Assembly: GCF_000235885.1 (NCBI RefSeq)
Contig: NZ_JH379474.1
Span: 1 to 64,000 of the forward strand
Length of the DNA stretch: 64,000 nt
Source of the DNA: Leyella stercorea DSM 18206
GTDB taxonomy: Bacteria > Bacteroidota > Bacteroidia > Bacteroidales > Bacteroidaceae
Direction: 5' to 3'
Shown here: positions 1 through 64,000 of the stretch, in pieces
Layout of the letters: each line of letters opens with the position of its first letter
Position numbering within the stretch: the stretch's first letter is position 1
The notes under the pieces: generated by a model
What the model saw: only the letters and a program-made list of their open reading frames with translations
What the model was told of the DNA's origin: nothing
The model's database searches: none
Program-made: the position numbers and the translations under genes

Positions 1-104
1 TTAAAAACACAACAATATTATTTGATCCACTATTGTTTTCCGATGGTAACAACCTAGGTATCATCAGAATATAATAACACATCCGAACGACACCATCTTA
101 TAAC

Positions 105-1133
105 TTAGTACTGACGCAAAGCAGAAAGCAACTCGTTATTTTCTGGTTTTGCACCAATTGTTATGCGCAGACAATTCTCACACAAAGGCATATCTGCACA
201 ATTTTTAACTACGATTCCCTTATCTAACAGATATTTATATACAGCTTGAGCGTCTTCGAACTTCACAAGCAAAAAGTTTGTTTCTGAAGGATATACCTGA
301 ACACATATAGACAAATCCATAAAGGCAGAAATCATACGCTGGCGTTCAAGGATGATGAAGCGTACACGCTTCTCAGCTTCAAAAGTATCGCGCAATTGAT
401 CTATAGCCACCTTTTGTGACAATGAATTCAAACCAAACGGCAACGCCACCCTATTCAACATATTCACGAGTTCGCTACTTGCATAAAGCATAGCAACGCC
501 AATAGCGGCACATCCCCATGAATTATCCATTGTATTCAAGACAACAAGATTATCAAACTTTCCTAACCGTGTACGCCATGATAACTGACTACTAAAGTCA
601 ACATACGATTCGTCTACAACAACTATTCCGTCGAACATCTCTAACAGTACTTCAACCTCTGCAGGATTTGCAGCAATACCTGTCGGTGTATTCGGTGAAC
701 AAAGCCAAATAAGTTTTGTCTTCTCATCACATTGCTCCAATACTCGATCAGCATTCAATTGAAAATCGGCATCCAAAAGTACACTTCTATTCTCAACACA
801 ATTCAACTCTGCCATCGTCCTATATACATCATACGTAGGCTCAACAATCACAACATTATCAACACCTGGCGTACAGAAGCAACGATACATGGAATCCACC
901 AAAGCATAACGCCCATTTGCAATAAACACATTCGCAGTTTGAACATTCTTAATTTTAGCTATTGACGCCTTCAATACAGCCATCGAAGAGTCTGGATAGC
1001 GATTATATGGTGAATTATATGGGTTCTCGTCTCTATCGAGCCATACACACGATTCTGTACGCACCCGACTATCATTGTCTGAGACTTGCATATTCAACAC
1101 ATTTGTACGTACCAATTCCTTTAATGGTTTCAT
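105..1133 (-). CDS. HisC-family (histidinol-phosphate aminotransferase fold) protein lacking the PLP lysine
   Basis: A 342-aa fold-type I aminotransferase relative that aligns along its length with HisC. Kept: the PTY motif, CSPNTPTG (the Asn that contacts PLP), VVDESYVDF (Asp and Tyr) and the C-terminal LRITIG Arg that binds substrate carboxylate. Changed: the segment that is T-x-SKA-x-G-x-AG-x-R in HisC reads NTMDNSWGCAAIG, so the Schiff-base Lys is Asn204 (codon at 522-524) and the phosphate-binding Arg is Gly212. The ADE motif near the PLP phosphate reads RYA. The reading frame is intact. By family knowledge it cannot form the internal aldimine, so normal transaminase activity is unlikely. 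I infer a pseudoenzyme or a repurposed paralogue. The start at 1133 is chosen because a longer frame to 1253 runs through the promoter and into the divergent gene. No other his gene is nearby. Confidence 0.8.
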   Translation of the reverse strand: MKPLKELVRTNVLNMQVSDNDSRVRTESCVWLDRDENPYNSPYNRYPDSSMAVLKASIAKIKNVQTANVFIANGRYALVDSMYRCFCTPGVDNVVIVEPTYDVYRTMAELNCVENRSVLLDADFQLNADRVLEQCDEKTKLIWLCSPNTPTGIAANPAEVEVLLEMFDGIVVVDESYVDFSSQLSWRTRLGKFDNLVVLNTMDNSWGCAAIGVAMLYASSELVNMLNRVALPFGLNSLSQKVAIDQLRDTFEAEKRVRFIILERQRMISAFMDLSICVQVYPSETNFLLVKFEDAQAVYKYLLDKGIVVKNCADMPLCENCLRITIGAKPENNELLSALRQY

Positions 1134-1172
1134 AAACAACAATTCAAAAAGTTTAACCCAAATATTAACACG

Positions 1173-1203
1173 CAAAAGTAAGTTATTTTTAGGTATTATG
1201 CAA
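1173..1203 (-). promoter_or_regulatory. Promoter of the HisC-like gene
   Basis: On the minus strand TACTTTTG (1180-1173) fits the Bacteroidota -7 consensus TAnnTTTG, with a TTG (1203-1201) exactly 20 nt upstream. It lies about 40 nt before the chosen start at 1133 and supports that start over the longer frame. Confidence 0.7.
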
Positions 1204-1212
1204 GATTTATTG

Positions 1213-1220
1213 TACTTTTG
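1213..1220 (+). promoter_or_regulatory. -7 element before the lytic transglycosylase gene
   Basis: TACTTTTG fits TAnnTTTG and ends 23 nt before the start codon at 1244. No clear TTG stands at the expected distance. It forms a back-to-back pair with the promoter at 1173-1203, the two -7 boxes being about 33 nt apart. Confidence 0.55.
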
Positions 1221-1243
1221 TAGACTATTGAGAACAAGTTTAT

Positions 1244-2446
1244 ATGCAGGCAAAATTAATCGTCACCCTTCTTTTTATATTAAGCATTAGTGCTTGTACT
1301 GAAAGACAACAATCCACGCAAACCCCATGGGGAGACACATTCGGCACAGACACTGTATCATCGAACGCTTTCTCGCTCAGAGATATTCTGGAAAGCGGCG
1401 AAATGGTCGTTTTAACAATAAGCGGCCCTAATACTTATTACGAATACAGAGGCAAACAAATGGGTACACAATATCTTCTATGCGAGAAATTCGCACAGAA
1501 AATCGGTGTATCGCTACGTGTGGAAGTTTGCAAAAGCATAGATGAAATGATCAAAAAATTCAACGCAGGCGATGCAGATATTATTGTATATCAGATACCG
1601 ACATCCACAAAAGGCACAATACCATGTGGCTATAGTACAAACAACGGAAAGTTAGCATGGGCGGTGAGGACTGACAACACCGAATTGGCAGACAGCCTAA
1701 GGAGTTGGTATAAGCCAGAAATAGCAGAAAGTGTAAAACGGGAAGAGAAAGCACTTTTCTCTACACAAAGCATTCATCGTCGTGTATATGCCCCAATGCT
1801 GAACACACAAGCAGGCATTATCTCTAACTATGACCACCTTTTCAAGCGTTACGCACCAATTGCAAGATGGGACTGGCGTCTTCTTGCAGCCCAATGCTAC
1901 CAAGAGTCGTGTTTCGACCCGAAGGCTTATTCGTGGGCAGGCGCAAAAGGACTGATGCAGATTATGCCCGAAACAGCGAAACACCTTGGACTTGCAGAGA
2001 GTGACGTGTATGAACCAGATCTAAACATTTATGCAGCAGCGCGTTACATCAACGAGTTAAACACACGCTTTACGGACATACGAAACCCTGAAGAGCGCAA
2101 ATTCTTCATCCTTGCGAGTTACAATGGTGGCTTTTTCCATATACGTGATGCCATGGCGTTGGCAAAAAAGAACGGCAAAAACCCACGCAAATGGATACAC
2201 GTAGCTGAATATGTACTCAAGCTCAGCACTCCGGAATACTATAATGACCCTGTTGTAAAATACGGATATATGCGTGGTAGCGAGACTGCCAACTACGTTA
2301 GTGCCATATATAGCCGCTGGCAGAAGTATCGAGGCGTCAGAAATGCATCGTCATTAGCCCCAACCGATGATGTTCCAACCGTTTATGAGCCACACAAGGC
2401 AAGTAAGAAGCACCGTTTCAGACTCAAAAACGTTAAAGATAATTAA
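1244..2446 (+). CDS. MltF-like lipoprotein lytic murein transglycosylase
   Basis: A 400-aa protein predicted to cleave peptidoglycan glycan strands with formation of 1,6-anhydro-MurNAc. It starts with a lipoprotein signal ending in SISAC (Cys18), so the mature protein is probably anchored in a membrane facing the periplasm. Residues about 50-150 resemble a shortened solute-binding (SBP_bac_3) domain. Residues about 205-360 are an SLT domain with catalytic Glu in QESCFDP, then GAKGLMQIMPETA and ASYNGG. This is the MltF order, but the solute-binding part is shorter than in E. coli MltF, where it covers about 240 residues. The C-terminus is basic (SKKHRFRLKNVK). The gene appears monocistronic, followed by the rpsA promoter. 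Confidence 0.85.
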   Translation: MQAKLIVTLLFILSISACTERQQSTQTPWGDTFGTDTVSSNAFSLRDILESGEMVVLTISGPNTYYEYRGKQMGTQYLLCEKFAQKIGVSLRVEVCKSIDEMIKKFNAGDADIIVYQIPTSTKGTIPCGYSTNNGKLAWAVRTDNTELADSLRSWYKPEIAESVKREEKALFSTQSIHRRVYAPMLNTQAGIISNYDHLFKRYAPIARWDWRLLAAQCYQESCFDPKAYSWAGAKGLMQIMPETAKHLGLAESDVYEPDLNIYAAARYINELNTRFTDIRNPEERKFFILASYNGGFFHIRDAMALAKKNGKNPRKWIHVAEYVLKLSTPEYYNDPVVKYGYMRGSETANYVSAIYSRWQKYRGVRNASSLAPTDDVPTVYEPHKASKKHRFRLKNVKDN

Positions 2447-2496
2447 TAAAACAAACACATATTATATATAATTGTATCGTTACGAGAAAATATGCG

Positions 2497-2504
2497 TACC
2501 TTTG
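2497..2504 (+). promoter_or_regulatory. rpsA promoter -7 element
   Basis: TACCTTTG fits TAnnTTTG, with a TTG at 2472-2474 (22 nt gap). It implies a 5' leader of about 55 nt before rpsA. Confidence 0.6.
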
Positions 2505-2566
2505 CAACTCGATTTAATAATTCACATAAAGTCTAACTTTATTAATTTTCAATTTTTACTAATTTT

Positions 2567-4339
2567 ATGTCAAATTTAAAGAACGTACAGCCATTGGCAG
2601 ACTTCAATTGGGACGAGTTTGAGAATGGAAGTAGCTTGAACGTAAGCAAGCAGGAGCTTGAGAAGGCTTATGACGAAACACTTAACAAGGTATCTGAGCA
2701 TCAGGTAGTTGAGGGTACTGTAATCTCTATCGACAAGAAAGAGGTTATCGTAAACATCGGTTACAAGAGCGACGGTATCATCCCTGCATCTGAATTCCGT
2801 TACAACCCGGAGCTGAAGGTAGGCGACAAGGTTGAGGTTTATGTAGAGAACCAGGAGGACCGCAAGGGTCAGCTCGTACTCTCTCACAAGAAGGCTCGTC
2901 TTAGCAAGAGCTGGGAGCGTGTTAACGCAGCTCTTGAGAACGAAGAAGTTATCCAGGGTTACATCAAGTGCCGCACTAAGGGTGGCATGATTGTTGATGT
3001 ATTCGGAATTGAGGCATTCCTCCCAGGAAGCCAGATTGACGTTCACCCAATACGCGACTACGACGTATTCGTAGGCAAAACAATGGAGTTCAAGGTTGTT
3101 AAGATCAATCAGGAGTTCCGCAACGTAGTTGTTTCTCACAAGGCTCTTATTGAAGCAGAGTTGGAAGCACAGAAGAAGGAGATCATCGGCAAGCTCGAGA
3201 AGGGTCAGATCCTCGAGGGTACAGTTAAGAACATCACATCTTACGGTGTATTCGTTGACCTCGGTGGTGTTGACGGTCTCATCCACATCACAGACCTCTC
3301 TTGGGGCCGCGTAAGCGATCCGCACGAGGTTGTAGCACTCGACCAGAAGATTAACGTTGTTATCCTCGACTTCGATGACGAGAAGAAGCGTATCGCTCTC
3401 GGTCTGAAGCAGCTCACTCCACACCCATGGGATGCTCTCGACGAGAACCTCAAGGTAGGCGATCACGTTAAGGGTAAGGTAGTTGTTATCGCTGATTACG
3501 GTGCATTCGTTGAGATCGCTCCGGGCGTTGAGGGTCTTATCCACGTTTCAGAGATGAGCTGGAGCCAGCACCTCCGTTCAGCACAGGAATTCCTCCACGT
3601 AGGCGACGAGGTAGAGGCAGTTATCCTCACACTCGACCGCGCAGAGCGCAAGATGTCTCTCGGCATCAAGCAGCTTAAGGAAGATCCATGGGAGGCTATC
3701 GAGGTTAAGTACCCGGTAGGCAGCAAGCACACTGCTAAGGTTCGCAACTTCACCAACTTCGGTATCTTCGTAGAGCTTGAGGAAGGTGTTGATGGTCTCA
3801 TCCACATCTCCGACCTCTCTTGGACAAAGAAAGTAAAGCATCCTTCAGAGTTCACACAGGTAGGTGCAAGCATCGACGTTGTTGTTCTCGAAATCGACAA
3901 GGAGAATCGTCGTCTCAGCCTTGGTCACAAGCAGCTTGAGGAGAATCCTTGGGATACATACGAGACTCTCTACACACCGGGTTCTGTACACACAGGCAAG
4001 ATTACAGAGATGATGGACAAGGGTGCTGTTATCACTCTCAACGAGGGTGGTGAGGGTTTCGCTACTCCTAAGCACCTCGTTAAGGAGGATGGCACACAGG
4101 CACAGCTTGGTGAGGAGCTCGAGTTCAAGGTAATTGAGTTCGTTAAGGAGACAAAGCGTATCATTCTTTCACATAGCCGCACATTTGAGGCTGCTAAGGA
4201 CGAGGTTAAGGCTCCACGCAAGCACAACACTGCTAAGAAGGAGGCTGCTCCAGTTATCAACAATGTAGCTGCAAGCACAACTCTCGGTGACCTCGACGCT
4301 CTTGCAGAGCTCAAGGCTAAGATGGAGAAGGGCGAATAA
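2567..4339 (+). CDS. rpsA: 30S ribosomal protein S1
   Basis: A 590-aa protein made of successive S1 (OB-fold) RNA-binding repeats. Repeat signatures such as GVFVDLGGVDGLIHITDLSWG, GAFVEIAPGVEGLIHVSEMSW and GIFVELEEGVDGLIHISDLSW recur in the middle. The first repeats (VEGTVISIDKKEVIVNIGYKSDG) and the last (TGKITEMMDKGAVITL) are more divergent, giving about six in total. S1 binds mRNA on the 30S subunit; in Bacteroidota, where Shine-Dalgarno pairing is little used, it is thought to matter strongly for start-site selection. The Lys/Ala-rich tail after residue about 545 is beyond the last repeat. Codon use is strongly biased, as in highly expressed genes. Confidence 0.96.
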   Translation: MSNLKNVQPLADFNWDEFENGSSLNVSKQELEKAYDETLNKVSEHQVVEGTVISIDKKEVIVNIGYKSDGIIPASEFRYNPELKVGDKVEVYVENQEDRKGQLVLSHKKARLSKSWERVNAALENEEVIQGYIKCRTKGGMIVDVFGIEAFLPGSQIDVHPIRDYDVFVGKTMEFKVVKINQEFRNVVVSHKALIEAELEAQKKEIIGKLEKGQILEGTVKNITSYGVFVDLGGVDGLIHITDLSWGRVSDPHEVVALDQKINVVILDFDDEKKRIALGLKQLTPHPWDALDENLKVGDHVKGKVVVIADYGAFVEIAPGVEGLIHVSEMSWSQHLRSAQEFLHVGDEVEAVILTLDRAERKMSLGIKQLKEDPWEAIEVKYPVGSKHTAKVRNFTNFGIFVELEEGVDGLIHISDLSWTKKVKHPSEFTQVGASIDVVVLEIDKENRRLSLGHKQLEENPWDTYETLYTPGSVHTGKITEMMDKGAVITLNEGGEGFATPKHLVKEDGTQAQLGEELEFKVIEFVKETKRIILSHSRTFEAAKDEVKAPRKHNTAKKEAAPVINNVAASTTLGDLDALAELKAKMEKGE

Positions 4340-4372
4340 TTGATATTTGCATCCATAAATACAATTAATAAG

Positions 4373-4403
4373 AAGGCGATTGCTCATAGCAGTCGCCTTT
4401 TTT
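4373..4403 (+). terminator. Intrinsic terminator of rpsA
   Basis: A 12-bp stem (AAGGCGATTGCT pairing with AGCAGTCGCCTT, one T-G pair) with a short loop, followed by a run of T, 33 nt after the rpsA stop codon. Confidence 0.85.
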
Positions 4404-4496
4404 AATTGCCATTCAAATCAGACAACCTCTATGTTAATGCGTGTTAACGAACAAAAATACAACAAATAATTATCGCCATATTTCAAATAAAATCAG

Positions 4497-4504
4497 TAAC
4501 TTTG
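4497..4504 (+). promoter_or_regulatory. rho promoter -7 element
   Basis: TAACTTTG fits TAnnTTTG and lies 67 nt upstream of the rho start codon, after the rpsA terminator. Confidence 0.6.
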
Positions 4505-4571
4505 CAAAACAATAATCCAAAACACTTACGTTTCTGTTCTGAAACGTAGCTTTCCAATTAAAATTTTATTT

Positions 4572-6593
4572 ATGTATAGCAAAGACGAACTATCAGATAA
4601 GAATACTTCCGAATTGCAGGACATTGCAACCAACTTAGACATTGATGTTCAAGATAACACCAATAATGAAGAGTTAGTATATGCAATCCTTGACAGACAA
4701 GCAGAAGTAGAAGGCAATAAGAATCCTTTAGGAGGTACCAAACGCCGTCGTACACGCATTGTCAAGAAAGACACCGACAAAGTGTATACAGTAAATGGTT
4801 CTGAAGGAGAAAATTTCGATGTTAAGAAGAATAAAGTAGCAGCAACTAATACCGAACCAACAAAAGTTGTAGAACCCGAAACTACAACTTCAAACGATGA
4901 AACTTTATCACCCGAAGAGTTGCTCAAAGCAATTCCTAAACATCGCGGACGCAAATCTAAGAAAGAACTCGAATTGTTGTCGGCTATAGAGGCACGCAAG
5001 CAGCAGATGCCTACGGACGAACAAGAAGATGCCGTTCCATCAGAAATATCAAAAACTAATACCGACGAGCCTCTTCCCTATGTAGCAGACAGCACTGACA
5101 TAGAAGACACCAATAAAGACGATACGGATACAAATAACATCAATACAAATGATGTTATACCAGAAGAAGCCTTCCATGGTGAGCCCCATCCAGAAAATCA
5201 ACTTCCTGATACAAGTTTAATCGAGCAGTTGCAGGCAAAGATAAATGCTCACAACTCTTCAAATGAAGAAGAGTCAGAGATGCCTCACGACATGTATTGG
5301 GATGAAGATCCTGCTGACGGCACCGATTTCATCACCGTAGTTGATTTGCCTATTGAAGACCAAGGTGTTGTACCAACATACGACATGTTCGACAATCCTA
5401 CCAACAACAATATGCCACAGGATCAGGCAGGAGCATATCAACAGCAGGAACCTGCAGAGCCGCTTTTCGACTTCACCGACCTTATCACAGCTAACGGTGT
5501 GCTTGAAGTGATGCCGGACGGTTATGGTTTCTTGCGTTCAAGCGACTACAACTATCTGTCTTCCCCTGACGACGTATACGTATCTACACAGCAAATCAAG
5601 TGCTACGGTCTCAAGACCGGTGACGTTGTCGAGTGTCATGTACGTCCACCGCATGATGGTGAAAAATACTTCCCACTTACAAGTATTGACCTTATCAATG
5701 GCAGAGAGCCCATGGAAGTGCGCGACCGCATCGCTTTCGAACACCTCACCCCACTCTTCCCAGACGAGAAGTTCAATCTCTGTGGCGACAAGGCTACAAC
5801 AAATCTTAGCACTCGCATTGTAGATATCTTCTCACCTATCGGTAAGGGTCAGCGCGCCCTCATTGTGGCTCAGCCAAAAACCGGTAAGACAATCTTGATG
5901 AAGGACATCGCCAACGCCATTGCAGCCAACCACCCCGAGGCATATCTGATGATGCTTCTTATCGACGAACGTCCAGAGGAGGTTACCGATATGGCTCGCA
6001 CCGTGAATGCAGAAGTTATCGCCTCTACATTCGATGAGCCTGCAGAACGCCATGTAAAGATTGCAGGCATAGTACTTGAGAAGGCAAAGCGTATGGTAGA
6101 ATGTGGACACGATGTCGTTATATTCCTCGACTCAATCACTCGCCTTGCGCGTGCATATAACACCGTATCGCCAGCATCAGGCAAAGTGCTTACTGGTGGT
6201 GTGGACGCTAATGCTCTTCAGAAGCCGAAGCGTTTCTTCGGTGCAGCACGTAACATTGAAGGTGGCGGTTCGCTTACAATCATTGCAACAGCACTCATCG
6301 ATACAGGTTCGAAGATGGACGAAGTAATCTTCGAGGAATTCAAGGGTACGGGCAACATGGAGTTGCAGCTCGACCGCTCACTCTCCAACAAGCGTATATT
6401 CCCGGCTGTCAACCTTGTTGCTTCAAGCACACGCCGCGACGATCTGCTTCAGGACAAAACCACACTCGACCGTATGTGGATACTGCGCAAGTACATTGCC
6501 GACATGAACCCGATAGAGGCGATGAACACCATCCACGACAGCATGAGCAAAACCCGCGACAACGAGGAATTCCTATTATCTATGAATTCTTAA
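4572..6593 (+). CDS. rho: Transcription termination factor Rho with a long acidic N-terminal insertion
   Basis: A 673-aa protein; E. coli Rho has 419. Residues 1-50 are a Rho_N-type helical domain ([19 protein letters not shown]). Residues about 55-290 are an acidic, Asn/Asp/Glu/Pro-rich stretch with little predicted order. Residues about 295-370 are the RNA-binding cold-shock-like domain ([21 protein letters not shown]). The rest is the RecA-like hexameric ATPase, with Walker A in AQPKTGKT (about residues 433-440) and Walker B/R-loop in [15 protein letters not shown]. Rho loads on nascent RNA and terminates transcription. Insertions of this kind are a known Bacteroidota feature. The gene is 1 nt upstream of uvrA, suggesting cotranscription. 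Confidence 0.96.
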
Positions 6594-6594
6594 G

Positions 6595-9438
6595 ATGGAG
6601 AAATACATTGAAATCAAAGGTGCACGTGTCAACAACCTAAAGAACGTGAGCCTTAAGATACCACGCGATAAGTTTATCGTTATTACCGGAGTCTCTGGCT
6701 CCGGTAAATCGTCGCTGGCTTTCGACACATTGTATGCCGAAGGTCAGCGACGTTATGTTGAATCGCTATCGTCTTATGCCCGACAGTATTTGGGCAGAAT
6801 GTGCAAGCCTGAGTGCGATTTCATAAAGGGGTTGCCACCGGCTATAGCCATAGAACAGAAGGTAATATCACGCAATCCGCGAAGCACAGTCGGCACCACA
6901 ACCGAGATCTACGAATACCTGCGCCTGCTCTTTGCACGCATAGGCCACACTTATTCACCTATTAGCGGCAACGAGGTGAAGGTCCACACCGTAGAGGATG
7001 TGATTGAATGTACACGCCAATATTCCGAAGGCACCAAGTTTGCAGTGCTCAGTCCACTTACGTTGGTCGAAGGCAGAGATATAGCCACACAACTTTCTTC
7101 GGAGATAAAGCAAGGCTATTCGCGCATCTTCTACAAAAACGAGTTTGTAAGAATTGACGATTTCATCGCTAATACAACAGTATTGCAATCAGCAAATGTT
7201 GCAGACATCTTCATCCTCATCGACCGAATGAGTGTCAGCAACAACAAAGATACAATCTCACGCCTCACCGACTCTGTAGAGACGGCTTTCTATGAAGGCA
7301 ATGGCAGTTGCCGCATTGTTTTCTTCCCAGCCAACCTCGTCTACGACTTCTCTACAAAGTTTGAAGCCGATGGCATGACTTTCGAGAAACCAAACGACAA
7401 TATGTTCTCGTTCAACTCGCCTGCCGGTGCCTGTCCGGAATGTGAGGGCTATGGCAAAGTGATTGGAATAGACGAGAACCTCGTTATACCCAACTCCTCG
7501 CTCAGTGTATATGACGGTTGTGTGCAATGCTGGCATGGCGAGAAGCTCGGCATGTGGATGAAGGAGTTCTGCCGACGAGCAGCCAACGACAACTTCCCTA
7601 TCTTCACCCCCTACTTCGAGCTGACCGCAACACAGAAGGCAATGTTGTGGCATGGTCTGCCGTCTGACAAGCACTTAAGTCAAAGAGAGCAAGTGAGCAT
7701 TGATGCCTTCTTCCAAATGGTGAAGGAGAATCAGCATAAGATACAATACCGCGTACTGCTCAGCCGTTATCGTGGCAAAACAATATGCCCCAAATGTCAT
7801 GGCACCCGACTGCGCCCGGAAGCCACATGGGTAAAGATTGGAGGCATGAGCATCACCGAACTTATCGAGAAATCGGTAGACAATCTGAAGGCGTGGTTCG
7901 ACAACCTTGTATTGGAAGGAAACGAGAAGAAGATTGCCGAGCGACTGCTGCACGAGATTACGAGTCGCCTGCAGTTCTTGCAGGATGTGGGTTTGGGCTA
8001 CCTCACACTCAACCGCCCATCAAACACATTGAGTGGTGGCGAGAGTCAGCGCATTAACCTCACAACAAATCTTGGCAGTTCGCTCGTCGGATCGGTATAT
8101 ATTCTTGACGAGCCGAGCATCGGTCTGCACAGCCGCGACACCGACAAACTCATACACGTGTTACGCGAACTGCAGAAACTGCATAACACAGTAATTGTTG
8201 TGGAACACGACGAAGAGATAATGCGTGCAGCCGACTACATTGTCGACGTTGGTCCTGATGCCGGACGTCTTGGTGGCGAAATTGTGTTTGAAGGTTCTAT
8301 TGAGGACATTCTCAACCAAAGCGCTGATCAGCGATCCGACAAACCAGAAACCAACAGCCACACGGTGCGCTATCTTACCGGACAGGACATTATTCCTGTT
8401 CCACAATCGCGCCGTCCTTGGAACATGTCGGTAGACATAAAAGGCGCACGCATGAACAACTTGCGTGGCATCGACGTGAAGATACCGCTGAACGTGATGA
8501 CCGTAGTCACAGGTGTGAGCGGTTCTGGCAAGTCGTCGCTGATAAAAGGTATCCTCTACCCTGCCCTCAAGCGCCATCTCAACGAGGTGGCTGACATGCC
8601 TGGCGACTACTCTTCACTCGAAGGCGACTGGAACAAACTCTCGCACGTAGAGTTCGTAGACCAGAACCCGATAGGCAAAAGCACACGCTCGAACCCTGCC
8701 ACTTACGTGAAAGCCTACGATGCAATACGCCAGCTCTTTGCCGACCAGCCACTTGCCAAGCAAGAGGGATATACGGCGCAATACTTCTCATTCAACGCCG
8801 AAGGCGGTAGATGTGAGGAATGTAAAGGCGCAGGAGTGGTGACGGTTGAGATGCAGTTCATGGCAGACTTGGTATTGAAGTGCGACGCATGTCACGGACA
8901 TCGTTTCAAGAAGGAAATCCTTGACGTTCGATATCACGGCAAGAATATATATGATGTGCTTGAGATGACCGTCTCGGAGGCAATCGCGTTCTTCACCGAG
9001 CATGGCAACAACAACATCGTTACGCGTCTGAAGCCGTTGGAAGATGTCGGCTTGGGCTACATCAAACTTGGACAGAACTCCTCGACCCTCTCCGGTGGTG
9101 AGAACCAGCGTGTAAAACTCGCTTACTTCATCAGTCAGGAACGTCAGGAGCCCACGATGTTCATCTTCGATGAGCCAACAACCGGCTTGCACTTCCACGA
9201 CATTCATCGCTTGCTTGACTCATTCAACGCCCTCATAACACGTGGACACACCATTGTAATCATCGAGCATAACCTTGATGTCATCAAGTGCGGCGACTAT
9301 ATCATCGACTTAGGTCCAGAAGGAGGCAACAAAGGTGGAAACATTGTTTGTTGTGGCACTCCGGAGGACATCGTGCGTTGCAAAGAAAGTATAACCGGAT
9401 ATTATCTGCGCGAGAAGCTCACCAATAACAATGTTTAA
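6595..9438 (+). CDS. uvrA: Excinuclease ABC subunit UvrA
   Basis: A 947-aa damage-recognition ATPase of nucleotide excision repair that loads UvrB on lesions. It has two ABC modules: Walker [21 protein letters not shown] (about residue 32) and [13 protein letters not shown] (about residue 642). Signature motifs are [13 protein letters not shown] and [13 protein letters not shown], and Walker B is [13 protein letters not shown] and [13 protein letters not shown]. Zinc-binding Cys pairs are visible in [25 protein letters not shown] and CDACHGHRF. Size and motif order are normal. Bacteroidota often carry more than one UvrA, and I cannot tell from the window whether this is the only copy. The start at 6595 directly follows the rho stop codon. 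Confidence 0.95.
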
Positions 9439-9456
9439 ACGCTTGTTTCATTGCGC

Positions 9457-9506
9457 TAAAGTGCTTGTTTCGCAACGCTAAAGTTGAACAAATGTAACAT
9501 TAAAGC
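9457..9506. repeat. TAAAGT hexamer array with 22-bp pitch
   Basis: TAAAGT occurs at 9457-9462 and 9479-9484 and TAAAGC at 9501-9506, exactly 22 bp apart. The first two units are also similar over their full 22 bp (9441-9462 and 9463-9484, both beginning GCTTGTTTC). The array begins just after the uvrA stop codon and precedes the 74-bp element at 9527. A similar array lies beside the element at 58261-58334. Confidence 0.75.
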
Positions 9507-9526
9507 AGAACTCAAGTCATGGTGTA

Positions 9527-9600
9527 CCGAACGCAACCCATCCGAGTTCCGTACGCAACCGACATAGACCCCGACCGCAACTTGATTAGGTTGCGGTCGG
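9527..9600. repeat. 74-bp intergenic element, copy A (three direct 12-bp boxes plus one inverted box)
   Basis: Boxes CCGAACGCAACC (9527-9538), CCGTACGCAACC (9549-9560) and CCGACCGCAACT (9571-9582) are spaced 22 bp apart. The inverted box GGTTGCGGTCGG is at 9589-9600. The third box and the inverted box are the core of a perfect 18-bp inverted repeat (9564-9581 with 9590-9607, 8-nt loop). It lies between uvrA and the lplA promoter. The hairpin could act as a uvrA terminator, but there is no T-run after it. The rest of the 345-bp gap (9608-9727) is AT-rich and I see nothing else in it. Confidence 0.85.
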
Positions 9601-9727
9601 GGTCTATCATACATCTACCACTTTAAAAGCACTAAACAAGCAACTAACAACGAGATAATATTCAGTCGCAAAGGAAATAAACGTTAAAAAACTACTACAA
9701 CATCCGAAAAAACATTCTTAAAAACAC

Positions 9728-9756
9728 TTGCAAATAAAGAATTTTATGTAAGTTTG
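9728..9756 (+). promoter_or_regulatory. lplA promoter
   Basis: TTG (9728-9730), an 18-nt gap, then TAAGTTTG (9749-9756), matching TAnnTTTG. A longer reading frame starting at a TTG at 9754 would begin inside this box, so the first plausible start codon is the ATG at 9784. Confidence 0.65.
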
Positions 9757-9783
9757 CATACGACAAACAATAAACCTAAAACT

Positions 9784-10761
9784 ATGATATACGTAACCTT
9801 ACCTACTACCACGGAAGAAAAGCGATTAACGTACTATCTTGCTATGGAGGAATACGTTGCACGACACATGGATAGCGACGATTATTTCTTCATGTGGCAA
9901 GTGACCCCTACCGTTATATTTGGTCGTAACCAGCTAATTCAGAGCGAAGTAAACTTGGAATACTGCCGCGCACATGGCATAAACACATTCCGTAGAAAAA
10001 GCGGTGGAGGCTGCGTATATGCCGACAAGAGCAACATTATGTTCTCATACATCACACATGACGAGAACGTAAACCTCACGTTCAGCAAATATATAGGTAT
10101 GGTCGTAGATATGCTCCGCAAACTCGGAGTGCCGGCAACAGCAAGCGGACGCAACGATATAATGATTGGCGACCGCAAAGTGTCGGGCAATGCGTTCTAC
10201 CACATACCCGGTCGAAGCATCGTACACGGCACTATGCTCTACGATACCAATATGCAGAACATGGTCGGAGCCATAACACCTTCGGACGAGAAACTCGTAT
10301 CGAAGGGCATAAACAGTGTCAGACAGCACATCACGCTGCTTAAAGACCACATCGAGATGGACATTGAGGCGTTCAAGGCATTCGTCAAGAACGACCTCTG
10401 CAGTAGAGAGGTGGTGCTCGACAAGGCTGCAATGGACGAGATTTCGCGCATCGAAGAGGAATACCTGACGCCAGAATTCATCTACGGCAACAACCCACGA
10501 TACAACATTCAGCGCCAAGGCAGAATAGAAGGTGTGGGCGACTTCGTCGTGAACATAGAGATGAAGAACGACGTAATAAAGGACGTGGACATCAAGGGCG
10601 ACTACTTCCTCGTAGGCGATATCGGTCAGCAAGTGATAGCCCCACTCATCGACAAGCATCTCACTAAAGAAGATGTTGAAGCAGCCCTACCCGACCGACT
10701 CGACGATGTTATACTCAATCTGAAGAAAACCGACTTTGTTGAGCTTCTACTTAATAAATAA
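9784..10761 (+). CDS. lplA: Lipoate-protein ligase A family protein
   Basis: A 325-aa biotin/lipoate ligase-fold protein. LplA uses ATP and free lipoate to lipoylate carrier proteins; the natural partner here is GcvH, encoded 1.2 kb downstream. Visible features are the RKSGGGCVYADKSN lipoate-binding motif, the catalytic-Lys segment DRKVSGNAFY and a C-terminal accessory domain from about residue 240. The start at 9784 (MIYVTLP) is chosen because the promoter overlaps any longer frame. It opens the glycine-cleavage block, 31 nt before gcvT, which suggests an operon for making and using lipoyl-GcvH. Confidence 0.9.
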   Translation: MIYVTLPTTTEEKRLTYYLAMEEYVARHMDSDDYFFMWQVTPTVIFGRNQLIQSEVNLEYCRAHGINTFRRKSGGGCVYADKSNIMFSYITHDENVNLTFSKYIGMVVDMLRKLGVPATASGRNDIMIGDRKVSGNAFYHIPGRSIVHGTMLYDTNMQNMVGAITPSDEKLVSKGINSVRQHITLLKDHIEMDIEAFKAFVKNDLCSREVVLDKAAMDEISRIEEEYLTPEFIYGNNPRYNIQRQGRIEGVGDFVVNIEMKNDVIKDVDIKGDYFLVGDIGQQVIAPLIDKHLTKEDVEAALPDRLDDVILNLKKTDFVELLLNK

Positions 10762-10792
10762 TGTATAAGAAATAAACCTAAACACTACTAAT

Positions 10793-11881
10793 ATGGAAAA
10801 GAAAACATGTCTCTATGACAAGCACGTAGCTCTCGGAGCTTTGATGCAACCGTTTGGCGGATTTATCATGCCAATCCAGTACTCGAACATCACCGACGAG
10901 CACAACACTGTGCGCCAGCATTGTGGCGTTTTTGACGTGTCGCACATGGGCGAAGTTACAGTTAAGGGTCCTGACGCAGAACGCTACGTAAGCCATATCT
11001 TCACTAACGACGTGCGTGGAGCTGAGCCAGGCAAGATTTTCTACGGCATGATGTGCTACGAGAACGGTGGCACCGTTGACGACCTCTTGGTTTACAAGAT
11101 GGCTGAAAACGACTTCTTCCTCGTTATCAATGCTGCAAACATTGACAAGGATGTAGAATGGATGAAAAGCCACTTGGAAGGTTTCGACGTAGAGTTCGAG
11201 AACCGCTCAGAATACTACGGGCAGCTCGCAGTGCAGGGTCCGGAGGCAGAACAAGTAGTAGAGGAAGTGCTCGGATTGGAGTGCAAGGACCTCGTGTTCT
11301 ATACAACAAAGACTATTGACGTTGCAGGCGAAACAGTCATCATCAGCCGCACCGGTTATACCGGTGAGGATGGTTTCGAGATTTATGCTTCACACGCTTT
11401 CATCAACGAGCAGTGGGATAAGCTCATGGCTTCAGGTCGCTGCAAGCCTTGCGGACTCGGTTGCCGTGACACCCTTCGCTTCGAGGTTGGTCTGCCGCTC
11501 TACGGCGACGAACTCTCAAGCGAGATTTCGCCGGTAATGGCAGGCTTGAGCATGTTCTGCAAACTCGACAAACCTGAGTTCATCGGCAAGGAGGCTCTTG
11601 CTGCACAAAAGGCTGAAGGCGTAAAGCAGAAGGTGGTAGGCATCGAGCTCAGCGACCGCGCTATTCCACGTCACGGATATAAGGTGCTCCATGAGGGTGA
11701 AGAAATTGGTGAGGTAACTACCGGCTACCACACCATCTCTTCAGACAAGTCGGTCTGCATGGCCCTCATCGACGCACGCTTCGCAAAGCTCGGCACAGAG
11801 CTTGAGATTCAGATCAGAAAGAAGACCTTCCCTGGCGTTGTCGTAAAGAAGAAGTTCTACGACAAGCACTACAAGAAGTAA
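10793..11881 (+). CDS. gcvT: Aminomethyltransferase (T-protein of the glycine cleavage system)
   Basis: A 362-aa T-protein. It takes the aminomethyl group from lipoyl-GcvH, releases ammonia and transfers the one-carbon unit to tetrahydrofolate. Family motifs: DVSHMGEVTVKGPDA near the N-terminus, GQLAVQGPEA, SRTGYTGEDGFEIY (folate-binding region), GLGCRDTLRFEVGLPLYGDEL and a C-terminal barrel with GVVVKKKFY. Length is normal. It stands 31 nt after lplA. A 120-nt gap to gcvH contains a perfect 10-bp hairpin repeat that may lower distal expression. Confidence 0.95.
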   Translation: MEKKTCLYDKHVALGALMQPFGGFIMPIQYSNITDEHNTVRQHCGVFDVSHMGEVTVKGPDAERYVSHIFTNDVRGAEPGKIFYGMMCYENGGTVDDLLVYKMAENDFFLVINAANIDKDVEWMKSHLEGFDVEFENRSEYYGQLAVQGPEAEQVVEEVLGLECKDLVFYTTKTIDVAGETVIISRTGYTGEDGFEIYASHAFINEQWDKLMASGRCKPCGLGCRDTLRFEVGLPLYGDELSSEISPVMAGLSMFCKLDKPEFIGKEALAAQKAEGVKQKVVGIELSDRAIPRHGYKVLHEGEEIGEVTTGYHTISSDKSVCMALIDARFAKLGTELEIQIRKKTFPGVVVKKKFYDKHYKK

Positions 11882-11896
11882 TCACATAACAATTCA

Positions 11897-11934
11897 TAGG
11901 AGGGTATGGCATCCTTGCCATACCCACGCACCCC
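11897..11934 (+). repeat. Dispersed hairpin repeat, copy 1, with a following 14-bp-pitch repeat
   Basis: Core TAGGAGGGTATGG followed by a perfect 10-bp inverted repeat (11902-11911 with 11916-11925) and CACGCACCCC. The same element lies in minus orientation at 36197-36232 and 37490-37525. Immediately after, ACGCACCCCTAT is repeated at 11926-11937 and 11940-11951. There is no T-run, so it is not a typical terminator. Confidence 0.75.
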
Positions 11935-12001
11935 TATCTACGCACCCCTATAATACAAGAATAAAATTTAATCTAAATAACAATTAAAAAACAAATCTAT
12001 T

Positions 12002-12385
12002 ATGGCAAAAGTAATTGAAGGACTCTTCTATTCAGAGTCACACGAATATGTAAAGGTTGAAGGCGATTTCGCTTATGTAGGTATCACAGACTATGCTCAG
12101 CACGCATTGGGCAACGTGGTTTACGTTGACATGCCTGAGGTAGACGACGAGGTTGAAGCCGATGAGGACTTCGGTGCTGTAGAAAGCGTGAAGGCTGCCA
12201 GCGACCTTATCTCTCCGGTTTCGGGTACTGTTGTTGAAGTGAACGAAGCTCTCGAGGACAAACCAGAGCTTCTCAACGAGGATGCTTTCGAGAACTGGAT
12301 CATGAAGGTTCAGCTGTCAGACAAGTCTGAGCTCGACGCTCTTATGGATGCTACTGCATACGAGGAGTTGTGCAACAAAGAATAA
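12002..12385 (+). CDS. gcvH: Glycine cleavage system H protein
   Basis: A 127-aa lipoyl carrier that shuttles the aminomethyl group between the P, T and L proteins. The lipoylated Lys is Lys64 in GAVESVKAASD. The preceding GNVVYVDMPEVD and following SPVSGTVVEVNE are the conserved beta hairpins of the barrel. The start at 12002 gives the standard N-terminus (YSESHEYVKVEGDFAYVGITDYA). Partners are encoded on both sides, and the lipoate for Lys64 is probably attached by the LplA encoded upstream. Confidence 0.96.
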   Translation: MAKVIEGLFYSESHEYVKVEGDFAYVGITDYAQHALGNVVYVDMPEVDDEVEADEDFGAVESVKAASDLISPVSGTVVEVNEALEDKPELLNEDAFENWIMKVQLSDKSELDALMDATAYEELCNKE

Positions 12386-12444
12386 CCGAAGCACATCAAA
12401 TCACCCAGTGTCAGCTTAACAGCTGGCAATAAACCGATCAAACT

Positions 12445-13773
12445 ATGAACTTCAAATTTTTTCCACATACCAAGGAAGAAATAGAACAGATGCTCAAGCA
12501 GGCCGGCATGAATTCGCTCGACGATCTCTATGCCGACGTGCCTGAGCAGATTCGCTTCCGTGGTGAATACGATTTACCCGAACCGATGAGCGAGACAGAA
12601 ATTCGCTCATTGTTCGAGAAACTCGGCGAGAAGAATCGCCGATTGACTGTGTTTGCAGGAGCAGGATGCTACGACCATTACACACCAGCTGTAGTGCCGA
12701 ACATCATCTCGCGCTCTGAGTTCCTCACAAGCTACACTCCGTATCAGGCAGAGATTTCGCAGGGTACACTCCACTACATCTTCGAATACCAGAGCATGAT
12801 GGCTGAACTCACCGGCATGGACGTATCAAACGCATCCATGTACGACGGCTCTACCGCTACAGCCGAGGCTGCAATCATGGCTCTTGCTTCTACAAAGAAG
12901 ACCGACACGGTGCTCGTTTCTGCTTCTGTAGACCCGAAGGTACTTAATGTAGTGAAGACATACGCTCACTTCCACGGCTTCAACGTGGAGCTTATCCCAG
13001 AGAACGACGGTGCTACAGACAAGGCACATATGGACGCACGCTTGGAAAAGGGCGGCGTAGCTGGCGTAATCGTTCAACAGCCTAACTATCATGGTATTGT
13101 TGAAGACTTCACGGGCTTTGCTGATTCATGTCATGCACAGAAATCGTTGTTCATCGTGAACAGCGTGGCTGCCGACCTCGCATTGCTAAAAACTCCAGGC
13201 GAATGGGGTGCTGACGTAGCAGTAGGCGACGGACAGTCGGTGGGTATTCCGATGGCATTCGGTGGACCGTCTGTAGGCTATATGTGCTGCACAGAAAAGC
13301 TCATGCGCAAGATGCCGGGACGTATCGTCGGCAAGACTGTAGACAATCGCGGACAACGCGTATTCGTCCTTACATTGCAGGCCCGCGAACAGCATATCCG
13401 CCGTCAGAAGGCTACATCGAACATCTGCTCTAACGAGTCGCTGATGGCTCTCTTCGTCACCATCTATATGTCTGTAATGGGCAAGGAAGGTGTGAAGGAG
13501 GCTGCTCAGATATCATACGATGGTGCTCATTATCTGCACGACGCTTTGATTGCAACCGATTTGTTCTCAAACAAATACGAGCGTCCGTTCTTCAATGAGT
13601 TCTGCGTTAAGTACAACGGCGACGTTGACCGCTTGCAGCAGCGCTTCATCGAGAACGGCATCTTAGGCGGTGTGAAGGTTGACACAGACACATTGATGTT
13701 TGCCGTTACCGAAAAGCGCACTAAGGAAGAAATTGATAAACTCGTTAATATTGCAAAGGAGGAAAAGCTATGA
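12445..13773 (+). CDS. gcvPA: Glycine dehydrogenase (decarboxylating) subunit 1
   Basis: A 442-aa N-terminal half of the split P-protein. With GcvPB it decarboxylates glycine using PLP and loads the remainder on GcvH. Motifs: FAGAGCYDHYTPAVVPNIISR and TPYQAEISQGTLHYIFEYQS near residues 70-115, then NASMYDGSTATAEA. The two-subunit form is common in many bacteria, whereas E. coli has one fused 957-aa protein. The 3' end overlaps gcvPB by 4 nt (ATGA), implying translational coupling and one-to-one synthesis. Confidence 0.95.
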   Translation: MNFKFFPHTKEEIEQMLKQAGMNSLDDLYADVPEQIRFRGEYDLPEPMSETEIRSLFEKLGEKNRRLTVFAGAGCYDHYTPAVVPNIISRSEFLTSYTPYQAEISQGTLHYIFEYQSMMAELTGMDVSNASMYDGSTATAEAAIMALASTKKTDTVLVSASVDPKVLNVVKTYAHFHGFNVELIPENDGATDKAHMDARLEKGGVAGVIVQQPNYHGIVEDFTGFADSCHAQKSLFIVNSVAADLALLKTPGEWGADVAVGDGQSVGIPMAFGGPSVGYMCCTEKLMRKMPGRIVGKTVDNRGQRVFVLTLQAREQHIRRQKATSNICSNESLMALFVTIYMSVMGKEGVKEAAQISYDGAHYLHDALIATDLFSNKYERPFFNEFCVKYNGDVDRLQQRFIENGILGGVKVDTDTLMFAVTEKRTKEEIDKLVNIAKEEKL

Positions 13774-15230
13774 ACAATCGTCTTTATGGAAACTTGATTT
13801 TTGAGTTGTCTAAACCCGGACGCCGTGGCTACTCGCTCCCTAAGAACGAGTTCGGACATCACGAGGTGCCGGCAAAAATGCGTCGCAACGAAGATGCCAA
13901 ATTGCCGGAGTGTGACGAGCTGACAGTGGTACGCCACTACACCAATCTTAGCGCAAACAACTTCGGTGTCAACAACGGCTTCTACCCTCTCGGTAGCTGT
14001 ACAATGAAGTACAATCCTATCATCAATGAGGAGATAGCTGCTTTGCCGCAGTTCGCAGCATTACACCCATTGCAACCTGAGGATACATGCCAGGGCGCAT
14101 TGCAAGTGTACTACGACATGCAGAAGGCTCTCTCTGCAATAACCGGTTTGGAGGAGTTCACACTCAATCCGTTTGCAGGTGCTCACGGCGAGCTTACCGG
14201 TTTGATGATTATCCGTGCATATCATCAGAGCCGTGGCGACTTGAAGCGTACAAAGGTTATCGTACCCGACTCTGCTCACGGCACAAACCCGGCTTCAGCA
14301 GCTGTCTGCGGCTTAGAGATTGTGGAAGTGAAGTCTACAGCTCAGGGCGTGGTTGACGTTAACGACCTTCGCGGTCTGCTTGACGACACCGTAGCTGCTG
14401 TGATGATGACTAACCCGAACACGTTGGGACTCTTCGAGCGCGAGATACCTGAGATACAGAAACTCGTTCACGAGTGTGGTGGCTTGATGTACTACGACGG
14501 AGCAAACCTCAACCCGATGCTCGGCGTTTGCCGTCCTGGCGACATGGGCTTCGACGTTATGCACATCAACCTGCACAAGACATTCTCTACACCTCACGGC
14601 GGTGGCGGTCCTGGTTCTGGTCCTGTCGGCGTACGTAAGGGATTGGAGCAGTTCTTGCCTGTACCGAAGGTTGAGAAGGTAGGCGATCGTTATCGCATCG
14701 TAACTTCAAACGATCAGAACTTCAACGTGCATGTTGGTGAGTTCTTTGGCAACTACGCAGTTATGCTCCGCGCATACACCTACATCCTCACTCTCGGCAA
14801 GGAACATATACGCATGGTTGGTCCGCTTGCTACACTCAACGCTAACTACATCAAGGAAGCATTGAAGGATGTATATGAATTGCCAATACCAACAGTCTGC
14901 AAACACGAGTTCGTGTTCAACGGTTTGAAGGACAAGTCAACGGGTGTGACAACAATGGACGTAGCAAAACGCTTGCTCGACTACGGCTATCACGCTCCTA
15001 CAATTTACTTCCCGCTACTGTTCCACGAGGCAATGATGATTGAGCCGACAGAAAACGAAAGCAAGGAAACGCTCGACGAGTTCATCGCTGTTCTGCGTAA
15101 GATTGCAGAGGAGGCAAAGGCAACTCCGGAAGATGTGAAGACAGCTCCGCATAACACTCCAACCGGTCGTGTTGATGATGTACTGGCTGCCAAGCAACCG
15201 ATACTTACCTGGAAGCAGCTTTCCAACTAA
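13770..15230 (+). CDS. gcvPB: Glycine dehydrogenase (decarboxylating) subunit 2
   Basis: A 486-aa C-terminal half of the split P-protein carrying the PLP site. The PLP Lys lies in MHINLHKTFSTPHGGGGPGS. The glycine-rich stretch and LGSCTMKYNPIINEEIA at the N-terminus are typical. ATG overlaps the gcvPA stop codon. An imperfect hairpin follows at 15243-15305 before lpdA. Confidence 0.95.
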   Translation: MNNRLYGNLIFELSKPGRRGYSLPKNEFGHHEVPAKMRRNEDAKLPECDELTVVRHYTNLSANNFGVNNGFYPLGSCTMKYNPIINEEIAALPQFAALHPLQPEDTCQGALQVYYDMQKALSAITGLEEFTLNPFAGAHGELTGLMIIRAYHQSRGDLKRTKVIVPDSAHGTNPASAAVCGLEIVEVKSTAQGVVDVNDLRGLLDDTVAAVMMTNPNTLGLFEREIPEIQKLVHECGGLMYYDGANLNPMLGVCRPGDMGFDVMHINLHKTFSTPHGGGGPGSGPVGVRKGLEQFLPVPKVEKVGDRYRIVTSNDQNFNVHVGEFFGNYAVMLRAYTYILTLGKEHIRMVGPLATLNANYIKEALKDVYELPIPTVCKHEFVFNGLKDKSTGVTTMDVAKRLLDYGYHAPTIYFPLLFHEAMMIEPTENESKETLDEFIAVLRKIAEEAKATPEDVKTAPHNTPTGRVDDVLAAKQPILTWKQLSN

Positions 15231-15242
15231 TTAACCATAAAG

Positions 15243-15305
15243 GGTGTGTTAAAATAGAACATTATACATATAGGCTCAGCCCGATAAATTCTATTTTGGC
15301 ACACC
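15243..15305 (+). terminator. Long-loop hairpin between gcvPB and lpdA
   Basis: Arms 15243-15259 (GGTGTG, TT, AAAATAGAA) and 15289-15305 (the complement with GG opposite TT) enclose a 29-nt loop and are followed by TTTTT. It looks like an intrinsic terminator, so lpdA may be partly or separately expressed. The arm sequence GTGTG...AAAA is echoed in the hairpin at 25654-25792. Confidence 0.7.
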
Positions 15306-15329
15306 TTTTTAATATCAACTATAAACAAA

Positions 15330-16691
15330 ATGACAAAAACAAATCTTATCATTATAGGTTCGGGACCCGGAGGCTATCGTGCTGCGCACTATGCTGCACA
15401 ACATGGACTCACCGTGACCATCATTGAAGCAGCCGAGGCTGGAGGCACATGCTTGAACCGCGGCTGTATACCGACAAAGACTCTCTGTCGAAACGCAGAA
15501 GTTATAGACACCATGCAACATGCTGATGTCTTCGGCGTGGTACTTGATGGTTTCCAACTTCAATTCCCGAAAGTTATGGAGCGCAAGCAGCAGGTTGTAG
15601 AACAGCTGCGCAGTGGCATCGAGACTCTGATGCAGACTCCGGGCATTACCTTCGTTCGTGGTTTCGCTCACTTCAAGGACAGCAAGACTGTTGTTGTTGG
15701 CGACGAAGAGTACACAGCCGACAACATTATGATAGCTACCGGCAGCGACTCGAAGTGTCCACCAATAGAAGGCACAACATTACCGGGCGTTATCACATCT
15801 ACAGAACTTCTCGACATCGACAATATTCCTGAGCGTTTGTGCATCATCGGTGCAGGAGTTATCGGTATGGAGTTCGCTTCCGTGTTCAGCAGCTTCGGTA
15901 GCAAGGTGAGTGTGATTGAGTTCCTTAAGGAGTGTTTGCCGGTTCTCGATTCGGACATCGCAAAGCGTCTGCGCCAGACTATCGGCAAACGCGGCGTAGA
16001 GTTCTCTATGCAGTCGGCTGTCAAGTCAATCGCAGAGACAACTACAGAGGACGGCAAGCGCCAGCTCACAGTAACGTACGAGAAGAAGGGCAAGCCTGCG
16101 CAGGTGGATGCAGACGTTGTGCTCATTGCAACCGGTCGCAAGCCGAACATCGAAGGTCTTGACCTCGAACTCGCAGGCGTTGAATACTCGCCGAAGGGAA
16201 TCGCTGTAGACGATGATTTCCGCACAAACGTTGAAAGCATATATGCCATCGGCGATGTAAATGGACGCTGTATGCTCGCTCATGCAGCAACCTTCCAAGG
16301 GCTGCATGTCGTAAACAAGATTCTCGGCAAAGAGGACGAAATCAATTTTGATGTTATGCCGTCAGCAATCTTCACTTATCCTGAAGCAGCAAGCGTAGGC
16401 AAGAGCGAAGACCAACTGAAAGCAGAGGGATGCGAATACGAATGCCGTAAGGGCTTCCACCGTTCTAACGGCAAGGCACTCGCCATGAACGAGACAGACG
16501 GCATGGTGAAGTTGTTTGTAAATAAAGCGGACGGAAAAATCCTCGGTTGTCATGCCTTTGGAGCACACTCGTCAGACATGGTGCAGGAGATTTCCGCTCT
16601 GATGAGTAAAGGTGCAACCATCACTGACCTTGCAAATGCAATCCATATCCACCCAACCATTGGAGAGATTTTGCATGACATAGCACTATAA
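15330..16691 (+). CDS. lpdA: Dihydrolipoyl dehydrogenase (L-protein)
   Basis: A 453-aa FAD disulfide oxidoreductase. It reoxidises dihydrolipoyl-GcvH and passes electrons to NAD+. Motifs: FAD-binding GSGPGGYRAAHYAAQHG at residue 9, redox pair in GGTCLNRGCIPTK (CxxxxC), NAD-binding GAGVIGMEFASVFSSFG, ATGRKPN and YAIGDVNG, and the C-terminal active-site His/Glu in HIHPTIGE. The position after gcvPB makes the glycine cleavage system its likely partner; use by 2-oxoacid dehydrogenases elsewhere is not excluded. Confidence 0.95.
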   Translation: MTKTNLIIIGSGPGGYRAAHYAAQHGLTVTIIEAAEAGGTCLNRGCIPTKTLCRNAEVIDTMQHADVFGVVLDGFQLQFPKVMERKQQVVEQLRSGIETLMQTPGITFVRGFAHFKDSKTVVVGDEEYTADNIMIATGSDSKCPPIEGTTLPGVITSTELLDIDNIPERLCIIGAGVIGMEFASVFSSFGSKVSVIEFLKECLPVLDSDIAKRLRQTIGKRGVEFSMQSAVKSIAETTTEDGKRQLTVTYEKKGKPAQVDADVVLIATGRKPNIEGLDLELAGVEYSPKGIAVDDDFRTNVESIYAIGDVNGRCMLAHAATFQGLHVVNKILGKEDEINFDVMPSAIFTYPEAASVGKSEDQLKAEGCEYECRKGFHRSNGKALAMNETDGMVKLFVNKADGKILGCHAFGAHSSDMVQEISALMSKGATITDLANAIHIHPTIGEILHDIAL

Positions 16692-16710
16692 TGCAACCAA
16701 CAAAAGACAT

Positions 16711-16754
16711 AAGAAATGGGACTATAGACAGTTTGTTCTATAGCCCCATTTCTT
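16711..16754. terminator. Terminator between lpdA and the secreted Big2-like gene
   Basis: An 18-bp stem with one mismatch (16711-16728 with 16737-16754, 8-nt loop). T-rich sequence follows it on the plus strand. It lies between convergent genes and may serve both. Confidence 0.8.
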
Positions 16755-16773
16755 TATTTACTGATATCTAAAA

Positions 16774-18783
16774 CTATTGGTTTGATATTAAAACCTTTTT
16801 ACCGTCAACAATGTACGTACCTGGCATAAGGTCGCAATTGCTATCGCCTACATACATACCACTTATATTATACACTTTATGGTCCTTTGGTTGTAAGTTA
16901 GCATCTATAGCAATAACATCGGTAGCTTCTGAATCAGCATTGTAGCTTAATATCTTATTCACCGCATCCTTTGGAATAACAAAGTATGCCCTCATGCCAT
17001 TCATCGTATGATTAGTTTCAGATGGTCGGAAGAATCTATTTTCGCTGCCAAGAAACACGTGTGTTCCATCAATGTACAAGTCGGTAGGCTCGTACACGCC
17101 TTGCATGTAATATCCATCCTTACCTACCTGAAGTGTAGGATTAGCCTTCATAGCTATTTTAACGTCATCAAACACTACTCCGTCTATATCCGTATTAGGT
17201 TTTATAAGATATGGTACACCTGCCTCAATATTCTCTTCTGTCTTAAAAAACATTGTTGTTCCCTCCATGTGATCGAATGTTCGCAAGTCTACACAGTCAA
17301 CCCCGAATGCCTTTGCTAATTGTTGCTGACTGATATTAAAAGGCAGACATATCGTGTACCACTTTCCATCATTGACAAAACGTCTATTTAACTTGAATTG
17401 TACAAGCTTGTCATCGTTCTGCTTCAGTGTCTCAACAGTCTTTGTATCCTTCTCATCAATATCAAGAGGTGGAATTGAACTGATAAATATCTCTATTTTC
17501 TTAATAAAAAAGATACTTGCTGCACTTAGACAGAAAGATGTAGCCCCAATACGTTCTGTAAATTCGTACTCGCTTGTGCCATCGACCTCTCCTTTGCCAT
17601 TTTCCGTATATATTGTGTTATCTATACCAGCAATAGTAGGTCTTGTTGCTGTACTCTTTTGATCAAAGGTAACTCTAACAATAAAACCATCGTCTGCATC
17701 AAAATCTGGTGTTTTAAGAAAGTCGGATCCTCCTTCTCTCTTCGTTAAAAAGCCATGACTATCCCTATAACTCATTTTAAGCCTAAAAGGATAAGCATCC
17801 CCATTAGTTGAAATAAATTGATAGTTTCTCCAAGTAAGATCTGAGTTTTCTGGTATTTTGGTAGTAACAGCAGCAAAGGCTCCGTCAGAAGCCGAGAATA
17901 CAATTGTAGGATTACCTAATCTGTCTTTATATATCAAGGTATAGGAGTCTTCTGATCCTTTATACATATCAGAACCTGCATACTTAGCAGTTATAGTTGT
18001 CGTTCCAAAATCTTTTAGCGTCACTTCTCCAGTTGACGCATCTACAGATGCAACATTCTCATCACTACTTGAATATGCAAGTTGTGCATCAGTAAGTTCA
18101 GCACCATTATCAAGCAGAACCGTAGCTGTAGGTAAAGTATATTGCTTGCCTTTGAGTATCGTCAAGGATGTTGAGCTAAATTTGACTGAAGTTGGTTGTA
18201 AAGTTGGAGGTTCAGGAGGATTAGGAGGAACTACTTCACCAGTACTTCTATATAATGATATCATTCGAACATCTTGCTTATAATAGTCAGAATTGTAACA
18301 AGTAAATAATTTAGAATTGTCACTATAAAGAAGAGATCTTTTTACATTTTTTGCAAAAAAGACATTAACATAATCTGTGAAAAATGTTATTTCAACTTTG
18401 GAAGTTTCATCTGGTACATCCTTCAATTTACAAGCATTTGCAGTACCTGCTGACGCATTTGACAAATATAGACCATCTGCAGTTTTCAAATAATAGTAAT
18501 TACCATTTTTTTCAACCTTAAGAGTTGTAACCTTATCACTTGCCGTTACAATTCCATTGTCTAAATTTACACCTACAGAATTAAAACCCGTTGTTCCTTC
18601 CCATTCCGAAAGAGCACGTTTATAATACTCATTAACGACAATGAAACCTTCAGCACTTTCCAACTCCGAAATACTATTGATTCGAGTAAACGTACGTTCC
18701 TCTGCACGCACAGACACACTTGTTCCTGCAATCAGGCAAACAAGCACAAACAAATAATTTAATATCCTTAAATTGATATTCAT
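16774..18783 (-). CDS. Secreted protein with a bacterial Ig-like (Big2) domain
   Basis: 669 aa with an N-terminal signal peptide (LFVLVCLIAGTSVSVRA, cleavage near residue 28). Residues about 190-285 look like a Big2 Ig-like domain: SVKFSSTSLTILKGKQYTL, YSSSDENVASVDASTGEVTL and GTTTITAKYAGS. Residues about 290-430 form a second possible beta domain, with no match I can name. The last 40 residues (HKVYNISGMYVGDSNCDLMP, then GTYIVDGKKVLI) resemble the C-terminal beta module of Prevotella secreted proteins, similar to Por/type IX sorting domains. Function is unknown; surface or extracellular location is inferred. No clear promoter motif was found upstream. Confidence 0.75.
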   Translation of the reverse strand: MNINLRILNYLFVLVCLIAGTSVSVRAEERTFTRINSISELESAEGFIVVNEYYKRALSEWEGTTGFNSVGVNLDNGIVTASDKVTTLKVEKNGNYYYLKTADGLYLSNASAGTANACKLKDVPDETSKVEITFFTDYVNVFFAKNVKRSLLYSDNSKLFTCYNSDYYKQDVRMISLYRSTGEVVPPNPPEPPTLQPTSVKFSSTSLTILKGKQYTLPTATVLLDNGAELTDAQLAYSSSDENVASVDASTGEVTLKDFGTTTITAKYAGSDMYKGSEDSYTLIYKDRLGNPTIVFSASDGAFAAVTTKIPENSDLTWRNYQFISTNGDAYPFRLKMSYRDSHGFLTKREGGSDFLKTPDFDADDGFIVRVTFDQKSTATRPTIAGIDNTIYTENGKGEVDGTSEYEFTERIGATSFCLSAASIFFIKKIEIFISSIPPLDIDEKDTKTVETLKQNDDKLVQFKLNRRFVNDGKWYTICLPFNISQQQLAKAFGVDCVDLRTFDHMEGTTMFFKTEENIEAGVPYLIKPNTDIDGVVFDDVKIAMKANPTLQVGKDGYYMQGVYEPTDLYIDGTHVFLGSENRFFRPSETNHTMNGMRAYFVIPKDAVNKILSYNADSEATDVIAIDANLQPKDHKVYNISGMYVGDSNCDLMPGTYIVDGKKVLISNQ

Positions 18784-18863
18784 CTAATAATTATGATTAA
18801 ATTTAAATTTGATGAAGCAAACTCCAACGGGAACAGAGCGCATTTCATCATTTCATAATACGC

Positions 18864-18895
18864 CACGACCGATACGCACATACGCATCGATCGTG
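18864..18895. terminator. Hairpin after the DUF4301 gene
   Basis: Arms CACGACCGATACG (18864-18876) and CGCATCGATCGTG (18883-18895) pair with two mismatches that become G-U pairs in minus-strand RNA. It lies just past the stop codon at 18905. There is no strong T-run, so termination there is only probable. Confidence 0.45.
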
Positions 18896-18904
18896 ACACA
18901 TTGA

Positions 18905-20422
18905 TTATTGATGCTGCTCACGCAGTAAATCGTTAACGGTCTTCACTGGATTAAATGTTCCGATTGGCACTTCTACAAAGATGGTGCTCCAATCGCTCAT
19001 CGCACCATTCCAAAGACCTGGAAGTTCGAGAGCCTTCAACTCCTTGCCATTCTTGCTCTTCGAAGAAATAAAACCAGTCTTCTTGTCAACGTACTCTGGC
19101 AGATTGAAACGATTGCCCTTATAGTCCTTTGTTGCACAAACAAGATCAACAGGATTGAAGTGAGTGCCTTCTTTGAACATACGTACATACTCCTCATTTT
19201 TCGTATCAATCTGACTCGACTCAAGAATCTGTGGACTAACAGTACCGTCACTATTATAGCAGAGGAACGGGCCGCCACCTGGCTCACCAACATTCTTAAC
19301 TACACCACAAACGCGAATAGGTCTATTAAACTTTATCTTGAGGTATTCAGCCAATTCGGCATCTGTTAGTTCTGCAGCGCCAGCCTTCTTACAGCACAAT
19401 GTTGTCTCAACGAAACGCAACATCTCTCCAAGTTTCTCGCGAGAAGGCACGCCAGCCTCGAGTTCGCGCAGATATTCGAACACCTTCTTCTGTGTGTCAA
19501 CAAGAACGCCAGCAATAAGCTTCTTGTACAAAACAGTCTCGTCCTTGATTCTATCCGGCACAACGTTGTCGATATTCTTGATGAATACAACGTCAGCCTC
19601 AATCTCGTTGAGGTTCTCAATGAGTGCGCCATGACCGCCTGGACGGAACAGCAATGTGCCGTCTTCGTTGCGGAAAGGCGTGTTATCCGGATTTGCTGCG
19701 ATAGTATCAGTACTTGGTTTCTGCTCAGAGAAGCTCACATTAAACTGCACATTGAACTTCTTTTCCATATAAGGAAGACTCTCCTCAACTTTCTTCTTGA
19801 AGAGTTCAAGATGGTCGTGCGAAACTGTGAAATGAATGTTTGCCTTACCGTCAGAACAAGCATAAAGTGCTGCTTCCACGAGATGCTCTTCCATTGGGGT
19901 ACGCGGACCATCCTCATACTGATGGAACAACAACAAGCCTTTTGGCAACTGACCATAGTTCAAACCCTTTGCCTCAAGCAGGTTGGCAACAACAGCCTTA
20001 TACTTGTCATGCTTGATAAGATCACAAACACACTCGCCTTCGTTCTCCTTACATTTAGCACAAAGAGCCTTCTTGAAAGCAAACTTCTTTATATTTTCAA
20101 AGAAGTATTTCTCAAAATCTGTTGTCGGCTCATCATAGTCAGCAGAAAGGAACGCAAAGAGATTCTTGAACATTCGGCTCGCAGCACCACTCGCTGGTAC
20201 GAACTTCACAATGGTGTGCTGATCACTAAGATAAGTAGCCCATTCGTTAACGAACTTCTCTACTTGTGCAGAATCAAGCGATAATATACCATTACCAACA
20301 GCTGCAGCTGCTTCTATCTTCAAAAACGGAAATCCCTCCTTTATCTCTGTGAGTTGATGTTTGATAGCTTCAGGTGTATTACCCCGCTGTGCTATCTGAT
20401 TTAAATCTTGGTTAGAAAACAT
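18905..20422 (-). CDS. DUF4301 family protein
   Basis: A 505-aa soluble protein that I recognise as DUF4301, a Bacteroidota-centred family without assigned function. KFVPASGAASRMFKNLFAFL (near residue 76) and LLFRPGGHGALIENLNEIEA (near residue 253) look like the glycine-rich loops of nucleotide-sugar pyrophosphorylase-type nucleotidyltransferases, as do VVFIKNIDNVVPD and VGEPGGGPFLCYN. This suggests a nucleotide- or sugar-phosphate-binding fold, by inference only. There is a Cys cluster in CAKCKENEGECVC. It is transcribed alone, divergently from ispE. Confidence 0.75.
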   Translation of the reverse strand: MFSNQDLNQIAQRGNTPEAIKHQLTEIKEGFPFLKIEAAAAVGNGILSLDSAQVEKFVNEWATYLSDQHTIVKFVPASGAASRMFKNLFAFLSADYDEPTTDFEKYFFENIKKFAFKKALCAKCKENEGECVCDLIKHDKYKAVVANLLEAKGLNYGQLPKGLLLFHQYEDGPRTPMEEHLVEAALYACSDGKANIHFTVSHDHLELFKKKVEESLPYMEKKFNVQFNVSFSEQKPSTDTIAANPDNTPFRNEDGTLLFRPGGHGALIENLNEIEADVVFIKNIDNVVPDRIKDETVLYKKLIAGVLVDTQKKVFEYLRELEAGVPSREKLGEMLRFVETTLCCKKAGAAELTDAELAEYLKIKFNRPIRVCGVVKNVGEPGGGPFLCYNSDGTVSPQILESSQIDTKNEEYVRMFKEGTHFNPVDLVCATKDYKGNRFNLPEYVDKKTGFISSKSKNGKELKALELPGLWNGAMSDWSTIFVEVPIGTFNPVKTVNDLLREQHQ

Positions 20423-20469
20423 AATATCGTAGTTTTTAGAATTAAAATCAAGCTTTGTTTTAACGCATA

Positions 20470-20477
20470 CAAATGTA
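20470..20477 (-). promoter_or_regulatory. -7 element for the DUF4301 gene
   Basis: On the minus strand TACATTTG fits TAnnTTTG, about 48 nt upstream of the start at 20422. No TTG stands at the expected distance. Confidence 0.45.
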
Positions 20478-20540
20478 AGGACTTTTTCTCAAACGAGGGA
20501 AAAAAACACGTAATATTTTATGATTTAGGATTATTATTTA

Positions 20541-20548
20541 TAATTTTG
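20541..20548 (+). promoter_or_regulatory. ispE -7 element
   Basis: TAATTTTG fits TAnnTTTG and lies 72 nt before the ispE start codon. Confidence 0.55.
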
Positions 20549-20620
20549 TAGTGTTAATGTCTCAACAATGATAGAACCTATATATAAAGGTATTGAATAA
20601 TGCAATTTAAATTATAAATT

Positions 20621-21466
20621 ATGATTAATTTTCCTTGTGCAAAAATAAATCTCGGACTCAATATCACTGAGAAACGCCCTGATGGTTACCACAACCTCGA
20701 AACCGTATTCTTCCCTATCCCACTCTGCGATGCTTTGGAGGTACAGGATATGAACAAAGCGTTTCCGTCAACACTTAATTGTGATTTGAAAGTGACTGGT
20801 AACGGTGTATGTTGCAACGAGGAAGACAATCTCATAACAAGAGCATACAACCTTCTTGCAACCGATTTCGATCTACCACGAGTTCATGCACATCTATATA
20901 AACACATTCCAACAGAAGCTGGACTTGGTGGAGGTTCGAGCGATGCTGCGTTCATGATAAAAATCTTGAACGACATGTACAAGCTAAAACTCGGCAGAGA
21001 GGATATGGAAAAATACGCTGCCAAATTGGGAGCAGATTGTGCTTTCTTCATCACAGCAGAACCTGCATACGCTGAGGGAATTGGCGAGATTTTATTACCG
21101 GTTAATATTGCAGAAAACAACCTTAAAGGCTATTATATAGTTGTAGTAAAACCATCATTGGCAATATCAACAAAAGAGGCATTTGCTCACATACGCCCTC
21201 ACAAGCCAAGCATTTCATGTAGAGAAATAGTTGCACAACCGATTGAAACATGGCGCAACCGACTGACAAATGACTTCGAAGACAGCATATTCCCCAACCA
21301 TCCCGAACTGGCAAACATCAAAAAGACTCTGTATAACATGGGAGCGGCATACGCACAGATGAGCGGAAGCGGCAGCAGTCTCTTCGGCATATTCAAGGAA
21401 AAGGTAGACAAATCGGTATTCGATAAGCAATTCCCCGACTGCAAGGTCTTTGTCCTTGACATTTAA
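20621..21466 (+). CDS. ispE: 4-diphosphocytidyl-2-C-methyl-D-erythritol kinase
   Basis: A 281-aa GHMP kinase that phosphorylates CDP-methylerythritol in the non-mevalonate isoprenoid pathway. Motifs: CAKINLGLNITEKRPDGYHN at the N-terminus, ATP-binding PTEAGLGGGSSDAAFMI, LGADCAFFI and C-terminal MSGSGSSLFGIF. Length is normal. It stands alone with its own promoter; no other isoprenoid gene is in the window. Confidence 0.95.
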   Translation: MINFPCAKINLGLNITEKRPDGYHNLETVFFPIPLCDALEVQDMNKAFPSTLNCDLKVTGNGVCCNEEDNLITRAYNLLATDFDLPRVHAHLYKHIPTEAGLGGGSSDAAFMIKILNDMYKLKLGREDMEKYAAKLGADCAFFITAEPAYAEGIGEILLPVNIAENNLKGYYIVVVKPSLAISTKEAFAHIRPHKPSISCREIVAQPIETWRNRLTNDFEDSIFPNHPELANIKKTLYNMGAAYAQMSGSGSSLFGIFKEKVDKSVFDKQFPDCKVFVLDI

Positions 21467-21552
21467 TGATTGCAGAACGCAGTAATTCAAGTCTATACAT
21501 ATATTTGTAGCTGACATACAAACGGAATAGAAACTATATAAATTCAAAATAA

Positions 21553-22449
21553 ATGCGCAATACAAACAAGACATACAAGACACAAGGTGGCGACAATCTC
21601 GTTATCAACGTGAAGGAGAACGCTCCCCTGCTCGAATATCTCATCAATAACGTGAGCGAGAGCCGCTCCAAGCTGAAGGCAACGCTGCAAGGTCGTGGCA
21701 TTGCCGTGAACGGAAGAATGGTAACTCAGTTCGACTACCAGCTTAAGGCAGGCGACAAGATTACAATCAGTCGCCACAAGAAGCAGAACCAGTTCAAGAG
21801 TCGCTACGTTAAGATTGTATACGAAGACAGATGGCTCGTAGTTGTAGAGAAGAATATCGGCATCCTGTCGATGGCAGCAGGCCATTCTTCGCTCAATGTG
21901 AAGTCTGTTCTCGACGACTACTTCCTCAAGTCGCGCCAGAAGTGCCGCGCTCACGTTGTTCACCGACTCGACCGCGACACAAGCGGACTTATGGTCTACG
22001 CTAAGGACATTGATACAGAACAGATATTGGAGCACAACTGGCACCAAATTGTTTACGACCGCCGTTATGTAGCTGTTGTAAGTGGCGAGATGGAGCAAGA
22101 GAATGGTACCATTGCCAACTGGCTGAAGGACAACAAGGCATACATAACCTATTCGTCACCAACTGACAATGGTGGCAAATATGCTGTCACACATTTCCAG
22201 GTACTCAATCGTACTACCGAACACTCACTCGTAGAGTATAAGCTCGAGACTGGTCGCAAGAATCAGATACGTGTACATTCTGCCGACATGGGGCATCCTG
22301 TTTGTGGAGATGTGAAATATGGCAACGGAGACGACCCATTGCACCGCTTATGCCTACATGCATACATGCTCTGCTTCACACATCCGGTGACTGGCGAACC
22401 AATGGAGTTCTCTACCCCTATCCCAACCATATTCAGAAGTTTGTTCTAA
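21553..22449 (+). CDS. RluA-family pseudouridine synthase
   Basis: A 298-aa protein with an N-terminal S4-like RNA-binding segment (residues about 20-75, RSKLKATLQGRGIAVNGRMV) and an RluA catalytic domain. The catalytic Asp is in HRLDRDTSGLMVYAKD, with ETGRKNQIRVHSADMGHPV and a closing LHRLCLHA strand. It isomerises uridine in rRNA or tRNA. The target (RluA, RluC or RluD site) cannot be read from the sequence. TATATTTG at 21500-21507 is a possible -7 element. A strong terminator follows. Confidence 0.88.
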   Translation: MRNTNKTYKTQGGDNLVINVKENAPLLEYLINNVSESRSKLKATLQGRGIAVNGRMVTQFDYQLKAGDKITISRHKKQNQFKSRYVKIVYEDRWLVVVEKNIGILSMAAGHSSLNVKSVLDDYFLKSRQKCRAHVVHRLDRDTSGLMVYAKDIDTEQILEHNWHQIVYDRRYVAVVSGEMEQENGTIANWLKDNKAYITYSSPTDNGGKYAVTHFQVLNRTTEHSLVEYKLETGRKNQIRVHSADMGHPVCGDVKYGNGDDPLHRLCLHAYMLCFTHPVTGEPMEFSTPIPTIFRSLF

Positions 22450-22459
22450 TCATATGAGT

Positions 22460-22492
22460 AAATCTGTGCCTAATAAATTAGGCACAGATTTT
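22460..22492 (+). terminator. Intrinsic terminator of the pseudouridine synthase gene
   Basis: A perfect 14-bp stem (22460-22473 with 22478-22491) with a 4-nt loop (TAAA), beginning 10 nt after the stop codon, with a few T residues at its end. Confidence 0.85.
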
Positions 22493-22548
22493 GCATATTG
22501 ACTTATGAACAATAACAACAAACACATATACAATTGGAGGTAAAGACT

Positions 22549-23238
22549 ATGGCATTTATTGATTATTACAAAATACTTGGCGTAGACCGCAACATTCCAC
22601 AAGACCAAGTGCGCGAAGCTTACCGCAAAAGAGCTAAGCTGTTCCATCCGGATCTGCACCCTAACGACCCGAAAGCAAAGGCAAAGTTCCAAGCGCTAAA
22701 CGAGGCGTATGACGTTATTTCTGACCCTGAAAAGCGCAAAAAGTACGACCAATATGGCGAACGCTGGCGCGAAGCCGACGCTTATGCACAACAAGGCGGA
22801 GCTGGCGGTCAGCAGTATTGGAGCAGCAACGGTGGCGGTTCGCCATTCGAGGGCTTCGACTTCTCAAGTTTCGGCGAAGGCGGAGGAGGCTTCTCAAGCT
22901 TCTTCCAAGACTTGTTCGGCGCAAAAGCAGGTCGCACACATAGCCGCACACGCAGCTCGGCACGACAGAATACGGGCGAGATGAACGCCAACGTGAATAT
23001 CGATCTATACACAGCCCTACTCGGCGGCGAGGTTATTATACAACTTGGTAATGGTTCAAAGATAAAACTGAAAGTAAAGCCAGAAACACAAAATGGTACG
23101 AAGGTTCGCTTGCGTGGAAAGGGATACGACCGAGGCGACGGCACTATGGGTGACCTCATCATCACATACAATGTGAAGCTGCCCACAAACCTCAGCGAAC
23201 GACAAAAACAGCTGCTTAAAGAAATGCAACAAAGTTAG
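22549..23238 (+). CDS. CbpA/DnaJ-like J-domain protein with a single C-terminal domain
   Basis: A 229-aa co-chaperone that should stimulate the Hsp70 ATPase. Residues 1-65 are a J domain with the HPD motif in FHPDLHPND. Residues about 75-140 are Gly/Phe/Ser-rich. Residues about 150-229 form one beta-sandwich client-binding domain (NVNIDLYTALLGGEVIIQLG and LRGKGYDRGDGTMGDLII). Full CbpA/DnaJ proteins have two such domains and are about 300 aa or longer. The start at 22549 follows GGAGG (22536-22540), one of the few Shine-Dalgarno-like sites in the window; a frame from a TTG at 22534 would run through it. No cbpM-like partner is adjacent. Confidence 0.85.
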   Translation: MAFIDYYKILGVDRNIPQDQVREAYRKRAKLFHPDLHPNDPKAKAKFQALNEAYDVISDPEKRKKYDQYGERWREADAYAQQGGAGGQQYWSSNGGGSPFEGFDFSSFGEGGGGFSSFFQDLFGAKAGRTHSRTRSSARQNTGEMNANVNIDLYTALLGGEVIIQLGNGSKIKLKVKPETQNGTKVRLRGKGYDRGDGTMGDLIITYNVKLPTNLSERQKQLLKEMQQS

Positions 23239-23277
23239 ATACAGAAACCCATTCTTCATAAATGAAGAAAAAGCAAT

Positions 23278-23310
23278 AAGGGTGACAATGTGCGAAACAT
23301 TGTCACCCTT
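23278..23310. terminator. Bidirectional terminator between the J-protein gene and rplT
   Basis: A perfect 14-bp stem (23278-23291 with 23297-23310) with a 5-nt loop (GCGAA), in the convergent gap. A smaller hairpin, TTCTTCAT with ATGAAGAA, precedes it at 23252-23269. Confidence 0.85.
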
Positions 23311-23353
23311 ATTATATTTTGAGATAATTAAATCTTACCTATGAGGTTTCGAT

Positions 23354-23698
23354 TTACTTTACCTTCTCTACGATAGCCTTGAAAGCCTCTGGGTTGTTAA
23401 CAGCGAGGTCAGCGAGTACCTTGCGATTAATCTCGATACCAGCCTTGTGAAGAGCACCCATAAGTGTAGAGTAGCTCATATTCTCAAGACGAGCAGCAGC
23501 GTTGATACGCTGAATCCACAATGCACGGAATGTGCGCTTCTTGTTACGACGATCGCGGTATGCGTATGTGAGACCCTTTTCCCAAGTGTTCTTCGCTACT
23601 GTCCAAACATTCTTTCTTGCACCATAGTAACCCTTGGTGAGCTTCAGGATTCTTGTTCTCTTTGCTTTTGAAGCAACATGATTGACTGATCTTGGCAT
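23354..23698 (-). CDS. rplT: 50S ribosomal protein L20
   Basis: A 114-aa basic 23S rRNA-binding protein essential for early 50S assembly. It begins [20 protein letters not shown] and includes [11 protein letters not shown] and [20 protein letters not shown], all typical. It is the last gene of infC-rpmI-rplT. In other bacteria L20 represses this operon through its leader; I did not identify such a site here. Confidence 0.97.
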
Positions 23699-23735
23699 AG
23701 TTTTTTCTTTCCTTTAAATGTTTTGACTAATAAAA

Positions 23736-23933
23736 TTAACGGAGGCAGAGCAAATCACGAACCTGCTTAAGGTTGCTGTTGTCTACGATTGTCTGATGAA
23801 CCAGATTTCTCTTCTGCTTCTTTGTCTTCTTAGTCAGAATGTGACTGTGATAAGCGTGATGACGCTTAATCTTACCTGTACCGGTAAAGCGGAATCTCTT
23901 CTTTGCACCGGAGTTAGTCTTTACTTTTGGCAT
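23736..23933 (-). CDS. rpmI: 50S ribosomal protein L35
   Basis: A 65-aa basic protein, [14 protein letters not shown] at the N-terminus and [19 protein letters not shown] in the middle. The start at 23933 gives the family's usual length; a frame 24 codons longer exists but its extra residues look like leader sequence. It sits between infC and rplT. Confidence 0.96.
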
Positions 23934-24020
23934 TTTTGTTAATTTTAAATTGTTATTTATTATATGTGGCAACGCATATACCAAGGCGTTACGCACATTT
24001 ATCATGTTGTCTCTGTTTGC

Positions 24021-24710
24021 TTATTCCTCGCCTGTGAGAGCTTTGAGAGCCTCTGCACTTACTTTAGCGTTAGCAAGAAGTCCACCGTTTGTCGGCATCT
24101 CCTCTACTCCGTTCTCCGTTTCCTTTGCAGAGCGAGCTTCAGCCTCACGCTTCTCGCGATCCATCTTTTGCTGACTCTTTTTTACAACACCAGCTTTCTT
24201 TGGTGCGAGATAAAGGAACATCTTCTTTCCATCGAGCTTCGGAAGCTGTTCAACCTTTGCATATTCCTCAAGATCGTTAGCAAAGCGCAACAAAAGCACC
24301 TCACCCTGCTCCTTAAAGAGGATTGAACGACCGCGGAAGAAAACGTAAGCACGAACCTTATTACCTTCTGAAAGGAACTCCTGTGCGTGCTTCAACTTAA
24401 AGTTGTAGTCGTGTTCATCAGTCTGCGGTCCGAAACGGATCTCCTTGATTTCAACCTTAGCCTGCTTAGCTTTCATCTCTTTCGCATGTTTCTTCTGCTG
24501 ATAGAGGAACTTGCTATAGTCAATGAGTCGACAAACAGGAGGTTGTGCGTTAGGAGAAATCTCCACGAGATCTACGCCTTGTTCGCGTGCCATTTCAAGA
24601 GCACTGCGAGTTGCCATAACGGTTGAACCACCTTCACTTACTACACGTACTTCCCGAACGCGAATTTGCTCATTCACGCGGTACTGGTTTTTCATTTTGT
24701 CATTCTTCAT
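24021..24710 (-). CDS. infC: Translation initiation factor IF-3
   Basis: A 229-aa IF-3 that binds the 30S subunit and checks start codon-initiator tRNA pairing. The N domain includes [13 protein letters not shown] and [20 protein letters not shown]. The C domain includes [20 protein letters not shown] and [11 protein letters not shown]. The C-terminal tail after residue about 180 ([15 protein letters not shown] onward) is longer than in E. coli IF-3 (180 aa). It starts with ATG here, not the rare AUU of E. coli; Met1 or Met6 could be the start. It heads the infC-rpmI-rplT operon. Confidence 0.95.
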
Positions 24711-24748
24711 TAAACTATTTTTGATAAGCTAATTCTTTTAAGCGGGTG

Positions 24749-24778
24749 CAAAGTTACCTATTTTTAGCCGACCTGCAA
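24749..24778 (-). promoter_or_regulatory. Promoter of infC-rpmI-rplT
   Basis: TTG (24778-24776), a 19-nt gap, then TAACTTTG (24756-24749) on the minus strand, a near-ideal Bacteroidota promoter about 40 nt upstream of infC. The short leader leaves little room for an L20-type autoregulatory structure. Confidence 0.75.
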
Positions 24779-24831
24779 AATATTTTTGGCGCTTTTTTGT
24801 CATACAACACGCACATCTTCAATAATTTTTA

Positions 24832-24839
24832 TAATTTTG
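24832..24839 (+). promoter_or_regulatory. -7 element of DUF4491-rlmH
   Basis: TAATTTTG fits TAnnTTTG and ends 21 nt before the start at 24861. Frames that start further upstream (24786) would include this promoter. Confidence 0.6.
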
Positions 24840-24860
24840 CATCAAAACACGTATAAAAAT

Positions 24861-25169
24861 ATGGAGAATGTACATTTTACGGGACTTTCGATAGCTATCA
24901 GCACGTTCTTGGTTATCGGACTGTTCCACCCCATTGTCATTAAAGTAGAATACTATTTCGGTGTCCGCCTTTGGTGGATTTTCCTCCTTGCAGGCATCGC
25001 ATTCATAGTAGGTTCCATGCTTATGGCTAATGTCATAGCTTCTTCGATTCTTGGCGTGCTCGGAGCTTCTTGCCTGTGGAGCATAGGCGAGTTGTTCGAG
25101 CAGAAGCAACGCGTGAAGAAGGGCTGGTTTCCTATGAACCCCAAGAGAAAGGAGGAGTATGAAGACTGA
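24861..25169 (+). CDS. DUF4491 family small membrane protein
   Basis: A 102-aa integral membrane protein with about three hydrophobic segments (GLSIAISTFLVIGLFHPIVI, LWWIFLLAGIAFIVGSML, and VIASSILGVLGASCLW). It ends in a conserved cytosolic tail, GELFEQKQRV then KKGWFPMNPKRK. I recognise the tail and size as DUF4491, found mainly in Bacteroidota; function unknown. The gene overlaps rlmH by 11 nt, so the two are translationally linked. The start at 24861 is placed after the -7 element. Confidence 0.75.
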   Translation: MENVHFTGLSIAISTFLVIGLFHPIVIKVEYYFGVRLWWIFLLAGIAFIVGSMLMANVIASSILGVLGASCLWSIGELFEQKQRVKKGWFPMNPKRKEEYED

Positions 25170-25629
25170 GCTGATACTTGTCGGCAAGACCAACGACAAA
25201 CTCTACATAAACGGCATTAAGGACTACACGGAGCGCATCTCGCACTACATGCCTTTCAACATAACCACCATCCCTGCCCTTAAGAACACGAAGAACCTCA
25301 GCGAGGACCAGCAGAAACAGGCTGAAGGCGAACAGATCCTGCGACTCATACAGCCGTCTGACACGGTTGTTTTGCTCGACGAGCACGGAACTGAGCGCAC
25401 AAGTATGGAGATTGGTGCATGGCTTCAGAAGAAGCAGCAGACAGCCCGCCGACTTATCTTCGTCATCGGCGGACCGTATGGTTTTTCCGATGCCGTGTAC
25501 AAACGTTCGGACGAAATGATTTCACTCTCACGAATGACATTCTCTCATCAAATGGTGCGACTGATATTCACCGAGCAACTATATCGCGCCTGCACTATCA
25601 TAAAGGGCGAGAGCTACCATCACGAATAA
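25159..25629 (+). CDS. rlmH: 23S rRNA (pseudouridine1915-N3)-methyltransferase
   Basis: A 156-aa SPOUT-fold methyltransferase that uses SAM to methylate N3 of pseudouridine 1915 in helix 69 of 23S rRNA. Motifs: LLDEHGTERTS, VIGGPYGFSDAVYKRSDEMI and the C-terminal SRMTFSHQMVRLIFTEQLYR and RACTIIKGESYHHE knot region. Length matches E. coli RlmH (155 aa). Confidence 0.95.
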   Translation: MKTELILVGKTNDKLYINGIKDYTERISHYMPFNITTIPALKNTKNLSEDQQKQAEGEQILRLIQPSDTVVLLDEHGTERTSMEIGAWLQKKQQTARRLIFVIGGPYGFSDAVYKRSDEMISLSRMTFSHQMVRLIFTEQLYRACTIIKGESYHHE

Positions 25630-25653
25630 CCCGACAGCAACAGACAAAAGAAC

Positions 25654-25792
25654 AAGAAGAGTGTGCCTAAATGACCTTGAGCATCATACGTAACGGTCGA
25701 CGCGGATGCTCGTAACGGCCGATGCGGATGCTCGTAACGGTCGATGCAGATGCTCGCAGCCTATGATTATTGGCTTTTGACACGCCCTTCTT
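25654..25792. terminator. Terminator-like hairpin with an inserted repeat array
   Basis: Left arm 25654-25671 and right arm 25775-25792 pair imperfectly (about 13 of 18 positions, plus G-U pairs; cores AAGAAG and GTGTG). They enclose a loop of about 103 nt that contains the 22-bp repeats. The arms resemble those at 15243-15305. The position between the convergent rlmH and lrgB genes fits a bidirectional terminator. Confidence 0.5.
25689..25754. repeat. Three tandem 22-bp repeats
   Basis: Units at 25689-25710, 25711-25732 and 25733-25754 all begin CGTAACGG and end GATGCT. They differ at only a few positions each. The 22-bp pitch is the same as in the three 74-bp elements, but the sequence is different and there is no clear inverted box; GAGCATC at 25680-25686 is an inverted match to the unit ends. 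Confidence 0.85.
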
Positions 25793-25830
25793 ACATTTTA
25801 TACTTTCTACTTTTATAATTCGCAGGCGGT

Positions 25831-26523
25831 CTACACGCCCAGCAATGGGATTATAGACGGCGTGAGCAACGATGTAAGGATGCCATTAAGCGTCAGTCCG
25901 AGACTGGCGTATGCTCCGTGTACTGGACTCTTCTCCATCGCTGTAGCCGTGCCCACAGCATGAGCTGCCGTTCCCATAGATAAGCCTTGTGCTACGGGCG
26001 ATTTCACACGCGCAAAACCCATCGTGCGATAGCCACACACGGCACACATCAAACCAACACAGACCACTACAGCTGCCGTAAGCGGAGGAATACCACCTAT
26101 ACTCTTTGTCACCTCCATTGCAATCGGCGTAGTTACCGATTTCGATGCAAGCGAGAGTATCACTTCGCGCGACGCTCCCATCGCTTTAGCGATGTACACT
26201 ACAGACACGATACCTACTACGCATCCGATAAACTCGCAAAGAAGTATCGGCGTGAGCTGCTTCTTTATCGTAGAGAGCTGCATATAGAGAGGCACGCCGA
26301 GTGCCACAACGGCCGGACGCAGCCAGAATTCAATCATTTTTCCACTCTGATTGTACGTTTCATAACTCACGCCCGTTACCTTCAGAAACACTATAAGACA
26401 GCATATCGACACGAGTATAGGGTTCATCACCACCCAACCTGTCCAACGACGCAATAGCTTACCAAAAAAATATGTGCCAAACGTGAGTGCTATGAGAAAA
26501 AACTCGTTTGAAAAATATTCCAT
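25831..26523 (-). CDS. lrgB: LrgB/CidB family membrane protein
   Basis: A 230-aa polytopic protein with LrgB motifs: MNPILVSICCLIVFLKVTGV, KMIEFWLRPAVVALGVPLY, LASKSVTTPIAMEVTKSIGG and GTAAHAVGTATAMEKSP. LrgB proteins work with LrgA in the holin-like control of autolysis or, in several bacteria and plastids, in transport of small organic acids. It begins 4 nt after the lrgA stop codon, so the two are coupled. Confidence 0.9.
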   Translation of the reverse strand: MEYFSNEFFLIALTFGTYFFGKLLRRWTGWVVMNPILVSICCLIVFLKVTGVSYETYNQSGKMIEFWLRPAVVALGVPLYMQLSTIKKQLTPILLCEFIGCVVGIVSVVYIAKAMGASREVILSLASKSVTTPIAMEVTKSIGGIPPLTAAVVVCVGLMCAVCGYRTMGFARVKSPVAQGLSMGTAAHAVGTATAMEKSPVHGAYASLGLTLNGILTSLLTPSIIPLLGV

Positions 26524-26527
26524 ATCC

Positions 26528-26884
26528 CTATCCTTTCAATTTGTCTTTTGCTTTACCGTAAAACTGATGTACCCAACCCGTAACAGCCAACACAAGTATG
26601 GTTGACACCACCGTAGACACAACTATTGGCAGAAGCTGCGCCTTGATAATATCAAAATAGAGCATGATGGCAACTCCTGGCGGAACGAAGAAGAAACCGA
26701 TATTACCAACGAGGAAGTCTGAAATACTGCGCACCCACTCAAGTCGTATCACCTTCAACTTCAAAAGCAAAGTCAAAAGCAACATTCCGAGAATACTTGA
26801 CGGAAGCGGAATGTGGGTGAGATAGATGACAAGCTCACCCAAGGCAAGGCAACCGAAAAGGATTGCCAACTGTCTAATCATCAT
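26528..26884 (-). CDS. lrgA: LrgA/CidA family holin-like protein
   Basis: A 118-aa protein with four hydrophobic segments and the LrgA/CidA signature: IPLPSSILGMLLLTLLLKLK, then DFLVGNIGFFFVPPGVAIML. It pairs with LrgB encoded directly downstream. No lytSR-type regulator is adjacent. Confidence 0.9.
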   Translation of the reverse strand: MMIRQLAILFGCLALGELVIYLTHIPLPSSILGMLLLTLLLKLKVIRLEWVRSISDFLVGNIGFFFVPPGVAIMLYFDIIKAQLLPIVVSTVVSTILVLAVTGWVHQFYGKAKDKLKG

Positions 26885-26929
26885 AATACCTGAAAACCTT
26901 TAAACCTAAATGTTATTCTAAATCGACTG

Positions 26930-26937
26930 CAAAGTTA
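26930..26937 (-). promoter_or_regulatory. lrgAB -7 element
   Basis: TAACTTTG on the minus strand, about 46 nt upstream of lrgA. Confidence 0.6.
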
Positions 26938-27056
26938 AGATTTTTTAATAACATGACACAACAAAAGCGGCTGTTTTCTCTGGCAAAAGTAACTTTTTTG
27001 CCCTTGTTCCTGTTTTATAGCTAACGGAACTAATACTATAGGTTTATATTTATAAT

Positions 27057-27089
27057 CATTAGTGTCCCGTTAAAATCGGGACACTAATG
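27057..27089. terminator. Terminator of the deoxynucleoside kinase genes
   Basis: A perfect 13-bp stem (27057-27069 with 27077-27089) with a 7-nt loop, 7 nt past the stop codon at 27097 on the minus strand. Confidence 0.75.
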
Positions 27090-27096
27090 TATAAGA

Positions 27097-27711
27097 CTAT
27101 TTAAAAAGTCCGAAGAGCATTGCATCAATCTTGTCTGTAATGCTGCGGAAGGCTTCTGTATCCGACTCGAACTTCATGGTGTCGCCATCAACAATGATGA
27201 GTTTACCTTTGTATCCTTTAATCCATTGCTCGTAGCGCTCGTTCAATCCTGTAAGGTAATCGATGCGGATTGTCTGCTCGCATTCACGTCCACGCTTACC
27301 AATCTGATTGATGAGATTAGGCACCGTAGAACGGATGTAAATCATGAGATCGGGAAGTTTAACGAGGGTCATCATTGTATCGAAGAGGTCTGAATAGTTG
27401 TTGAAGTCGCGGTCGGACATGTATCCTTGTCCATGAAGGTTCGGTGCAAAGATACAAGCATCTTCGAAAATGGTGCGGTCCTGTATTATATCCTTATCAC
27501 TTTGGTTTATCTCGACCACCTCTTTAAAGCGTTTGTTGAGAAAGTATATCTGCAGATTGAACGACCACCGCGACATATCACGATAGAAATCGTCGAGGTA
27601 GGGATTATGTTCTACGGGCTCGAAACGGGGTGACCAGTTGTATCTTTTTGCCAACATCTTGGTCAGTGTGGTCTTGCCACTGCCGATGTTTCCGGCTACT
27701 GCTATGTGCAT
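27097..27711 (-). CDS. Deoxynucleoside kinase, downstream copy
   Basis: A 204-aa dNK-family enzyme that transfers phosphate from ATP to the 5' hydroxyl of a deoxynucleoside (salvage). Motifs: P-loop GNIGSGKTTLTKML at residue 7, IIQDRTIFED (DR[ST] motif after the catalytic acid region) and the lid GKRGRECEQTIRIDYLTGLN. It is a clear paralogue of the next gene upstream. Substrate specificity (dG, dA or dC) cannot be read here. Tandem dNK pairs exist in other bacteria, where some form heterodimers. Confidence 0.88.
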   Translation of the reverse strand: MHIAVAGNIGSGKTTLTKMLAKRYNWSPRFEPVEHNPYLDDFYRDMSRWSFNLQIYFLNKRFKEVVEINQSDKDIIQDRTIFEDACIFAPNLHGQGYMSDRDFNNYSDLFDTMMTLVKLPDLMIYIRSTVPNLINQIGKRGRECEQTIRIDYLTGLNERYEQWIKGYKGKLIIVDGDTMKFESDTEAFRSITDKIDAMLFGLFK

Positions 27712-27719
27712 CGTTGTTC

Positions 27720-28349
27720 CTATTTTTTAGAATTGGTAAGAGAGAAAGGAAAGACTGTGTCAATCTTATCTGTAATGAATTGGAAATCTTCCGGGCGTGT
27801 TTTATAGTCGAGTTTGTCGACATCGACAACGAGGACTTTCCCTTTGTACTTGTTAAGGATAAAGTCGTCGTAGCGATCGTTGAGTCCCTGCAGATACTCG
27901 ATGGGAACCTTCTGCTCACACTCACGTCCCCGCTTCTGGATATTCTCCACAAGATGAGGAACTGAAGCTCGAAGATATATCATAAGGTTTGGCAGTTTCA
28001 CCTTCTCCACCATAATCTCATAGAGTTCCATATATGTCTCAAAGTCGCGGTCGGACATATTGCCTTGCAAGTAGTTGTTAGCCGTGAACACAAATACTCC
28101 TTCTTGAAGCGTGCGATCTTGAATAACAATGTTCGTCGATTGTGAGAATTCGAGAACATCCTTAAAGCGTTCCTTCAGGAAAAACACCTCCATAGCAAAC
28201 GACCATCGCTGCAGGTCTTTGTAGTAATCGTCCATATATGGATTGTTCACTACAGACTCATACCGCGGTTCCCATTGGTAATGCTTTGCAAGCATTTCTG
28301 TCAGTGTTGTCTTACCAGAACCAATATTTCCTGCTATTCCTATATACAC
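27720..28349 (-). CDS. Deoxynucleoside kinase, upstream copy
   Basis: A 209-aa paralogue of the 27097-27711 product: P-loop GNIGSGKTTLTEML, IQDRTLQEG and lid QKRGRECEQKVPIEYLQGLN. The two genes are 8 nt apart and so cotranscribed. Divergence between them sits in the substrate region (IFEDACIFAPNLHGQGYMSD versus LQEGVFVFTANNYLQGNMSD), which fits different base specificities. hisS lies upstream with a 58-nt gap. Confidence 0.88.
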   Translation of the reverse strand: MYIGIAGNIGSGKTTLTEMLAKHYQWEPRYESVVNNPYMDDYYKDLQRWSFAMEVFFLKERFKDVLEFSQSTNIVIQDRTLQEGVFVFTANNYLQGNMSDRDFETYMELYEIMVEKVKLPNLMIYLRASVPHLVENIQKRGRECEQKVPIEYLQGLNDRYDDFILNKYKGKVLVVDVDKLDYKTRPEDFQFITDKIDTVFPFSLTNSKK

Positions 28350-28407
28350 TTGTTGAAATCTAAAGTTTTAGTAAATTATTTAAGTAGTGCAAAGAGGTAT
28401 ACTCGTA

Positions 28408-29769
28408 TTACGCCTTCACTGTAGTAATCAGTTCCTCAGGTGTTACGAGAGTCTGCTCACCAGTGGTCATATTTTTCAATGTGAGTTTGCACTCAGCAAT
28501 CTCCGACTCACCAGCAAGAGCCACAAACGGCACTTGCTTTGCATTAGCATATGCCATCTGCTTCTTCATCTTTACGCTATCCGGATAAATCTCTGTGCGG
28601 ATACCAGCCTCGCGACACTGGCGCAGAACAGGCAAACAATATGCACTCTCCTTCTCACCGAAGTTGATGAAGAGAAGCTGCGTTCCGTTCACGGCTTCCT
28701 TTGGATAGAGGTCGAGACCACCGAGCACATCATAGATACGGTCTGCTCCGAACGATATGCCTACACCACTAAGTCCTGGCAATCCAAAGATGCCTGTAAG
28801 ATTGTCGTAGCGACCGCCACCTGTGATTGAACCAATAGCATAGTCGAGAGCCTTCACCTCAAAAATAGCACCAGTATAGTAGTTCAGACCGCGTGCAAGT
28901 GTAAGGTCGAGGTCTATCTGGTTGTGCAAACCACAAGTCTTCAGCGTGTCGAGGATAAAACGTGTTTCCTCAACACCCTTCAAACCAACTTCAGAACCAG
29001 CTAAGACCTCTGCAATAGTAGCAAGTTTCTCATCGTTGGTACCGACAAGGGCGATAATCGGCTGCAGTTTCTCGATGGCTTCCTCAGAGATGCCTACACG
29101 ACGAAGCTCCTCATTCACATTGTCGATGCCAATCTTGTCGAGTTTGTCGATAGCCACAGTAATGTCAACTATCTTTTCTGCCTCGCCTATCACCTCGGCA
29201 ATACCAGTAAGAATCTTACGATTGTTAATCTTGATAGCTACACGGATGCCGAATTTTGTAAACACGGTGTCTACAATCTGCATCAGCTCTACCTCGTTGA
29301 GTAACGAGTCGGAACCTACGACATCGGCATCGCACTGATAGAACTCGCGATAGCGACCCTTCTGCGGACGATCGGCACGCCATACAGGCTGAATCTGATA
29401 GCGCTTAAACGGAAGCTGGATATCTTCGCGGTGCTGAACGACGTAACGCGCAAACGGCACAGTAAGGTCGTAGCGCAATCCTTTCTCACAAAGTTTCGAA
29501 GCAAGATGCAGCGAGTTGCGACCGAGCAGCTCCTCGTCATCAATCTTCGCGAGACAGTCGCCCGAATTAAGAACCTTGAAGAGAAGTTTATCACCCTCTT
29601 CACCATACTTGCCCATAAGAGTCTGCAATGTCTCCATTGCTGGAGTCTCTATCTGCTGAAAGCCATAAAGAGCATAAACGCTACGAATTGTGTCGAATAT
29701 ATAGTTGCGCTTTGCCATCTCAACTGGCGAGAAGTCGCGTGTACCCTTTGGTATACTTGGTTTTGCCAT
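28408..29769 (-). CDS. hisS: Histidyl-tRNA synthetase
   Basis: A 453-aa class II aminoacyl-tRNA synthetase. Motif 1 region [20 protein letters not shown], motif 2 in [16 protein letters not shown] (here KGRYREF), the histidine-A motif [15 protein letters not shown] and the C-terminal anticodon-binding domain from about residue 350. Length is typical of Bacteroidota HisRS. The purA terminator lies just upstream, so hisS has its own promoter or depends on read-through; I see no good TAnnTTTG in the 30-nt gap. Confidence 0.95.
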
Positions 29770-29799
29770 TAATATTTTAAGTTATGGAATTTAAAAAAG

Positions 29800-29841
29800 C
29801 TAAAGAAGTTAAAGCAAAGATTATCACTTTAACTTCTTTAG
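29800..29841 (-). terminator. Intrinsic terminator of fur-purA
   Basis: A perfect 15-bp inverted repeat (29800-29814 with 29827-29841, 12-nt loop), followed on the minus strand by a run of T (complement of AAAAAAG at 29794-29800). It begins 10 nt past the purA stop codon. Confidence 0.9.
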
Positions 29842-29850
29842 TTCTGTTAT

Positions 29851-31125
29851 TTATTTTCTTACAATTGTCTGTGCGCGGTCCGGACCGATAGAGATGATAC
29901 GGATAGGAGTTTCAAGATACTCCTCAATGAACTTAACGTAATCGTTGAACTCCTGTGGGAACTGATCCTCAGATGTAAACTTTGTCATATCCGTATTCCA
30001 ACCCTTAAACTCCTTGTACACGGGCTTAGCATCGTAGAGTTCGTAAGGCAAATCGGTGGTCTGTGTGCCGTCAGGAAGCTCGTATGCCACGCAAGCCTTC
30101 ACTACGGGGAAACCATCAAGAACGTCGCTCTTCATCATAATGAGTTCTGTTACGCCGTTAATCATGATAGAATACTTCAGCTGAACGAGGTCACACCAAC
30201 CGCAACGACGCTCACGACCGGTAACAGCACCATACTCATGTCCGAGGTCGCGTATCTTTGCACCTGTCTCGTCGAAGAGTTCTGTTGGGAACGGACCTGC
30301 ACCAACACGTGTACAGTAAGCCTTCATTATACCATATACATTGCCAATGCGGTTCGGACCAATGCCCAAGCCGATGCAAGCACCTGCGCAGATGGTATTA
30401 GAAGAAGTAACAAACGGATAAGAACCAAAGTCAACATCGAGCATTGTGCCCTGAGCACCCTCGCAAAGAATATCCTTACCCGAACGCAAAATCTTGTTTA
30501 TCTCGTGCTCGCTATCCACAATCTGGAACTGCTTAAGATATTCAACGCCTTCCATCCATACCTTCTCAACCTCTGTAATGTCGAAGTCGGTGTAACCGAG
30601 TGCTGCAATCTGTTTGAGATGAGCAGCTTTATGCGCCTCATACTTCTCCTGGAAGTTGTCGAGAATATCACCCACACGCAGACCACTGCGCGAAACTTTA
30701 TCCGTATAAGTCGGACCGATACCCTTACCTGTTGTGCCTACCTTGTTCTTACCCTTTGAAGCTTCGATAGCAGCATCGAGTACGCGGTGTGTTGGCATGA
30801 TAAGGTGAGCTTTCTTAGAGATATGCAAACGACCCTTCAAATCGTGACCACTCTTCTCCAAGTCCTTTGCCTCATTCATAAAAAGGTCGGGGGCAAGAAC
30901 AACGCCGTTGCCAATTATGTTCACCTTACCACCCTGAAAGATGCCTGACGGGATGCTACGGAGGACATACTTCTGACCTTCAAACTCAAGGGTATGACCA
31001 GCGTTTGGACCACCCTGGAAACGTGCGATAATATCATACTTAGGGGTCAGTACGTCTACTACCTTACCCTTGCCTTCATCGCCCCACTGCAATCCGAGCA
31101 GGACATCAACTTTACCTTTATTCAT
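29851..31125 (-). CDS. purA: Adenylosuccinate synthetase
   Basis: A 424-aa enzyme joining IMP and aspartate with GTP to give adenylosuccinate, the first committed step to AMP. Motifs: GLQWGDEGKGKVVD at the N-terminus, NAGHT, TTGKGIGPTYTDKVSR and GAVTGRERRCGWCD. The ATG at 31125 is chosen; the frame extends 3 codons to a TTG. The start overlaps the end of the Fur-family gene by 8 nt. Confidence 0.96.
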   Translation of the reverse strand: MNKGKVDVLLGLQWGDEGKGKVVDVLTPKYDIIARFQGGPNAGHTLEFEGQKYVLRSIPSGIFQGGKVNIIGNGVVLAPDLFMNEAKDLEKSGHDLKGRLHISKKAHLIMPTHRVLDAAIEASKGKNKVGTTGKGIGPTYTDKVSRSGLRVGDILDNFQEKYEAHKAAHLKQIAALGYTDFDITEVEKVWMEGVEYLKQFQIVDSEHEINKILRSGKDILCEGAQGTMLDVDFGSYPFVTSSNTICAGACIGLGIGPNRIGNVYGIMKAYCTRVGAGPFPTELFDETGAKIRDLGHEYGAVTGRERRCGWCDLVQLKYSIMINGVTELIMMKSDVLDGFPVVKACVAYELPDGTQTTDLPYELYDAKPVYKEFKGWNTDMTKFTSEDQFPQEFNDYVKFIEEYLETPIRIISIGPDRAQTIVRK

Positions 31126-31615
31126 TTTTATCAATATTTGATTTCTTCGTTCCTTTTAAGTTCTTCTTACGTTTACTGCGAGCCTGACACGTTTGACATA
31201 CACCATAGAAATACAAAGAGTAGTACTCTCTGCGAAAACGCTTCAAGCGCACACTGTCAAGCACCTTGCCTATTTCTGGCAAATCAATCTCTGTCACCTT
31301 GCCACAAATGGTGCACGTCTGATAGCAATGATTGGAAGTATCGCAACACGCTTCGTACTTTGTCTCTGTTTGAAAGCGATGCTTTACAACAAGACATAAC
31401 TTCACAAACAGATTGAGCGAGTTGTACAGCGTTGCTCTACTGACGTGGAAGTTCTGCACCGCCATTCGCTCTGCAAGCTCTTCAATAGTGAAAAGTCCAT
31501 CGATATCGTACATAGCATCAAGGAGCGCAAAACGCTCTGTAGTCTTTCTACAATTGTTCTCTTCTATGTATTTGGTCAGTGCGGCGCGTGCTGCTACCTT
31601 TTTATCATTTTTCAT
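31118..31615 (-). CDS. Fur-family transcriptional regulator, first copy
   Basis: A 165-aa regulator with an N-terminal winged helix (TTERFALLDAMYDIDGLFTI and VSRATLYNSLNLFVKLCLV) and a C-terminal dimerisation domain. CTICGK and CQTCQAR are two CxxC pairs typical of the structural zinc site. CCDTSNHCYQ stands where Fur and Zur normally have a His-rich metal site. The metal specificity is unclear. The last 20 residues are Lys-rich and overlap the purA start, so the two genes are translationally coupled. Confidence 0.85.
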   Translation of the reverse strand: MKNDKKVAARAALTKYIEENNCRKTTERFALLDAMYDIDGLFTIEELAERMAVQNFHVSRATLYNSLNLFVKLCLVVKHRFQTETKYEACCDTSNHCYQTCTICGKVTEIDLPEIGKVLDSVRLKRFRREYYSLYFYGVCQTCQARSKRKKNLKGTKKSNIDKNE

Positions 31616-31622
31616 CAGTATG

Positions 31623-31653
31623 CAAAGTTACATTATTTTGCGAAAGTGACCAA
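31623..31653 (-). promoter_or_regulatory. Promoter of fur-purA
   Basis: TTG (31653-31651), a 20-nt gap and TAACTTTG (31630-31623) on the minus strand, 8 nt upstream of the start codon. The 5' leader would be only a few nucleotides. Confidence 0.7.
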
Positions 31654-31662
31654 AAAGAAACA

Positions 31663-32277
31663 CTAAAAAGCGTCAAATCCAGCCGCTTTCAACAATTGTA
31701 CAGCCTCTTTAGCCTGTTCTCTATCAGTTGACGAAACATAATCGAGACTGTTGACAAGTGGATGAAGCAGTTGACGGTCGGCACTTTTAAGGTCAATAGC
31801 TGCTTTTTCGAACAACGTAGCATATAATTGCGACGCACATTCATTATTGCGTTTCAAAAGACGGCATACAAGATTGTACGCACATATGCGCACTAACTTA
31901 TCGTCGTTTTCGAATAACATAAGTGAGAGTTTTTCTGCCTCATTCATGTGTTGGAAGAGGTTGAATACCACCATCTCTGCCATCTCTACTGTCAACAAAG
32001 TAGCAGCCCATTCCATAGCCTCACTTGCCGTGAAGTCGTCTGCGGGCATTATAAGTGTTGCCAGTATCTTGCACTCGCGTATGTTCTCCTGCCACAGAGC
32101 CGCAGCAAGAGCCTTGTCCTTGCCATACTGTTCAGCCATGTGTCGCAGGTCCATCTGCGACACTCCCCAATTTATCTTATAGTCGAGTCCTTTCTGTCGC
32201 ATTGATGTCGACGTTATGCCGTTCATATACAGACGGAAAGAACGCTTTATCTGTTTTACCTGTTCGGTTGTTTCCAT
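31663..32277 (-). CDS. Putative DNA alkylation repair (AlkD-like) helical-repeat protein
   Basis: A 204-aa all-alpha protein. The pattern YKINWGVSQMDLRHMAEQYG, then LAAALWQENIRECKILATLI, resembles the AlkD/AlkC HEAT-like glycosylase family, in which the Trp and acidic residues face DNA. I cannot confirm the catalytic Asp. It follows the DPP III gene with a 20-nt gap. Alternatively it may be a non-enzymatic HEAT-repeat protein. Confidence 0.6.
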   Translation of the reverse strand: METTEQVKQIKRSFRLYMNGITSTSMRQKGLDYKINWGVSQMDLRHMAEQYGKDKALAAALWQENIRECKILATLIMPADDFTASEAMEWAATLLTVEMAEMVVFNLFQHMNEAEKLSLMLFENDDKLVRICAYNLVCRLLKRNNECASQLYATLFEKAAIDLKSADRQLLHPLVNSLDYVSSTDREQAKEAVQLLKAAGFDAF

Positions 32278-32297
32278 ATTCTCACATTATTATATAT

Positions 32298-34220
32298 CTA
32301 CAGAAAGCCATACTCGTTTGAGTAGCGCAGCATCTGTTCGTCATAAGCCTCCATATAGTCGAGGCGCACATCTGTAGCGTTGCCTTTGCTGTCGCTCACA
32401 ATCTCCATCTTCGGGTTCAGGAAGCCCTTGTACGGTGCTATGCCGAGCGACTTGTAACGTACCAGAAGTTCTTCGTGCAGCTTCGGCTCCACGTGTATTG
32501 CGTAATGCTCTACGAGTTGCTTTGCCGCCTCGAAGTCACCTTCGCTCTTTATGCGCTGTATCTCTGCGAGCAACTTAGCAAACGCCTCGCGCAACATCTC
32601 GTAATCGCTCACCTCCACGTAGGTCTTCTCATCGTGCTTCACGAGTCTTACTGCCGATGGATAGTGCTTCAGCGTCCAGCGGGCAATGAGTGCTCTGTTG
32701 CGCATATGCGCTTCTTCTATTTCGTTTCCCGGCTGAATGCGTGTGAGCTGAGTAAGCAGACCGTTCATCATGTATGTGTAGTACTGCGACTTGTATGCTT
32801 CTGCATCTGGCACAAGCCCAAGTTCGACGAGCTTTGCGTCGGCTATGTAGTACAAGCCGAACAAATCGGCACGTGCTTCCTCTATTGTGCTACCGTACGA
32901 ACCGAGTGCGTCTGCCGACACTCCTGCGAGCAGTTGTCCCGATCCGTGTCCGAGACATTCGTGCAGGTCGGTATGCAGGTCGTCGCACACGTCACCATAT
33001 TTCTCAATCATGGCGCGTGTCGCTTCGTCAGCCACGAACTCTTGCAGAAATCCATTGCCCTTCGCCGCCTGATTGTATGCGTGTGTCAGATTGCCTATCG
33101 TTATGCTCTTCGATCCGTATTGTGCTCTTATCCAGTCGGCATTGGGCAGATTGATGCCTATCGCCGTTGACGGATATTCGTCACCACCAAGCATAGCCGA
33201 GCACACCACGTTTGCCGTCACACCTACTACCTGCGACTTGCGAAAACGTGGGTCTACAGGCGAGTGGTCTTCAAACCATTGCGCATTCTTGCTGATTGTC
33301 TGCGTGCGCTGAGTTGCCACCAGGTCTTTGTACGTCACGATGCCTTCCCACGATGCCTTCATACCAAGCGGGTCGCCATACACTTCAATAAAGCCGTTGA
33401 TGAAGTCGATGCGTCCTTCGTGCTCTTTCAACCATTCTATCGAATAGGCATCAAACTTACTGAGGTCGCCTGTTCGGTAGTAGTCTACGAGCATACCGAT
33501 TATCTTCGTCTGAAGTTCGTTCTCAGCCACTTCCGATGCCTTCTCCAGCCAGTACGTGATGTGCTTTATTGCCTCGCCGTAGAGTCCGCCTTCGTGCCAA
33601 ACGTCTTCTTTCAGCGTACCGTCGGCAGTCTTTCGGAGCGTGGAATTAAGCCCATACGAAATCGGCATCGGGTCGTTCTCGTCGCGCATGGCGTCGTAGA
33701 AGCGTTCCGCTTCCTGCTGCGTCACTCCATCGTAGTAGTTGCATGCAGATGTCTGCACGAGGTCGTCACCGGCCTTCTGGTTCACGCGCTTTGGCAGAAC
33801 CATCGGGTCAAATATCACCTTGCAAAGCTCATCGATATTCTCGTCTTCGCAACCGCAACAATCCACAACCTGTCTGAAGTATTCCTCAGTAAAAGCTGGT
33901 ACAAACTTCTCGCAGCCGTAATGGTGGTGTATGCCGTTCGAGAACCACACTCGCTTGAGATATGTCTCCAATGCTTTGTACTCTTCGGTCGTGCGGTCGC
34001 CTTCATAGCGTTTGTATATGGTCTCAAGCACTTTGCGTATGCGCAGATTATAACGTCCGAACTGGTCGGTAGTTATGTCACGACCGCAGAGCGTTGCCTT
34101 AGCCAAGTAGTATATGTATAGCTTCTGACGCAGGGTCAGTGCCTCAAAACCATCGAGACGATAGCGCAGCATCTGTATGTCGGCAAACCGCTCGTCGGTA
34201 TATCTGAATTGTTCTGTCAT
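32298..34220 (-). CDS. Dipeptidyl-peptidase III (M49 family)
   Basis: A 640-aa zinc peptidase that removes dipeptides from the N-terminus of oligopeptides. The M49 motif HECLGH is at residues 420-425 and the third zinc ligand motif EEARAD at 447-452. No signal peptide is seen, so it is likely cytosolic; some Bacteroidota DPP III carry one. It starts 9 nt after the nadE stop codon, giving an operon nadE, DPP III, AlkD-like. Confidence 0.92.
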   Translation of the reverse strand: MTEQFRYTDERFADIQMLRYRLDGFEALTLRQKLYIYYLAKATLCGRDITTDQFGRYNLRIRKVLETIYKRYEGDRTTEEYKALETYLKRVWFSNGIHHHYGCEKFVPAFTEEYFRQVVDCCGCEDENIDELCKVIFDPMVLPKRVNQKAGDDLVQTSACNYYDGVTQQEAERFYDAMRDENDPMPISYGLNSTLRKTADGTLKEDVWHEGGLYGEAIKHITYWLEKASEVAENELQTKIIGMLVDYYRTGDLSKFDAYSIEWLKEHEGRIDFINGFIEVYGDPLGMKASWEGIVTYKDLVATQRTQTISKNAQWFEDHSPVDPRFRKSQVVGVTANVVCSAMLGGDEYPSTAIGINLPNADWIRAQYGSKSITIGNLTHAYNQAAKGNGFLQEFVADEATRAMIEKYGDVCDDLHTDLHECLGHGSGQLLAGVSADALGSYGSTIEEARADLFGLYYIADAKLVELGLVPDAEAYKSQYYTYMMNGLLTQLTRIQPGNEIEEAHMRNRALIARWTLKHYPSAVRLVKHDEKTYVEVSDYEMLREAFAKLLAEIQRIKSEGDFEAAKQLVEHYAIHVEPKLHEELLVRYKSLGIAPYKGFLNPKMEIVSDSKGNATDVRLDYMEAYDEQMLRYSNEYGFL

Positions 34221-34229
34221 TGTTTACGT

Positions 34230-36158
34230 TTAGAGGTTTTCACATTCTGCCAGCCATAACGCACTTGATGCGTCGGTAGGCATACGCCAGTCGCCACGCG
34301 GGCTAAGGCTCACGCTGCCTACCTTCGGACCGTCGGGCAGACACGAGCGCTTGAACTGCTGGTTGAAGAATCTTCTTACGAATGTCTTCAGCCAATGCTT
34401 TATCACTTCGTCAGAATAGAGGTCTTTGCTGAACGCATGGCGTGCAAGCATGTATATCTTTGCCGGACTGAAACCGAAGCGCATGAAGTGGTAGATGAAG
34501 AAGTCGTGCAGCTCGTACGGACCTACGAGGTCTTCTGTCTTCTGCTTTATGTTGCCATGTTCATCGGCTGGAATCAGCTCAGGCGAGATAGGCGTGTCAA
34601 TGATGTCGAGCAAGGTTGCTCTTGACTGCTCGTCTACGCTGTTCTCTGCCACATGGCTCACGAGATAACGTATGAGGGTCTTCGGTATGCTTACGTTCAC
34701 ACCATACATCGACATGTGGTCACCGTTGTATGTTGCCCATCCGAGTGCCAGCTCGCTCAAGTCGCCCGTACCGATAACCATGCCGCCCAACTCGTTGCTG
34801 AGATCCATGAGTATCTGCGTGCGTTCGCGTGCTTGTCCGTTCTCGTATGTCACGTCGTGTACGTTTATATCGTGACCGATATCCTCGAAGTGCTGCATCA
34901 CGCTCTTGCGTATGCTTATCTCACGTACAGTGATGCCCAAACCCTTCATAAGCGTCATGGCGTTGTTGTATGTACGATCTGTTGTTCCGAAGCCTGGCAT
35001 CGTAACACCCACAATGCCCTTGCGGTCGTAACCCAGTTTGTCGAAGGTCTTAACGCAGACAAGCAGGGCGAGTGTAGAGTCAAGACCGCCACTGATGCCA
35101 ATCACGGCACACTTGCAATGAGTGTGTACCAGGCGCTTTGCTAAGCCACACACCTGAATGCTGAATATCTCGTCGCACGAAGCGTACATATCGTCGTTCT
35201 CCGGTATAAACGGATGTGGGTCGACATAGCGAAACAGTTCGAATCTTCTTTCGTCTGTTTCGTCTGCATCGAACACTCTGGCTTTATGTCCACGCTGGGC
35301 ATGTACGAACGAAGTGTTTCTTCTGCGCTCTGTACGAAGCTTGTCCACGTCTATCTGGCTCACCACGAGCTGTTCTTCCAACGAGAAGCGTTTCGACTCT
35401 GCCACCAGGGTACCATTCTCGTAGACGAACGCATTGCCGCCATAAACCACGTCTTGCGTACTCTCGCCGAAGCCGCACGAGCTATATACGTAGCCGCATA
35501 TCAGTCGGGCACTCTGCTGCGCAAGCAGGCTCTTAAGGTAGGCGTTCTTGCCGATGAGACCATCGGATGCCGAGAGGTTAAATATGATGTCGGCTCCCGA
35601 CAGCACGAGGTTGTTCGACGGGGGCAATGGCGACCATACGTCCTCACAAAGTTCTATGCCGAACTTCACGCCGCGTGCCGTCTTGAACAACGTTTCTTCG
35701 CCACTCACGCTCACCCAACTGCCGGCGTAGCCAATCACAACAGATTCTGTAAGGTCGTCTGACGAGGCAAACCATCGCTTCTCGTAGAACTCGCCGTAGT
35801 TGGGCAGAAAGCGCTTCGGCACAATACCCAGCACCTTGCCGTGCTGACATACCACGGCGCAGTTGTACACGCCGCCGCCAATGCATACCGGCGCGCCAAC
35901 AACGCTTATCACATCACAGCGCTCTGTAGCCTCAAGCAGGTCGGCAATCTTCTTTTCCACACGATCAAGTAAAGCCTGTTGTGCAAAGAGATCCTGACAC
36001 GAGTAACCCGTAACCGACAGTTCGGGGAATACCAAGATCTCCACACCGCGCTTATCTGCGTCTACAACAAAGCGTTCTATCTGCTCTACGTTGTAGTCTA
36101 CATCGGCAACCCTTACTTGAGGTATCGCCGAAGCAACAGTTATATATCCGTAATTCAT
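34230..36158 (-). CDS. nadE: Glutamine-dependent NAD+ synthetase
   Basis: A 642-aa two-domain enzyme. Residues 1-270 are a nitrilase-type glutaminase (Glu in VFPELSVTGYSCQDL, Lys in VPKRFLPNYGEFYE, Cys in GIELCEDVWSP). The C-terminal half is an ATP pyrophosphatase (GISGGLDSTLALLV) that amidates deamido-NAD+. The start at 36158 (MNYGYITVASAIPQVRVADV) matches the family N-terminus. A frame 22 codons longer exists only because the dispersed hairpin repeat at 36197-36232 happens to be open; those residues are not part of the enzyme in my view. Confidence 0.95.
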   Translation of the reverse strand: MNYGYITVASAIPQVRVADVDYNVEQIERFVVDADKRGVEILVFPELSVTGYSCQDLFAQQALLDRVEKKIADLLEATERCDVISVVGAPVCIGGGVYNCAVVCQHGKVLGIVPKRFLPNYGEFYEKRWFASSDDLTESVVIGYAGSWVSVSGEETLFKTARGVKFGIELCEDVWSPLPPSNNLVLSGADIIFNLSASDGLIGKNAYLKSLLAQQSARLICGYVYSSCGFGESTQDVVYGGNAFVYENGTLVAESKRFSLEEQLVVSQIDVDKLRTERRRNTSFVHAQRGHKARVFDADETDERRFELFRYVDPHPFIPENDDMYASCDEIFSIQVCGLAKRLVHTHCKCAVIGISGGLDSTLALLVCVKTFDKLGYDRKGIVGVTMPGFGTTDRTYNNAMTLMKGLGITVREISIRKSVMQHFEDIGHDINVHDVTYENGQARERTQILMDLSNELGGMVIGTGDLSELALGWATYNGDHMSMYGVNVSIPKTLIRYLVSHVAENSVDEQSRATLLDIIDTPISPELIPADEHGNIKQKTEDLVGPYELHDFFIYHFMRFGFSPAKIYMLARHAFSKDLYSDEVIKHWLKTFVRRFFNQQFKRSCLPDGPKVGSVSLSPRGDWRMPTDASSALWLAECENL

Positions 36159-36196
36159 AAAAGCCCTTTTTTCTCTTTTACTTTCAAAAGTTTTGT

Positions 36197-36232
36197 GGCT
36201 GCGTGGTATGGGCAAGATGCCCATACCTCCTA
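36197..36232 (-). repeat. Dispersed hairpin repeat, copy 2
   Basis: Minus-strand TAGGAGGTATGGGCATC followed by the inverted half and CACGCAGCC. The perfect 10-bp arms GGTATGGGCA / TGCCCATACC have a 3-nt loop. T-rich tracts of TTTTACT/CTTTT type lie on both sides (36166-36190 and 36232-36252), as around copy 3. It lies in the gap between nadE and the DUF2027 gene. Confidence 0.8.
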
Positions 36233-36250
36233 CTTTTTACTCTTTTACTT

Positions 36251-37453
36251 TTATCGTATCATTACCTGCGTTGCTCCATATCCATACTCTTGGAACGAAG
36301 CATCTTGGTATCTGTAGTTCTTATATCTGTATCTCAGTTCGTTCACGATAGCATGGCGCAACACGCCCTCGCCCTTACCGTGTATGAATACGATACGCTT
36401 GCCCTTGTTATGCTTGTTCTCCTCGAGCGTACGGCGGAAGTAGTCGAGTTGGTAGTTGAGGATATCTGCCGAGCCCATGCCTACCGTAGTCTCCAACAAT
36501 TCGTCGGCATGAAGGTCTACCACCAGAATATCGTCGCCATTAGCGCGGTTGTTACGATGCGACGCAGAAGTGTTCAGACTGCTGTTCTTCAACTTCTCCA
36601 TAGCGTTCTTCATCGCCTCGCCTCCTTTGTTCTCGAGCTTCTTCTCGTCCTTCTCCTCGTCTACGTATATCAGCTTTTCGGCATCAACTGGCTTCAGCTG
36701 TGCAACACCGTCGTTCTTAACAACGGGGTACAGCAACGCCGGAGTCTCAAAGAAATCGTTCTTCTGGAAGGTATGCAATTTGTAGAACTTCACCTTGTCG
36801 ATGCGGAACTGCACGTCGCAAACCGGCTTAGCCACAAACTCCTTGTCACGCTTGAACGAAAGCAGCTGGAAGCGCACGCGGTCTATCTCGTTCAGGTCTT
36901 CAAGAGCGAAACTCTCCACGTACATCTTCATGTTCGGCTCCAATTCTCCTTCGCCACGCAACTTGTACGAACCTCCCTCTACGCTCATATACAGATAGTG
37001 AACGTAGTAGTTGCTATCGTTCACAAGGTAGCAGGCGAAACTGGTCTTAGAGAAGTTTTGCACATCTTCTGGCACGAACGCACAGTAAACGTTCAGCACG
37101 TTGCCGCCCTTGCGCTCTTCCACCTTCGCCTTGTACGTGATTTCTCTGTCCGCTGCGTCATACTCGTCTTCGTCTTCCAGCACGTCCTCGTCCATCTGGT
37201 TTATCTTCGCCTTCACCGACATGTTGAACGTATCGGGGTCGGCTGCCGTCGGCTCCTCTGCCCCACTCTTCTTCTGTATTGACTTCGATATCGAGTAGTC
37301 GTCGCTACTGCTCATCACTACGAGGTCTGATATAGGTGTCGGAATCTGGAAACCGTCCTCGTCCTCCACCAACGCTATATCTTTACCTTGAAAACCGGCA
37401 ATGCGTCCGCCGCCGATATCACTAAGGAATTGTACTTTGTCTCCTATTTTCAT
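36251..37453 (-). CDS. DUF2027 and Smr domain protein
   Basis: 400 aa. The N-terminus (MKIGDKVQFLSDIGGGRIAG) resembles the short barrel found in this family. The middle (residues about 130-290) fits DUF2027. The C-terminus is a Smr domain as in MutS2, with DLHADELLETTVGM, RIVFIHGKGEGVLRHAIVNE and the final GATQVMIR. Smr domains bind DNA or RNA and some are nucleases. No MutS ATPase part is present, and the role is unknown. There is a Lys/Glu-rich linker before the Smr domain. Confidence 0.82.
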   Translation of the reverse strand: MKIGDKVQFLSDIGGGRIAGFQGKDIALVEDEDGFQIPTPISDLVVMSSSDDYSISKSIQKKSGAEEPTAADPDTFNMSVKAKINQMDEDVLEDEDEYDAADREITYKAKVEERKGGNVLNVYCAFVPEDVQNFSKTSFACYLVNDSNYYVHYLYMSVEGGSYKLRGEGELEPNMKMYVESFALEDLNEIDRVRFQLLSFKRDKEFVAKPVCDVQFRIDKVKFYKLHTFQKNDFFETPALLYPVVKNDGVAQLKPVDAEKLIYVDEEKDEKKLENKGGEAMKNAMEKLKNSSLNTSASHRNNRANGDDILVVDLHADELLETTVGMGSADILNYQLDYFRRTLEENKHNKGKRIVFIHGKGEGVLRHAIVNELRYRYKNYRYQDASFQEYGYGATQVMIR

Positions 37454-37489
37454 TTTACTTTACTTCTTTACTTTTAGACATCTTCATAG

Positions 37490-37525
37490 GGTGCGTGGCA
37501 TGAGCAGGATGCCCATACCTCCTAC
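37490..37525 (-). repeat. Dispersed hairpin repeat, copy 3
   Basis: Minus-strand TAGGAGGTATGGGCATCC, the inverted half with mismatches (GCTCATGCC), then CACGCACCC. T-rich tracts flank it as in copy 2. It lies between the DUF2027-Smr gene and queA. Confidence 0.8.
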
Positions 37526-37553
37526 TTTTACTTTTTTACTCTTTTCCTTTTAA

Positions 37554-38774
37554 CTAAGGTATCAGCAACGAACTGTCGCCATAGCTCAAGAATCTGAAAT
37601 CGTGCGCCAGCGCATAGTCATACACCTTATGCCAGTCGCCATGCAGGAACGCACTCACCAACAGCAGAAGCGTGCTCTGTGGCTGATGGAAGTTCGTCAC
37701 CAACATCTTCACGATTTTATACTCATAGCCCGGCGCAATGATGATCTGCGTGCTCGAGTGCAGAGCACTCAATCCGTGCTTGTCCAAATAAGCCACGATA
37801 TTCTCCAAAGCCTTCATCGGTGTCACGCCCTTCGCAGCCTCATTCTCGTACGGTTCCCACTGATTCACGTGCAGCTCTTCCTCCGAGAGGTCCATGTTCT
37901 GCTCCAGCTTCACGCCCATATAGTAGAGGCTCTCCAGCGTGCGCACACTTGTCGTGCCCACAGCAATCGCCTTCGCTCCATGCTTTATCAGTTTCTCGAG
38001 CGTCTCTCTATGCACACACACATACTCGGTATGCATCTCGTGGTCCTGAATTTCCTCCGACTTCACTGGTTTGAACGTACCAGCACCAACGTGCAGTGTC
38101 AGTTCCTCGCGGTCGATGCCTCGACGGTCGATTGCCGCCAATACCTCTGGTGTGAAATGCAGACCTGCCGTTGGAGCTGCCACAGAACCCTTCACCTTCG
38201 AGTAAACTGTCTGATATGTCATCTTGTCGCTCTCCTGCGTCTCGCGGTTCAAGTACGGCGGAATAGGTAGCTCGCCCACAGCGTCCAACAACTCTGCAAG
38301 CGACACCTCAGCGTTGTCCCAAGTGAAGCGCACTCTGTAGCTCTTGCCCACGTCCTCAAGACGCTCGGCCTTGAGCGTCACCGACTCGCTGTTCACATCG
38401 AATGTGCGCTGAAGCACCTCACCCTTCCACTTCTTCAGATTGCCAATCATGCACAGCCATTCGCATTCGCCTCGCGTCTGGAACATCTGCTCGTAGTCAG
38501 CCGGAGCATACGGCTCAAGCAGGAATACCTCTATCAGTGCTCCAGTAGCCTTGCGGAAGTGCATACGCGCCTGAATAACACGGGTATTGTTGAAAACCAT
38601 CAGAGCACCCTCGGGCAGATGATTAGCTATGTTGCAGAACGTGTCTTCCGACACTTCACCGTGCTTATACAATAATAGTTTGCTATGATCGCGCTGCGCC
38701 AACGGGAACTTAGCAATACGCTCGTCCGGCAACGCATAATTATAATCCTTGATATGTATGTGTTTTGTCTCCAT
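37554..38774 (-). CDS. queA: S-adenosylmethionine:tRNA ribosyltransferase-isomerase
   Basis: A 406-aa QueA-family enzyme that transfers the ribosyl moiety of SAM to 7-aminomethyl-7-deazaguanine in tRNA (queuosine pathway). Motifs: DYNYALPDERIAKFPLAQRD, FNNTRVIQARM, VAAPTAGLHFTPE, LHVGAGTFKPVKSEEIQDHE, VGTTSVRTLES and NFHQPQSTLLLLVSAFLHGD. It is some 50 residues longer than E. coli QueA (356), with extra sequence around residues 85-130 and 290-320. Other queuosine genes are not in the window. Confidence 0.9.
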   Translation of the reverse strand: METKHIHIKDYNYALPDERIAKFPLAQRDHSKLLLYKHGEVSEDTFCNIANHLPEGALMVFNNTRVIQARMHFRKATGALIEVFLLEPYAPADYEQMFQTRGECEWLCMIGNLKKWKGEVLQRTFDVNSESVTLKAERLEDVGKSYRVRFTWDNAEVSLAELLDAVGELPIPPYLNRETQESDKMTYQTVYSKVKGSVAAPTAGLHFTPEVLAAIDRRGIDREELTLHVGAGTFKPVKSEEIQDHEMHTEYVCVHRETLEKLIKHGAKAIAVGTTSVRTLESLYYMGVKLEQNMDLSEEELHVNQWEPYENEAAKGVTPMKALENIVAYLDKHGLSALHSSTQIIIAPGYEYKIVKMLVTNFHQPQSTLLLLVSAFLHGDWHKVYDYALAHDFRFLSYGDSSLLIP

Positions 38775-38828
38775 AATCGTTTTCTTTGTCTACAGCCCTA
38801 AAAATAAGGCAATACTATCTAAATCCCA

Positions 38829-38836
38829 CAAAGTTA
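38829..38836 (-). promoter_or_regulatory. queA -7 element
   Basis: TAACTTTG on the minus strand, about 55 nt upstream of the queA start. No TTG stands at the right distance. Confidence 0.5.
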
Positions 38837-39008
38837 ATTATAAATTCTGACATACATATCCTATAGCACAATATTTTTGCAAAATTCATACACGCATAAT
38901 GCACAACATTGTCGACATAACAGAACTTATACGAATGCGCATCATGCTCTATTATTGCATACAACTGCTACAAAGGGGTATTTAAAACTAAACTTTTGTC
39001 ATCGTTCT

Positions 39009-39082
39009 CCGAACGCAGTCCGATCAGATTGCGAACGCAGCCCAATCGGATTGCGAACGCGAACGGATCGGACTGCGTTCGG
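39009..39082. repeat. 74-bp intergenic element, copy C
   Basis: Direct boxes CCGAACGCAGTC (39009-39020), GCGAACGCAGCC (39031-39042) and GCGAACGCGAAC (39053-39064), with an inverted box at 39071-39082 whose complement is identical to the first box. Here the first box pairs with the inverted box in a perfect 21-bp inverted repeat (39005-39025 with 39066-39086). It fills part of the 390-bp gap 38775-39164; the rest holds the queA promoter and a lone TATTTTTG at 38872-38879 (plus strand), and I see no gene. Confidence 0.85.
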
Positions 39083-39164
39083 AGAAGAATGACTTTTGCA
39101 TTGATTTCGCTCTATTTATATAATCATATTGGCCTACAATGCGAAGACCAAAAGACAATTGATT

Positions 39165-39860
39165 TTAATGCAGCACTCCACGTAGAACAGCGTAGATTAA
39201 TGTGAGAACTATCACAAGCATAACAATATCAACATCAGAGTGGCTAAAACCACTTGATGTGTACTGTGTAGATACGAAGCGTTTCGACTGAGAGAGTTTC
39301 TCTCTGAACTTATAATAAACAAAATAGACAACACATCCTACCGTGCCACCCCATAATAATCCAACAGCGATATCAAGCGGATAATGAACACCAAGATACA
39401 TACGTGTGTAACAGCAGACGAGCGACCACACAAGAAGGGAAATACTCAATATGCTACTGCGCACAAGTAAGCAGAAGAACACTGCAATAGAGAAAGTGTT
39501 GGCTGCATGTGCTGAGAAAAAACCATACTTACCATTGGCGCAATATCCATCAACAAGCTGCACAAGATTACATAGCGAAGGGTCATTACAAGGACGAAAG
39601 CGTTCTACACTGGGCTTAACAATGCCGTCAGCAATACCATCAGCAAGCAAAACGCAGAGCGCAGCACATGCCACAACGAGTACGATTTGTCCCATCGTCT
39701 CGCGGTTCTTTACCACAAGATACAGCAAGGCAACGTACATAGGTATCCAAGTGAAGCCCGAAGTAAGAGCTATCATCAGTCCGTCAACAAACTGCGAACT
39801 GCTGCCATTGAGTGCGAGAAGGAGGTCGGTGTCGGCCTGTAAGAGGGTATCCATATTCAT
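39165..39860 (-). CDS. PAP2-family membrane phosphatase
   Basis: A 231-aa protein with about six hydrophobic segments and the three PAP2 active-site motifs: KPSVERFRP (KX6RP), FSAHAANT (usual PSGH, here FSAH) and RMYLGVHYPLDI (RX5HX3D). Likely substrates are lipid phosphates such as undecaprenyl pyrophosphate, phosphatidylglycerophosphate or lipid A. It starts 16 nt after the BatD-BatE stop codon and is probably the last gene of the bat operon, although function need not be linked. Confidence 0.87.
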   Translation of the reverse strand: MNMDTLLQADTDLLLALNGSSSQFVDGLMIALTSGFTWIPMYVALLYLVVKNRETMGQIVLVVACAALCVLLADGIADGIVKPSVERFRPCNDPSLCNLVQLVDGYCANGKYGFFSAHAANTFSIAVFFCLLVRSSILSISLLVWSLVCCYTRMYLGVHYPLDIAVGLLWGGTVGCVVYFVYYKFREKLSQSKRFVSTQYTSSGFSHSDVDIVMLVIVLTLIYAVLRGVLH

Positions 39861-39876
39861 TTTCGCTGAGTTTTTA

Positions 39877-42486
39877 TCAAATTACTTCTACTGAGTTCTT
39901 TGGCAACCAGCCTTCTTTGCCGTCATCAAGGCGTACACCATACCAGGCATTCATCGAACTATCGGTAATGGTGAGACGTGTGCCCTCATGGATAACGAAG
40001 GCATCTGAACTACTCTCCGCAGGCGTTGCCTTTACATTGAGCGTTGGCGTGAGAACTATGGCGATGTTATGTTCTGAAAGGGCAACCTTGCGCTGATAAG
40101 CGAATAGGAGTCCTAACACAAAAATCAGAAGTCCGACAAGTGCTCCGAAGAAACCAATCTTACGCAGAAGAATATTACTGCCGAAGAGATATGCCAATAT
40201 CAGAATGAGAGCAAGCACAAAGGCTGAAACAGCGAGGATAGCCCAAGCATCAATGCTCATAAGATTCTGCAGCGAGTGATACCACGTAACGAAGAACATC
40301 TCATCAACAGGCACTACTTTGTCGATGGTCTTACCACGAAGAAACTGAAGATTGTAACGAGTATCGCTATCGCCTGGATTAAGGCGCAAAGCACGTTCGT
40401 AGGCAATTATCGACTGTGTGATATTACCCAAACGATACTCACAGTTGCCGAGGTTATAATAGAGTTCTGCGCTCTCCCCTACCTTCAGCAGTTTGGTATA
40501 GCACTCTGCAGCTTGCTGATAATCGCCCTTTGCATAAGCAGCTGCGGCAGTTTCACTGCTATCGCCCTGTTGAGACTTTGCGGTGTCTACAGAAGCATTT
40601 ACAAAGCCACTAAAACACAAAACCACAAACAGCAAGATTATTCTCACCGTATCACCACTGTTTCTCTTCACCATCTTGTCACGCAAGACACCATCAATCT
40701 CCGTAATAGCTATCATTGCACTATCGTATGTCTTAGTCATATTGCCCTCGGCACTACCTGGGGCATAACGTTCGTACTCACACTCATCAAGAGCAGAGAT
40801 GAACTTTTCTATTATCTCTGCATTAATATTGTGTGCAGCAAGTTGCTCACTTATATTTTCGCGTGAGAGTTGCTCTACAGGCATGTTCAGTTTGTCACCT
40901 ACATAGCCCCAAAGTGCACGCAATACCTCATCATAGAACTCGTTCTGCTTGCCAGCGGTGAGCAACTTATAGGCAGTTTTAAGACGCTTGGTAGCCACCT
41001 TGTTGGCGCGTTTACCACGTTTACCCACGATATCAGCGTTCTCTACCGCCTTCTTGTGGAAAATAGCCACAAGAGCTACAAACAAAACAAATGGCAGAAG
41101 TAGCCATAACAAGAATGAAGTAGAACCAAAGAATAGTTTCTCGGTGTCAATTGTATCATAACCGCCCTGCTTTATCGGCTTAATATCAGTCTGCTGAACA
41201 GCCGAATAATCGGTAACAGAAGTGCCCTTGCCGTCGCCTGGCTCCACCTTAATGGTAAACGGCGCAGTTTTCACTGTCTTATACATGTTGCTCGATGTGT
41301 CGTAATAAGTAAGCGACACAGCAGGGATGGTGTAGTTACCCTGATTGCGAGGCACAACGAGGAAGTCGTACACCATATTGCCTTCCAATCCGTTGGTTGT
41401 GAGTTTTGTCTTGTCGGTCACCTTCGGGTCGTACTTGTCGAAGTCCTTCGGGAAGGTAACCACGGGCTGCTTGATGAGCTTCAGGTTGCCGTTGCCACCT
41501 ACCACTACACGCAATGTAACTGGTGCGCCTGCCTTCACTGTGTTATTCAACAGCTGCGAAGATATTGAAAAGCGACCTACACCACCCGAGAAGTCGGCTG
41601 GCTTCTGCGGCAGTGGGTCTACCTGTATATCAATAGCTGGTGCTACGATATTGCGCTTTACTTCTATGTATCCAGATCCGCCGTTGAAGAACGCCTCAAA
41701 CGGGTCTACATTGCGGTTTTGCATAACCACAACGCCCTTGAACGTAAGGCTCGGTATCGTCATCTTGCCCGTCATCTGCGGATACATAACATACTGGCTC
41801 CACGTTACACAACGATAGTTTCTGCCGTTCAGCTTCTCAATGTGAAAACTCTTCTGCTGTGGCAATGGTATTTCCTGAGTATGGAAGCCTTTCAAGTCGG
41901 GCATCTTACCATCAAGAGAAGTAAGGTCAACGAGAGTGTACACCTTATACGTAAGCAAAATAGGCTCTTGCTCGTGTACGTGTTTCTTGTTGGCAGTCAC
42001 CTTCACGAAGAGGTCTTCCGAAGATATTCTGCCACCCGAACTGTGCGAAGGCGAAACTGCGTCATCGTGCATATTGGGAGCCGACGAACCGTTGTTGCGT
42101 GTGGCGCCCGACACCTGTATGCGGAATGGCCGCGAGGCGATTGTCTTGCCGCCTGCCTTGGCGTGTGCTGCACCTATGGTGTATGAGCCAGCTTTCTCCG
42201 CATAGAGCGTGTAGGTATATGTTATCGACGACGAGCGGCTGGTATGTCCGTTCACAATCTGATAGCTCGACTGCTGCGATGTGTACGGACCAGCTATCAC
42301 TTCCAGACCGGAAGGGATGGAAGCCGAACGGAACTCGTCTACCGACACATTAGCTATAGTGTACGACACACGGAAGTTCTCACCAGTTGCAACGTGTGTG
42401 GGGGCAGAAACAGAAATGTTTTGCGCACATACCGAGAGTACATACGCAAAACATGTCAGTAATAGTGTGGTTATCTTCTTATTCAT
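39877..42486 (-). CDS. BatD-BatE fusion protein
   Basis: 869 aa. Residues 1-600 are BatD: signal peptide ending in VCAQ, repeated beta domains (ISVSAPTHVATGENFRVSYT at the start) and a membrane segment near residue 460 (FLLWLLLPFVLFVALVAIF). Residues from about 605 match BatE: a signal-like segment (RIILLFVVLCFSGFVNAS), TPR repeats (YAKGDYQQAAECYTKLLKVG, LYYNLGNCEYRLGNITQSII), two membrane helices and a C-terminal SH3-like domain ending in GWLPKNSVEVI. In Bacteroides these are separate genes. The join is at Met605 (codon at 40672-40674), which could also act as an internal start. There is no stop codon or frameshift. Confidence 0.85.
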   Translation of the reverse strand: MNKKITTLLLTCFAYVLSVCAQNISVSAPTHVATGENFRVSYTIANVSVDEFRSASIPSGLEVIAGPYTSQQSSYQIVNGHTSRSSSITYTYTLYAEKAGSYTIGAAHAKAGGKTIASRPFRIQVSGATRNNGSSAPNMHDDAVSPSHSSGGRISSEDLFVKVTANKKHVHEQEPILLTYKVYTLVDLTSLDGKMPDLKGFHTQEIPLPQQKSFHIEKLNGRNYRCVTWSQYVMYPQMTGKMTIPSLTFKGVVVMQNRNVDPFEAFFNGGSGYIEVKRNIVAPAIDIQVDPLPQKPADFSGGVGRFSISSQLLNNTVKAGAPVTLRVVVGGNGNLKLIKQPVVTFPKDFDKYDPKVTDKTKLTTNGLEGNMVYDFLVVPRNQGNYTIPAVSLTYYDTSSNMYKTVKTAPFTIKVEPGDGKGTSVTDYSAVQQTDIKPIKQGGYDTIDTEKLFFGSTSFLLWLLLPFVLFVALVAIFHKKAVENADIVGKRGKRANKVATKRLKTAYKLLTAGKQNEFYDEVLRALWGYVGDKLNMPVEQLSRENISEQLAAHNINAEIIEKFISALDECEYERYAPGSAEGNMTKTYDSAMIAITEIDGVLRDKMVKRNSGDTVRIILLFVVLCFSGFVNASVDTAKSQQGDSSETAAAAYAKGDYQQAAECYTKLLKVGESAELYYNLGNCEYRLGNITQSIIAYERALRLNPGDSDTRYNLQFLRGKTIDKVVPVDEMFFVTWYHSLQNLMSIDAWAILAVSAFVLALILILAYLFGSNILLRKIGFFGALVGLLIFVLGLLFAYQRKVALSEHNIAIVLTPTLNVKATPAESSSDAFVIHEGTRLTITDSSMNAWYGVRLDDGKEGWLPKNSVEVI

Positions 42487-42511
42487 TCTGAATGATGTAT
42501 TTTTATGTGGT

Positions 42512-43183
42512 CTACCAGTTTTTCTGCAACTTGCGCGATCTGTTCTGACGCATGGCGTCCTTTATGCGTTGCTGTGTCTGCTGCTCCTGCTGCATGGCGG
42601 CGTTAAGCATCTGCTCGGCGTTCTCCTTGCTCATCTTTTCCTGCTGCTTCTGCTGCTGTTGCTTTTGGTTCTTGTCTTGTTCTTTCTTTTCCTTGCTCTT
42701 GTTCTCGCCCTTGTTCTGCTGCTTCTTTTGCTGTTGCTTGTCCTTGTCCTGCTTGTTCTTTTTCTGCTGGCGCATGCAGAGCGCAAGGTTGTAGCGGGTC
42801 TCGTTGTCAGACGGGTTGTTGCGCAGACTCTCCTTGTATGCCTCCGCAGCCTCGCCGTACATCTTCAACGACTGGCATATCCATCCGATGTTGTGGTATG
42901 CCATAGCCTTACGCTTCGGGGCGGTCTCTATCTTGCCAGCATGCTCAAACTGTTGGATGGCTGCCGAGTCTTTCTTCTGCATGAGCAATGCGCAACCGAG
43001 GTTGTAGAGCGCTTGCGGATTGGACGGATTCTTGTCTACTGCCTTGCGGTATTCTGCCTCTGCCTTTACATAGTTGTCCTGCTTGAACCAACGGTTGCCG
43101 TAGCGTATGTGCTGGCGGTCGGTCTGCGCAAAGCCTACCAATGCCTGAATCATCAAGATTGAAAGAACTAAAAACTTCTTCAT
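42512..43183 (-). CDS. batC: BatC, TPR protein
   Basis: A 223-aa protein with a signal peptide (MKKFLVLSILMIQALVGFAQ), TPR repeats at residues about 25-130 (KAEAEYRKAVDKNPSNPQAL, YNLGCALLMQKKDSAAIQQF, KMYGEAAEAYKESLRNNPSD), then a Gln/Lys-rich low-complexity stretch of about 60 residues. Likely a periplasmic scaffold in the Bat complex. It lies 12 nt after batB. Confidence 0.88.
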   Translation of the reverse strand: MKKFLVLSILMIQALVGFAQTDRQHIRYGNRWFKQDNYVKAEAEYRKAVDKNPSNPQALYNLGCALLMQKKDSAAIQQFEHAGKIETAPKRKAMAYHNIGWICQSLKMYGEAAEAYKESLRNNPSDNETRYNLALCMRQQKKNKQDKDKQQQKKQQNKGENKSKEKKEQDKNQKQQQQKQQEKMSKENAEQMLNAAMQQEQQTQQRIKDAMRQNRSRKLQKNW

Positions 43184-43195
43184 GTTGAATATCGT

Positions 43196-44215
43196 TTATT
43201 TCTTGAATAGTCTAAAATGTTTGAACAACGGATTCTTCTTCTCCATGATGCACGCCTCCACTATCAGCAAAACGAGCAACACTATGCAGAACGACTGGAA
43301 CTGCTCGGCGTACTCGCTGTAGATTACGCTCTCTGTCTCACCCTTCTGGAGCTTCGAAAGCTCGTCGTTCAGCTTCTCCTGAGCGTCGTTGGTGTTGTCT
43401 ACATGGATGTATGTGCCACTACCGGCACGGGCTATGTCACGACACATATCCTCATTAAGTGCCGACATAACGATGTTACCGGTGTTGTCGCGGATATACT
43501 CACCACCCCCAACGGGTATCGGAGAACCATTTGTGCTACCTATGCCGAGAATGAATACATTGATGCCTTTCTTACGCGCTTCCTTTGCTGCCTCCAATGC
43601 TCCGCCTTCATGGTCTTCGCCATCAGTGATGAGTATGATAGCCTTGCCTACACCCTGCTGCTGAGTGAAACTGCTTGCTGCTACGGAAAGGGCACGTGCA
43701 ATGTCGGTACCCTGAGTAGAGATTAGTGCCGGACTTATGCCATGAAGGAACATCTTTGCTGAAACATAATCACTCGTGATTGGCAGCTGAACAAAAGCAT
43801 CGCCAGCAAATACCACAAGACCAATCTTATCGTTAGTGAAGTTGTCAACAAGATTCTCTACAAGCATCTTGCTCTTATCCAAGCGCGAAGGTGCTACGTC
43901 CTGTGCCAACATCGAATTACTAATATCGAGACAAATGATTGTCTCTATTCCGTTGCGCTTCTCGTTGCTTATCTTGGAGCCCATCTGTGGACGAGCAATA
44001 ACAACCACAAGCACAGCTACAGCTGCCATCGTAAGCCAAAACTTCACACGGCGACGCATGGTCGAAGCGTCGGGCATAAGCTGACGTACAAGATCTTTGT
44101 CGCCAATGCGCATTATCTTCTTCTGCCTGCGCCATAGGCTATAGTATCTGACCGCTACGAGCACTACTACAAGCCATAGCAACCATAAATATTGGGGGCT
44201 CTCAAATCTGAACAT
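43196..44215 (-). CDS. batB: BatB, VWA-domain membrane protein
   Basis: A 339-aa protein with two N-terminal membrane helices and one at the C-terminus (IVLLVLLIVEACIM) flanking a VWA domain. MIDAS residues are in ICLDISNSM (DxSxS), QGTDIAR and ILITDGEDHEGG. It is a paralogue of BatA, encoded next. In Bacteroides fragilis the bat operon is linked to aerotolerance; the molecular role is unsettled. Confidence 0.9.
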   Translation of the reverse strand: MFRFESPQYLWLLWLVVVLVAVRYYSLWRRQKKIMRIGDKDLVRQLMPDASTMRRRVKFWLTMAAVAVLVVVIARPQMGSKISNEKRNGIETIICLDISNSMLAQDVAPSRLDKSKMLVENLVDNFTNDKIGLVVFAGDAFVQLPITSDYVSAKMFLHGISPALISTQGTDIARALSVAASSFTQQQGVGKAIILITDGEDHEGGALEAAKEARKKGINVFILGIGSTNGSPIPVGGGEYIRDNTGNIVMSALNEDMCRDIARAGSGTYIHVDNTNDAQEKLNDELSKLQKGETESVIYSEYAEQFQSFCIVLLVLLIVEACIMEKKNPLFKHFRLFKK

Positions 44216-44280
44216 TTTCTTAACTTTGAATTTTGAGTTTTAATATGGGCAAAAACCAAAGGCTACGCCAACAAAGAACC

Positions 44281-45279
44281 TTAAGGTATCCGGCGAAGAA
44301 CAGTAAAGCGCAGCAGAAACTCTGCCACAAGCAGAAACAATGCTACGATGGCAAATGGCTGATAAGCCTCGTAGTGCTTGGAGAAGCGTTTCACGTCCAT
44401 CTTTGTCTTCTCGAGTTTGTCGATGTCCTTATATATTTGCGACAGTTCGCGGTTGTTGGTAGCACGATAAGAGTTGGCATTCGTTATCTGTGCTATCTCG
44501 CTCAGAGTCTTCGTGTCTATCTCTACCGGCATATTCACATACTGAATGCCTCCAGCTACTGGCACGGGATAAGGTGCCACCTTGTTAGTTCCTACAGCAA
44601 TGGTGTATACACGCACACCAAGACTGTGCGCTATCTCCGCACTCGTCATTGGCGAGATGTCGCCCATGTTGTTACTGCCGTCTGTAAGCAGGATGACCAC
44701 CTTGCTCTTTGCCTTCGATTCCTTCAATCGCGACACGGCGTTTGCAAGTCCCATACCAATGGCAGTACCATCTGAAATGATGCCACGTGCGGCAATGTCG
44801 GTGCGAACAGAACCAAGCAGATTGAGAAGCGAAGCATGATCAGTAGTCATTGGACACTGGGTGAACGACTCACCTGCAAAGATTGTTAGACCGATGTTGT
44901 CATTCGGACGACCTGCCACAAACTCTGCAGCTACATTCTTAGCAGCCTCAAGGCGATTGGGCTTAAGGTCTTCTGCCAGCATAGATGTCGACACGTCCAT
45001 AGCAAGCATGATGTCGATGCCTTCTACCGACTTATTGTCCCAAGAGTTGCGTGTCTGAGGACGTGCCATGACGCACACAATCATCACAAAAGCAAGGCAA
45101 CGCAAAAACATCGGTGTATGCACGATGCGCTGTCGCCAACTTTTAGGTACCTTGTAGTAAGCCACCACTGTGCTGACACGCATCGTAGGTTCGCTATGCT
45201 TACGATTGCGCCAATACCATATTATATAAGGTATCAGCAACGTGAGCAGTATAAAGTATTCTTTATTTACAAATTCCAT
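44281..45279 (-). CDS. batA: BatA, VWA-domain membrane protein
   Basis: A 332-aa protein with the same plan as BatB: N-terminal membrane helices, VWA domain with MIDAS in AMDVSTSMLAED and VILLTDGSNNMGD, and a C-terminal membrane helix. There is a 65-nt gap to batB without an evident promoter. Confidence 0.9.
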   Translation of the reverse strand: MEFVNKEYFILLTLLIPYIIWYWRNRKHSEPTMRVSTVVAYYKVPKSWRQRIVHTPMFLRCLAFVMIVCVMARPQTRNSWDNKSVEGIDIMLAMDVSTSMLAEDLKPNRLEAAKNVAAEFVAGRPNDNIGLTIFAGESFTQCPMTTDHASLLNLLGSVRTDIAARGIISDGTAIGMGLANAVSRLKESKAKSKVVILLTDGSNNMGDISPMTSAEIAHSLGVRVYTIAVGTNKVAPYPVPVAGGIQYVNMPVEIDTKTLSEIAQITNANSYRATNNRELSQIYKDIDKLEKTKMDVKRFSKHYEAYQPFAIVALFLLVAEFLLRFTVLRRIP

Positions 45280-45314
45280 TGTTGTATATTACTTTCGTTA
45301 CGTATCGTTAGACT

Positions 45315-46385
45315 CTACATAAGGAGCAACCACACACGATAAATCACATAACCTGCAAGTCCGACGATAGCGACAGCAATAGCGCAAAGAAGCACATTAA
45401 GCATGACGCGTGTCTTGCGTGTACGCACCTCTTCCTCACTAAGTGTCGGTTCTATACGCTCTTCTGTAGGAGCATCCTCACGCTTGGTCTGGTCTATAAA
45501 GTTGATGGCGTTCAGAAGATTCATGTCTTTCTCGTTGAGAAGTGCCGAATATTTCGCAAACTTCACAAGGTCGGCAGTCATGAACAACTCGCTTAGCTCT
45601 GCAAGCATTTTCTCGTCGCCGGCACTACGCAGGTTTTCGAGAATCTCCGAAGAAGTCATCTCCATAGCGTTGAAACCGAAACGCTCGCGTATATACTGGC
45701 GCAAAGTGTCTGTAAGCTGCGTATAGTAAGCCTTCTGGTCGTAATCGGCTGTATGCGACTCGCCCTTCAAGCGGTTCATCTCGTCCAATGCCTTCTTGTG
45801 TGGCGGCACTTTCTTCACGATACGTATGCGGGCAATAATCGGTTTGTTCTGCTTCAGACGTACTATAACCCATGAGCCTAACGCAATAAGTAACAACACA
45901 ATAAGCGTCATCCAAATAAGCGGCATCCACTCTGCCCAAAGGAACGGATTGTCCTGTACAGACTTCGGTGGAAAGAACTTATCCATATTGAGAGTATCGA
46001 CATCGCAAGTGATTACCTTAAGTGCTACGGGGTTCGACTTGTAGCTCTTGCCGTCTACCTTTACAGTGATGCCTGGTATAGCATACAATTGCTCATCGAA
46101 GCTCGTAAGTGTGAGTATCTTTTTCACACTCCAATAACCATCGACAACTGCCGTATCACCCTTTGTATCATCCAACACCTCAACGCCTGGCACAAGATAT
46201 TGCGACCGCTTATAGTGTGGATACACAATCTTTGCACCCTGGCGAGCCGTGATGGTAAGTTGAAGATGTGCCTGTTCGCCAATCATTATCGCCACAGAAT
46301 CGATCTTAGCCTCAACACCTACCTGCTGGGCGGCAGCCATCGTGAGTGATGACACGAACAATATGAGAGTTATTAATCTTTTCAT
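45315..46385 (-). CDS. Bat-operon membrane protein with N-terminal beta domain
   Basis: A 356-aa protein: signal peptide (ITLILFVSSLTMAAAQ), a periplasmic beta-rich region (residues about 20-150) resembling the start of BatD, a membrane helix near 165-185 (LIWMTLIVLLLIALGSWVIV), a cytoplasmic helical region with LRQYIRERFGFNAMEMTSSE, and a final membrane helix. It is constantly placed between the DUF58 gene and batA in related operons and resembles DUF4381-type proteins of MoxR/VWA loci. Specific function is unknown. Confidence 0.7.
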   Translation of the reverse strand: MKRLITLILFVSSLTMAAAQQVGVEAKIDSVAIMIGEQAHLQLTITARQGAKIVYPHYKRSQYLVPGVEVLDDTKGDTAVVDGYWSVKKILTLTSFDEQLYAIPGITVKVDGKSYKSNPVALKVITCDVDTLNMDKFFPPKSVQDNPFLWAEWMPLIWMTLIVLLLIALGSWVIVRLKQNKPIIARIRIVKKVPPHKKALDEMNRLKGESHTADYDQKAYYTQLTDTLRQYIRERFGFNAMEMTSSEILENLRSAGDEKMLAELSELFMTADLVKFAKYSALLNEKDMNLLNAINFIDQTKREDAPTEERIEPTLSEEEVRTRKTRVMLNVLLCAIAVAIVGLAGYVIYRVWLLLM

Positions 46386-46388
46386 TGC

Positions 46389-47261
46389 TTAACTGTTTCT
46401 TGATGAGAACAAAGTCATCATCGCTTTCACGAAATCCTCATCGGTAGCCACAGACATCCAGTCGACGTTTGCCTGAGAGAATGTCTCACGAAGTATTGCC
46501 TCACGCTCCTTCCAATAGCGTGCATGAGCAGCACGCACTTTCTTGCTTGAGGTATCGATATACATCTCACTACCCGTTTCTGCATCCTGCACCTTCATAA
46601 GTCCTACGTCAGGCAGTTGCTTTGCCCATCGGTCGTACACCTGCACAGCCATAAGGTCGTGCTTGCTGTTGGCTATCTGAAACTGCTTTAGGAAGTCCTT
46701 GTTGTCGTAGAAGTCGCTGATTACGAACGCTGTTGTGCGACGCTTCATCATACGTGTGAAGTAAGCCACCGCCTCGCCTATGTCTGTCTTGGTACTTTGT
46801 GGGTGAAAGTCGAGCATCTCTCGTATAATATACAGGATGTGCTTACGTCCCTTCTTTGGCGGAATATACTTCTCAATGCGATCGGAGAAGAACACCACAC
46901 CAATCTTGTCGTTGTTCTGCATGGCACTGAAGGCGATGGTAGCAGCAATCTCGGTAGCCATCACCGACTTCATACACTTGCGTGTGCCGAAGTCGAGCGA
47001 ACCCGAGACATCAATCAACAACATAACGGTGAGTTCGCGTTCCTCCTCAAACACTTTCACGTAAGGCTTGCGGAAACGTGCTGTGACATTCCAGTCTATG
47101 TCGCGAACGTCATCGCCAAACTGATACTCGCGAACCTCGGCAAACGCCATACCCCTACCCTTAAAGGCAGAATGGTACTGGCCTGCGAATATGTTCTGGC
47201 TCAGACCCTTCGTCTTGATTTCTATCTTACGAACCTTTTTAAGTATCTCTGACGTTTCCAT
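46389..47261 (-). CDS. DUF58 domain protein of the bat operon
   Basis: A 290-aa soluble protein with the DUF58 signature FAEVREYQFGDDVRDIDWNV and a VWA-like MIDAS sequence LLIDVSGSLDFG. DUF58 proteins are regular partners of MoxR ATPases. It is 10 nt downstream of moxR and 3 nt upstream of the next gene, so it is tightly coupled. Confidence 0.92.
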   Translation of the reverse strand: METSEILKKVRKIEIKTKGLSQNIFAGQYHSAFKGRGMAFAEVREYQFGDDVRDIDWNVTARFRKPYVKVFEEERELTVMLLIDVSGSLDFGTRKCMKSVMATEIAATIAFSAMQNNDKIGVVFFSDRIEKYIPPKKGRKHILYIIREMLDFHPQSTKTDIGEAVAYFTRMMKRRTTAFVISDFYDNKDFLKQFQIANSKHDLMAVQVYDRWAKQLPDVGLMKVQDAETGSEMYIDTSSKKVRAAHARYWKEREAILRETFSQANVDWMSVATDEDFVKAMMTLFSSRNS

Positions 47262-47271
47262 TGTCTTATGT

Positions 47272-48267
47272 TTAAGGCACCTCTACCTTATTTATTATCT
47301 TAGATACGATCTCCTCACTTGTGATGTTGCTTGCCTCAGCCTCGTATGAGAGACCTATGCGATGGCGCAGCACGTCGTGTGCAACGGCACGCACATCCTC
47401 TGGCACTACGTAGCCGCGACGCTTGATGAAAGCATAGGCACGCGCTGCCTTTGCAAGCGAGATACTTGCACGTGGCGAGCCACCGAAGGTAATCATATCT
47501 TTCAGTTCGCCCAAACCGTACTTCTCAGGATAACGTGAAGCGAAAACGATGTCAGCAATATACTGCTCAATCTTCTCGTCGATGTATACCTCTTCAACCA
47601 CCTCGCGAGCCTTCAATATTTCCTCTGCTGTAGTTACGGGCAACACCTTCTTCTCCTCACCTCGCAGATTCTCGCGAATAATGAGTTTCTCCTCCTCAAG
47701 TGTAGGATAGCCGATAACCACCTTAAGCATGAAACGGTCTACCTGAGCCTCAGGCAACTGATAGGTTCCCTCCTGCTCAATAGGGTTCTGCGTAGCCATT
47801 ACGAGGAACGGATTAGGAAGCTTGAATGTCTGCTCGCCGATTGTTACCTGATGCTCCTGCATAGCCTCGAGCAAGGCGCTCTGAACCTTAGCCGGTGCAC
47901 GGTTGATCTCATCGGCAAGTACGAAGTTCGCAAACACCGGACCCTTCTTCACCTGGAAGTTCTCGTCTTTCTGCGAATAGATAAGCGTACCAACAACGTC
48001 GGCTGGTAACAAGTCGGGGGTAAACTGGATGCGGCTGTAGTCGGCATCGATAAGCTGTGAGAGAGTCTTTATGGCGAGAGTCTTTGCCAAACCGGGCACA
48101 CCCTCCAGAAGGATGTGGCCATCGCTAAGGAGCGAAATAAGCAACGACTCGATGAGGTGTTTTTGTCCAACAATCACTTGGTCCATACCAGTCACCAAGT
48201 TGGTGACAAAACTGCTTTGCTGTTCTATCCGAGCGTTAAGCTGGCGGATATCTATTGATTCTGACAT
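47272..48267 (-). CDS. MoxR-family AAA+ ATPase
   Basis: A 331-aa ATPase: Walker A GVPGLAKTLAIKTL, Walker B NFVLADEINRAPAKVQSALLE, sensor 1 MATQNPIEQEGTYQLPEAQ, sensor 2 FGGSPRASISLAKAARAYA. MoxR proteins act as chaperone-like ATPases that work with VWA proteins, here BatA and BatB. It is the first gene of the bat operon. Confidence 0.94.
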   Translation of the reverse strand: MSESIDIRQLNARIEQQSSFVTNLVTGMDQVIVGQKHLIESLLISLLSDGHILLEGVPGLAKTLAIKTLSQLIDADYSRIQFTPDLLPADVVGTLIYSQKDENFQVKKGPVFANFVLADEINRAPAKVQSALLEAMQEHQVTIGEQTFKLPNPFLVMATQNPIEQEGTYQLPEAQVDRFMLKVVIGYPTLEEEKLIIRENLRGEEKKVLPVTTAEEILKAREVVEEVYIDEKIEQYIADIVFASRYPEKYGLGELKDMITFGGSPRASISLAKAARAYAFIKRRGYVVPEDVRAVAHDVLRHRIGLSYEAEASNITSEEIVSKIINKVEVP

Positions 48268-48336
48268 AATAGTTTATGTTTAATATTTACTCGTTAAATC
48301 TTGCACGACCATTACAGCCGCACCATAAATTAAGCG

Positions 48337-48344
48337 CAAAATTA
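48337..48344 (-). promoter_or_regulatory. bat operon -7 element
   Basis: TAATTTTG on the minus strand, about 70 nt upstream of moxR. The next promoter-like motif on this strand is far upstream, so seven to eight genes are probably transcribed from here. Confidence 0.5.
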
Positions 48345-48408
48345 CAGAAATAATAAAACAGAGGCGAAATATATAGACTAAAATATATTAAATAGTCGAA
48401 ACATTTCA

Positions 48409-48981
48409 CTAATATTGAACAATCTTAAATCGATTTGTCAATTCTGCATACACGCGTTGAACGGGGAAACCCATTACATTATAATAGCTACCATCCAATC
48501 CTGTAACACCGATATATCCTATCCATTCCTGAATGCCGTAGGCTCCTGCCTTGTCGAATGGTTTATAGTGCTCAATGTAATAATCTATCTCGGCATCTGT
48601 CAGCTCCTTGAACGTAACCCCCGTCACAACCGAGAAGCTATGCTGCTCCCGTTTTGTCTTCATGCAAACACCAGTAACGACATGATGAGTGCGTCCGCTT
48701 ATCTTGCGCAACATAACATGAGCCTCAGCTGCATCATGCGGTTTGCCGAGTATGTCGTCACCAACAATCACAATCGTGTCGGCAGTTATCACGAGTTCGT
48801 CGTCAGCCACTTCATACGCAGCAGCCTTCTCACGCGCTATATACTCTGCAACATCCTTTGACGGTAGTGTATCGGGATACGACTCGTCAACACCTTCTAT
48901 TACTTTCACTTCAAAATCGATGCCAAGACCAGCAAGAAGCTCTCTGCGTCGTGGCGAATTGCTTGATAATATAATCTTCAT
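48409..48981 (-). CDS. maf: Maf-family nucleoside triphosphate pyrophosphatase
   Basis: A 190-aa enzyme that hydrolyses modified or canonical (d)NTPs to the monophosphate. Motifs: LSSNSPRRRELLAGLGIDFE, DELVITADTIVI and RISGRTHHVVTGVC-type (here KISGRTHHVVTGV) and DKAGAYGIQEWIGY. It begins 9 nt after the DAHP synthase gene stop codon. Confidence 0.93.
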   Translation of the reverse strand: MKIILSSNSPRRRELLAGLGIDFEVKVIEGVDESYPDTLPSKDVAEYIAREKAAAYEVADDELVITADTIVIVGDDILGKPHDAAEAHVMLRKISGRTHHVVTGVCMKTKREQHSFSVVTGVTFKELTDAEIDYYIEHYKPFDKAGAYGIQEWIGYIGVTGLDGSYYNVMGFPVQRVYAELTNRFKIVQY

Positions 48982-48990
48982 CTTTGTGTA

Positions 48991-50058
48991 CTATTGCTTG
49001 TTGATTACTTCCATCTGTTGACGTACCGACTCCTCATGAACGAGTTCGAATATATGCTTGACAAACTCCGAGTCCATACCGAACAGTTCGCCTTGTGCTC
49101 CACGCTTGTCTATTATCTCTTTGTATCGATTAGCCTGCAGAACTGTCATATTATGCTCTTTTTTATAGCAGCCTATCTTGCGACAGATGTTCATACGATT
49201 GGAGAGAAGTTCAACAAGATTGTTGTCGAGAGCATCTATCTGCTCACGCAAGCCGTGTATGCCTTCTATGTCAATATGTCCGTCGCGAATTGTAAGTTGC
49301 GACAATATATTATAGAGTTCGTCGGGCGTAACCTGTTGTGCAGCATCGCTCCACGCTTCGTTCGGAGAGCAATGCGTCTCCACAATCAAGCCATCGAAAC
49401 CAAGATCCATAGCCTGCTGACTAAGTGGAGCTATCAGGTTACGTCGACCACCAATATGACTGGGGTCGCAGATTATCGGCAACTCCGGTATGCGGCGGCG
49501 CAACTCTATAGGTATCTGCCACATCGGAGCATTGCGATATATCTTGTTGTCGTAACTCGAGAAGCCACGATGAATGGCAGCCAAGCGCTTGATGCCTGCC
49601 TGATTGAGACGTTCCATCGCTCCAATCCACAATTCGAGGTCTGGATTTATGGGATTCTTCACAAGTACGGGAATATCTACACCACTAAGCGAATCGGCAA
49701 GTGCCTGCATAGCGAAGGGATTGGCAGAGGTGCGTGCTCCTATCCAAATAATGTCGACACCATATTCCAACACAAGTTCTACATGCTCGGGGGTGGCAAC
49801 CTCTGTAGCCACAGACATTCCTGTTTCTTCCTTCACACGCTTCAGCCACGGCAATGCTTTCTCGCCGTGTCCTTCGAAACCGCCTGGTTTGGTACGGGGT
49901 TTCCAAACACCAGCACGATACACGTTACAACCAAGCGAAACGAGTTGTCGGGCAGTAGACATAACTTGTTCTTCTGTCTCTGCCGAACATGGACCAGCTA
50001 TAACAAAAGGACGCAGCCCACAGCCTTTTATATTTAGAGGGATTAAAGACAAATCCAT
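48991..50058 (-). CDS. Bifunctional 3-deoxy-7-phosphoheptulonate synthase/chorismate mutase
   Basis: 355 aa. Residues 1-255 are a KDSA-type (class I beta) DAHP synthase, with FVIAGPCSAETEEQV, KPRTKPGGFEGHGE, PVLVKNPINPDLELW and CDPSHIGGRR. Residues about 265-345 are a type II chorismate mutase (LREQIDALDNNLVELLSNRM, CRKIGCYKKEHN). It condenses PEP and erythrose 4-phosphate at the head of the shikimate pathway and converts chorismate to prephenate. In this family the mutase domain can give feedback control by prephenate. Other aro genes are absent here. Confidence 0.93.
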   Translation of the reverse strand: MDLSLIPLNIKGCGLRPFVIAGPCSAETEEQVMSTARQLVSLGCNVYRAGVWKPRTKPGGFEGHGEKALPWLKRVKEETGMSVATEVATPEHVELVLEYGVDIIWIGARTSANPFAMQALADSLSGVDIPVLVKNPINPDLELWIGAMERLNQAGIKRLAAIHRGFSSYDNKIYRNAPMWQIPIELRRRIPELPIICDPSHIGGRRNLIAPLSQQAMDLGFDGLIVETHCSPNEAWSDAAQQVTPDELYNILSQLTIRDGHIDIEGIHGLREQIDALDNNLVELLSNRMNICRKIGCYKKEHNMTVLQANRYKEIIDKRGAQGELFGMDSEFVKHIFELVHEESVRQQMEVINKQ

Positions 50059-50090
50059 CGTTTTCAGTTTAAAAGTTGTTATTTTACAAA

Positions 50091-50098
50091 CAAATGTA
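50091..50098 (-). promoter_or_regulatory. -7 element for DAHP synthase-maf
   Basis: TACATTTG on the minus strand, 33 nt upstream of the start at 50058. Confidence 0.45.
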
Positions 50099-50161
50099 TA
50101 ACAATTATTTCTATCCTACAAATAAATTATGATTAATTGCTACATTTACATCTTTTCATTG

Positions 50162-50169
50162 TAACTTTG
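50162..50169 (+). promoter_or_regulatory. -7 element of the second fur-family gene
   Basis: TAACTTTG, with a TTG at 50137-50139 (22-nt gap), about 42 nt upstream of the start at 50211. Confidence 0.6.
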
Positions 50170-50210
50170 CGCCTTAATAATAAGAATATTTCGTTTCGCA
50201 ATATCCAAAC

Positions 50211-50642
50211 ATGAATAGTATAGATAGTAATAAAGCCGAAGAAATGCTGAAGCAAAAGGGCGTGCGCCCAACAGCTAACCGCATTCTCATTTTGAAAACG
50301 CTACACAACGAGCATCGCCCCATGAGTCTTTCGACAATGGAGACTATATTGTTGCCTATGGACAAGTCGAGCATCTTCCGCGTGCTGACACTCTTTCTCG
50401 AACACGACATTGTCCATGCCTTCGAAGACGGAAAAGGCGCACTCAACTACGAACTTTGCTCCCATCACGACTCGCACGACCATACTGCCGGCCATGCTCA
50501 TTTCTATTGCGAGAAATGCACACGCACCTTTTGCTTGAACGACATTCCTGTGGAGCATGTTGACCTACCCGATGGGTTCAAAGCCAACTCCTTGTCATTT
50601 ATCATTAAGGGCGAATGTCCAGAATGCAGCAGACGCAAGTAA
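50211..50642 (+). CDS. Fur-family transcriptional regulator, second copy (Zur-like)
   Basis: A 143-aa regulator with a winged helix (VRPTANRILILKTLHNEHRP, DKSSIFRVLTLFLEHDIVHA) and a dimerisation domain with CEKC and CPEC zinc-site pairs. The His-rich stretch CSHHDSHDHTAGHAHFYC suits zinc sensing (Zur), but this assignment is inference. It appears monocistronic. GTGATAAAGATCAC at 50664-50677 is a small palindrome between the ends of this gene and the convergent kdsC-like gene, probably a weak terminator stem. Confidence 0.82.
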   Translation: MNSIDSNKAEEMLKQKGVRPTANRILILKTLHNEHRPMSLSTMETILLPMDKSSIFRVLTLFLEHDIVHAFEDGKGALNYELCSHHDSHDHTAGHAHFYCEKCTRTFCLNDIPVEHVDLPDGFKANSLSFIIKGECPECSRRK

Positions 50643-50682
50643 AGGCTTCGACTATAACTTTATGTGATAAAGATCACTGGTT

Positions 50683-51201
50683 TTACCAACCGAAAGCTCT
50701 ATTGTCTGCCATCCATTTTTCTTGTGCCTTAAGTACTTGCTCTATGATATCACGTCCCACTCCGCAACCGCCGCGACGCTGACTTATATACTTGCTTACC
50801 GACCTTATTTCCACACTTGCGTCCGCCGGGCAGCAAGGACAACCTACAAGCGACATCACCTCGTAATCAGGAATATCATCGCCGACGTATATAATCTCAT
50901 CATCAGATAGTGAATATTTAGCCTTGAATTCTTTATAGGTTTTCACCTTCACGCTACAACCCATATACAGTTCCTTCACGCCGAGCATTTCATAACGTTT
51001 GCGCACAGCCTCGGTATTTCCACCCGTAATGATGCAGACAATCAGACCAATCTTGCAAGCATACTGTATGGCATAGCCATCCTTCAGATTGGCAGTACGC
51101 AGAGGTTCGCCCGTAGTATCGACGGTAACAGTATCGCAAGATAACACGCCGTCTACATCAAATATTACAGCACGTATCTTTTTCAAATCGTAATCAATCA
51201 T
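50683..51201 (-). CDS. KdsC-like HAD phosphatase (3-deoxy-D-manno-octulosonate 8-phosphate phosphatase)
   Basis: A 172-aa HAD enzyme without a cap domain. Motif [12 protein letters not shown], motif [14 protein letters not shown], motif III Lys in KVKTYKEF, motif [14 protein letters not shown]. The C-terminal [20 protein letters not shown] matches KdsC. It releases phosphate from KDO-8-P in lipopolysaccharide core synthesis. It is 32 nt downstream of the DUF2520 gene, likely the same transcript. Confidence 0.88.
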
Positions 51202-51233
51202 TCTTCTAACCTAAATAGTTAAACACAAAGTGC

Positions 51234-52004
51234 CTATTCTCTATTCTTCAAGATATAATTCGACAGAACGCTATAGACCTCGCTCAGTTCCTTGTTGTCT
51301 TCGAGCATAGCAAGATGCTTGCTCACCACTCCCACATCTCCTCTTGAAGCCGGACCGGTCTGCGCTTCCCTTGGATGGAGTCGGTGAAGCTTTGCCACCG
51401 TTTCGTCGAGAAGTGGAAGCATCACATCAAAGCTAAGTCCGTGACGTTCAAGTATTTGTGCAGCCATAGCGTTGCACACATTGGCAAAGTTGCAGGAGAA
51501 AACTGCTGCTATATGAAGCCATTTGCGTTCAGACTCCGCAAGCTCTCGAACATTATCAGAGAGAAGTCGCGCCAACTCCATTATTATGTCCAAAGTATGT
51601 TTGTCGGAAGCCTCAACGAAACACGGAACAGTCCGGAAGTCCACCTCTTTTTGCTTCGAGAATGTCTGCATCGGATAAAGCACGCCATAATGTTCCGCTT
51701 TACCCGTGAACATACTCATCGACATTGTGCCTGCGGTATGAACAAAAACCCCATGCTTGCAATGAGCACAAAGCAAATCTATCACATTAAGCATAGCATC
51801 GTCTTTAACCGCCACGATATATACATCGGCATCTTTTACCACAGAGTCCCAATCACTTGTTGCACAAGTACCTACAGCATTTGCAAGTGTTTCTGCAGAA
51901 GCAAGCGTTCTGCTCCATATCTGCACCGGTGTTTCACCTATATTGGCAAGAGTCTTGGCAATATTGGTAGCCACATTGCCAGCACCTATCATTACTATTT
52001 TCAT
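51234..52004 (-). CDS. Rossmann-fold NAD(P)-binding protein with DUF2520 domain
   Basis: A 256-aa protein. Residues 1-120 form a Rossmann fold starting MKIVMIGAGNVATNIAKTLA, with AVKDDAM. The C-terminal helical DUF2520 domain includes HYGVLYPMQTFSK, HIAAVFSCNFANVC and QTGPASRGD. It resembles pyrroline-5-carboxylate reductase or ketopantoate reductase-type oxidoreductases; the substrate is unknown. The start at 52004 gives a perfect Rossmann N-terminus; a 12-codon longer frame is less likely. Confidence 0.85.
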   Translation of the reverse strand: MKIVMIGAGNVATNIAKTLANIGETPVQIWSRTLASAETLANAVGTCATSDWDSVVKDADVYIVAVKDDAMLNVIDLLCAHCKHGVFVHTAGTMSMSMFTGKAEHYGVLYPMQTFSKQKEVDFRTVPCFVEASDKHTLDIIMELARLLSDNVRELAESERKWLHIAAVFSCNFANVCNAMAAQILERHGLSFDVMLPLLDETVAKLHRLHPREAQTGPASRGDVGVVSKHLAMLEDNKELSEVYSVLSNYILKNRE

Positions 52005-52027
52005 AAGTTCTTTTCCTGTTGTAGCTA

Positions 52028-52035
52028 CAAAAGTA
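52028..52035 (-). promoter_or_regulatory. -7 element for the DUF2520-kdsC pair
   Basis: TACTTTTG on the minus strand, 24 nt upstream of the start at 52004; it supports that start. No TTG stands at the ideal distance. Confidence 0.5.
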
Positions 52036-52089
52036 AACAAACTCGCAGAAAAAGCACAGCAAACGAGTCGATTTTTAAAAAAGATTTGC

Positions 52090-52097
52090 TATTTTTG
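52090..52097 (+). promoter_or_regulatory. -7 element almost touching the 52102 start codon
   Basis: TATTTTTG fits TAnnTTTG and ends 4 nt before the ATG at 52102, which predicts a leaderless or near-leaderless mRNA. No TTG lies 19-21 nt upstream, so support is partial. Confidence 0.45.
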
Positions 52098-52101
52098 CCA
52101 C

Positions 52102-53088
52102 ATGAAAGAAGAGGTAAGTGTTAGTCTGATTACTAAAGCATCCGATTTGCCCGACATTATATGCGATGATTTCTTTCACAGCGTGGAGCTATTCAAGATA
52201 CTTGAAGTCACGCCAAAACAGAAACCATACATGGCATTAGCAATTGACGGGCAAGGACGTATCGTGGCACATCTCTTGGCAGTAGTGTCTTATCACCACT
52301 TGCTATTACCCCCATTTGCTTATTCACATTGTCACATATATGGCGAAGGTGTTTATGCACCAGAAGTGGAAAATAAAGAGGAAATTTTCTCGCTGTTCGT
52401 GAAGGCGATAACCGACGAACTTACTCATAAGCTATGCCTTTTTATTGAAATAAGCGACTTGAGTAGTAAGATGTTCGGATATGCCAAACTGCGCGAGAAT
52501 GGATATTTTCCTATACAATGGCAAAAGATACACAACTCGCTACACTCCAAATCCCCCTACAAGCGTCTACCGCAGAAATTGCGCGACAAGCTATCTATAG
52601 CCGAACAACGAGGTGCGAAAGCCGAAATCGTAAACTCAGATAGCAAAGAGCTGCAACAAGCAGTGAAACTCATGCGCCATTATTTCAGACTAAAACCTCG
52701 CCGCACGGTGCGTAATTCAAAACTCTTCGAGCATTTAGCTACAAGCAAGCAATGCAAGATATTCGCAACTAAATACAAAAATCGCGTCATAGGCACCTGC
52801 GTATGCTTCTTTTTCGGCGGCAACGCCTATATGTGGCAGTTGGCTTCACTCCGTAAGAGCTTTATGATGCTCTACCCTGCTTCATATACGGTATGGTCTG
52901 CGCTGAAGTATGCACACGAACAAGGCTTTGCACATATGTACTTCCTCGATGCCGGTCTGCCTTTCAAACGCAACCCTATGCGAGAGTTCATCTTAAACTT
53001 CGGTGGCAAACAAGTTGCAGAATATCGTTGGTTCCGAATACAGATTCCTTGGATTGGAAAATTCATGGATTGGTTCTACAACGAGTAG
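52102..53088 (+). CDS. FemAB/GNAT-like acyltransferase, function unassigned
   Basis: A 328-aa protein. The C-terminal part (residues about 200-328) has the look of a GNAT or FemAB-type fold: CKIFATKYKNRVIGTCVCFF, GNAYMWQLASLRKSFMMLYP and ALKYAHEQGFAHMYFLDAGL. The N-terminal half includes KPYMALAIDGQGRIVAHLLA, also typical of an acetyltransferase-like repeat. No signal peptide. The acceptor may be a peptide or aminoacyl substrate but is unknown. The start at 52102 is chosen since the longer frame runs back through the divergent DUF2520 gene. Confidence 0.65.
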   Translation: MKEEVSVSLITKASDLPDIICDDFFHSVELFKILEVTPKQKPYMALAIDGQGRIVAHLLAVVSYHHLLLPPFAYSHCHIYGEGVYAPEVENKEEIFSLFVKAITDELTHKLCLFIEISDLSSKMFGYAKLRENGYFPIQWQKIHNSLHSKSPYKRLPQKLRDKLSIAEQRGAKAEIVNSDSKELQQAVKLMRHYFRLKPRRTVRNSKLFEHLATSKQCKIFATKYKNRVIGTCVCFFFGGNAYMWQLASLRKSFMMLYPASYTVWSALKYAHEQGFAHMYFLDAGLPFKRNPMREFILNFGGKQVAEYRWFRIQIPWIGKFMDWFYNE

Positions 53089-53186
53089 CAAGAGCAAAGA
53101 GCTCGTTGTACTATACGATAACACCATCGACTTTGAAACATTTAAATATAATCAATTAGATAAACAAAAATAAAAACTCAATAACA

Positions 53187-53759
53187 ATGAAAGCACTCAT
53201 AGACAGAATTCTGAAAGATGGCAAATGCTACCCTGGTGGCATCCTCAAAGTAGACAAATTCATTAATCACCAGATGGATCCTAACTTAATGAAGGACATC
53301 GCCGTAGAGTTCATACGTCGCTTTGCAAGCACAAAGGTGAACAAGATTCTTACTATTGAGGCATCGGGCATTGCACCAGCTATAATGATGGGATTTCTGA
53401 TGAACCTTCCCGTAGTGTTTGCAAAGAAGAAAAAGCCTAACACGCTTGACAACATGCTTGCCACGAAGGTCACTTCGTTCACTAAGCAGCGCGACTACGA
53501 CGTGGTTATCTCACGCGATTATCTTTGCCCCGATGACCATGTCATATTCATCGACGATTTCCTTGCTTATGGCAACGCAGCAAAGGGTATCATCGACCTC
53601 TGCAAGCAGTCGGGAGCCACACTCGAGGGCATGGGATTCATTATCGAGAAAGCATTCCAGGACGGTGGACAATATCTGCGCGAACAAGGTGTGCGTGTAG
53701 AGTCGCTTGCTATAATCGAATCGCTTGAGAACTGCGAGATAAAGATTAAAAACGCATAA
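53187..53759 (+). CDS. xpt: Xanthine phosphoribosyltransferase
   Basis: A 190-aa type I PRTase that converts xanthine and PRPP to XMP. The PRPP-binding motif is [16 protein letters not shown], with [20 protein letters not shown] and [12 protein letters not shown] upstream. Size matches Bacillus Xpt (194). No purine riboswitch is visible upstream; a weak promoter-like pair (TTG 53106-53108, CGACTTTG 53128-53135) is possible. The TAA stop overlaps the next ATG by one base (TAATG). Confidence 0.92.
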
Positions 53760-54661
53760 TGAGGAACGACATCCAACTCCTCGAACTGCTCCTAAAAGAC
53801 CAATCGCTCAGTTTGCCCAATGAAAACACATATATTTCATGGGCAACTGACGATTATTGCGTCACTGACGAGATGGACGACAATAGCCCATTTGCGTTTA
53901 ACGCACAAATCACTCCTGAGTTAATCAGTAGCCACCCGGATCTTATACAACCACGTATAAAGAAGCAACCATCCATGCAGACTTCTCGCTCGAAGTCGCG
54001 TGCTGAAGTGTTCACTCCTGCATGGATATGTAATGCACAGAACAACCTTATCGACGAACAATGGTTTGGCAGAAAAGATGTATTCAATACCGAATATATA
54101 AATGAGGAAGGCGAACACAGATGGCTAACATCCAAGCCACCTATCGTGTTTCCGGCAAAACGCTCATGGATGTCGTACGTGAGGGCAAGACGCATGGAGA
54201 TAACTTGCGGAGAAGGGCCGTATCTTATTTCGCGCTATGATGCCACCACTGGTCGACTAATTCCTATCAGCGAACGTATTGGTATGTTGGACCGCAAGTT
54301 TCGCATAATAAACGAGAATACCCCTTCCGAGCCGACAAAGGCTAACAAACGTCAATGGATACGCAAAGCTTACCAAGCACTTCAGTCGATATATGGCTTC
54401 GACAGTCAGGGCGACAACGTCTTTCTTACACGTGAGTCACTATTCCTTTCGTTCTGTGAATACTACACCGAACGTTGGCATCGACACCCACACCGCGATG
54501 CCGTATTGAAGGCTGCAGAAATCATTTCGTGGAACATTTGGCAAATGGATGGACTGAACTTCAACGTTCCCAACTCCGACCATTACGCCATAATCATGGA
54601 ATGGCACAATACCGAACCACTGAGTGGCAAGAAAATGACTTACAAAGACATTATGAAATAG
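53759..54661 (+). CDS. AEVFTP protein of a helicase-methylase pair (restriction-like accessory subunit)
   Basis: A 300-aa soluble protein starting on the last base of the xpt stop codon. Residues about 78-110 read RSKSRAEVFTPAWICNAQNN then LIDEQWFGRKDVF. The EVFTP element usually opens the N6-adenine methylase fold, but no SAM motif I or NPPY follows. The C-terminal part has a conserved-looking core (IYGFDSQGDNVFLTRESL; AAEIISWNIWQMDGLNF). Related proteins are often labelled restriction endonuclease subunit M next to a large Eco57I-type gene, as here. Activity is unknown; a specificity or partner subunit for the 54703-58248 product is the simplest inference. I see no PD-(D/E)XK or HNH motif. 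Confidence 0.65.
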   Translation: MRNDIQLLELLLKDQSLSLPNENTYISWATDDYCVTDEMDDNSPFAFNAQITPELISSHPDLIQPRIKKQPSMQTSRSKSRAEVFTPAWICNAQNNLIDEQWFGRKDVFNTEYINEEGEHRWLTSKPPIVFPAKRSWMSYVRARRMEITCGEGPYLISRYDATTGRLIPISERIGMLDRKFRIINENTPSEPTKANKRQWIRKAYQALQSIYGFDSQGDNVFLTRESLFLSFCEYYTERWHRHPHRDAVLKAAEIISWNIWQMDGLNFNVPNSDHYAIIMEWHNTEPLSGKKMTYKDIMK

Positions 54662-54702
54662 GCTTACGACTATAATAGTCACAACTAAAATACAAAACAA
54701 GA

Positions 54703-57700
54703 ATGATATCAACAGAAAACATAGTATTCCGAACCGAACAAGAAGAAGCTATCAACTTCACCGTGACGACACTAAAACGCTCACGTAAGGTACTTTGGAA
54801 TGCAAAGATGCGCTTCGGTAAAACGCTTTGCGCCATCGAAGCAGCACATCGTCTTGGGTACAGACGCACACTCGTGCTCACTCATCGCCCTGCTGTGCGA
54901 CAAGAGTGGTTTGACTCTATTGAAAAACTGCAGCTTGAAGGCTGGCTGTACGGCAGCAAGACAACATCTGCTATGCCCGAAGAGGAACGCAAACGTCGCG
55001 GAGCGTCGTTTGCCGAACTTGAAGACATAGCCAAAGACCCTGCAACCCACTACGTCTATTTCGCATCAATGCAGGACTTACGCTCTTCAAAGCGCGTGAA
55101 CCAGCAGAAAGGTATTGTGAAGAACGATGATGTATTCTCTGCAAAGTGGGATTTTCTTATTGTTGACGAAGCACACGAGGGTATCACAACACGCCTTGGC
55201 AACGACGTTATCGCCGAACTACAGAAACGCCGTAGTCTGCGCACGCTCTATCTCTCGGGCACACCCTACAGCATCCGCCAGACCTTCGACACCACAGACG
55301 TGTACAACTGGGACTATTGCATGGAGCAACGTGCAAAGGAGCAGTGGGATATCTCTAACAGCGGTGCAGCCAACCCGTATGCAAATATGGCACGTATGAA
55401 CATCGTCACTTATAATCTGCGCAACACCTTCGCACCTTATTTCCTTACAGACAACGAAGGCTTTAACTTTTCCGAGTTCTTTCGTGTTGACGAGGCGCAG
55501 ACGTGCTTTGTGCACGAAGCCGACGTAAGAAAATTCGTAAACCTTCTCGCAACCGCTCCGCTGTATCCATTCGCCGATGAAGCGATGGGCCAATCGTTAT
55601 GCCATACTCTTTGGTATGTGCCTGGTGTCAACGCGGCTCATTGTCTTGCACAGATACTCGCTGAGCCAACTGCAGATAATCCGTTCCGTAACTATAAGGT
55701 CGTAAATGTTGCCGGTGATAGCGTTTCTTCTCAAACATCTCCTCTTGAGGAGGTAAGAACCGCTATCAGCACTAATGAACGCACAATAACATTATCGTGC
55801 GGACGACTCACTACTGGTGTCTCTGTACCAGAATGGACTGCCGTATTCATGCTCGCTGGCTCTGCCGACACTGGTTGCGCTCATTACTTCCAGACAATCT
55901 TCCGCTGCCAGAGTCCGTATCGCGAGGGCATAAAAGCAGAGTGTTACACATTCGACTTCTCACCGACACGAACACTCACCGCCATCGACCAATATATCAG
56001 CAACAATCTTGCATCTACTGAGCACGAAGCACGTGTGCAGAAGCTCACTGAATTCCTGCACTACTGCCCTACTATCGTTATCGATGGTGGCAAACGCAAC
56101 CGAATGGACACGGATACATTCATCCGACACATCAACACCTCTTACTCTACAAGCCTCATCCGCAATGGTTTCCACGGCGATTGTCTGTACACCGACCTGA
56201 ACAATCTCGGCAAAAACGACCTCCGTCTGCTCGACGAGGTGGCAGAAGCTATGGCTAATGCAGTACTTGAAGAGCGTCGTCAGAGGAATAACGACATACA
56301 GTCTGCCAAGAAACAGACGAAGAAAGCAAAAGACAAGACGGCTGAAGATGCGGCAAAGCAGAATGACATTCCTAACACGCAGGCAAGAGAAAATGCAGGC
56401 ATAACTCGCCTCACACCGCGTCAGCGTGCCATTGCCATACTCAGTCAGATATCCACTCGCTTCCCTATCATGATATATGGCACGGTGGATAATATCGAAG
56501 GATTGACTATCGACTCATTCTTGCGCAACATCGATGCAGAGTCGTGGCGTCATTTCATGCCACGTGGCATCACCATTCAGCTGTTCAAGCGCCTTAAGCA
56601 TCTCTATCGCGAGGACATCTTTGTAGCAACAGCCAAGGCTATTGTTGCACGCTTGCGTCATGCCGATACACTTCCCCCAGACAACCGCATTGCTGAGATT
56701 GCGAGCATCCTCTCCGACTTCTCTTACCCAGATCGCGAAACTATCCTCACACCATGGAATGTCGTAAATCGTCATCTCTCTGACACACTCGGTGGCTACT
56801 GCTTCTTTGACGATAAGTTTACGAAGCCACTTGCTCAACCACGCTTTGTTTACAACGAAGGCGTGACCAACCGCACGCTGATGAACCCCAACGCACAGAT
56901 ACTCGACATCTGCTCAAAAACTGGTCTTTACTCGCTTTACGTAGCTTATTCTTTATATAAGGTGCGCAGCAGTCAGTCGCAAGGTCTGTTCGACATGCTG
57001 TCCGACCAAGAGTCGTGCTCGATGTGGAAGGAAATCGTTGAGCATAACATCTTTGCTGTCTGCAAGACTGCTATGGCAGCCAGCATAACACGCCGCACTC
57101 TCGTTGGCTTCGATAGCAATGTACGACCAAACATACTCACCATACCCGACCTCAACAGTCAGGTAATTGTGTACAAAGCGAAGCTCGCAAGCACCATCAG
57201 CGACCCACAAAACTATCCCAATTTAAGCACCAATCAGCAAATGAAATTCGACGCAATCATTGGCAATCCACCATATCAGATGAACATCGGTGAGAAGAAA
57301 GACAACTACGGCATACCTCTCTACAACCAATTTGTAGATATCGCCCGTCAGATGCGCCCACAATTCATCACAATGATTACCCCTTCACGATGGTTCACGG
57401 GCGGACGCGGACTCGATCAGTTCCGTCAATCAATGCTTGGCGACACACGCATACGCGCCATCTTCGACTATGTAGACTCAAAGGACTGCTTCCCTACCGT
57501 AGACATCTCCGGAGGCGTAAGCTATTTCCTGTGGGACGCGAAGCACAAGACAACCTGCCAGTTTACGAACCACTTTGGTGGCAACGCCAACACACTGCCT
57601 CGCAAACTCGACGAATTCAACATCTTCGTGCGCAACAATGGTGCGCTCTCGCTCATTCACAAGGTGAAAGCAATGTCGAAGACCATGCTCAACGCGCAGA

Positions 57701-58248
57701 TTAGTCCGCAGACTCCGTTCGGCTTCGTTTCTACATATCGTGGCACTACTCAGCCTGATGCTGACCCTACAGCCGTCATGCTGAAGTCGTCGGGCGAACC
57801 ATCTTACGTTCTGCGTGATGATATCAAGAAAAACCAGCAGTGGGTTGACCTCCATAAGGTTATATTCTCGAAGGCTACATGCGAACATGCCGGTACCCCC
57901 GACCGCAACGGACAGTACCGCGTGCTCTCCGCCCTCACCATACTGCAACCGCAATGTGTCTGCACGCAGAGCTACCTCGTTGCAGGTGCTTATCCTACAG
58001 CGCAGGAGGCAGAGAACTTGCTCACCTATCTGAAGACCAAGTTTGTACGCTACCTCATCTTGCAGACCATCACTTCGCAGGACCTCTCGCCGGAGAAGTT
58101 CATGTTTGTGCCGCTGCAGGACTTCACAGCTGCATCAGATATAAATTGGAGTGCTGCCATTGAGGAAATAGACTCGCAACTCTACGAAAAATATGGTGTG
58201 GATGAGGCGGAGAGAAGCCTTATAGAAAACACTATTAAGGAGATGTAA
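54703..58248 (+). CDS. SF2 helicase fused to an Eco57I-like adenine methyltransferase
   Basis: 1181 aa. N-terminal SF2/ResIII translocase: Walker A AKMRFGKT (Lys40), FLIVDEAHEG (DEAH at 155-158), LYLSGTPYS, and motif VI-like HYFQTIFRCQSPYR near residue 395. A Lys/Gln-rich linker at about 525-565. C-terminal N6-adenine methylase: an ILTPWNVVNRHLSDTLGGY segment, motif I ILDICSKTGLYSLYVA (Asp735), catalytic IIGNPPYQM (NPPY 855-858), then ITPSRWFTGGRG and a tail that may hold target recognition. I find no nuclease motif, unlike type ISP enzymes, which begin with an Mrr-type nuclease. Either cleavage comes from another protein or this is a modification or defence system with another outcome. It is 41 nt after the AEVFTP gene. 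Confidence 0.8.
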   Translation: MISTENIVFRTEQEEAINFTVTTLKRSRKVLWNAKMRFGKTLCAIEAAHRLGYRRTLVLTHRPAVRQEWFDSIEKLQLEGWLYGSKTTSAMPEEERKRRGASFAELEDIAKDPATHYVYFASMQDLRSSKRVNQQKGIVKNDDVFSAKWDFLIVDEAHEGITTRLGNDVIAELQKRRSLRTLYLSGTPYSIRQTFDTTDVYNWDYCMEQRAKEQWDISNSGAANPYANMARMNIVTYNLRNTFAPYFLTDNEGFNFSEFFRVDEAQTCFVHEADVRKFVNLLATAPLYPFADEAMGQSLCHTLWYVPGVNAAHCLAQILAEPTADNPFRNYKVVNVAGDSVSSQTSPLEEVRTAISTNERTITLSCGRLTTGVSVPEWTAVFMLAGSADTGCAHYFQTIFRCQSPYREGIKAECYTFDFSPTRTLTAIDQYISNNLASTEHEARVQKLTEFLHYCPTIVIDGGKRNRMDTDTFIRHINTSYSTSLIRNGFHGDCLYTDLNNLGKNDLRLLDEVAEAMANAVLEERRQRNNDIQSAKKQTKKAKDKTAEDAAKQNDIPNTQARENAGITRLTPRQRAIAILSQISTRFPIMIYGTVDNIEGLTIDSFLRNIDAESWRHFMPRGITIQLFKRLKHLYREDIFVATAKAIVARLRHADTLPPDNRIAEIASILSDFSYPDRETILTPWNVVNRHLSDTLGGYCFFDDKFTKPLAQPRFVYNEGVTNRTLMNPNAQILDICSKTGLYSLYVAYSLYKVRSSQSQGLFDMLSDQESCSMWKEIVEHNIFAVCKTAMAASITRRTLVGFDSNVRPNILTIPDLNSQVIVYKAKLASTISDPQNYPNLSTNQQMKFDAIIGNPPYQMNIGEKKDNYGIPLYNQFVDIARQMRPQFITMITPSRWFTGGRGLDQFRQSMLGDTRIRAIFDYVDSKDCFPTVDISGGVSYFLWDAKHKTTCQFTNHFGGNANTLPRKLDEFNIFVRNNGALSLIHKVKAMSKTMLNAQISPQTPFGFVSTYRGTTQPDADPTAVMLKSSGEPSYVLRDDIKKNQQWVDLHKVIFSKATCEHAGTPDRNGQYRVLSALTILQPQCVCTQSYLVAGAYPTAQEAENLLTYLKTKFVRYLILQTITSQDLSPEKFMFVPLQDFTAASDINWSAAIEEIDSQLYEKYGVDEAERSLIENTIKEM

Positions 58249-58260
58249 TATTATCGGACA

Positions 58261-58334
58261 CCGAACGCCGCCCGATCGGACGGCGAACGCAATCTATGCA
58301 GATAGCGGACGCAACCCAATTGGGTTGCGTCCGC
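58261..58334. repeat. 74-bp intergenic element, copy D
   Basis: Direct boxes CCGAACGCCGCC (58261-58272), GCGAACGCAATC (58283-58294) and GCGGACGCAACC (58305-58316), and inverted box GGTTGCGTCCGC (58323-58334). The third and inverted boxes form a perfect 36-bp palindrome (58302-58337). It starts 12 nt after the helicase-methylase stop codon. Confidence 0.88.
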
Positions 58335-58354
58335 TATACCACGACTAAGGTTTT

Positions 58355-58448
58355 ACTTTAGAACTACTAAACAATAACTTTAAAGCCGCTTAACCGTAAC
58401 TTTAATACTGCTTAACCGTAACTTTTAAATGGCTTAACCGCAACTTAT
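58355..58448. repeat. ACTTTA hexamer array with 22-bp pitch
   Basis: ACTTTA at 58355, 58377 and 58399, ACTTTT at 58421 and ACTTAT at 58443, all exactly 22 bp apart. The last three units also share GCTTAACCG. The final hexamer overlaps the stop codon of the convergent response regulator gene. The complement, TAAAGT, is the motif of the array at 9457-9506. Confidence 0.85.
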
Positions 58449-59170
58449 GCATCGTCAGAATAAAGATTATTTACATCAAGTATATTAAGTTCAAAAGCCT
58501 TAACAACAAGACGCGTAGCGTTTACTCCCATTCCGCCGTTGCCATTAGGGAACAAACGCTGAACCAGTTCGTTCTGCCTTTTCTCCAGACTCTTCACGCC
58601 AAACGGCATTGTACGCAGTTGCGAAATCTGGTCTTTTGTATATCCTAACGCCAAATGACGCAGAAAGCGTTCGTCGTATTCGTCAATCTCGTAGCGTATA
58701 AGTGCTTCTTGATGATCCATCTGCTGCTGTATTGTGTCGCAGAACTTGTCTACAATCTTTTTAAGAATAGGCTGATTGAAAACATACTTCTTGCCATTCA
58801 TCACGCTCAACACATCATCGCGTGTGAGCAGTTCGCCACTCTTCAGAATGATGCCGTCGCAATGGGCGTGCAGAGCATCTACCCACAACTGCTCGTTGAG
58901 TATCTCGCCTGTAAAGATAAGTACCTTCACATCCTTATGCTCCGTCTTCAGCTTCTTGCAAATCTCCACACCGATGGTTGTGCTTCCGCCAAGACCGAGG
59001 TCGAGAAGCACAAGATCGGGCTTGTTGGATGCGAACACTTCCCAGAACGAGTCCTCCGAATTGGCTGTAGCTATAATCTCTGCCTCGGGCACCTCGCTAT
59101 GCAAGAGTCCTTCTGTGCCTTTGAGTTCGAGCAGCACGTCCTCCACTATGATAACTTTAAACTTTTCCAT
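58445..59170 (-). CDS. Response regulator with C-terminal HTH
   Basis: 241 aa. The receiver domain (residues 1-125) has acidic pocket E10/D11, phospho-acceptor Asp57 in LVLLDLGLGG, Thr in IFTG and Lys in IILKSGE. After a helical linker, residues about 165-235 form a LuxR-like helix-turn-helix (FLRHLALGYTKDQISQLRTM; SLEKRQNELVQRLFP; ATRLVVKAFELNIL). The start overlaps the end of the sensor kinase gene by 25 nt, so the pair is translationally coupled. Targets are unknown. Confidence 0.88.
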   Translation of the reverse strand: MEKFKVIIVEDVLLELKGTEGLLHSEVPEAEIIATANSEDSFWEVFASNKPDLVLLDLGLGGSTTIGVEICKKLKTEHKDVKVLIFTGEILNEQLWVDALHAHCDGIILKSGELLTRDDVLSVMNGKKYVFNQPILKKIVDKFCDTIQQQMDHQEALIRYEIDEYDERFLRHLALGYTKDQISQLRTMPFGVKSLEKRQNELVQRLFPNGNGGMGVNATRLVVKAFELNILDVNNLYSDDA

Positions 59171-62100
59171 ATCTCTTTCTTTATATAAATTACTATTGTT
59201 GATGTTCCGTCACTTGCGGTCTTTGTCTCTACTCCGCAACCTCGTGCACGATAATACTCGCCCATGTCGCGCATTATCTGACAAAGCACAAGGTAGTCGT
59301 ATATTGACTGCTGATTGCTGGCTGCAGGGTACTGCGAAGCGAGATTGAATACCAGTTTCAAATACCCATCGTCGGCATCCAACTCTATCGGTTTCAGTTG
59401 TCTTCCTCCATTCGCTCGCTTCAGTAGCACAAACACGTATTGCATCGCAACACTCGGTTCAAACGACGACATTGTCTGCGCCACTCGAACAGTTTGGCTT
59501 AGCAGCGTTGTGTACATTGTTTCGTAGTAGGAAGCTATCTCATCCAATGCAGCCAAGAGTTCCTTTTCAGACATAGAGGTGCTACCACTGCGAACTTGCA
59601 ATATCTGCTTCAGACGCGATGGATAGAACATTGTCTCGTGCTTCAACGTCGAAAGGCGGTTGTCAAGGATATTGTTTATGACGTAAAGGCGGTCGCGATT
59701 GACCGTGATACGCTTCGTGTTTTCCTCCAGTATAACCAACTCCTGCTCCATGGCTGAGGTCCTTGTGACATCCTCTGCGAGAACTTGACAGATACGATTC
59801 ACTATGCCCGAAATCTGTGTGGTATTCTTATTCATCACCGCAATCTGCTTCGAAACCTTTATGTCATTCTTCCACAAGGCTCTGATTTGTCTAACCTTCA
59901 TATTCGACGACAGATTATCCGATTGCAACAATTCGTTGATCTGCTCGATACGTTCGATACATAAATTATAGAAACGCTTATGGCGATAGTACAGGAAGTA
60001 GTAGGCAGGGAACACGGCAAGCAGCAACAGCACGAGCAACGCTATCGCTACATTGCGATTGTTCTCAGCACGCTGCATTGTCTGTACATACGTAGCAATA
60101 GAGCGGTCGGCACTACACTCGCGAAAGAGCTTCGTGAACACCTGATTGTTATATGTGTACAAATCGATGTCATGCACGGCAAGAGCCGCAACCGCAACCT
60201 CATTACGCAGGGCAAGAAGCAAGCTATAGTCCATCTTTACACTGTCACGAAACCACTTCAGTTCGATAGCTTCGTCTGCATCCGTACCTTTAAGCATCAT
60301 TCCACGTGCGCCGTTGCTTATAAGCATACTGTCTGCAAACAAGTGGTTAAGCACCCGTATGCAGCTATCCGACAACTCCAACGTGCGATGATAGTTGCCT
60401 AACACATTATTATAATATATACTATCGACCAATGTATTTGCCTGTCGTGTTCTATCATTTTCGTTAATTACGACCCCCATAGAATTGGTCTTTGCACACG
60501 AACAGAACACACTTAGGAGCAATGCGCAAAGCATGAGTACTTTCTTCATGCCTTTAGGCAATCGGAAGAAGACACGGCTACCACTACCCTCTTCGCTCTC
60601 TGCTCCAATGGAACAAACGCTAAAGAATGAGCTCATCTTCTTATACTTCTCTACGATTCCTTTACAGTTGAGAAGTCCGAAGCCATGACCACCTTCTTTC
60701 GTCGTATCATTGGAGTCGGTTATATAGCAAGGCTTGAACAAAGAGTCGAGTTGTTCCTTGTCCATACCCTTACCCGTATCTCTAACTGACACCTCAACAT
60801 AACTGTCGGTTTCCTCAGCATACACATCAATACTGCCACCATTTGGAGTGAAGCGGCGTGCATTCTCCGCAATAGTGTTGAGCATAAAGAGGGTCAGCAC
60901 CTTATCTGCCTTCACAACACTTTCGGTCGGAACAATATTAAGTGCTATGCCCTTGAGCTTGTATTCTATATCACTACTACGTAGAGTGTCGAACAGCGTT
61001 TGCAAAGCAAAACTCTCTATGCGCAACGCTATCTCGCCCTGCTTCAGTTTCACCCAATCGGTAAGTCGCTCGTTTGTTTGCTCTATGGAAGAAGCCAACT
61101 GACCGATGTACTCATAGCGACTATTGCGTTGTTCGGTTGTTTCCTTATCAGACGAAAGCATCTTCACTTCGTGCAACAAACGATTGATAAGCGGAGCAAC
61201 TGACGATGCCAAAGACACCTTGGCACGTTGCTCGATATTCTTCTCCAAGTAGTGCTCGTACTGATTCTGAAGAATGGCTATCTGCTCGCGCCTCTCCTCA
61301 TACTCAACCTCAGTACGTTCGTAATAGTCGGAACGTGCTTTCTGCCAATCTTCAAGAGGTTGCAGCAGAGTGTTTATCGGGAACTCCGCGGCTTTCTTTC
61401 GTGTCTTATAGACGAAGAATGCCATAGCCACAATGAGCAGAATGATTGCCACAACCACAATCACAATCATGATGTCTTGCTTACGTAACGAAGAAGCGAG
61501 TTGTTCGGCACGTGCCTCAAGCATACGATCCTGGCGTGTGTACTCCTGGATGTCAAGATAGGCATTGCGATTGTAGTCGCTCATTTTCTTGTTGTCGAGT
61601 GCCGAATATACAATTGACATCTGCTCGCGAATGGACGCAACAAGGTCGGGAGCAGCATTTATGGTTGTGTCGTTGGCAATAGCGTTTTTCAGACAGATAA
61701 GTGCCGACTTATTGTCGCCAACCTTGCGGAATGCCTCCGACAAAGTACGCCATGCGCCTGCAATCTGATACACATCGCCATATTTCTTGAACAACTCCAA
61801 TGCTCGCTCCGCAAGATTGCCGGCAAGCAGAGTGTCTGGCATATTATCAACATTGAGGAAATTGATTTCTGGGCGGAAATTCAGCATAAGGAACTCACGT
61901 CTGCTTTCGTCTTGCAACTTCTCGCTCAATGCCTGCATAGAGTTCGCCTCCCAATAAATATAACCACACTGGCGAGCAAGCATATAGCAACGTATGAGGT
62001 AGTTGAACTCTGTACGCATCAGTTCTTCATGCTGTTGGCCTTGCAATATACCGCCCGAACCTACAGTATAATAATATGTCAGCAACTGTGGCATATCGCT

Positions 62101-62679
62101 CATCAGCAGGGCATCTTCCTCGATATTCAGTACCGCCTCCGATGCTCCACGCGGTTGACCGATATAATATAAATAGGTAGAGAGCACTATCCAATACTCT
62201 GAACGTGCATACACAAAACGCTTACGTTCCGCTGCCGACAGATTGGCATACTCCTTTTCTATCTTCTGCATGTGCTGCAAAGCATAATGGCGTTCGTGGT
62301 AGAAATTCTTATTCTCCGACTTGCGCTGACAAAGACGCATAAGCTGCACACGACTTATCATCAACTCAATCTCATCGTCGGTAGACTTAACCGTCTCGTT
62401 GAGTATTCTCTCGGCTTCTCCGTATTGCATCTTTGCAATGTAATAGAAAGCCAAATCATTCATGGCGTGTGCCCACGCTTTCGATTTAGGCACAGACAAC
62501 GACAGAGCCTTCTCCGCATACGTCTTCGTTGAATCCAGACTCTTATAATGTACTTCGTATGCTCGTTCATTCAAACCTACTACTTCTTTGTCGCTATAGT
62601 CAGAACACGAGGCTGTCAGCATGACCAAACAAACAAGCCATGACACAACTGCGAAATATCGAGATTTGAATATTTTCAT
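59146..62679 (-). CDS. Hybrid-architecture sensor histidine kinase (DUF5112/DUF5113 type)
   Basis: 1177 aa. A lipoprotein-type signal (LVCLVMLTASC, Cys25) is followed by a TPR-like periplasmic region, a membrane helix at about 405-425, a kinase core with candidate phospho-acceptor His503 (LLHEVKML), an N box NTIAENARRF near residue 600, and G boxes VRDTGKGM and GGHGFGLLNCKG. Directly after the kinase, at Met711 (codon 60547-60549), a second signal-like sequence begins (KKVLMLCALLLSVFCSCAK). A second extracytoplasmic helical region follows, then a membrane helix (IALLVLLLLAVFPAYYFLYY) and a long cytoplasmic tail. I recognise the two halves as DUF5112- and DUF5113-like. The start at 62679 is chosen because it begins the lipoprotein signal. 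Confidence 0.8.
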   Translation of the reverse strand: MKIFKSRYFAVVSWLVCLVMLTASCSDYSDKEVVGLNERAYEVHYKSLDSTKTYAEKALSLSVPKSKAWAHAMNDLAFYYIAKMQYGEAERILNETVKSTDDEIELMISRVQLMRLCQRKSENKNFYHERHYALQHMQKIEKEYANLSAAERKRFVYARSEYWIVLSTYLYYIGQPRGASEAVLNIEEDALLMSDMPQLLTYYYTVGSGGILQGQQHEELMRTEFNYLIRCYMLARQCGYIYWEANSMQALSEKLQDESRREFLMLNFRPEINFLNVDNMPDTLLAGNLAERALELFKKYGDVYQIAGAWRTLSEAFRKVGDNKSALICLKNAIANDTTINAAPDLVASIREQMSIVYSALDNKKMSDYNRNAYLDIQEYTRQDRMLEARAEQLASSLRKQDIMIVIVVVAIILLIVAMAFFVYKTRKKAAEFPINTLLQPLEDWQKARSDYYERTEVEYEERREQIAILQNQYEHYLEKNIEQRAKVSLASSVAPLINRLLHEVKMLSSDKETTEQRNSRYEYIGQLASSIEQTNERLTDWVKLKQGEIALRIESFALQTLFDTLRSSDIEYKLKGIALNIVPTESVVKADKVLTLFMLNTIAENARRFTPNGGSIDVYAEETDSYVEVSVRDTGKGMDKEQLDSLFKPCYITDSNDTTKEGGHGFGLLNCKGIVEKYKKMSSFFSVCSIGAESEEGSGSRVFFRLPKGMKKVLMLCALLLSVFCSCAKTNSMGVVINENDRTRQANTLVDSIYYNNVLGNYHRTLELSDSCIRVLNHLFADSMLISNGARGMMLKGTDADEAIELKWFRDSVKMDYSLLLALRNEVAVAALAVHDIDLYTYNNQVFTKLFRECSADRSIATYVQTMQRAENNRNVAIALLVLLLLAVFPAYYFLYYRHKRFYNLCIERIEQINELLQSDNLSSNMKVRQIRALWKNDIKVSKQIAVMNKNTTQISGIVNRICQVLAEDVTRTSAMEQELVILEENTKRITVNRDRLYVINNILDNRLSTLKHETMFYPSRLKQILQVRSGSTSMSEKELLAALDEIASYYETMYTTLLSQTVRVAQTMSSFEPSVAMQYVFVLLKRANGGRQLKPIELDADDGYLKLVFNLASQYPAASNQQSIYDYLVLCQIMRDMGEYYRARGCGVETKTASDGTSTIVIYIKKEIWKSLKLS

Positions 62680-62697
62680 ATACCAAAAATTTAAATA

Positions 62698-62705
62698 CAA
62701 AAGTA
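62698..62705 (-). promoter_or_regulatory. -7 element of the sensor kinase operon
   Basis: TACTTTTG on the minus strand, 18 nt upstream of the start at 62679; a frame extending to 62730 would include it. Confidence 0.55.
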
Positions 62706-62724
62706 GACAAAAAACTCCATTTAC

Positions 62725-62755
62725 TTGCACACTCCGAAATAAAACTTTAACTTTG
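62725..62755 (+). promoter_or_regulatory. Promoter of the M18 aminopeptidase gene
   Basis: TTG (62725-62727), a 20-nt gap and TAACTTTG (62748-62755), an ideal match, 75 nt before the start at 62830. Confidence 0.7.
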
Positions 62756-62829
62756 AAACGTTATATTATGCAGCTAACGATAATCACTATATAGTATCTA
62801 ACGTTATTCATGTATTAAAACAAACGACA

Positions 62830-64000
62830 ATGATAAAACGACTTCTTTCTTTCCTTGATGCATCGCCAGTGAATTTTCTGGCTGTCAAGAATATTGCAGA
62901 TACACTTGCGGCTAATGGTTTCCGCTGTATCAACCCTGCACTGCCATTGGGCGAAGTGAAGAGTGGCGACCGCTTCTTCGTTACCAAGAACGACTCTTCT
63001 ATCTATGCTTTCCGCATCGGCAACAAGCCGATTGCTGACGCGGGTTTTCACATGATTTGCGCTCATTGTGATTCACCAACCTTCCGCATCAAGCCCCATG
63101 CAGAGATGCTTACTGAGGGCGGCATCGTGAAGCTGAACACCGAGGTGTACGGAGGTCCGATTATGTCTACATGGTTCGACCGTCCGCTTACTCTCGCCGG
63201 TCGCGTGATTGTCAGAGGTGAAGACGTTATGCAGCCCGAGACTCTGTTGCTGCACATCAAGCGCCCATTGCTGCAGATTAGCAACTTGGCTATACACTTC
63301 AACCGCCAGGTGAATGACGGCGTAGCACTCAGCAAACAGAAGGATGTACTGCCGTTGCTCGGACAGATTACAAGCCAACTCGAAACAGGCAATCTCTTGA
63401 TGAATGTTATCCTTGAAGAGCTAAACAGCACAATAGCCGATTGCCAGTTCTGCGCCAAAGATATTCTCGACTTCGACCTCTACCTTGCTGACGCAACACC
63501 GGCTTGCACATTCGGCGTACACAACGAGTTTATATCGTCTGGCAGACTCGACGACCTCTCTATGTGCTATGCAGGTCTTGAAGCACTCATTGCTTCCGAT
63601 ACAACAGACACAACGCAAGTGCTCGCCCTCTTCGACAACGAAGAGACTGGTTCACAGACAAAGCAGGGCGCAGGCAGTCCGTTCCTCGCATACATACTAA
63701 AGCGTATTGCAATGTCACAAAGTCATACAGAGGAAGCGTACTATCAAGCCGTTGAACGTGCCTTTATGATTTCGGCAGACAATGCTCACGCTTGGCACCC
63801 GAACTACCCTGAGAAGTACGACCCGACGAACCACCCAATGCTTGGCGGTGGACCAGTTATCAAATTCAACGCTGCACAGAAGTACGCATCGGATGCTGTT
63901 TCGGCTGCGGTCTTTGCTGGATTATGTGAGAAAGCAGGCGTACCATGCCAGCGCTTCGTAAACCATAGTGACGTGGCAGGCGGTAGTACCTTGGGCAACA
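62830..64000 (+). CDS. M18-family aminopeptidase (5' part, runs off the window)
   Basis: 390 codons are present without a stop. Translation begins MIKRLLSFLDASPVNFLAVK. M18 features: AHCDSPTFRIKP (metal-ligand His and Asp; often SHTDSP), GGPIMSTWFDRPL, SSGRLDDLSM (bridging Asp), ALFDNEETGSQT (catalytic Glu pair) and MISADNAHAWHPN. The family removes N-terminal acidic or neutral residues from peptides and forms large dodecameric shells. About 40-50 C-terminal residues are probably missing. No signal peptide, so cytosolic. Confidence 0.92.
   Translation, partial: MIKRLLSFLDASPVNFLAVKNIADTLAANGFRCINPALPLGEVKSGDRFFVTKNDSSIYAFRIGNKPIADAGFHMICAHCDSPTFRIKPHAEMLTEGGIVKLNTEVYGGPIMSTWFDRPLTLAGRVIVRGEDVMQPETLLLHIKRPLLQISNLAIHFNRQVNDGVALSKQKDVLPLLGQITSQLETGNLLMNVILEELNSTIADCQFCAKDILDFDLYLADATPACTFGVHNEFISSGRLDDLSMCYAGLEALIASDTTDTTQVLALFDNEETGSQTKQGAGSPFLAYILKRIAMSQSHTEEAYYQAVERAFMISADNAHAWHPNYPEKYDPTNHPMLGGGPVIKFNAAQKYASDAVSAAVFAGLCEKAGVPCQRFVNHSDVAGGSTLGN

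Follow-up and report, generated by a model that had tools for sequence, protein, structure and literature searches.

A HisC-derived protein lacking the PLP lysine, a candidate pseudoenzyme, in Leyella stercorea DSM 18206 and its relatives

Results

The hisC-like gene and its active site

The window, by which is meant the whole stretch of 64,000 nucleotides analysed here (Leyella stercorea DSM 18206, contig NZ_JH379474.1, positions 1 to 64,000), starts with the first base of its contig. The first gene in it is a hisC-like open reading frame on the minus strand (1133 to 105), which runs uninterrupted for 342 amino acids from an ATG at 1133-1131 to a stop codon at 107-105; the region on its 3' side is unassembled. 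The features of the locus are given below, with the residues of the window protein mapped onto PDB 1fg3, presumably the HisC of E. coli, by alignment to the sequence of that HisC structure.

105..1133, minus strand: orphan hisC-like gene, PLP lysine absent, 342 aa (frame and translation, Pfam and TIGR01141 profiles, predicted fold)
165..167, minus strand: codon 323, Arg kept (Arg335), in 16 of 17 lysine-less proteins (alignment)
498..500, minus strand: codon 212, GGC, Gly replacing the PLP-phosphate Arg (Arg222) (alignment)
522..524, minus strand: codon 204, AAT, Asn at the place of the Lys found in reference HisC (Lys214 of 1fg3) (alignment)
525..527, minus strand: codon 203, Asp replacing the PLP-phosphate Ser (Ser213) (alignment)
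612..614, minus strand: codon 174, PLP-ring Asp kept (Asp184), in 17 of 17 lysine-less proteins (alignment)
690..692, minus strand: codon 148, PLP-ring Asn kept (Asn157), in 17 of 17 lysine-less proteins (alignment)
903..911, minus strand: codons 75-77, Arg-Tyr-Ala replacing Ser-Asp-Glu (Ala84-Asp85-Glu86 in 1fg3) (alignment)
1173..1180, minus strand: TACTTTTG, resembling a Bacteroidetes -7 promoter element (near-identical in the related genome G410)
1201..1203, minus strand: TTG, which may be the upstream part of this promoter (upstream of TACTTTTG)
1244..2446, plus strand: divergent neighbour with a transglycosylase SLT domain, to which we give the presumed name mltF; it marks the old his locus, with hisGDC opposite mltF (domain)

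The window protein matches the Pfam family Aminotransferase class I/II (PF00155) with 146.8 bits against a cut-off of 19.7, and reaches 273.6 bits with TIGR01141, the NCBI model for HisC, just below the cut-off of 276.55. Its predicted structure is confident (pLDDT 90.8, pTM 0.89) and of the class I/II fold, the best Foldseek match being HisC 1fg3 (E 1.2e-32) and the best 50 matches all being HisC and related PLP enzymes.

In HisC the cofactor is held by a Schiff-base lysine, by a cup around the PLP phosphate and by residues in contact with the PLP ring. The original prediction was that this protein had lost the PLP lysine (Asn204) in an intact frame, that the phosphate Arg had become Gly212 and the ADE motif had been altered, and that the PLP-contacting Asn, Asp and Tyr and the carboxylate-binding Arg remained. 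The 342-codon frame and the alignment to 1fg3 bear out each of these points, the retained residues being Asn148, Asp174, Tyr177 and Arg323. The phosphate cup (equivalents of Ser213, Arg222 and Ala84-Asp85) is replaced by Asp203, Gly212 and Arg75-Tyr76, and a change that the prediction did not contain is Lys310 at the position of Arg322. Tyr177 corresponds to Tyr187 of 1fg3, and further residues kept are Tyr101 (Tyr110) and Tyr46 (Tyr55). The protein retains 6 of the 13 active-site positions listed, and 97 of the 145 positions that are conserved at 95% or more in 119 reference rows.

The histidine pathway in the genome

The genome (3.1 Mb, 147 contigs) is 99.86% complete. Searched for HisC, it gave, besides the window gene, two remote matches that cover only part of the length at 27% identity, hence no second HisC, and a separate working HisC elsewhere in this genome can be set aside. 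HisD is also absent in a search whose control was positive in 13 of 14 genomes. No true HisA/HisF was found: the single weak and partial match (E 1.3e-4) amounts with its neighbours to 24 bits, barely over the Pfam cut-off of 23.6, and similar weak matches occur in other genomes, while matches taken as true score 215-275 bits and were present in 7 of the 43 genomes searched. The original prediction had expected the true hisC at another place in the genome; instead the pathway itself seems to be gone, as judged from HisD and HisA/HisF, the pathway genes to which the search was directed besides HisC. As these are missing, L. stercorea DSM 18206 is predicted to need histidine, i.e. to be a histidine auxotroph which carries one orphan gene of the pathway.

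Gene order and promoter

The hisC-hisD-hisG genes are divergent from mltF in three of the five operonic genomes examined (G475, G457 and G431, with HisG confirmed in G475), and were not found opposite mltF in the parts of G428 and G429 that were seen. In the window and in G004, G016, G479, G046, G076, G410, G276, G438, G113, G232, G440 and G411, with 34 flanks compared, hisC itself is directly divergent from mltF. A second arrangement, hisC beside a trmH-like gene, is found in G010, G402, G075, G334, G124, G422, G430 and others; the loci of G029 and G107 are cut off by the edge of a contig, and G163, G191, G226, G502, G531 and G514 fit neither arrangement. From the main pattern of this synteny we infer that hisG and hisD were deleted and hisC was left in place. 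None of the neighbours at the loci viewed names a function, mltF and trmH merely marking the old locus. A protein of 401-402 amino acids with a like start lies within three to four frames of hisC in ten trmH-type genomes (nine lysine-keeping ones and G107), and is a Pfam aminotransferase class I/II in both cases tested (L120:3087-4292 and L124:224-1432).

The likely nearest relative among those sampled is G410, which shares with the window the mltF-rpsA-rho genes beside the gene, the Ser203 to Asp change, the loss of Arg212 and a near-identical promoter. The two HisC proteins are 43% identical; they are joined in one tree (support 89) and are not joined in the mixture-model tree. The consensus TAnnTTTG, which we take to be that of the Bacteroidetes -7 promoter element, is resembled by TACTTTTG. 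The clean promoter of the original prediction stands in so far as TTG ... TACTTTTG recurs nearly unaltered upstream of the G410 gene despite the 43% protein identity, and is weakened in that 29% of shuffles of this AT-rich stretch are expected to contain one or more such matches. Across the orphan genes, TAnnTTTG occurs within 220 bases upstream in 14 of 31, against 2.4 expected from shuffles; 12 of the 14 lysine-keeping orphans, those beside the trmH-like gene, are among the 17 that lack it.

Elsewhere in the window, a protein of 300 aa with a type II methyltransferase match (PDLC03390, E 5.2e-87; no Pfam family) is followed by one of 1181 aa with ResIII and Eco57I methylase domains (53759-58248), probably a restriction-modification pair, and a DAHP synthase fused to chorismate mutase is encoded on the minus strand at 48991-50058.

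HisC in genomes with and without HisD

Among the first 53 relatives, three more lysine-less proteins were found (with Asn, Thr and His), all in genomes without detected HisD. HisD was detected in 309 of the 398 genomes of the genus (130 of 175 among those of good quality), the remaining 89 including incomplete assemblies. Eighty of these 89 were searched with a profile built from five orphan HisC (threshold E 1e-40), nine of low completeness or fragmented being left out. Twenty-eight matched, and after a remote homologue (G073, 29% identity) had been set aside, 27 genomes with a HisC-type gene remained. Restricted to good quality, 20 of 45 HisD-less genomes keep such a gene and 25 have no match at E 1e-40, so that the gene is dispensable. 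The lysine is missing in 12 of the 20 (G000, G010, G016, G029, G046, G076, G163, G191, G232, G276, G402 and G410) and is kept in eight (G004, G075, G113, G124, G132, G146, G334 and G371); a strong HisA/HisF match is lacking in all 20. The 12 of 20 stand against 0 of 162 distinct HisC from genomes or loci with HisD, in all of which the lysine is present. These control rows were picked for HisD and comprise 47 of the first 53 relatives (HisD in the genome), 108 with HisD on the fetched stretch and 16 HisD-linked copies of other genera, from which the 162 distinct proteins result. Rows without HisD on the fetched stretch are divided, 18 of 39 having the lysine and 21 lacking it. The exceptions to the rule that HisD means lysine are second copies, in G514 of another genus and perhaps in G107.

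Further genes came from a search of 165 genomes with a completeness of 97% or more, lysine-less ones in G422, G438, G440, G479, G424 and G425 and lysine-keeping ones in G430, G432, G433, G434, G447 and G451, HisD not being found in either set; for genomes from this search only, HisD was in part searched and otherwise judged from neighbouring genes (G441 by neighbours), and the HisA/HisF search covered the added genomes other than G424 and G425. The HisC frame was parsed in all but 7 of 81 loci in one set and all but 2 of 36 in another. Five lysine-keeping genomes that are 65-86% complete (G001, G388, G280, G382 and G411) were excluded from the group counts; of these, G001 does carry HisA/HisF. 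A protein scan of named genomes for close relatives matched six stretches, none of which codes for a relative.

Position 204 is occupied in the 25 lysine-less rows by Asn (7), His (5), Leu (4), Thr (3), Tyr (2), Arg (2), Ser (1) and Gln (1); the rows represent 24 distinct genes, G107 included, with L149/G441 and L175/G427 taken as the same organisms. The proteins are 36-51% identical to that of the window. Conservation of Asn204 and Gly212 among orthologues, proposed as a check in the original prediction, is thus not what is seen: position 204 varies, and 11 of 17 lysine-less proteins retain Arg212. A strain-specific oddity or a base or sequencing error is rejected by lysine-less orthologues with intact frames in other species.

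Some individual cases are worth recording. Xylanibacter rarus (L149; G441 = L259) has Asn at 204, normal residues at the other printed motifs and hisC beside mltF, and is perhaps the youngest lysine loss. G107 (71% complete, no HisD found) is an ambiguous case: it has HisA/HisF, a Thr-type HisC and a partial Lys-type HisC, the latter on the same contig as HisA/HisF (L081, L252). One clade of lysine-keeping orphan HisC (L075, L076, L077, L079, L080, L127 and L130-L134) shares the changes Tyr101 to Cys, Asp76 to Thr and Asn149 to Thr or Ser, an altered active site that may indicate a changed enzyme.

Repeated loss of the lysine

In a mixture-model tree from which column 204 was omitted, the lysine state changes at least five times, of which strongly supported branches force only two; as branches are long in the fast-evolving group, to which the window belongs, the exact number of losses is uncertain. 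Grouping all 22 lysine-less rows as one clade is rejected on a quick tree (AU p 0.00305), and with it a single ancient lysine-less paralogue. Outside the genus, the lysine is also missing in two genomes of genus g35, G502 (Tyr) and G531 (Gln), HisD being found in neither. A third genome of g35, G514, has a Lys-type HisC beside HisD and elsewhere a second HisC with His at 204 (the two copies lie at L246:5980-6975 and L249:6007-7044). As both copies are carried by one genome, a lysine-less HisC need not be the relic of a lost pathway.

Selection on the lysine-less genes

Nei-Gojobori estimates of dN/dS between sister species that share the lost lysine are 0.26 for G046/G191 (Leu), 0.11 for G276/G438 (Arg), 0.13 for G029/G479 (Thr) and 0.06 for G010/G422 (Asn; synonymous sites saturated), and five further pairs in the Leu clade give 0.12-0.22. 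Among reference HisC pairs, the lowest 40 of 199 span 0.029 to 0.076. A codon model implemented in our own code for 28 genes, the deep branches of which are saturated, gave 0.064 for orphan branches, whether lysine-less or lysine-keeping, and 0.011 for those of the reference genes; constraint is weaker in the orphan and lysine-less genes than in working HisC. Fixing the lysine-less branches at a dN/dS of 1 costs a 2dlnL of 1299.5, and a value of 1 is also rejected in four sister pairs (2dlnL 16.9, 85.1, 40.9 and 187.8). The window gene is without a close relative and its dN/dS can be compared only to 1; fixing its branch at 1 gives a 2dlnL of 26.2, of which only the rejection of 1 is meaningful, the branch being at its length limit with saturated synonymous sites. 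With an unbroken frame and a rejected dN/dS of 1, the gene does not have the marks of a pseudogene.

When a reference gene was mutated neutrally, stop-free frames were left in 10 of 100 runs at 90% amino acid identity, in 4 of 100 at 80%, in 1 of 100 at 70% and in none of 100 at 60% or 52%. Consequently, if the window lysine was lost recently, the intact frame says little. None of the listed orphan genes has an internal stop codon, in a search that favours intact genes, and in the G232 protein the alignment ends after residue 305, as with a frameshift or an assembly error.

Conserved positions that survive

Of the 145 conserved positions, defined on the 119 reference rows, 13 are in the active-site list and 132 outside. 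Mean retention in 17 lysine-less proteins is 0.73 outside the list and 0.64 inside, or 0.69 inside without Lys204. Every one of the 17 has the pocket residues Asn148 and Asp174; of the others in the pocket, Arg323 is retained in 16, Tyr177 and Tyr46 in 15 each, Ser203 in 13, Arg212 in 11, Asp76 in seven, Arg310 in one and Lys204 in none. The ring end and the Arg335 equivalent are thus preserved, while the Schiff base is gone and the phosphate cup is partly eroded, most of all in the window protein. As 27 of the 145 positions are kept in all 17 proteins, the presence of two ring residues among them is a mild hint, and the pocket is not clearly singled out, either for change or for keeping. Arg310, Arg312 and Gly72 are among the conserved positions least retained. 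A further position of note is Ala176 (606-608, minus strand), which is Ser in 7 of 18 lysine-less groups, 0 of 172 other HisC rows and 0 of 16 lysine-keeping orphan rows, and which could be a by-product of faster evolution.

Discussion

The gene is most likely neither a sequencing error nor plain decay. The preference of the original prediction for a functional pseudoenzyme over random decay finds support in purifying selection, the intact frame, the confident fold and a promoter common to one relative. With moderate confidence, we regard the window gene as a HisC-derived pseudoenzyme maintained by selection, acting as a non-catalytic dimer that binds a ligand or a partner, in a role that predates the loss of the lysine. 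After deletion of hisG and hisD, hisC would have stayed at the old his locus and come to encode a protein incapable of transamination, in which normal holding of PLP is probably lost as well. Such a protein may work as a dimer, with a small ligand taken up by the half of the pocket that remains, or with a protein partner bound; its function may thus be one of binding or regulation. Non-catalytic binding is favoured because the fold and the ring end of the pocket are preserved although there is no common residue at position 204. A role older than the lysine loss, possibly present already in ordinary HisC, would explain why separate lineages have lost the lysine and kept the gene, and the same loss in separate lineages suggests such a role in the normal enzyme. 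A wider version of this, that HisC in this bacterial family also has a second role, one that does not depend on PLP and was there before the pathway was lost, after which the lysine was free to vanish several times, is put forward tentatively, and we hold it to be somewhat less probable than its opposite.

The relation to HisC itself is close: homology extends over nearly the whole length and the fold is shared (TIGR01141; PDB 1fg3/1gew), as are the ring-contact Asn, Asp and Tyr and the Arg335 equivalent. The window protein differs in lacking the Schiff-base lysine and the phosphate cup, in the replacement of Arg322 by Lys, in its score (273.6 vs 276.55) and in a genome without HisD and HisA/HisF.

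The strongest rival is slow decay, i.e. a useless but expressed protein, in which selection acts only against misfolding or toxicity until the gene is deleted. The constraint weaker than in reference HisC would be expected on this account, as would the poor retention of Arg310, Arg312 and Gly72, the 25 of 45 good-quality HisD-less genomes without a match and the likely frame damage in G232. It fits less well with the lack of internal stops (for which the search is partly responsible, as it favours intact genes), with proteins that have diverged to 36-51% identity with the window's and yet give sister-pair dN/dS of 0.06-0.26, and with the lysine-less copy that G514 has alongside a HisD-linked HisC. 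We consider slow decay unlikely.

A protein that has remained an enzyme, binding PMP or PLP without a Schiff base and performing other chemistry, appears improbable. Its precedent is the nucleotide-sugar 3-dehydratases ColD, E1 and SpnQ, which have an aminotransferase fold with the lysine replaced, the Lys of ColD/E1 being described in PMC8987622 as replaced by His. In favour of this reading, all 17 lysine-less proteins keep the ring-contact Asn and Asp, and 5 of 25 rows have His at 204. Theirs, however, is a fixed catalytic His, while position 204 here may be Asn (as in the window), His, Leu, Thr, Tyr, Arg, Ser or Gln, with no common catalytic residue, and in the window the phosphate cup is lost too. 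This variation also speaks against one constant substitute for the lysine that has taken on a new catalytic role, a reading that is rejected.

A dead subunit that pairs with a different aminotransferase, in the way of LCB1 and LCB2 of serine palmitoyltransferase, is very improbable. For it are the precedent of LCB1, a PLP-enzyme homologue described in PMC3794620 as without the PLP lysine and still functional, and the 401-402 aa neighbour that lies near hisC in ten trmH-type genomes (both proteins tested being aminotransferases). Against it, the partner of LCB1 is a catalytic homologue whereas the window genome has no second HisC, its two other matches being 27% identical over part of the length, and the neighbour is not seen at loci of the mltF type to which the window belongs (its other side being unassembled).

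The literature searched, on HisC or aminotransferase pseudoenzymes, on histidine auxotrophy with hisC in Prevotella/Bacteroidetes and on hisC moonlighting, listed no paper on a protein like this one; PMC9026213 scores 2097 gut genomes as having the full histidine pathway and 759 as lacking it, HisC being put in brackets. If these genes were annotated by the name of their family, such species would be credited with a histidine-pathway enzyme that is not expected to work. Pseudoenzymes are usually regarded as one old duplicate, whereas here it is mostly the single copy of a biosynthetic enzyme that is concerned, with repeated loss of the catalytic residue in one genus. If the proposed older role is real, the family would hold pseudoenzymes of differing age, from Xylanibacter rarus, where the lysine is replaced and the other motifs viewed are intact, to proteins 36% identical to that of the window. 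The repeated loss amounts to a natural replicate experiment, in which an enzyme becomes a non-enzyme in species lacking the remaining pathway and the protein is retained, and it hints at a hidden second function in a textbook enzyme.
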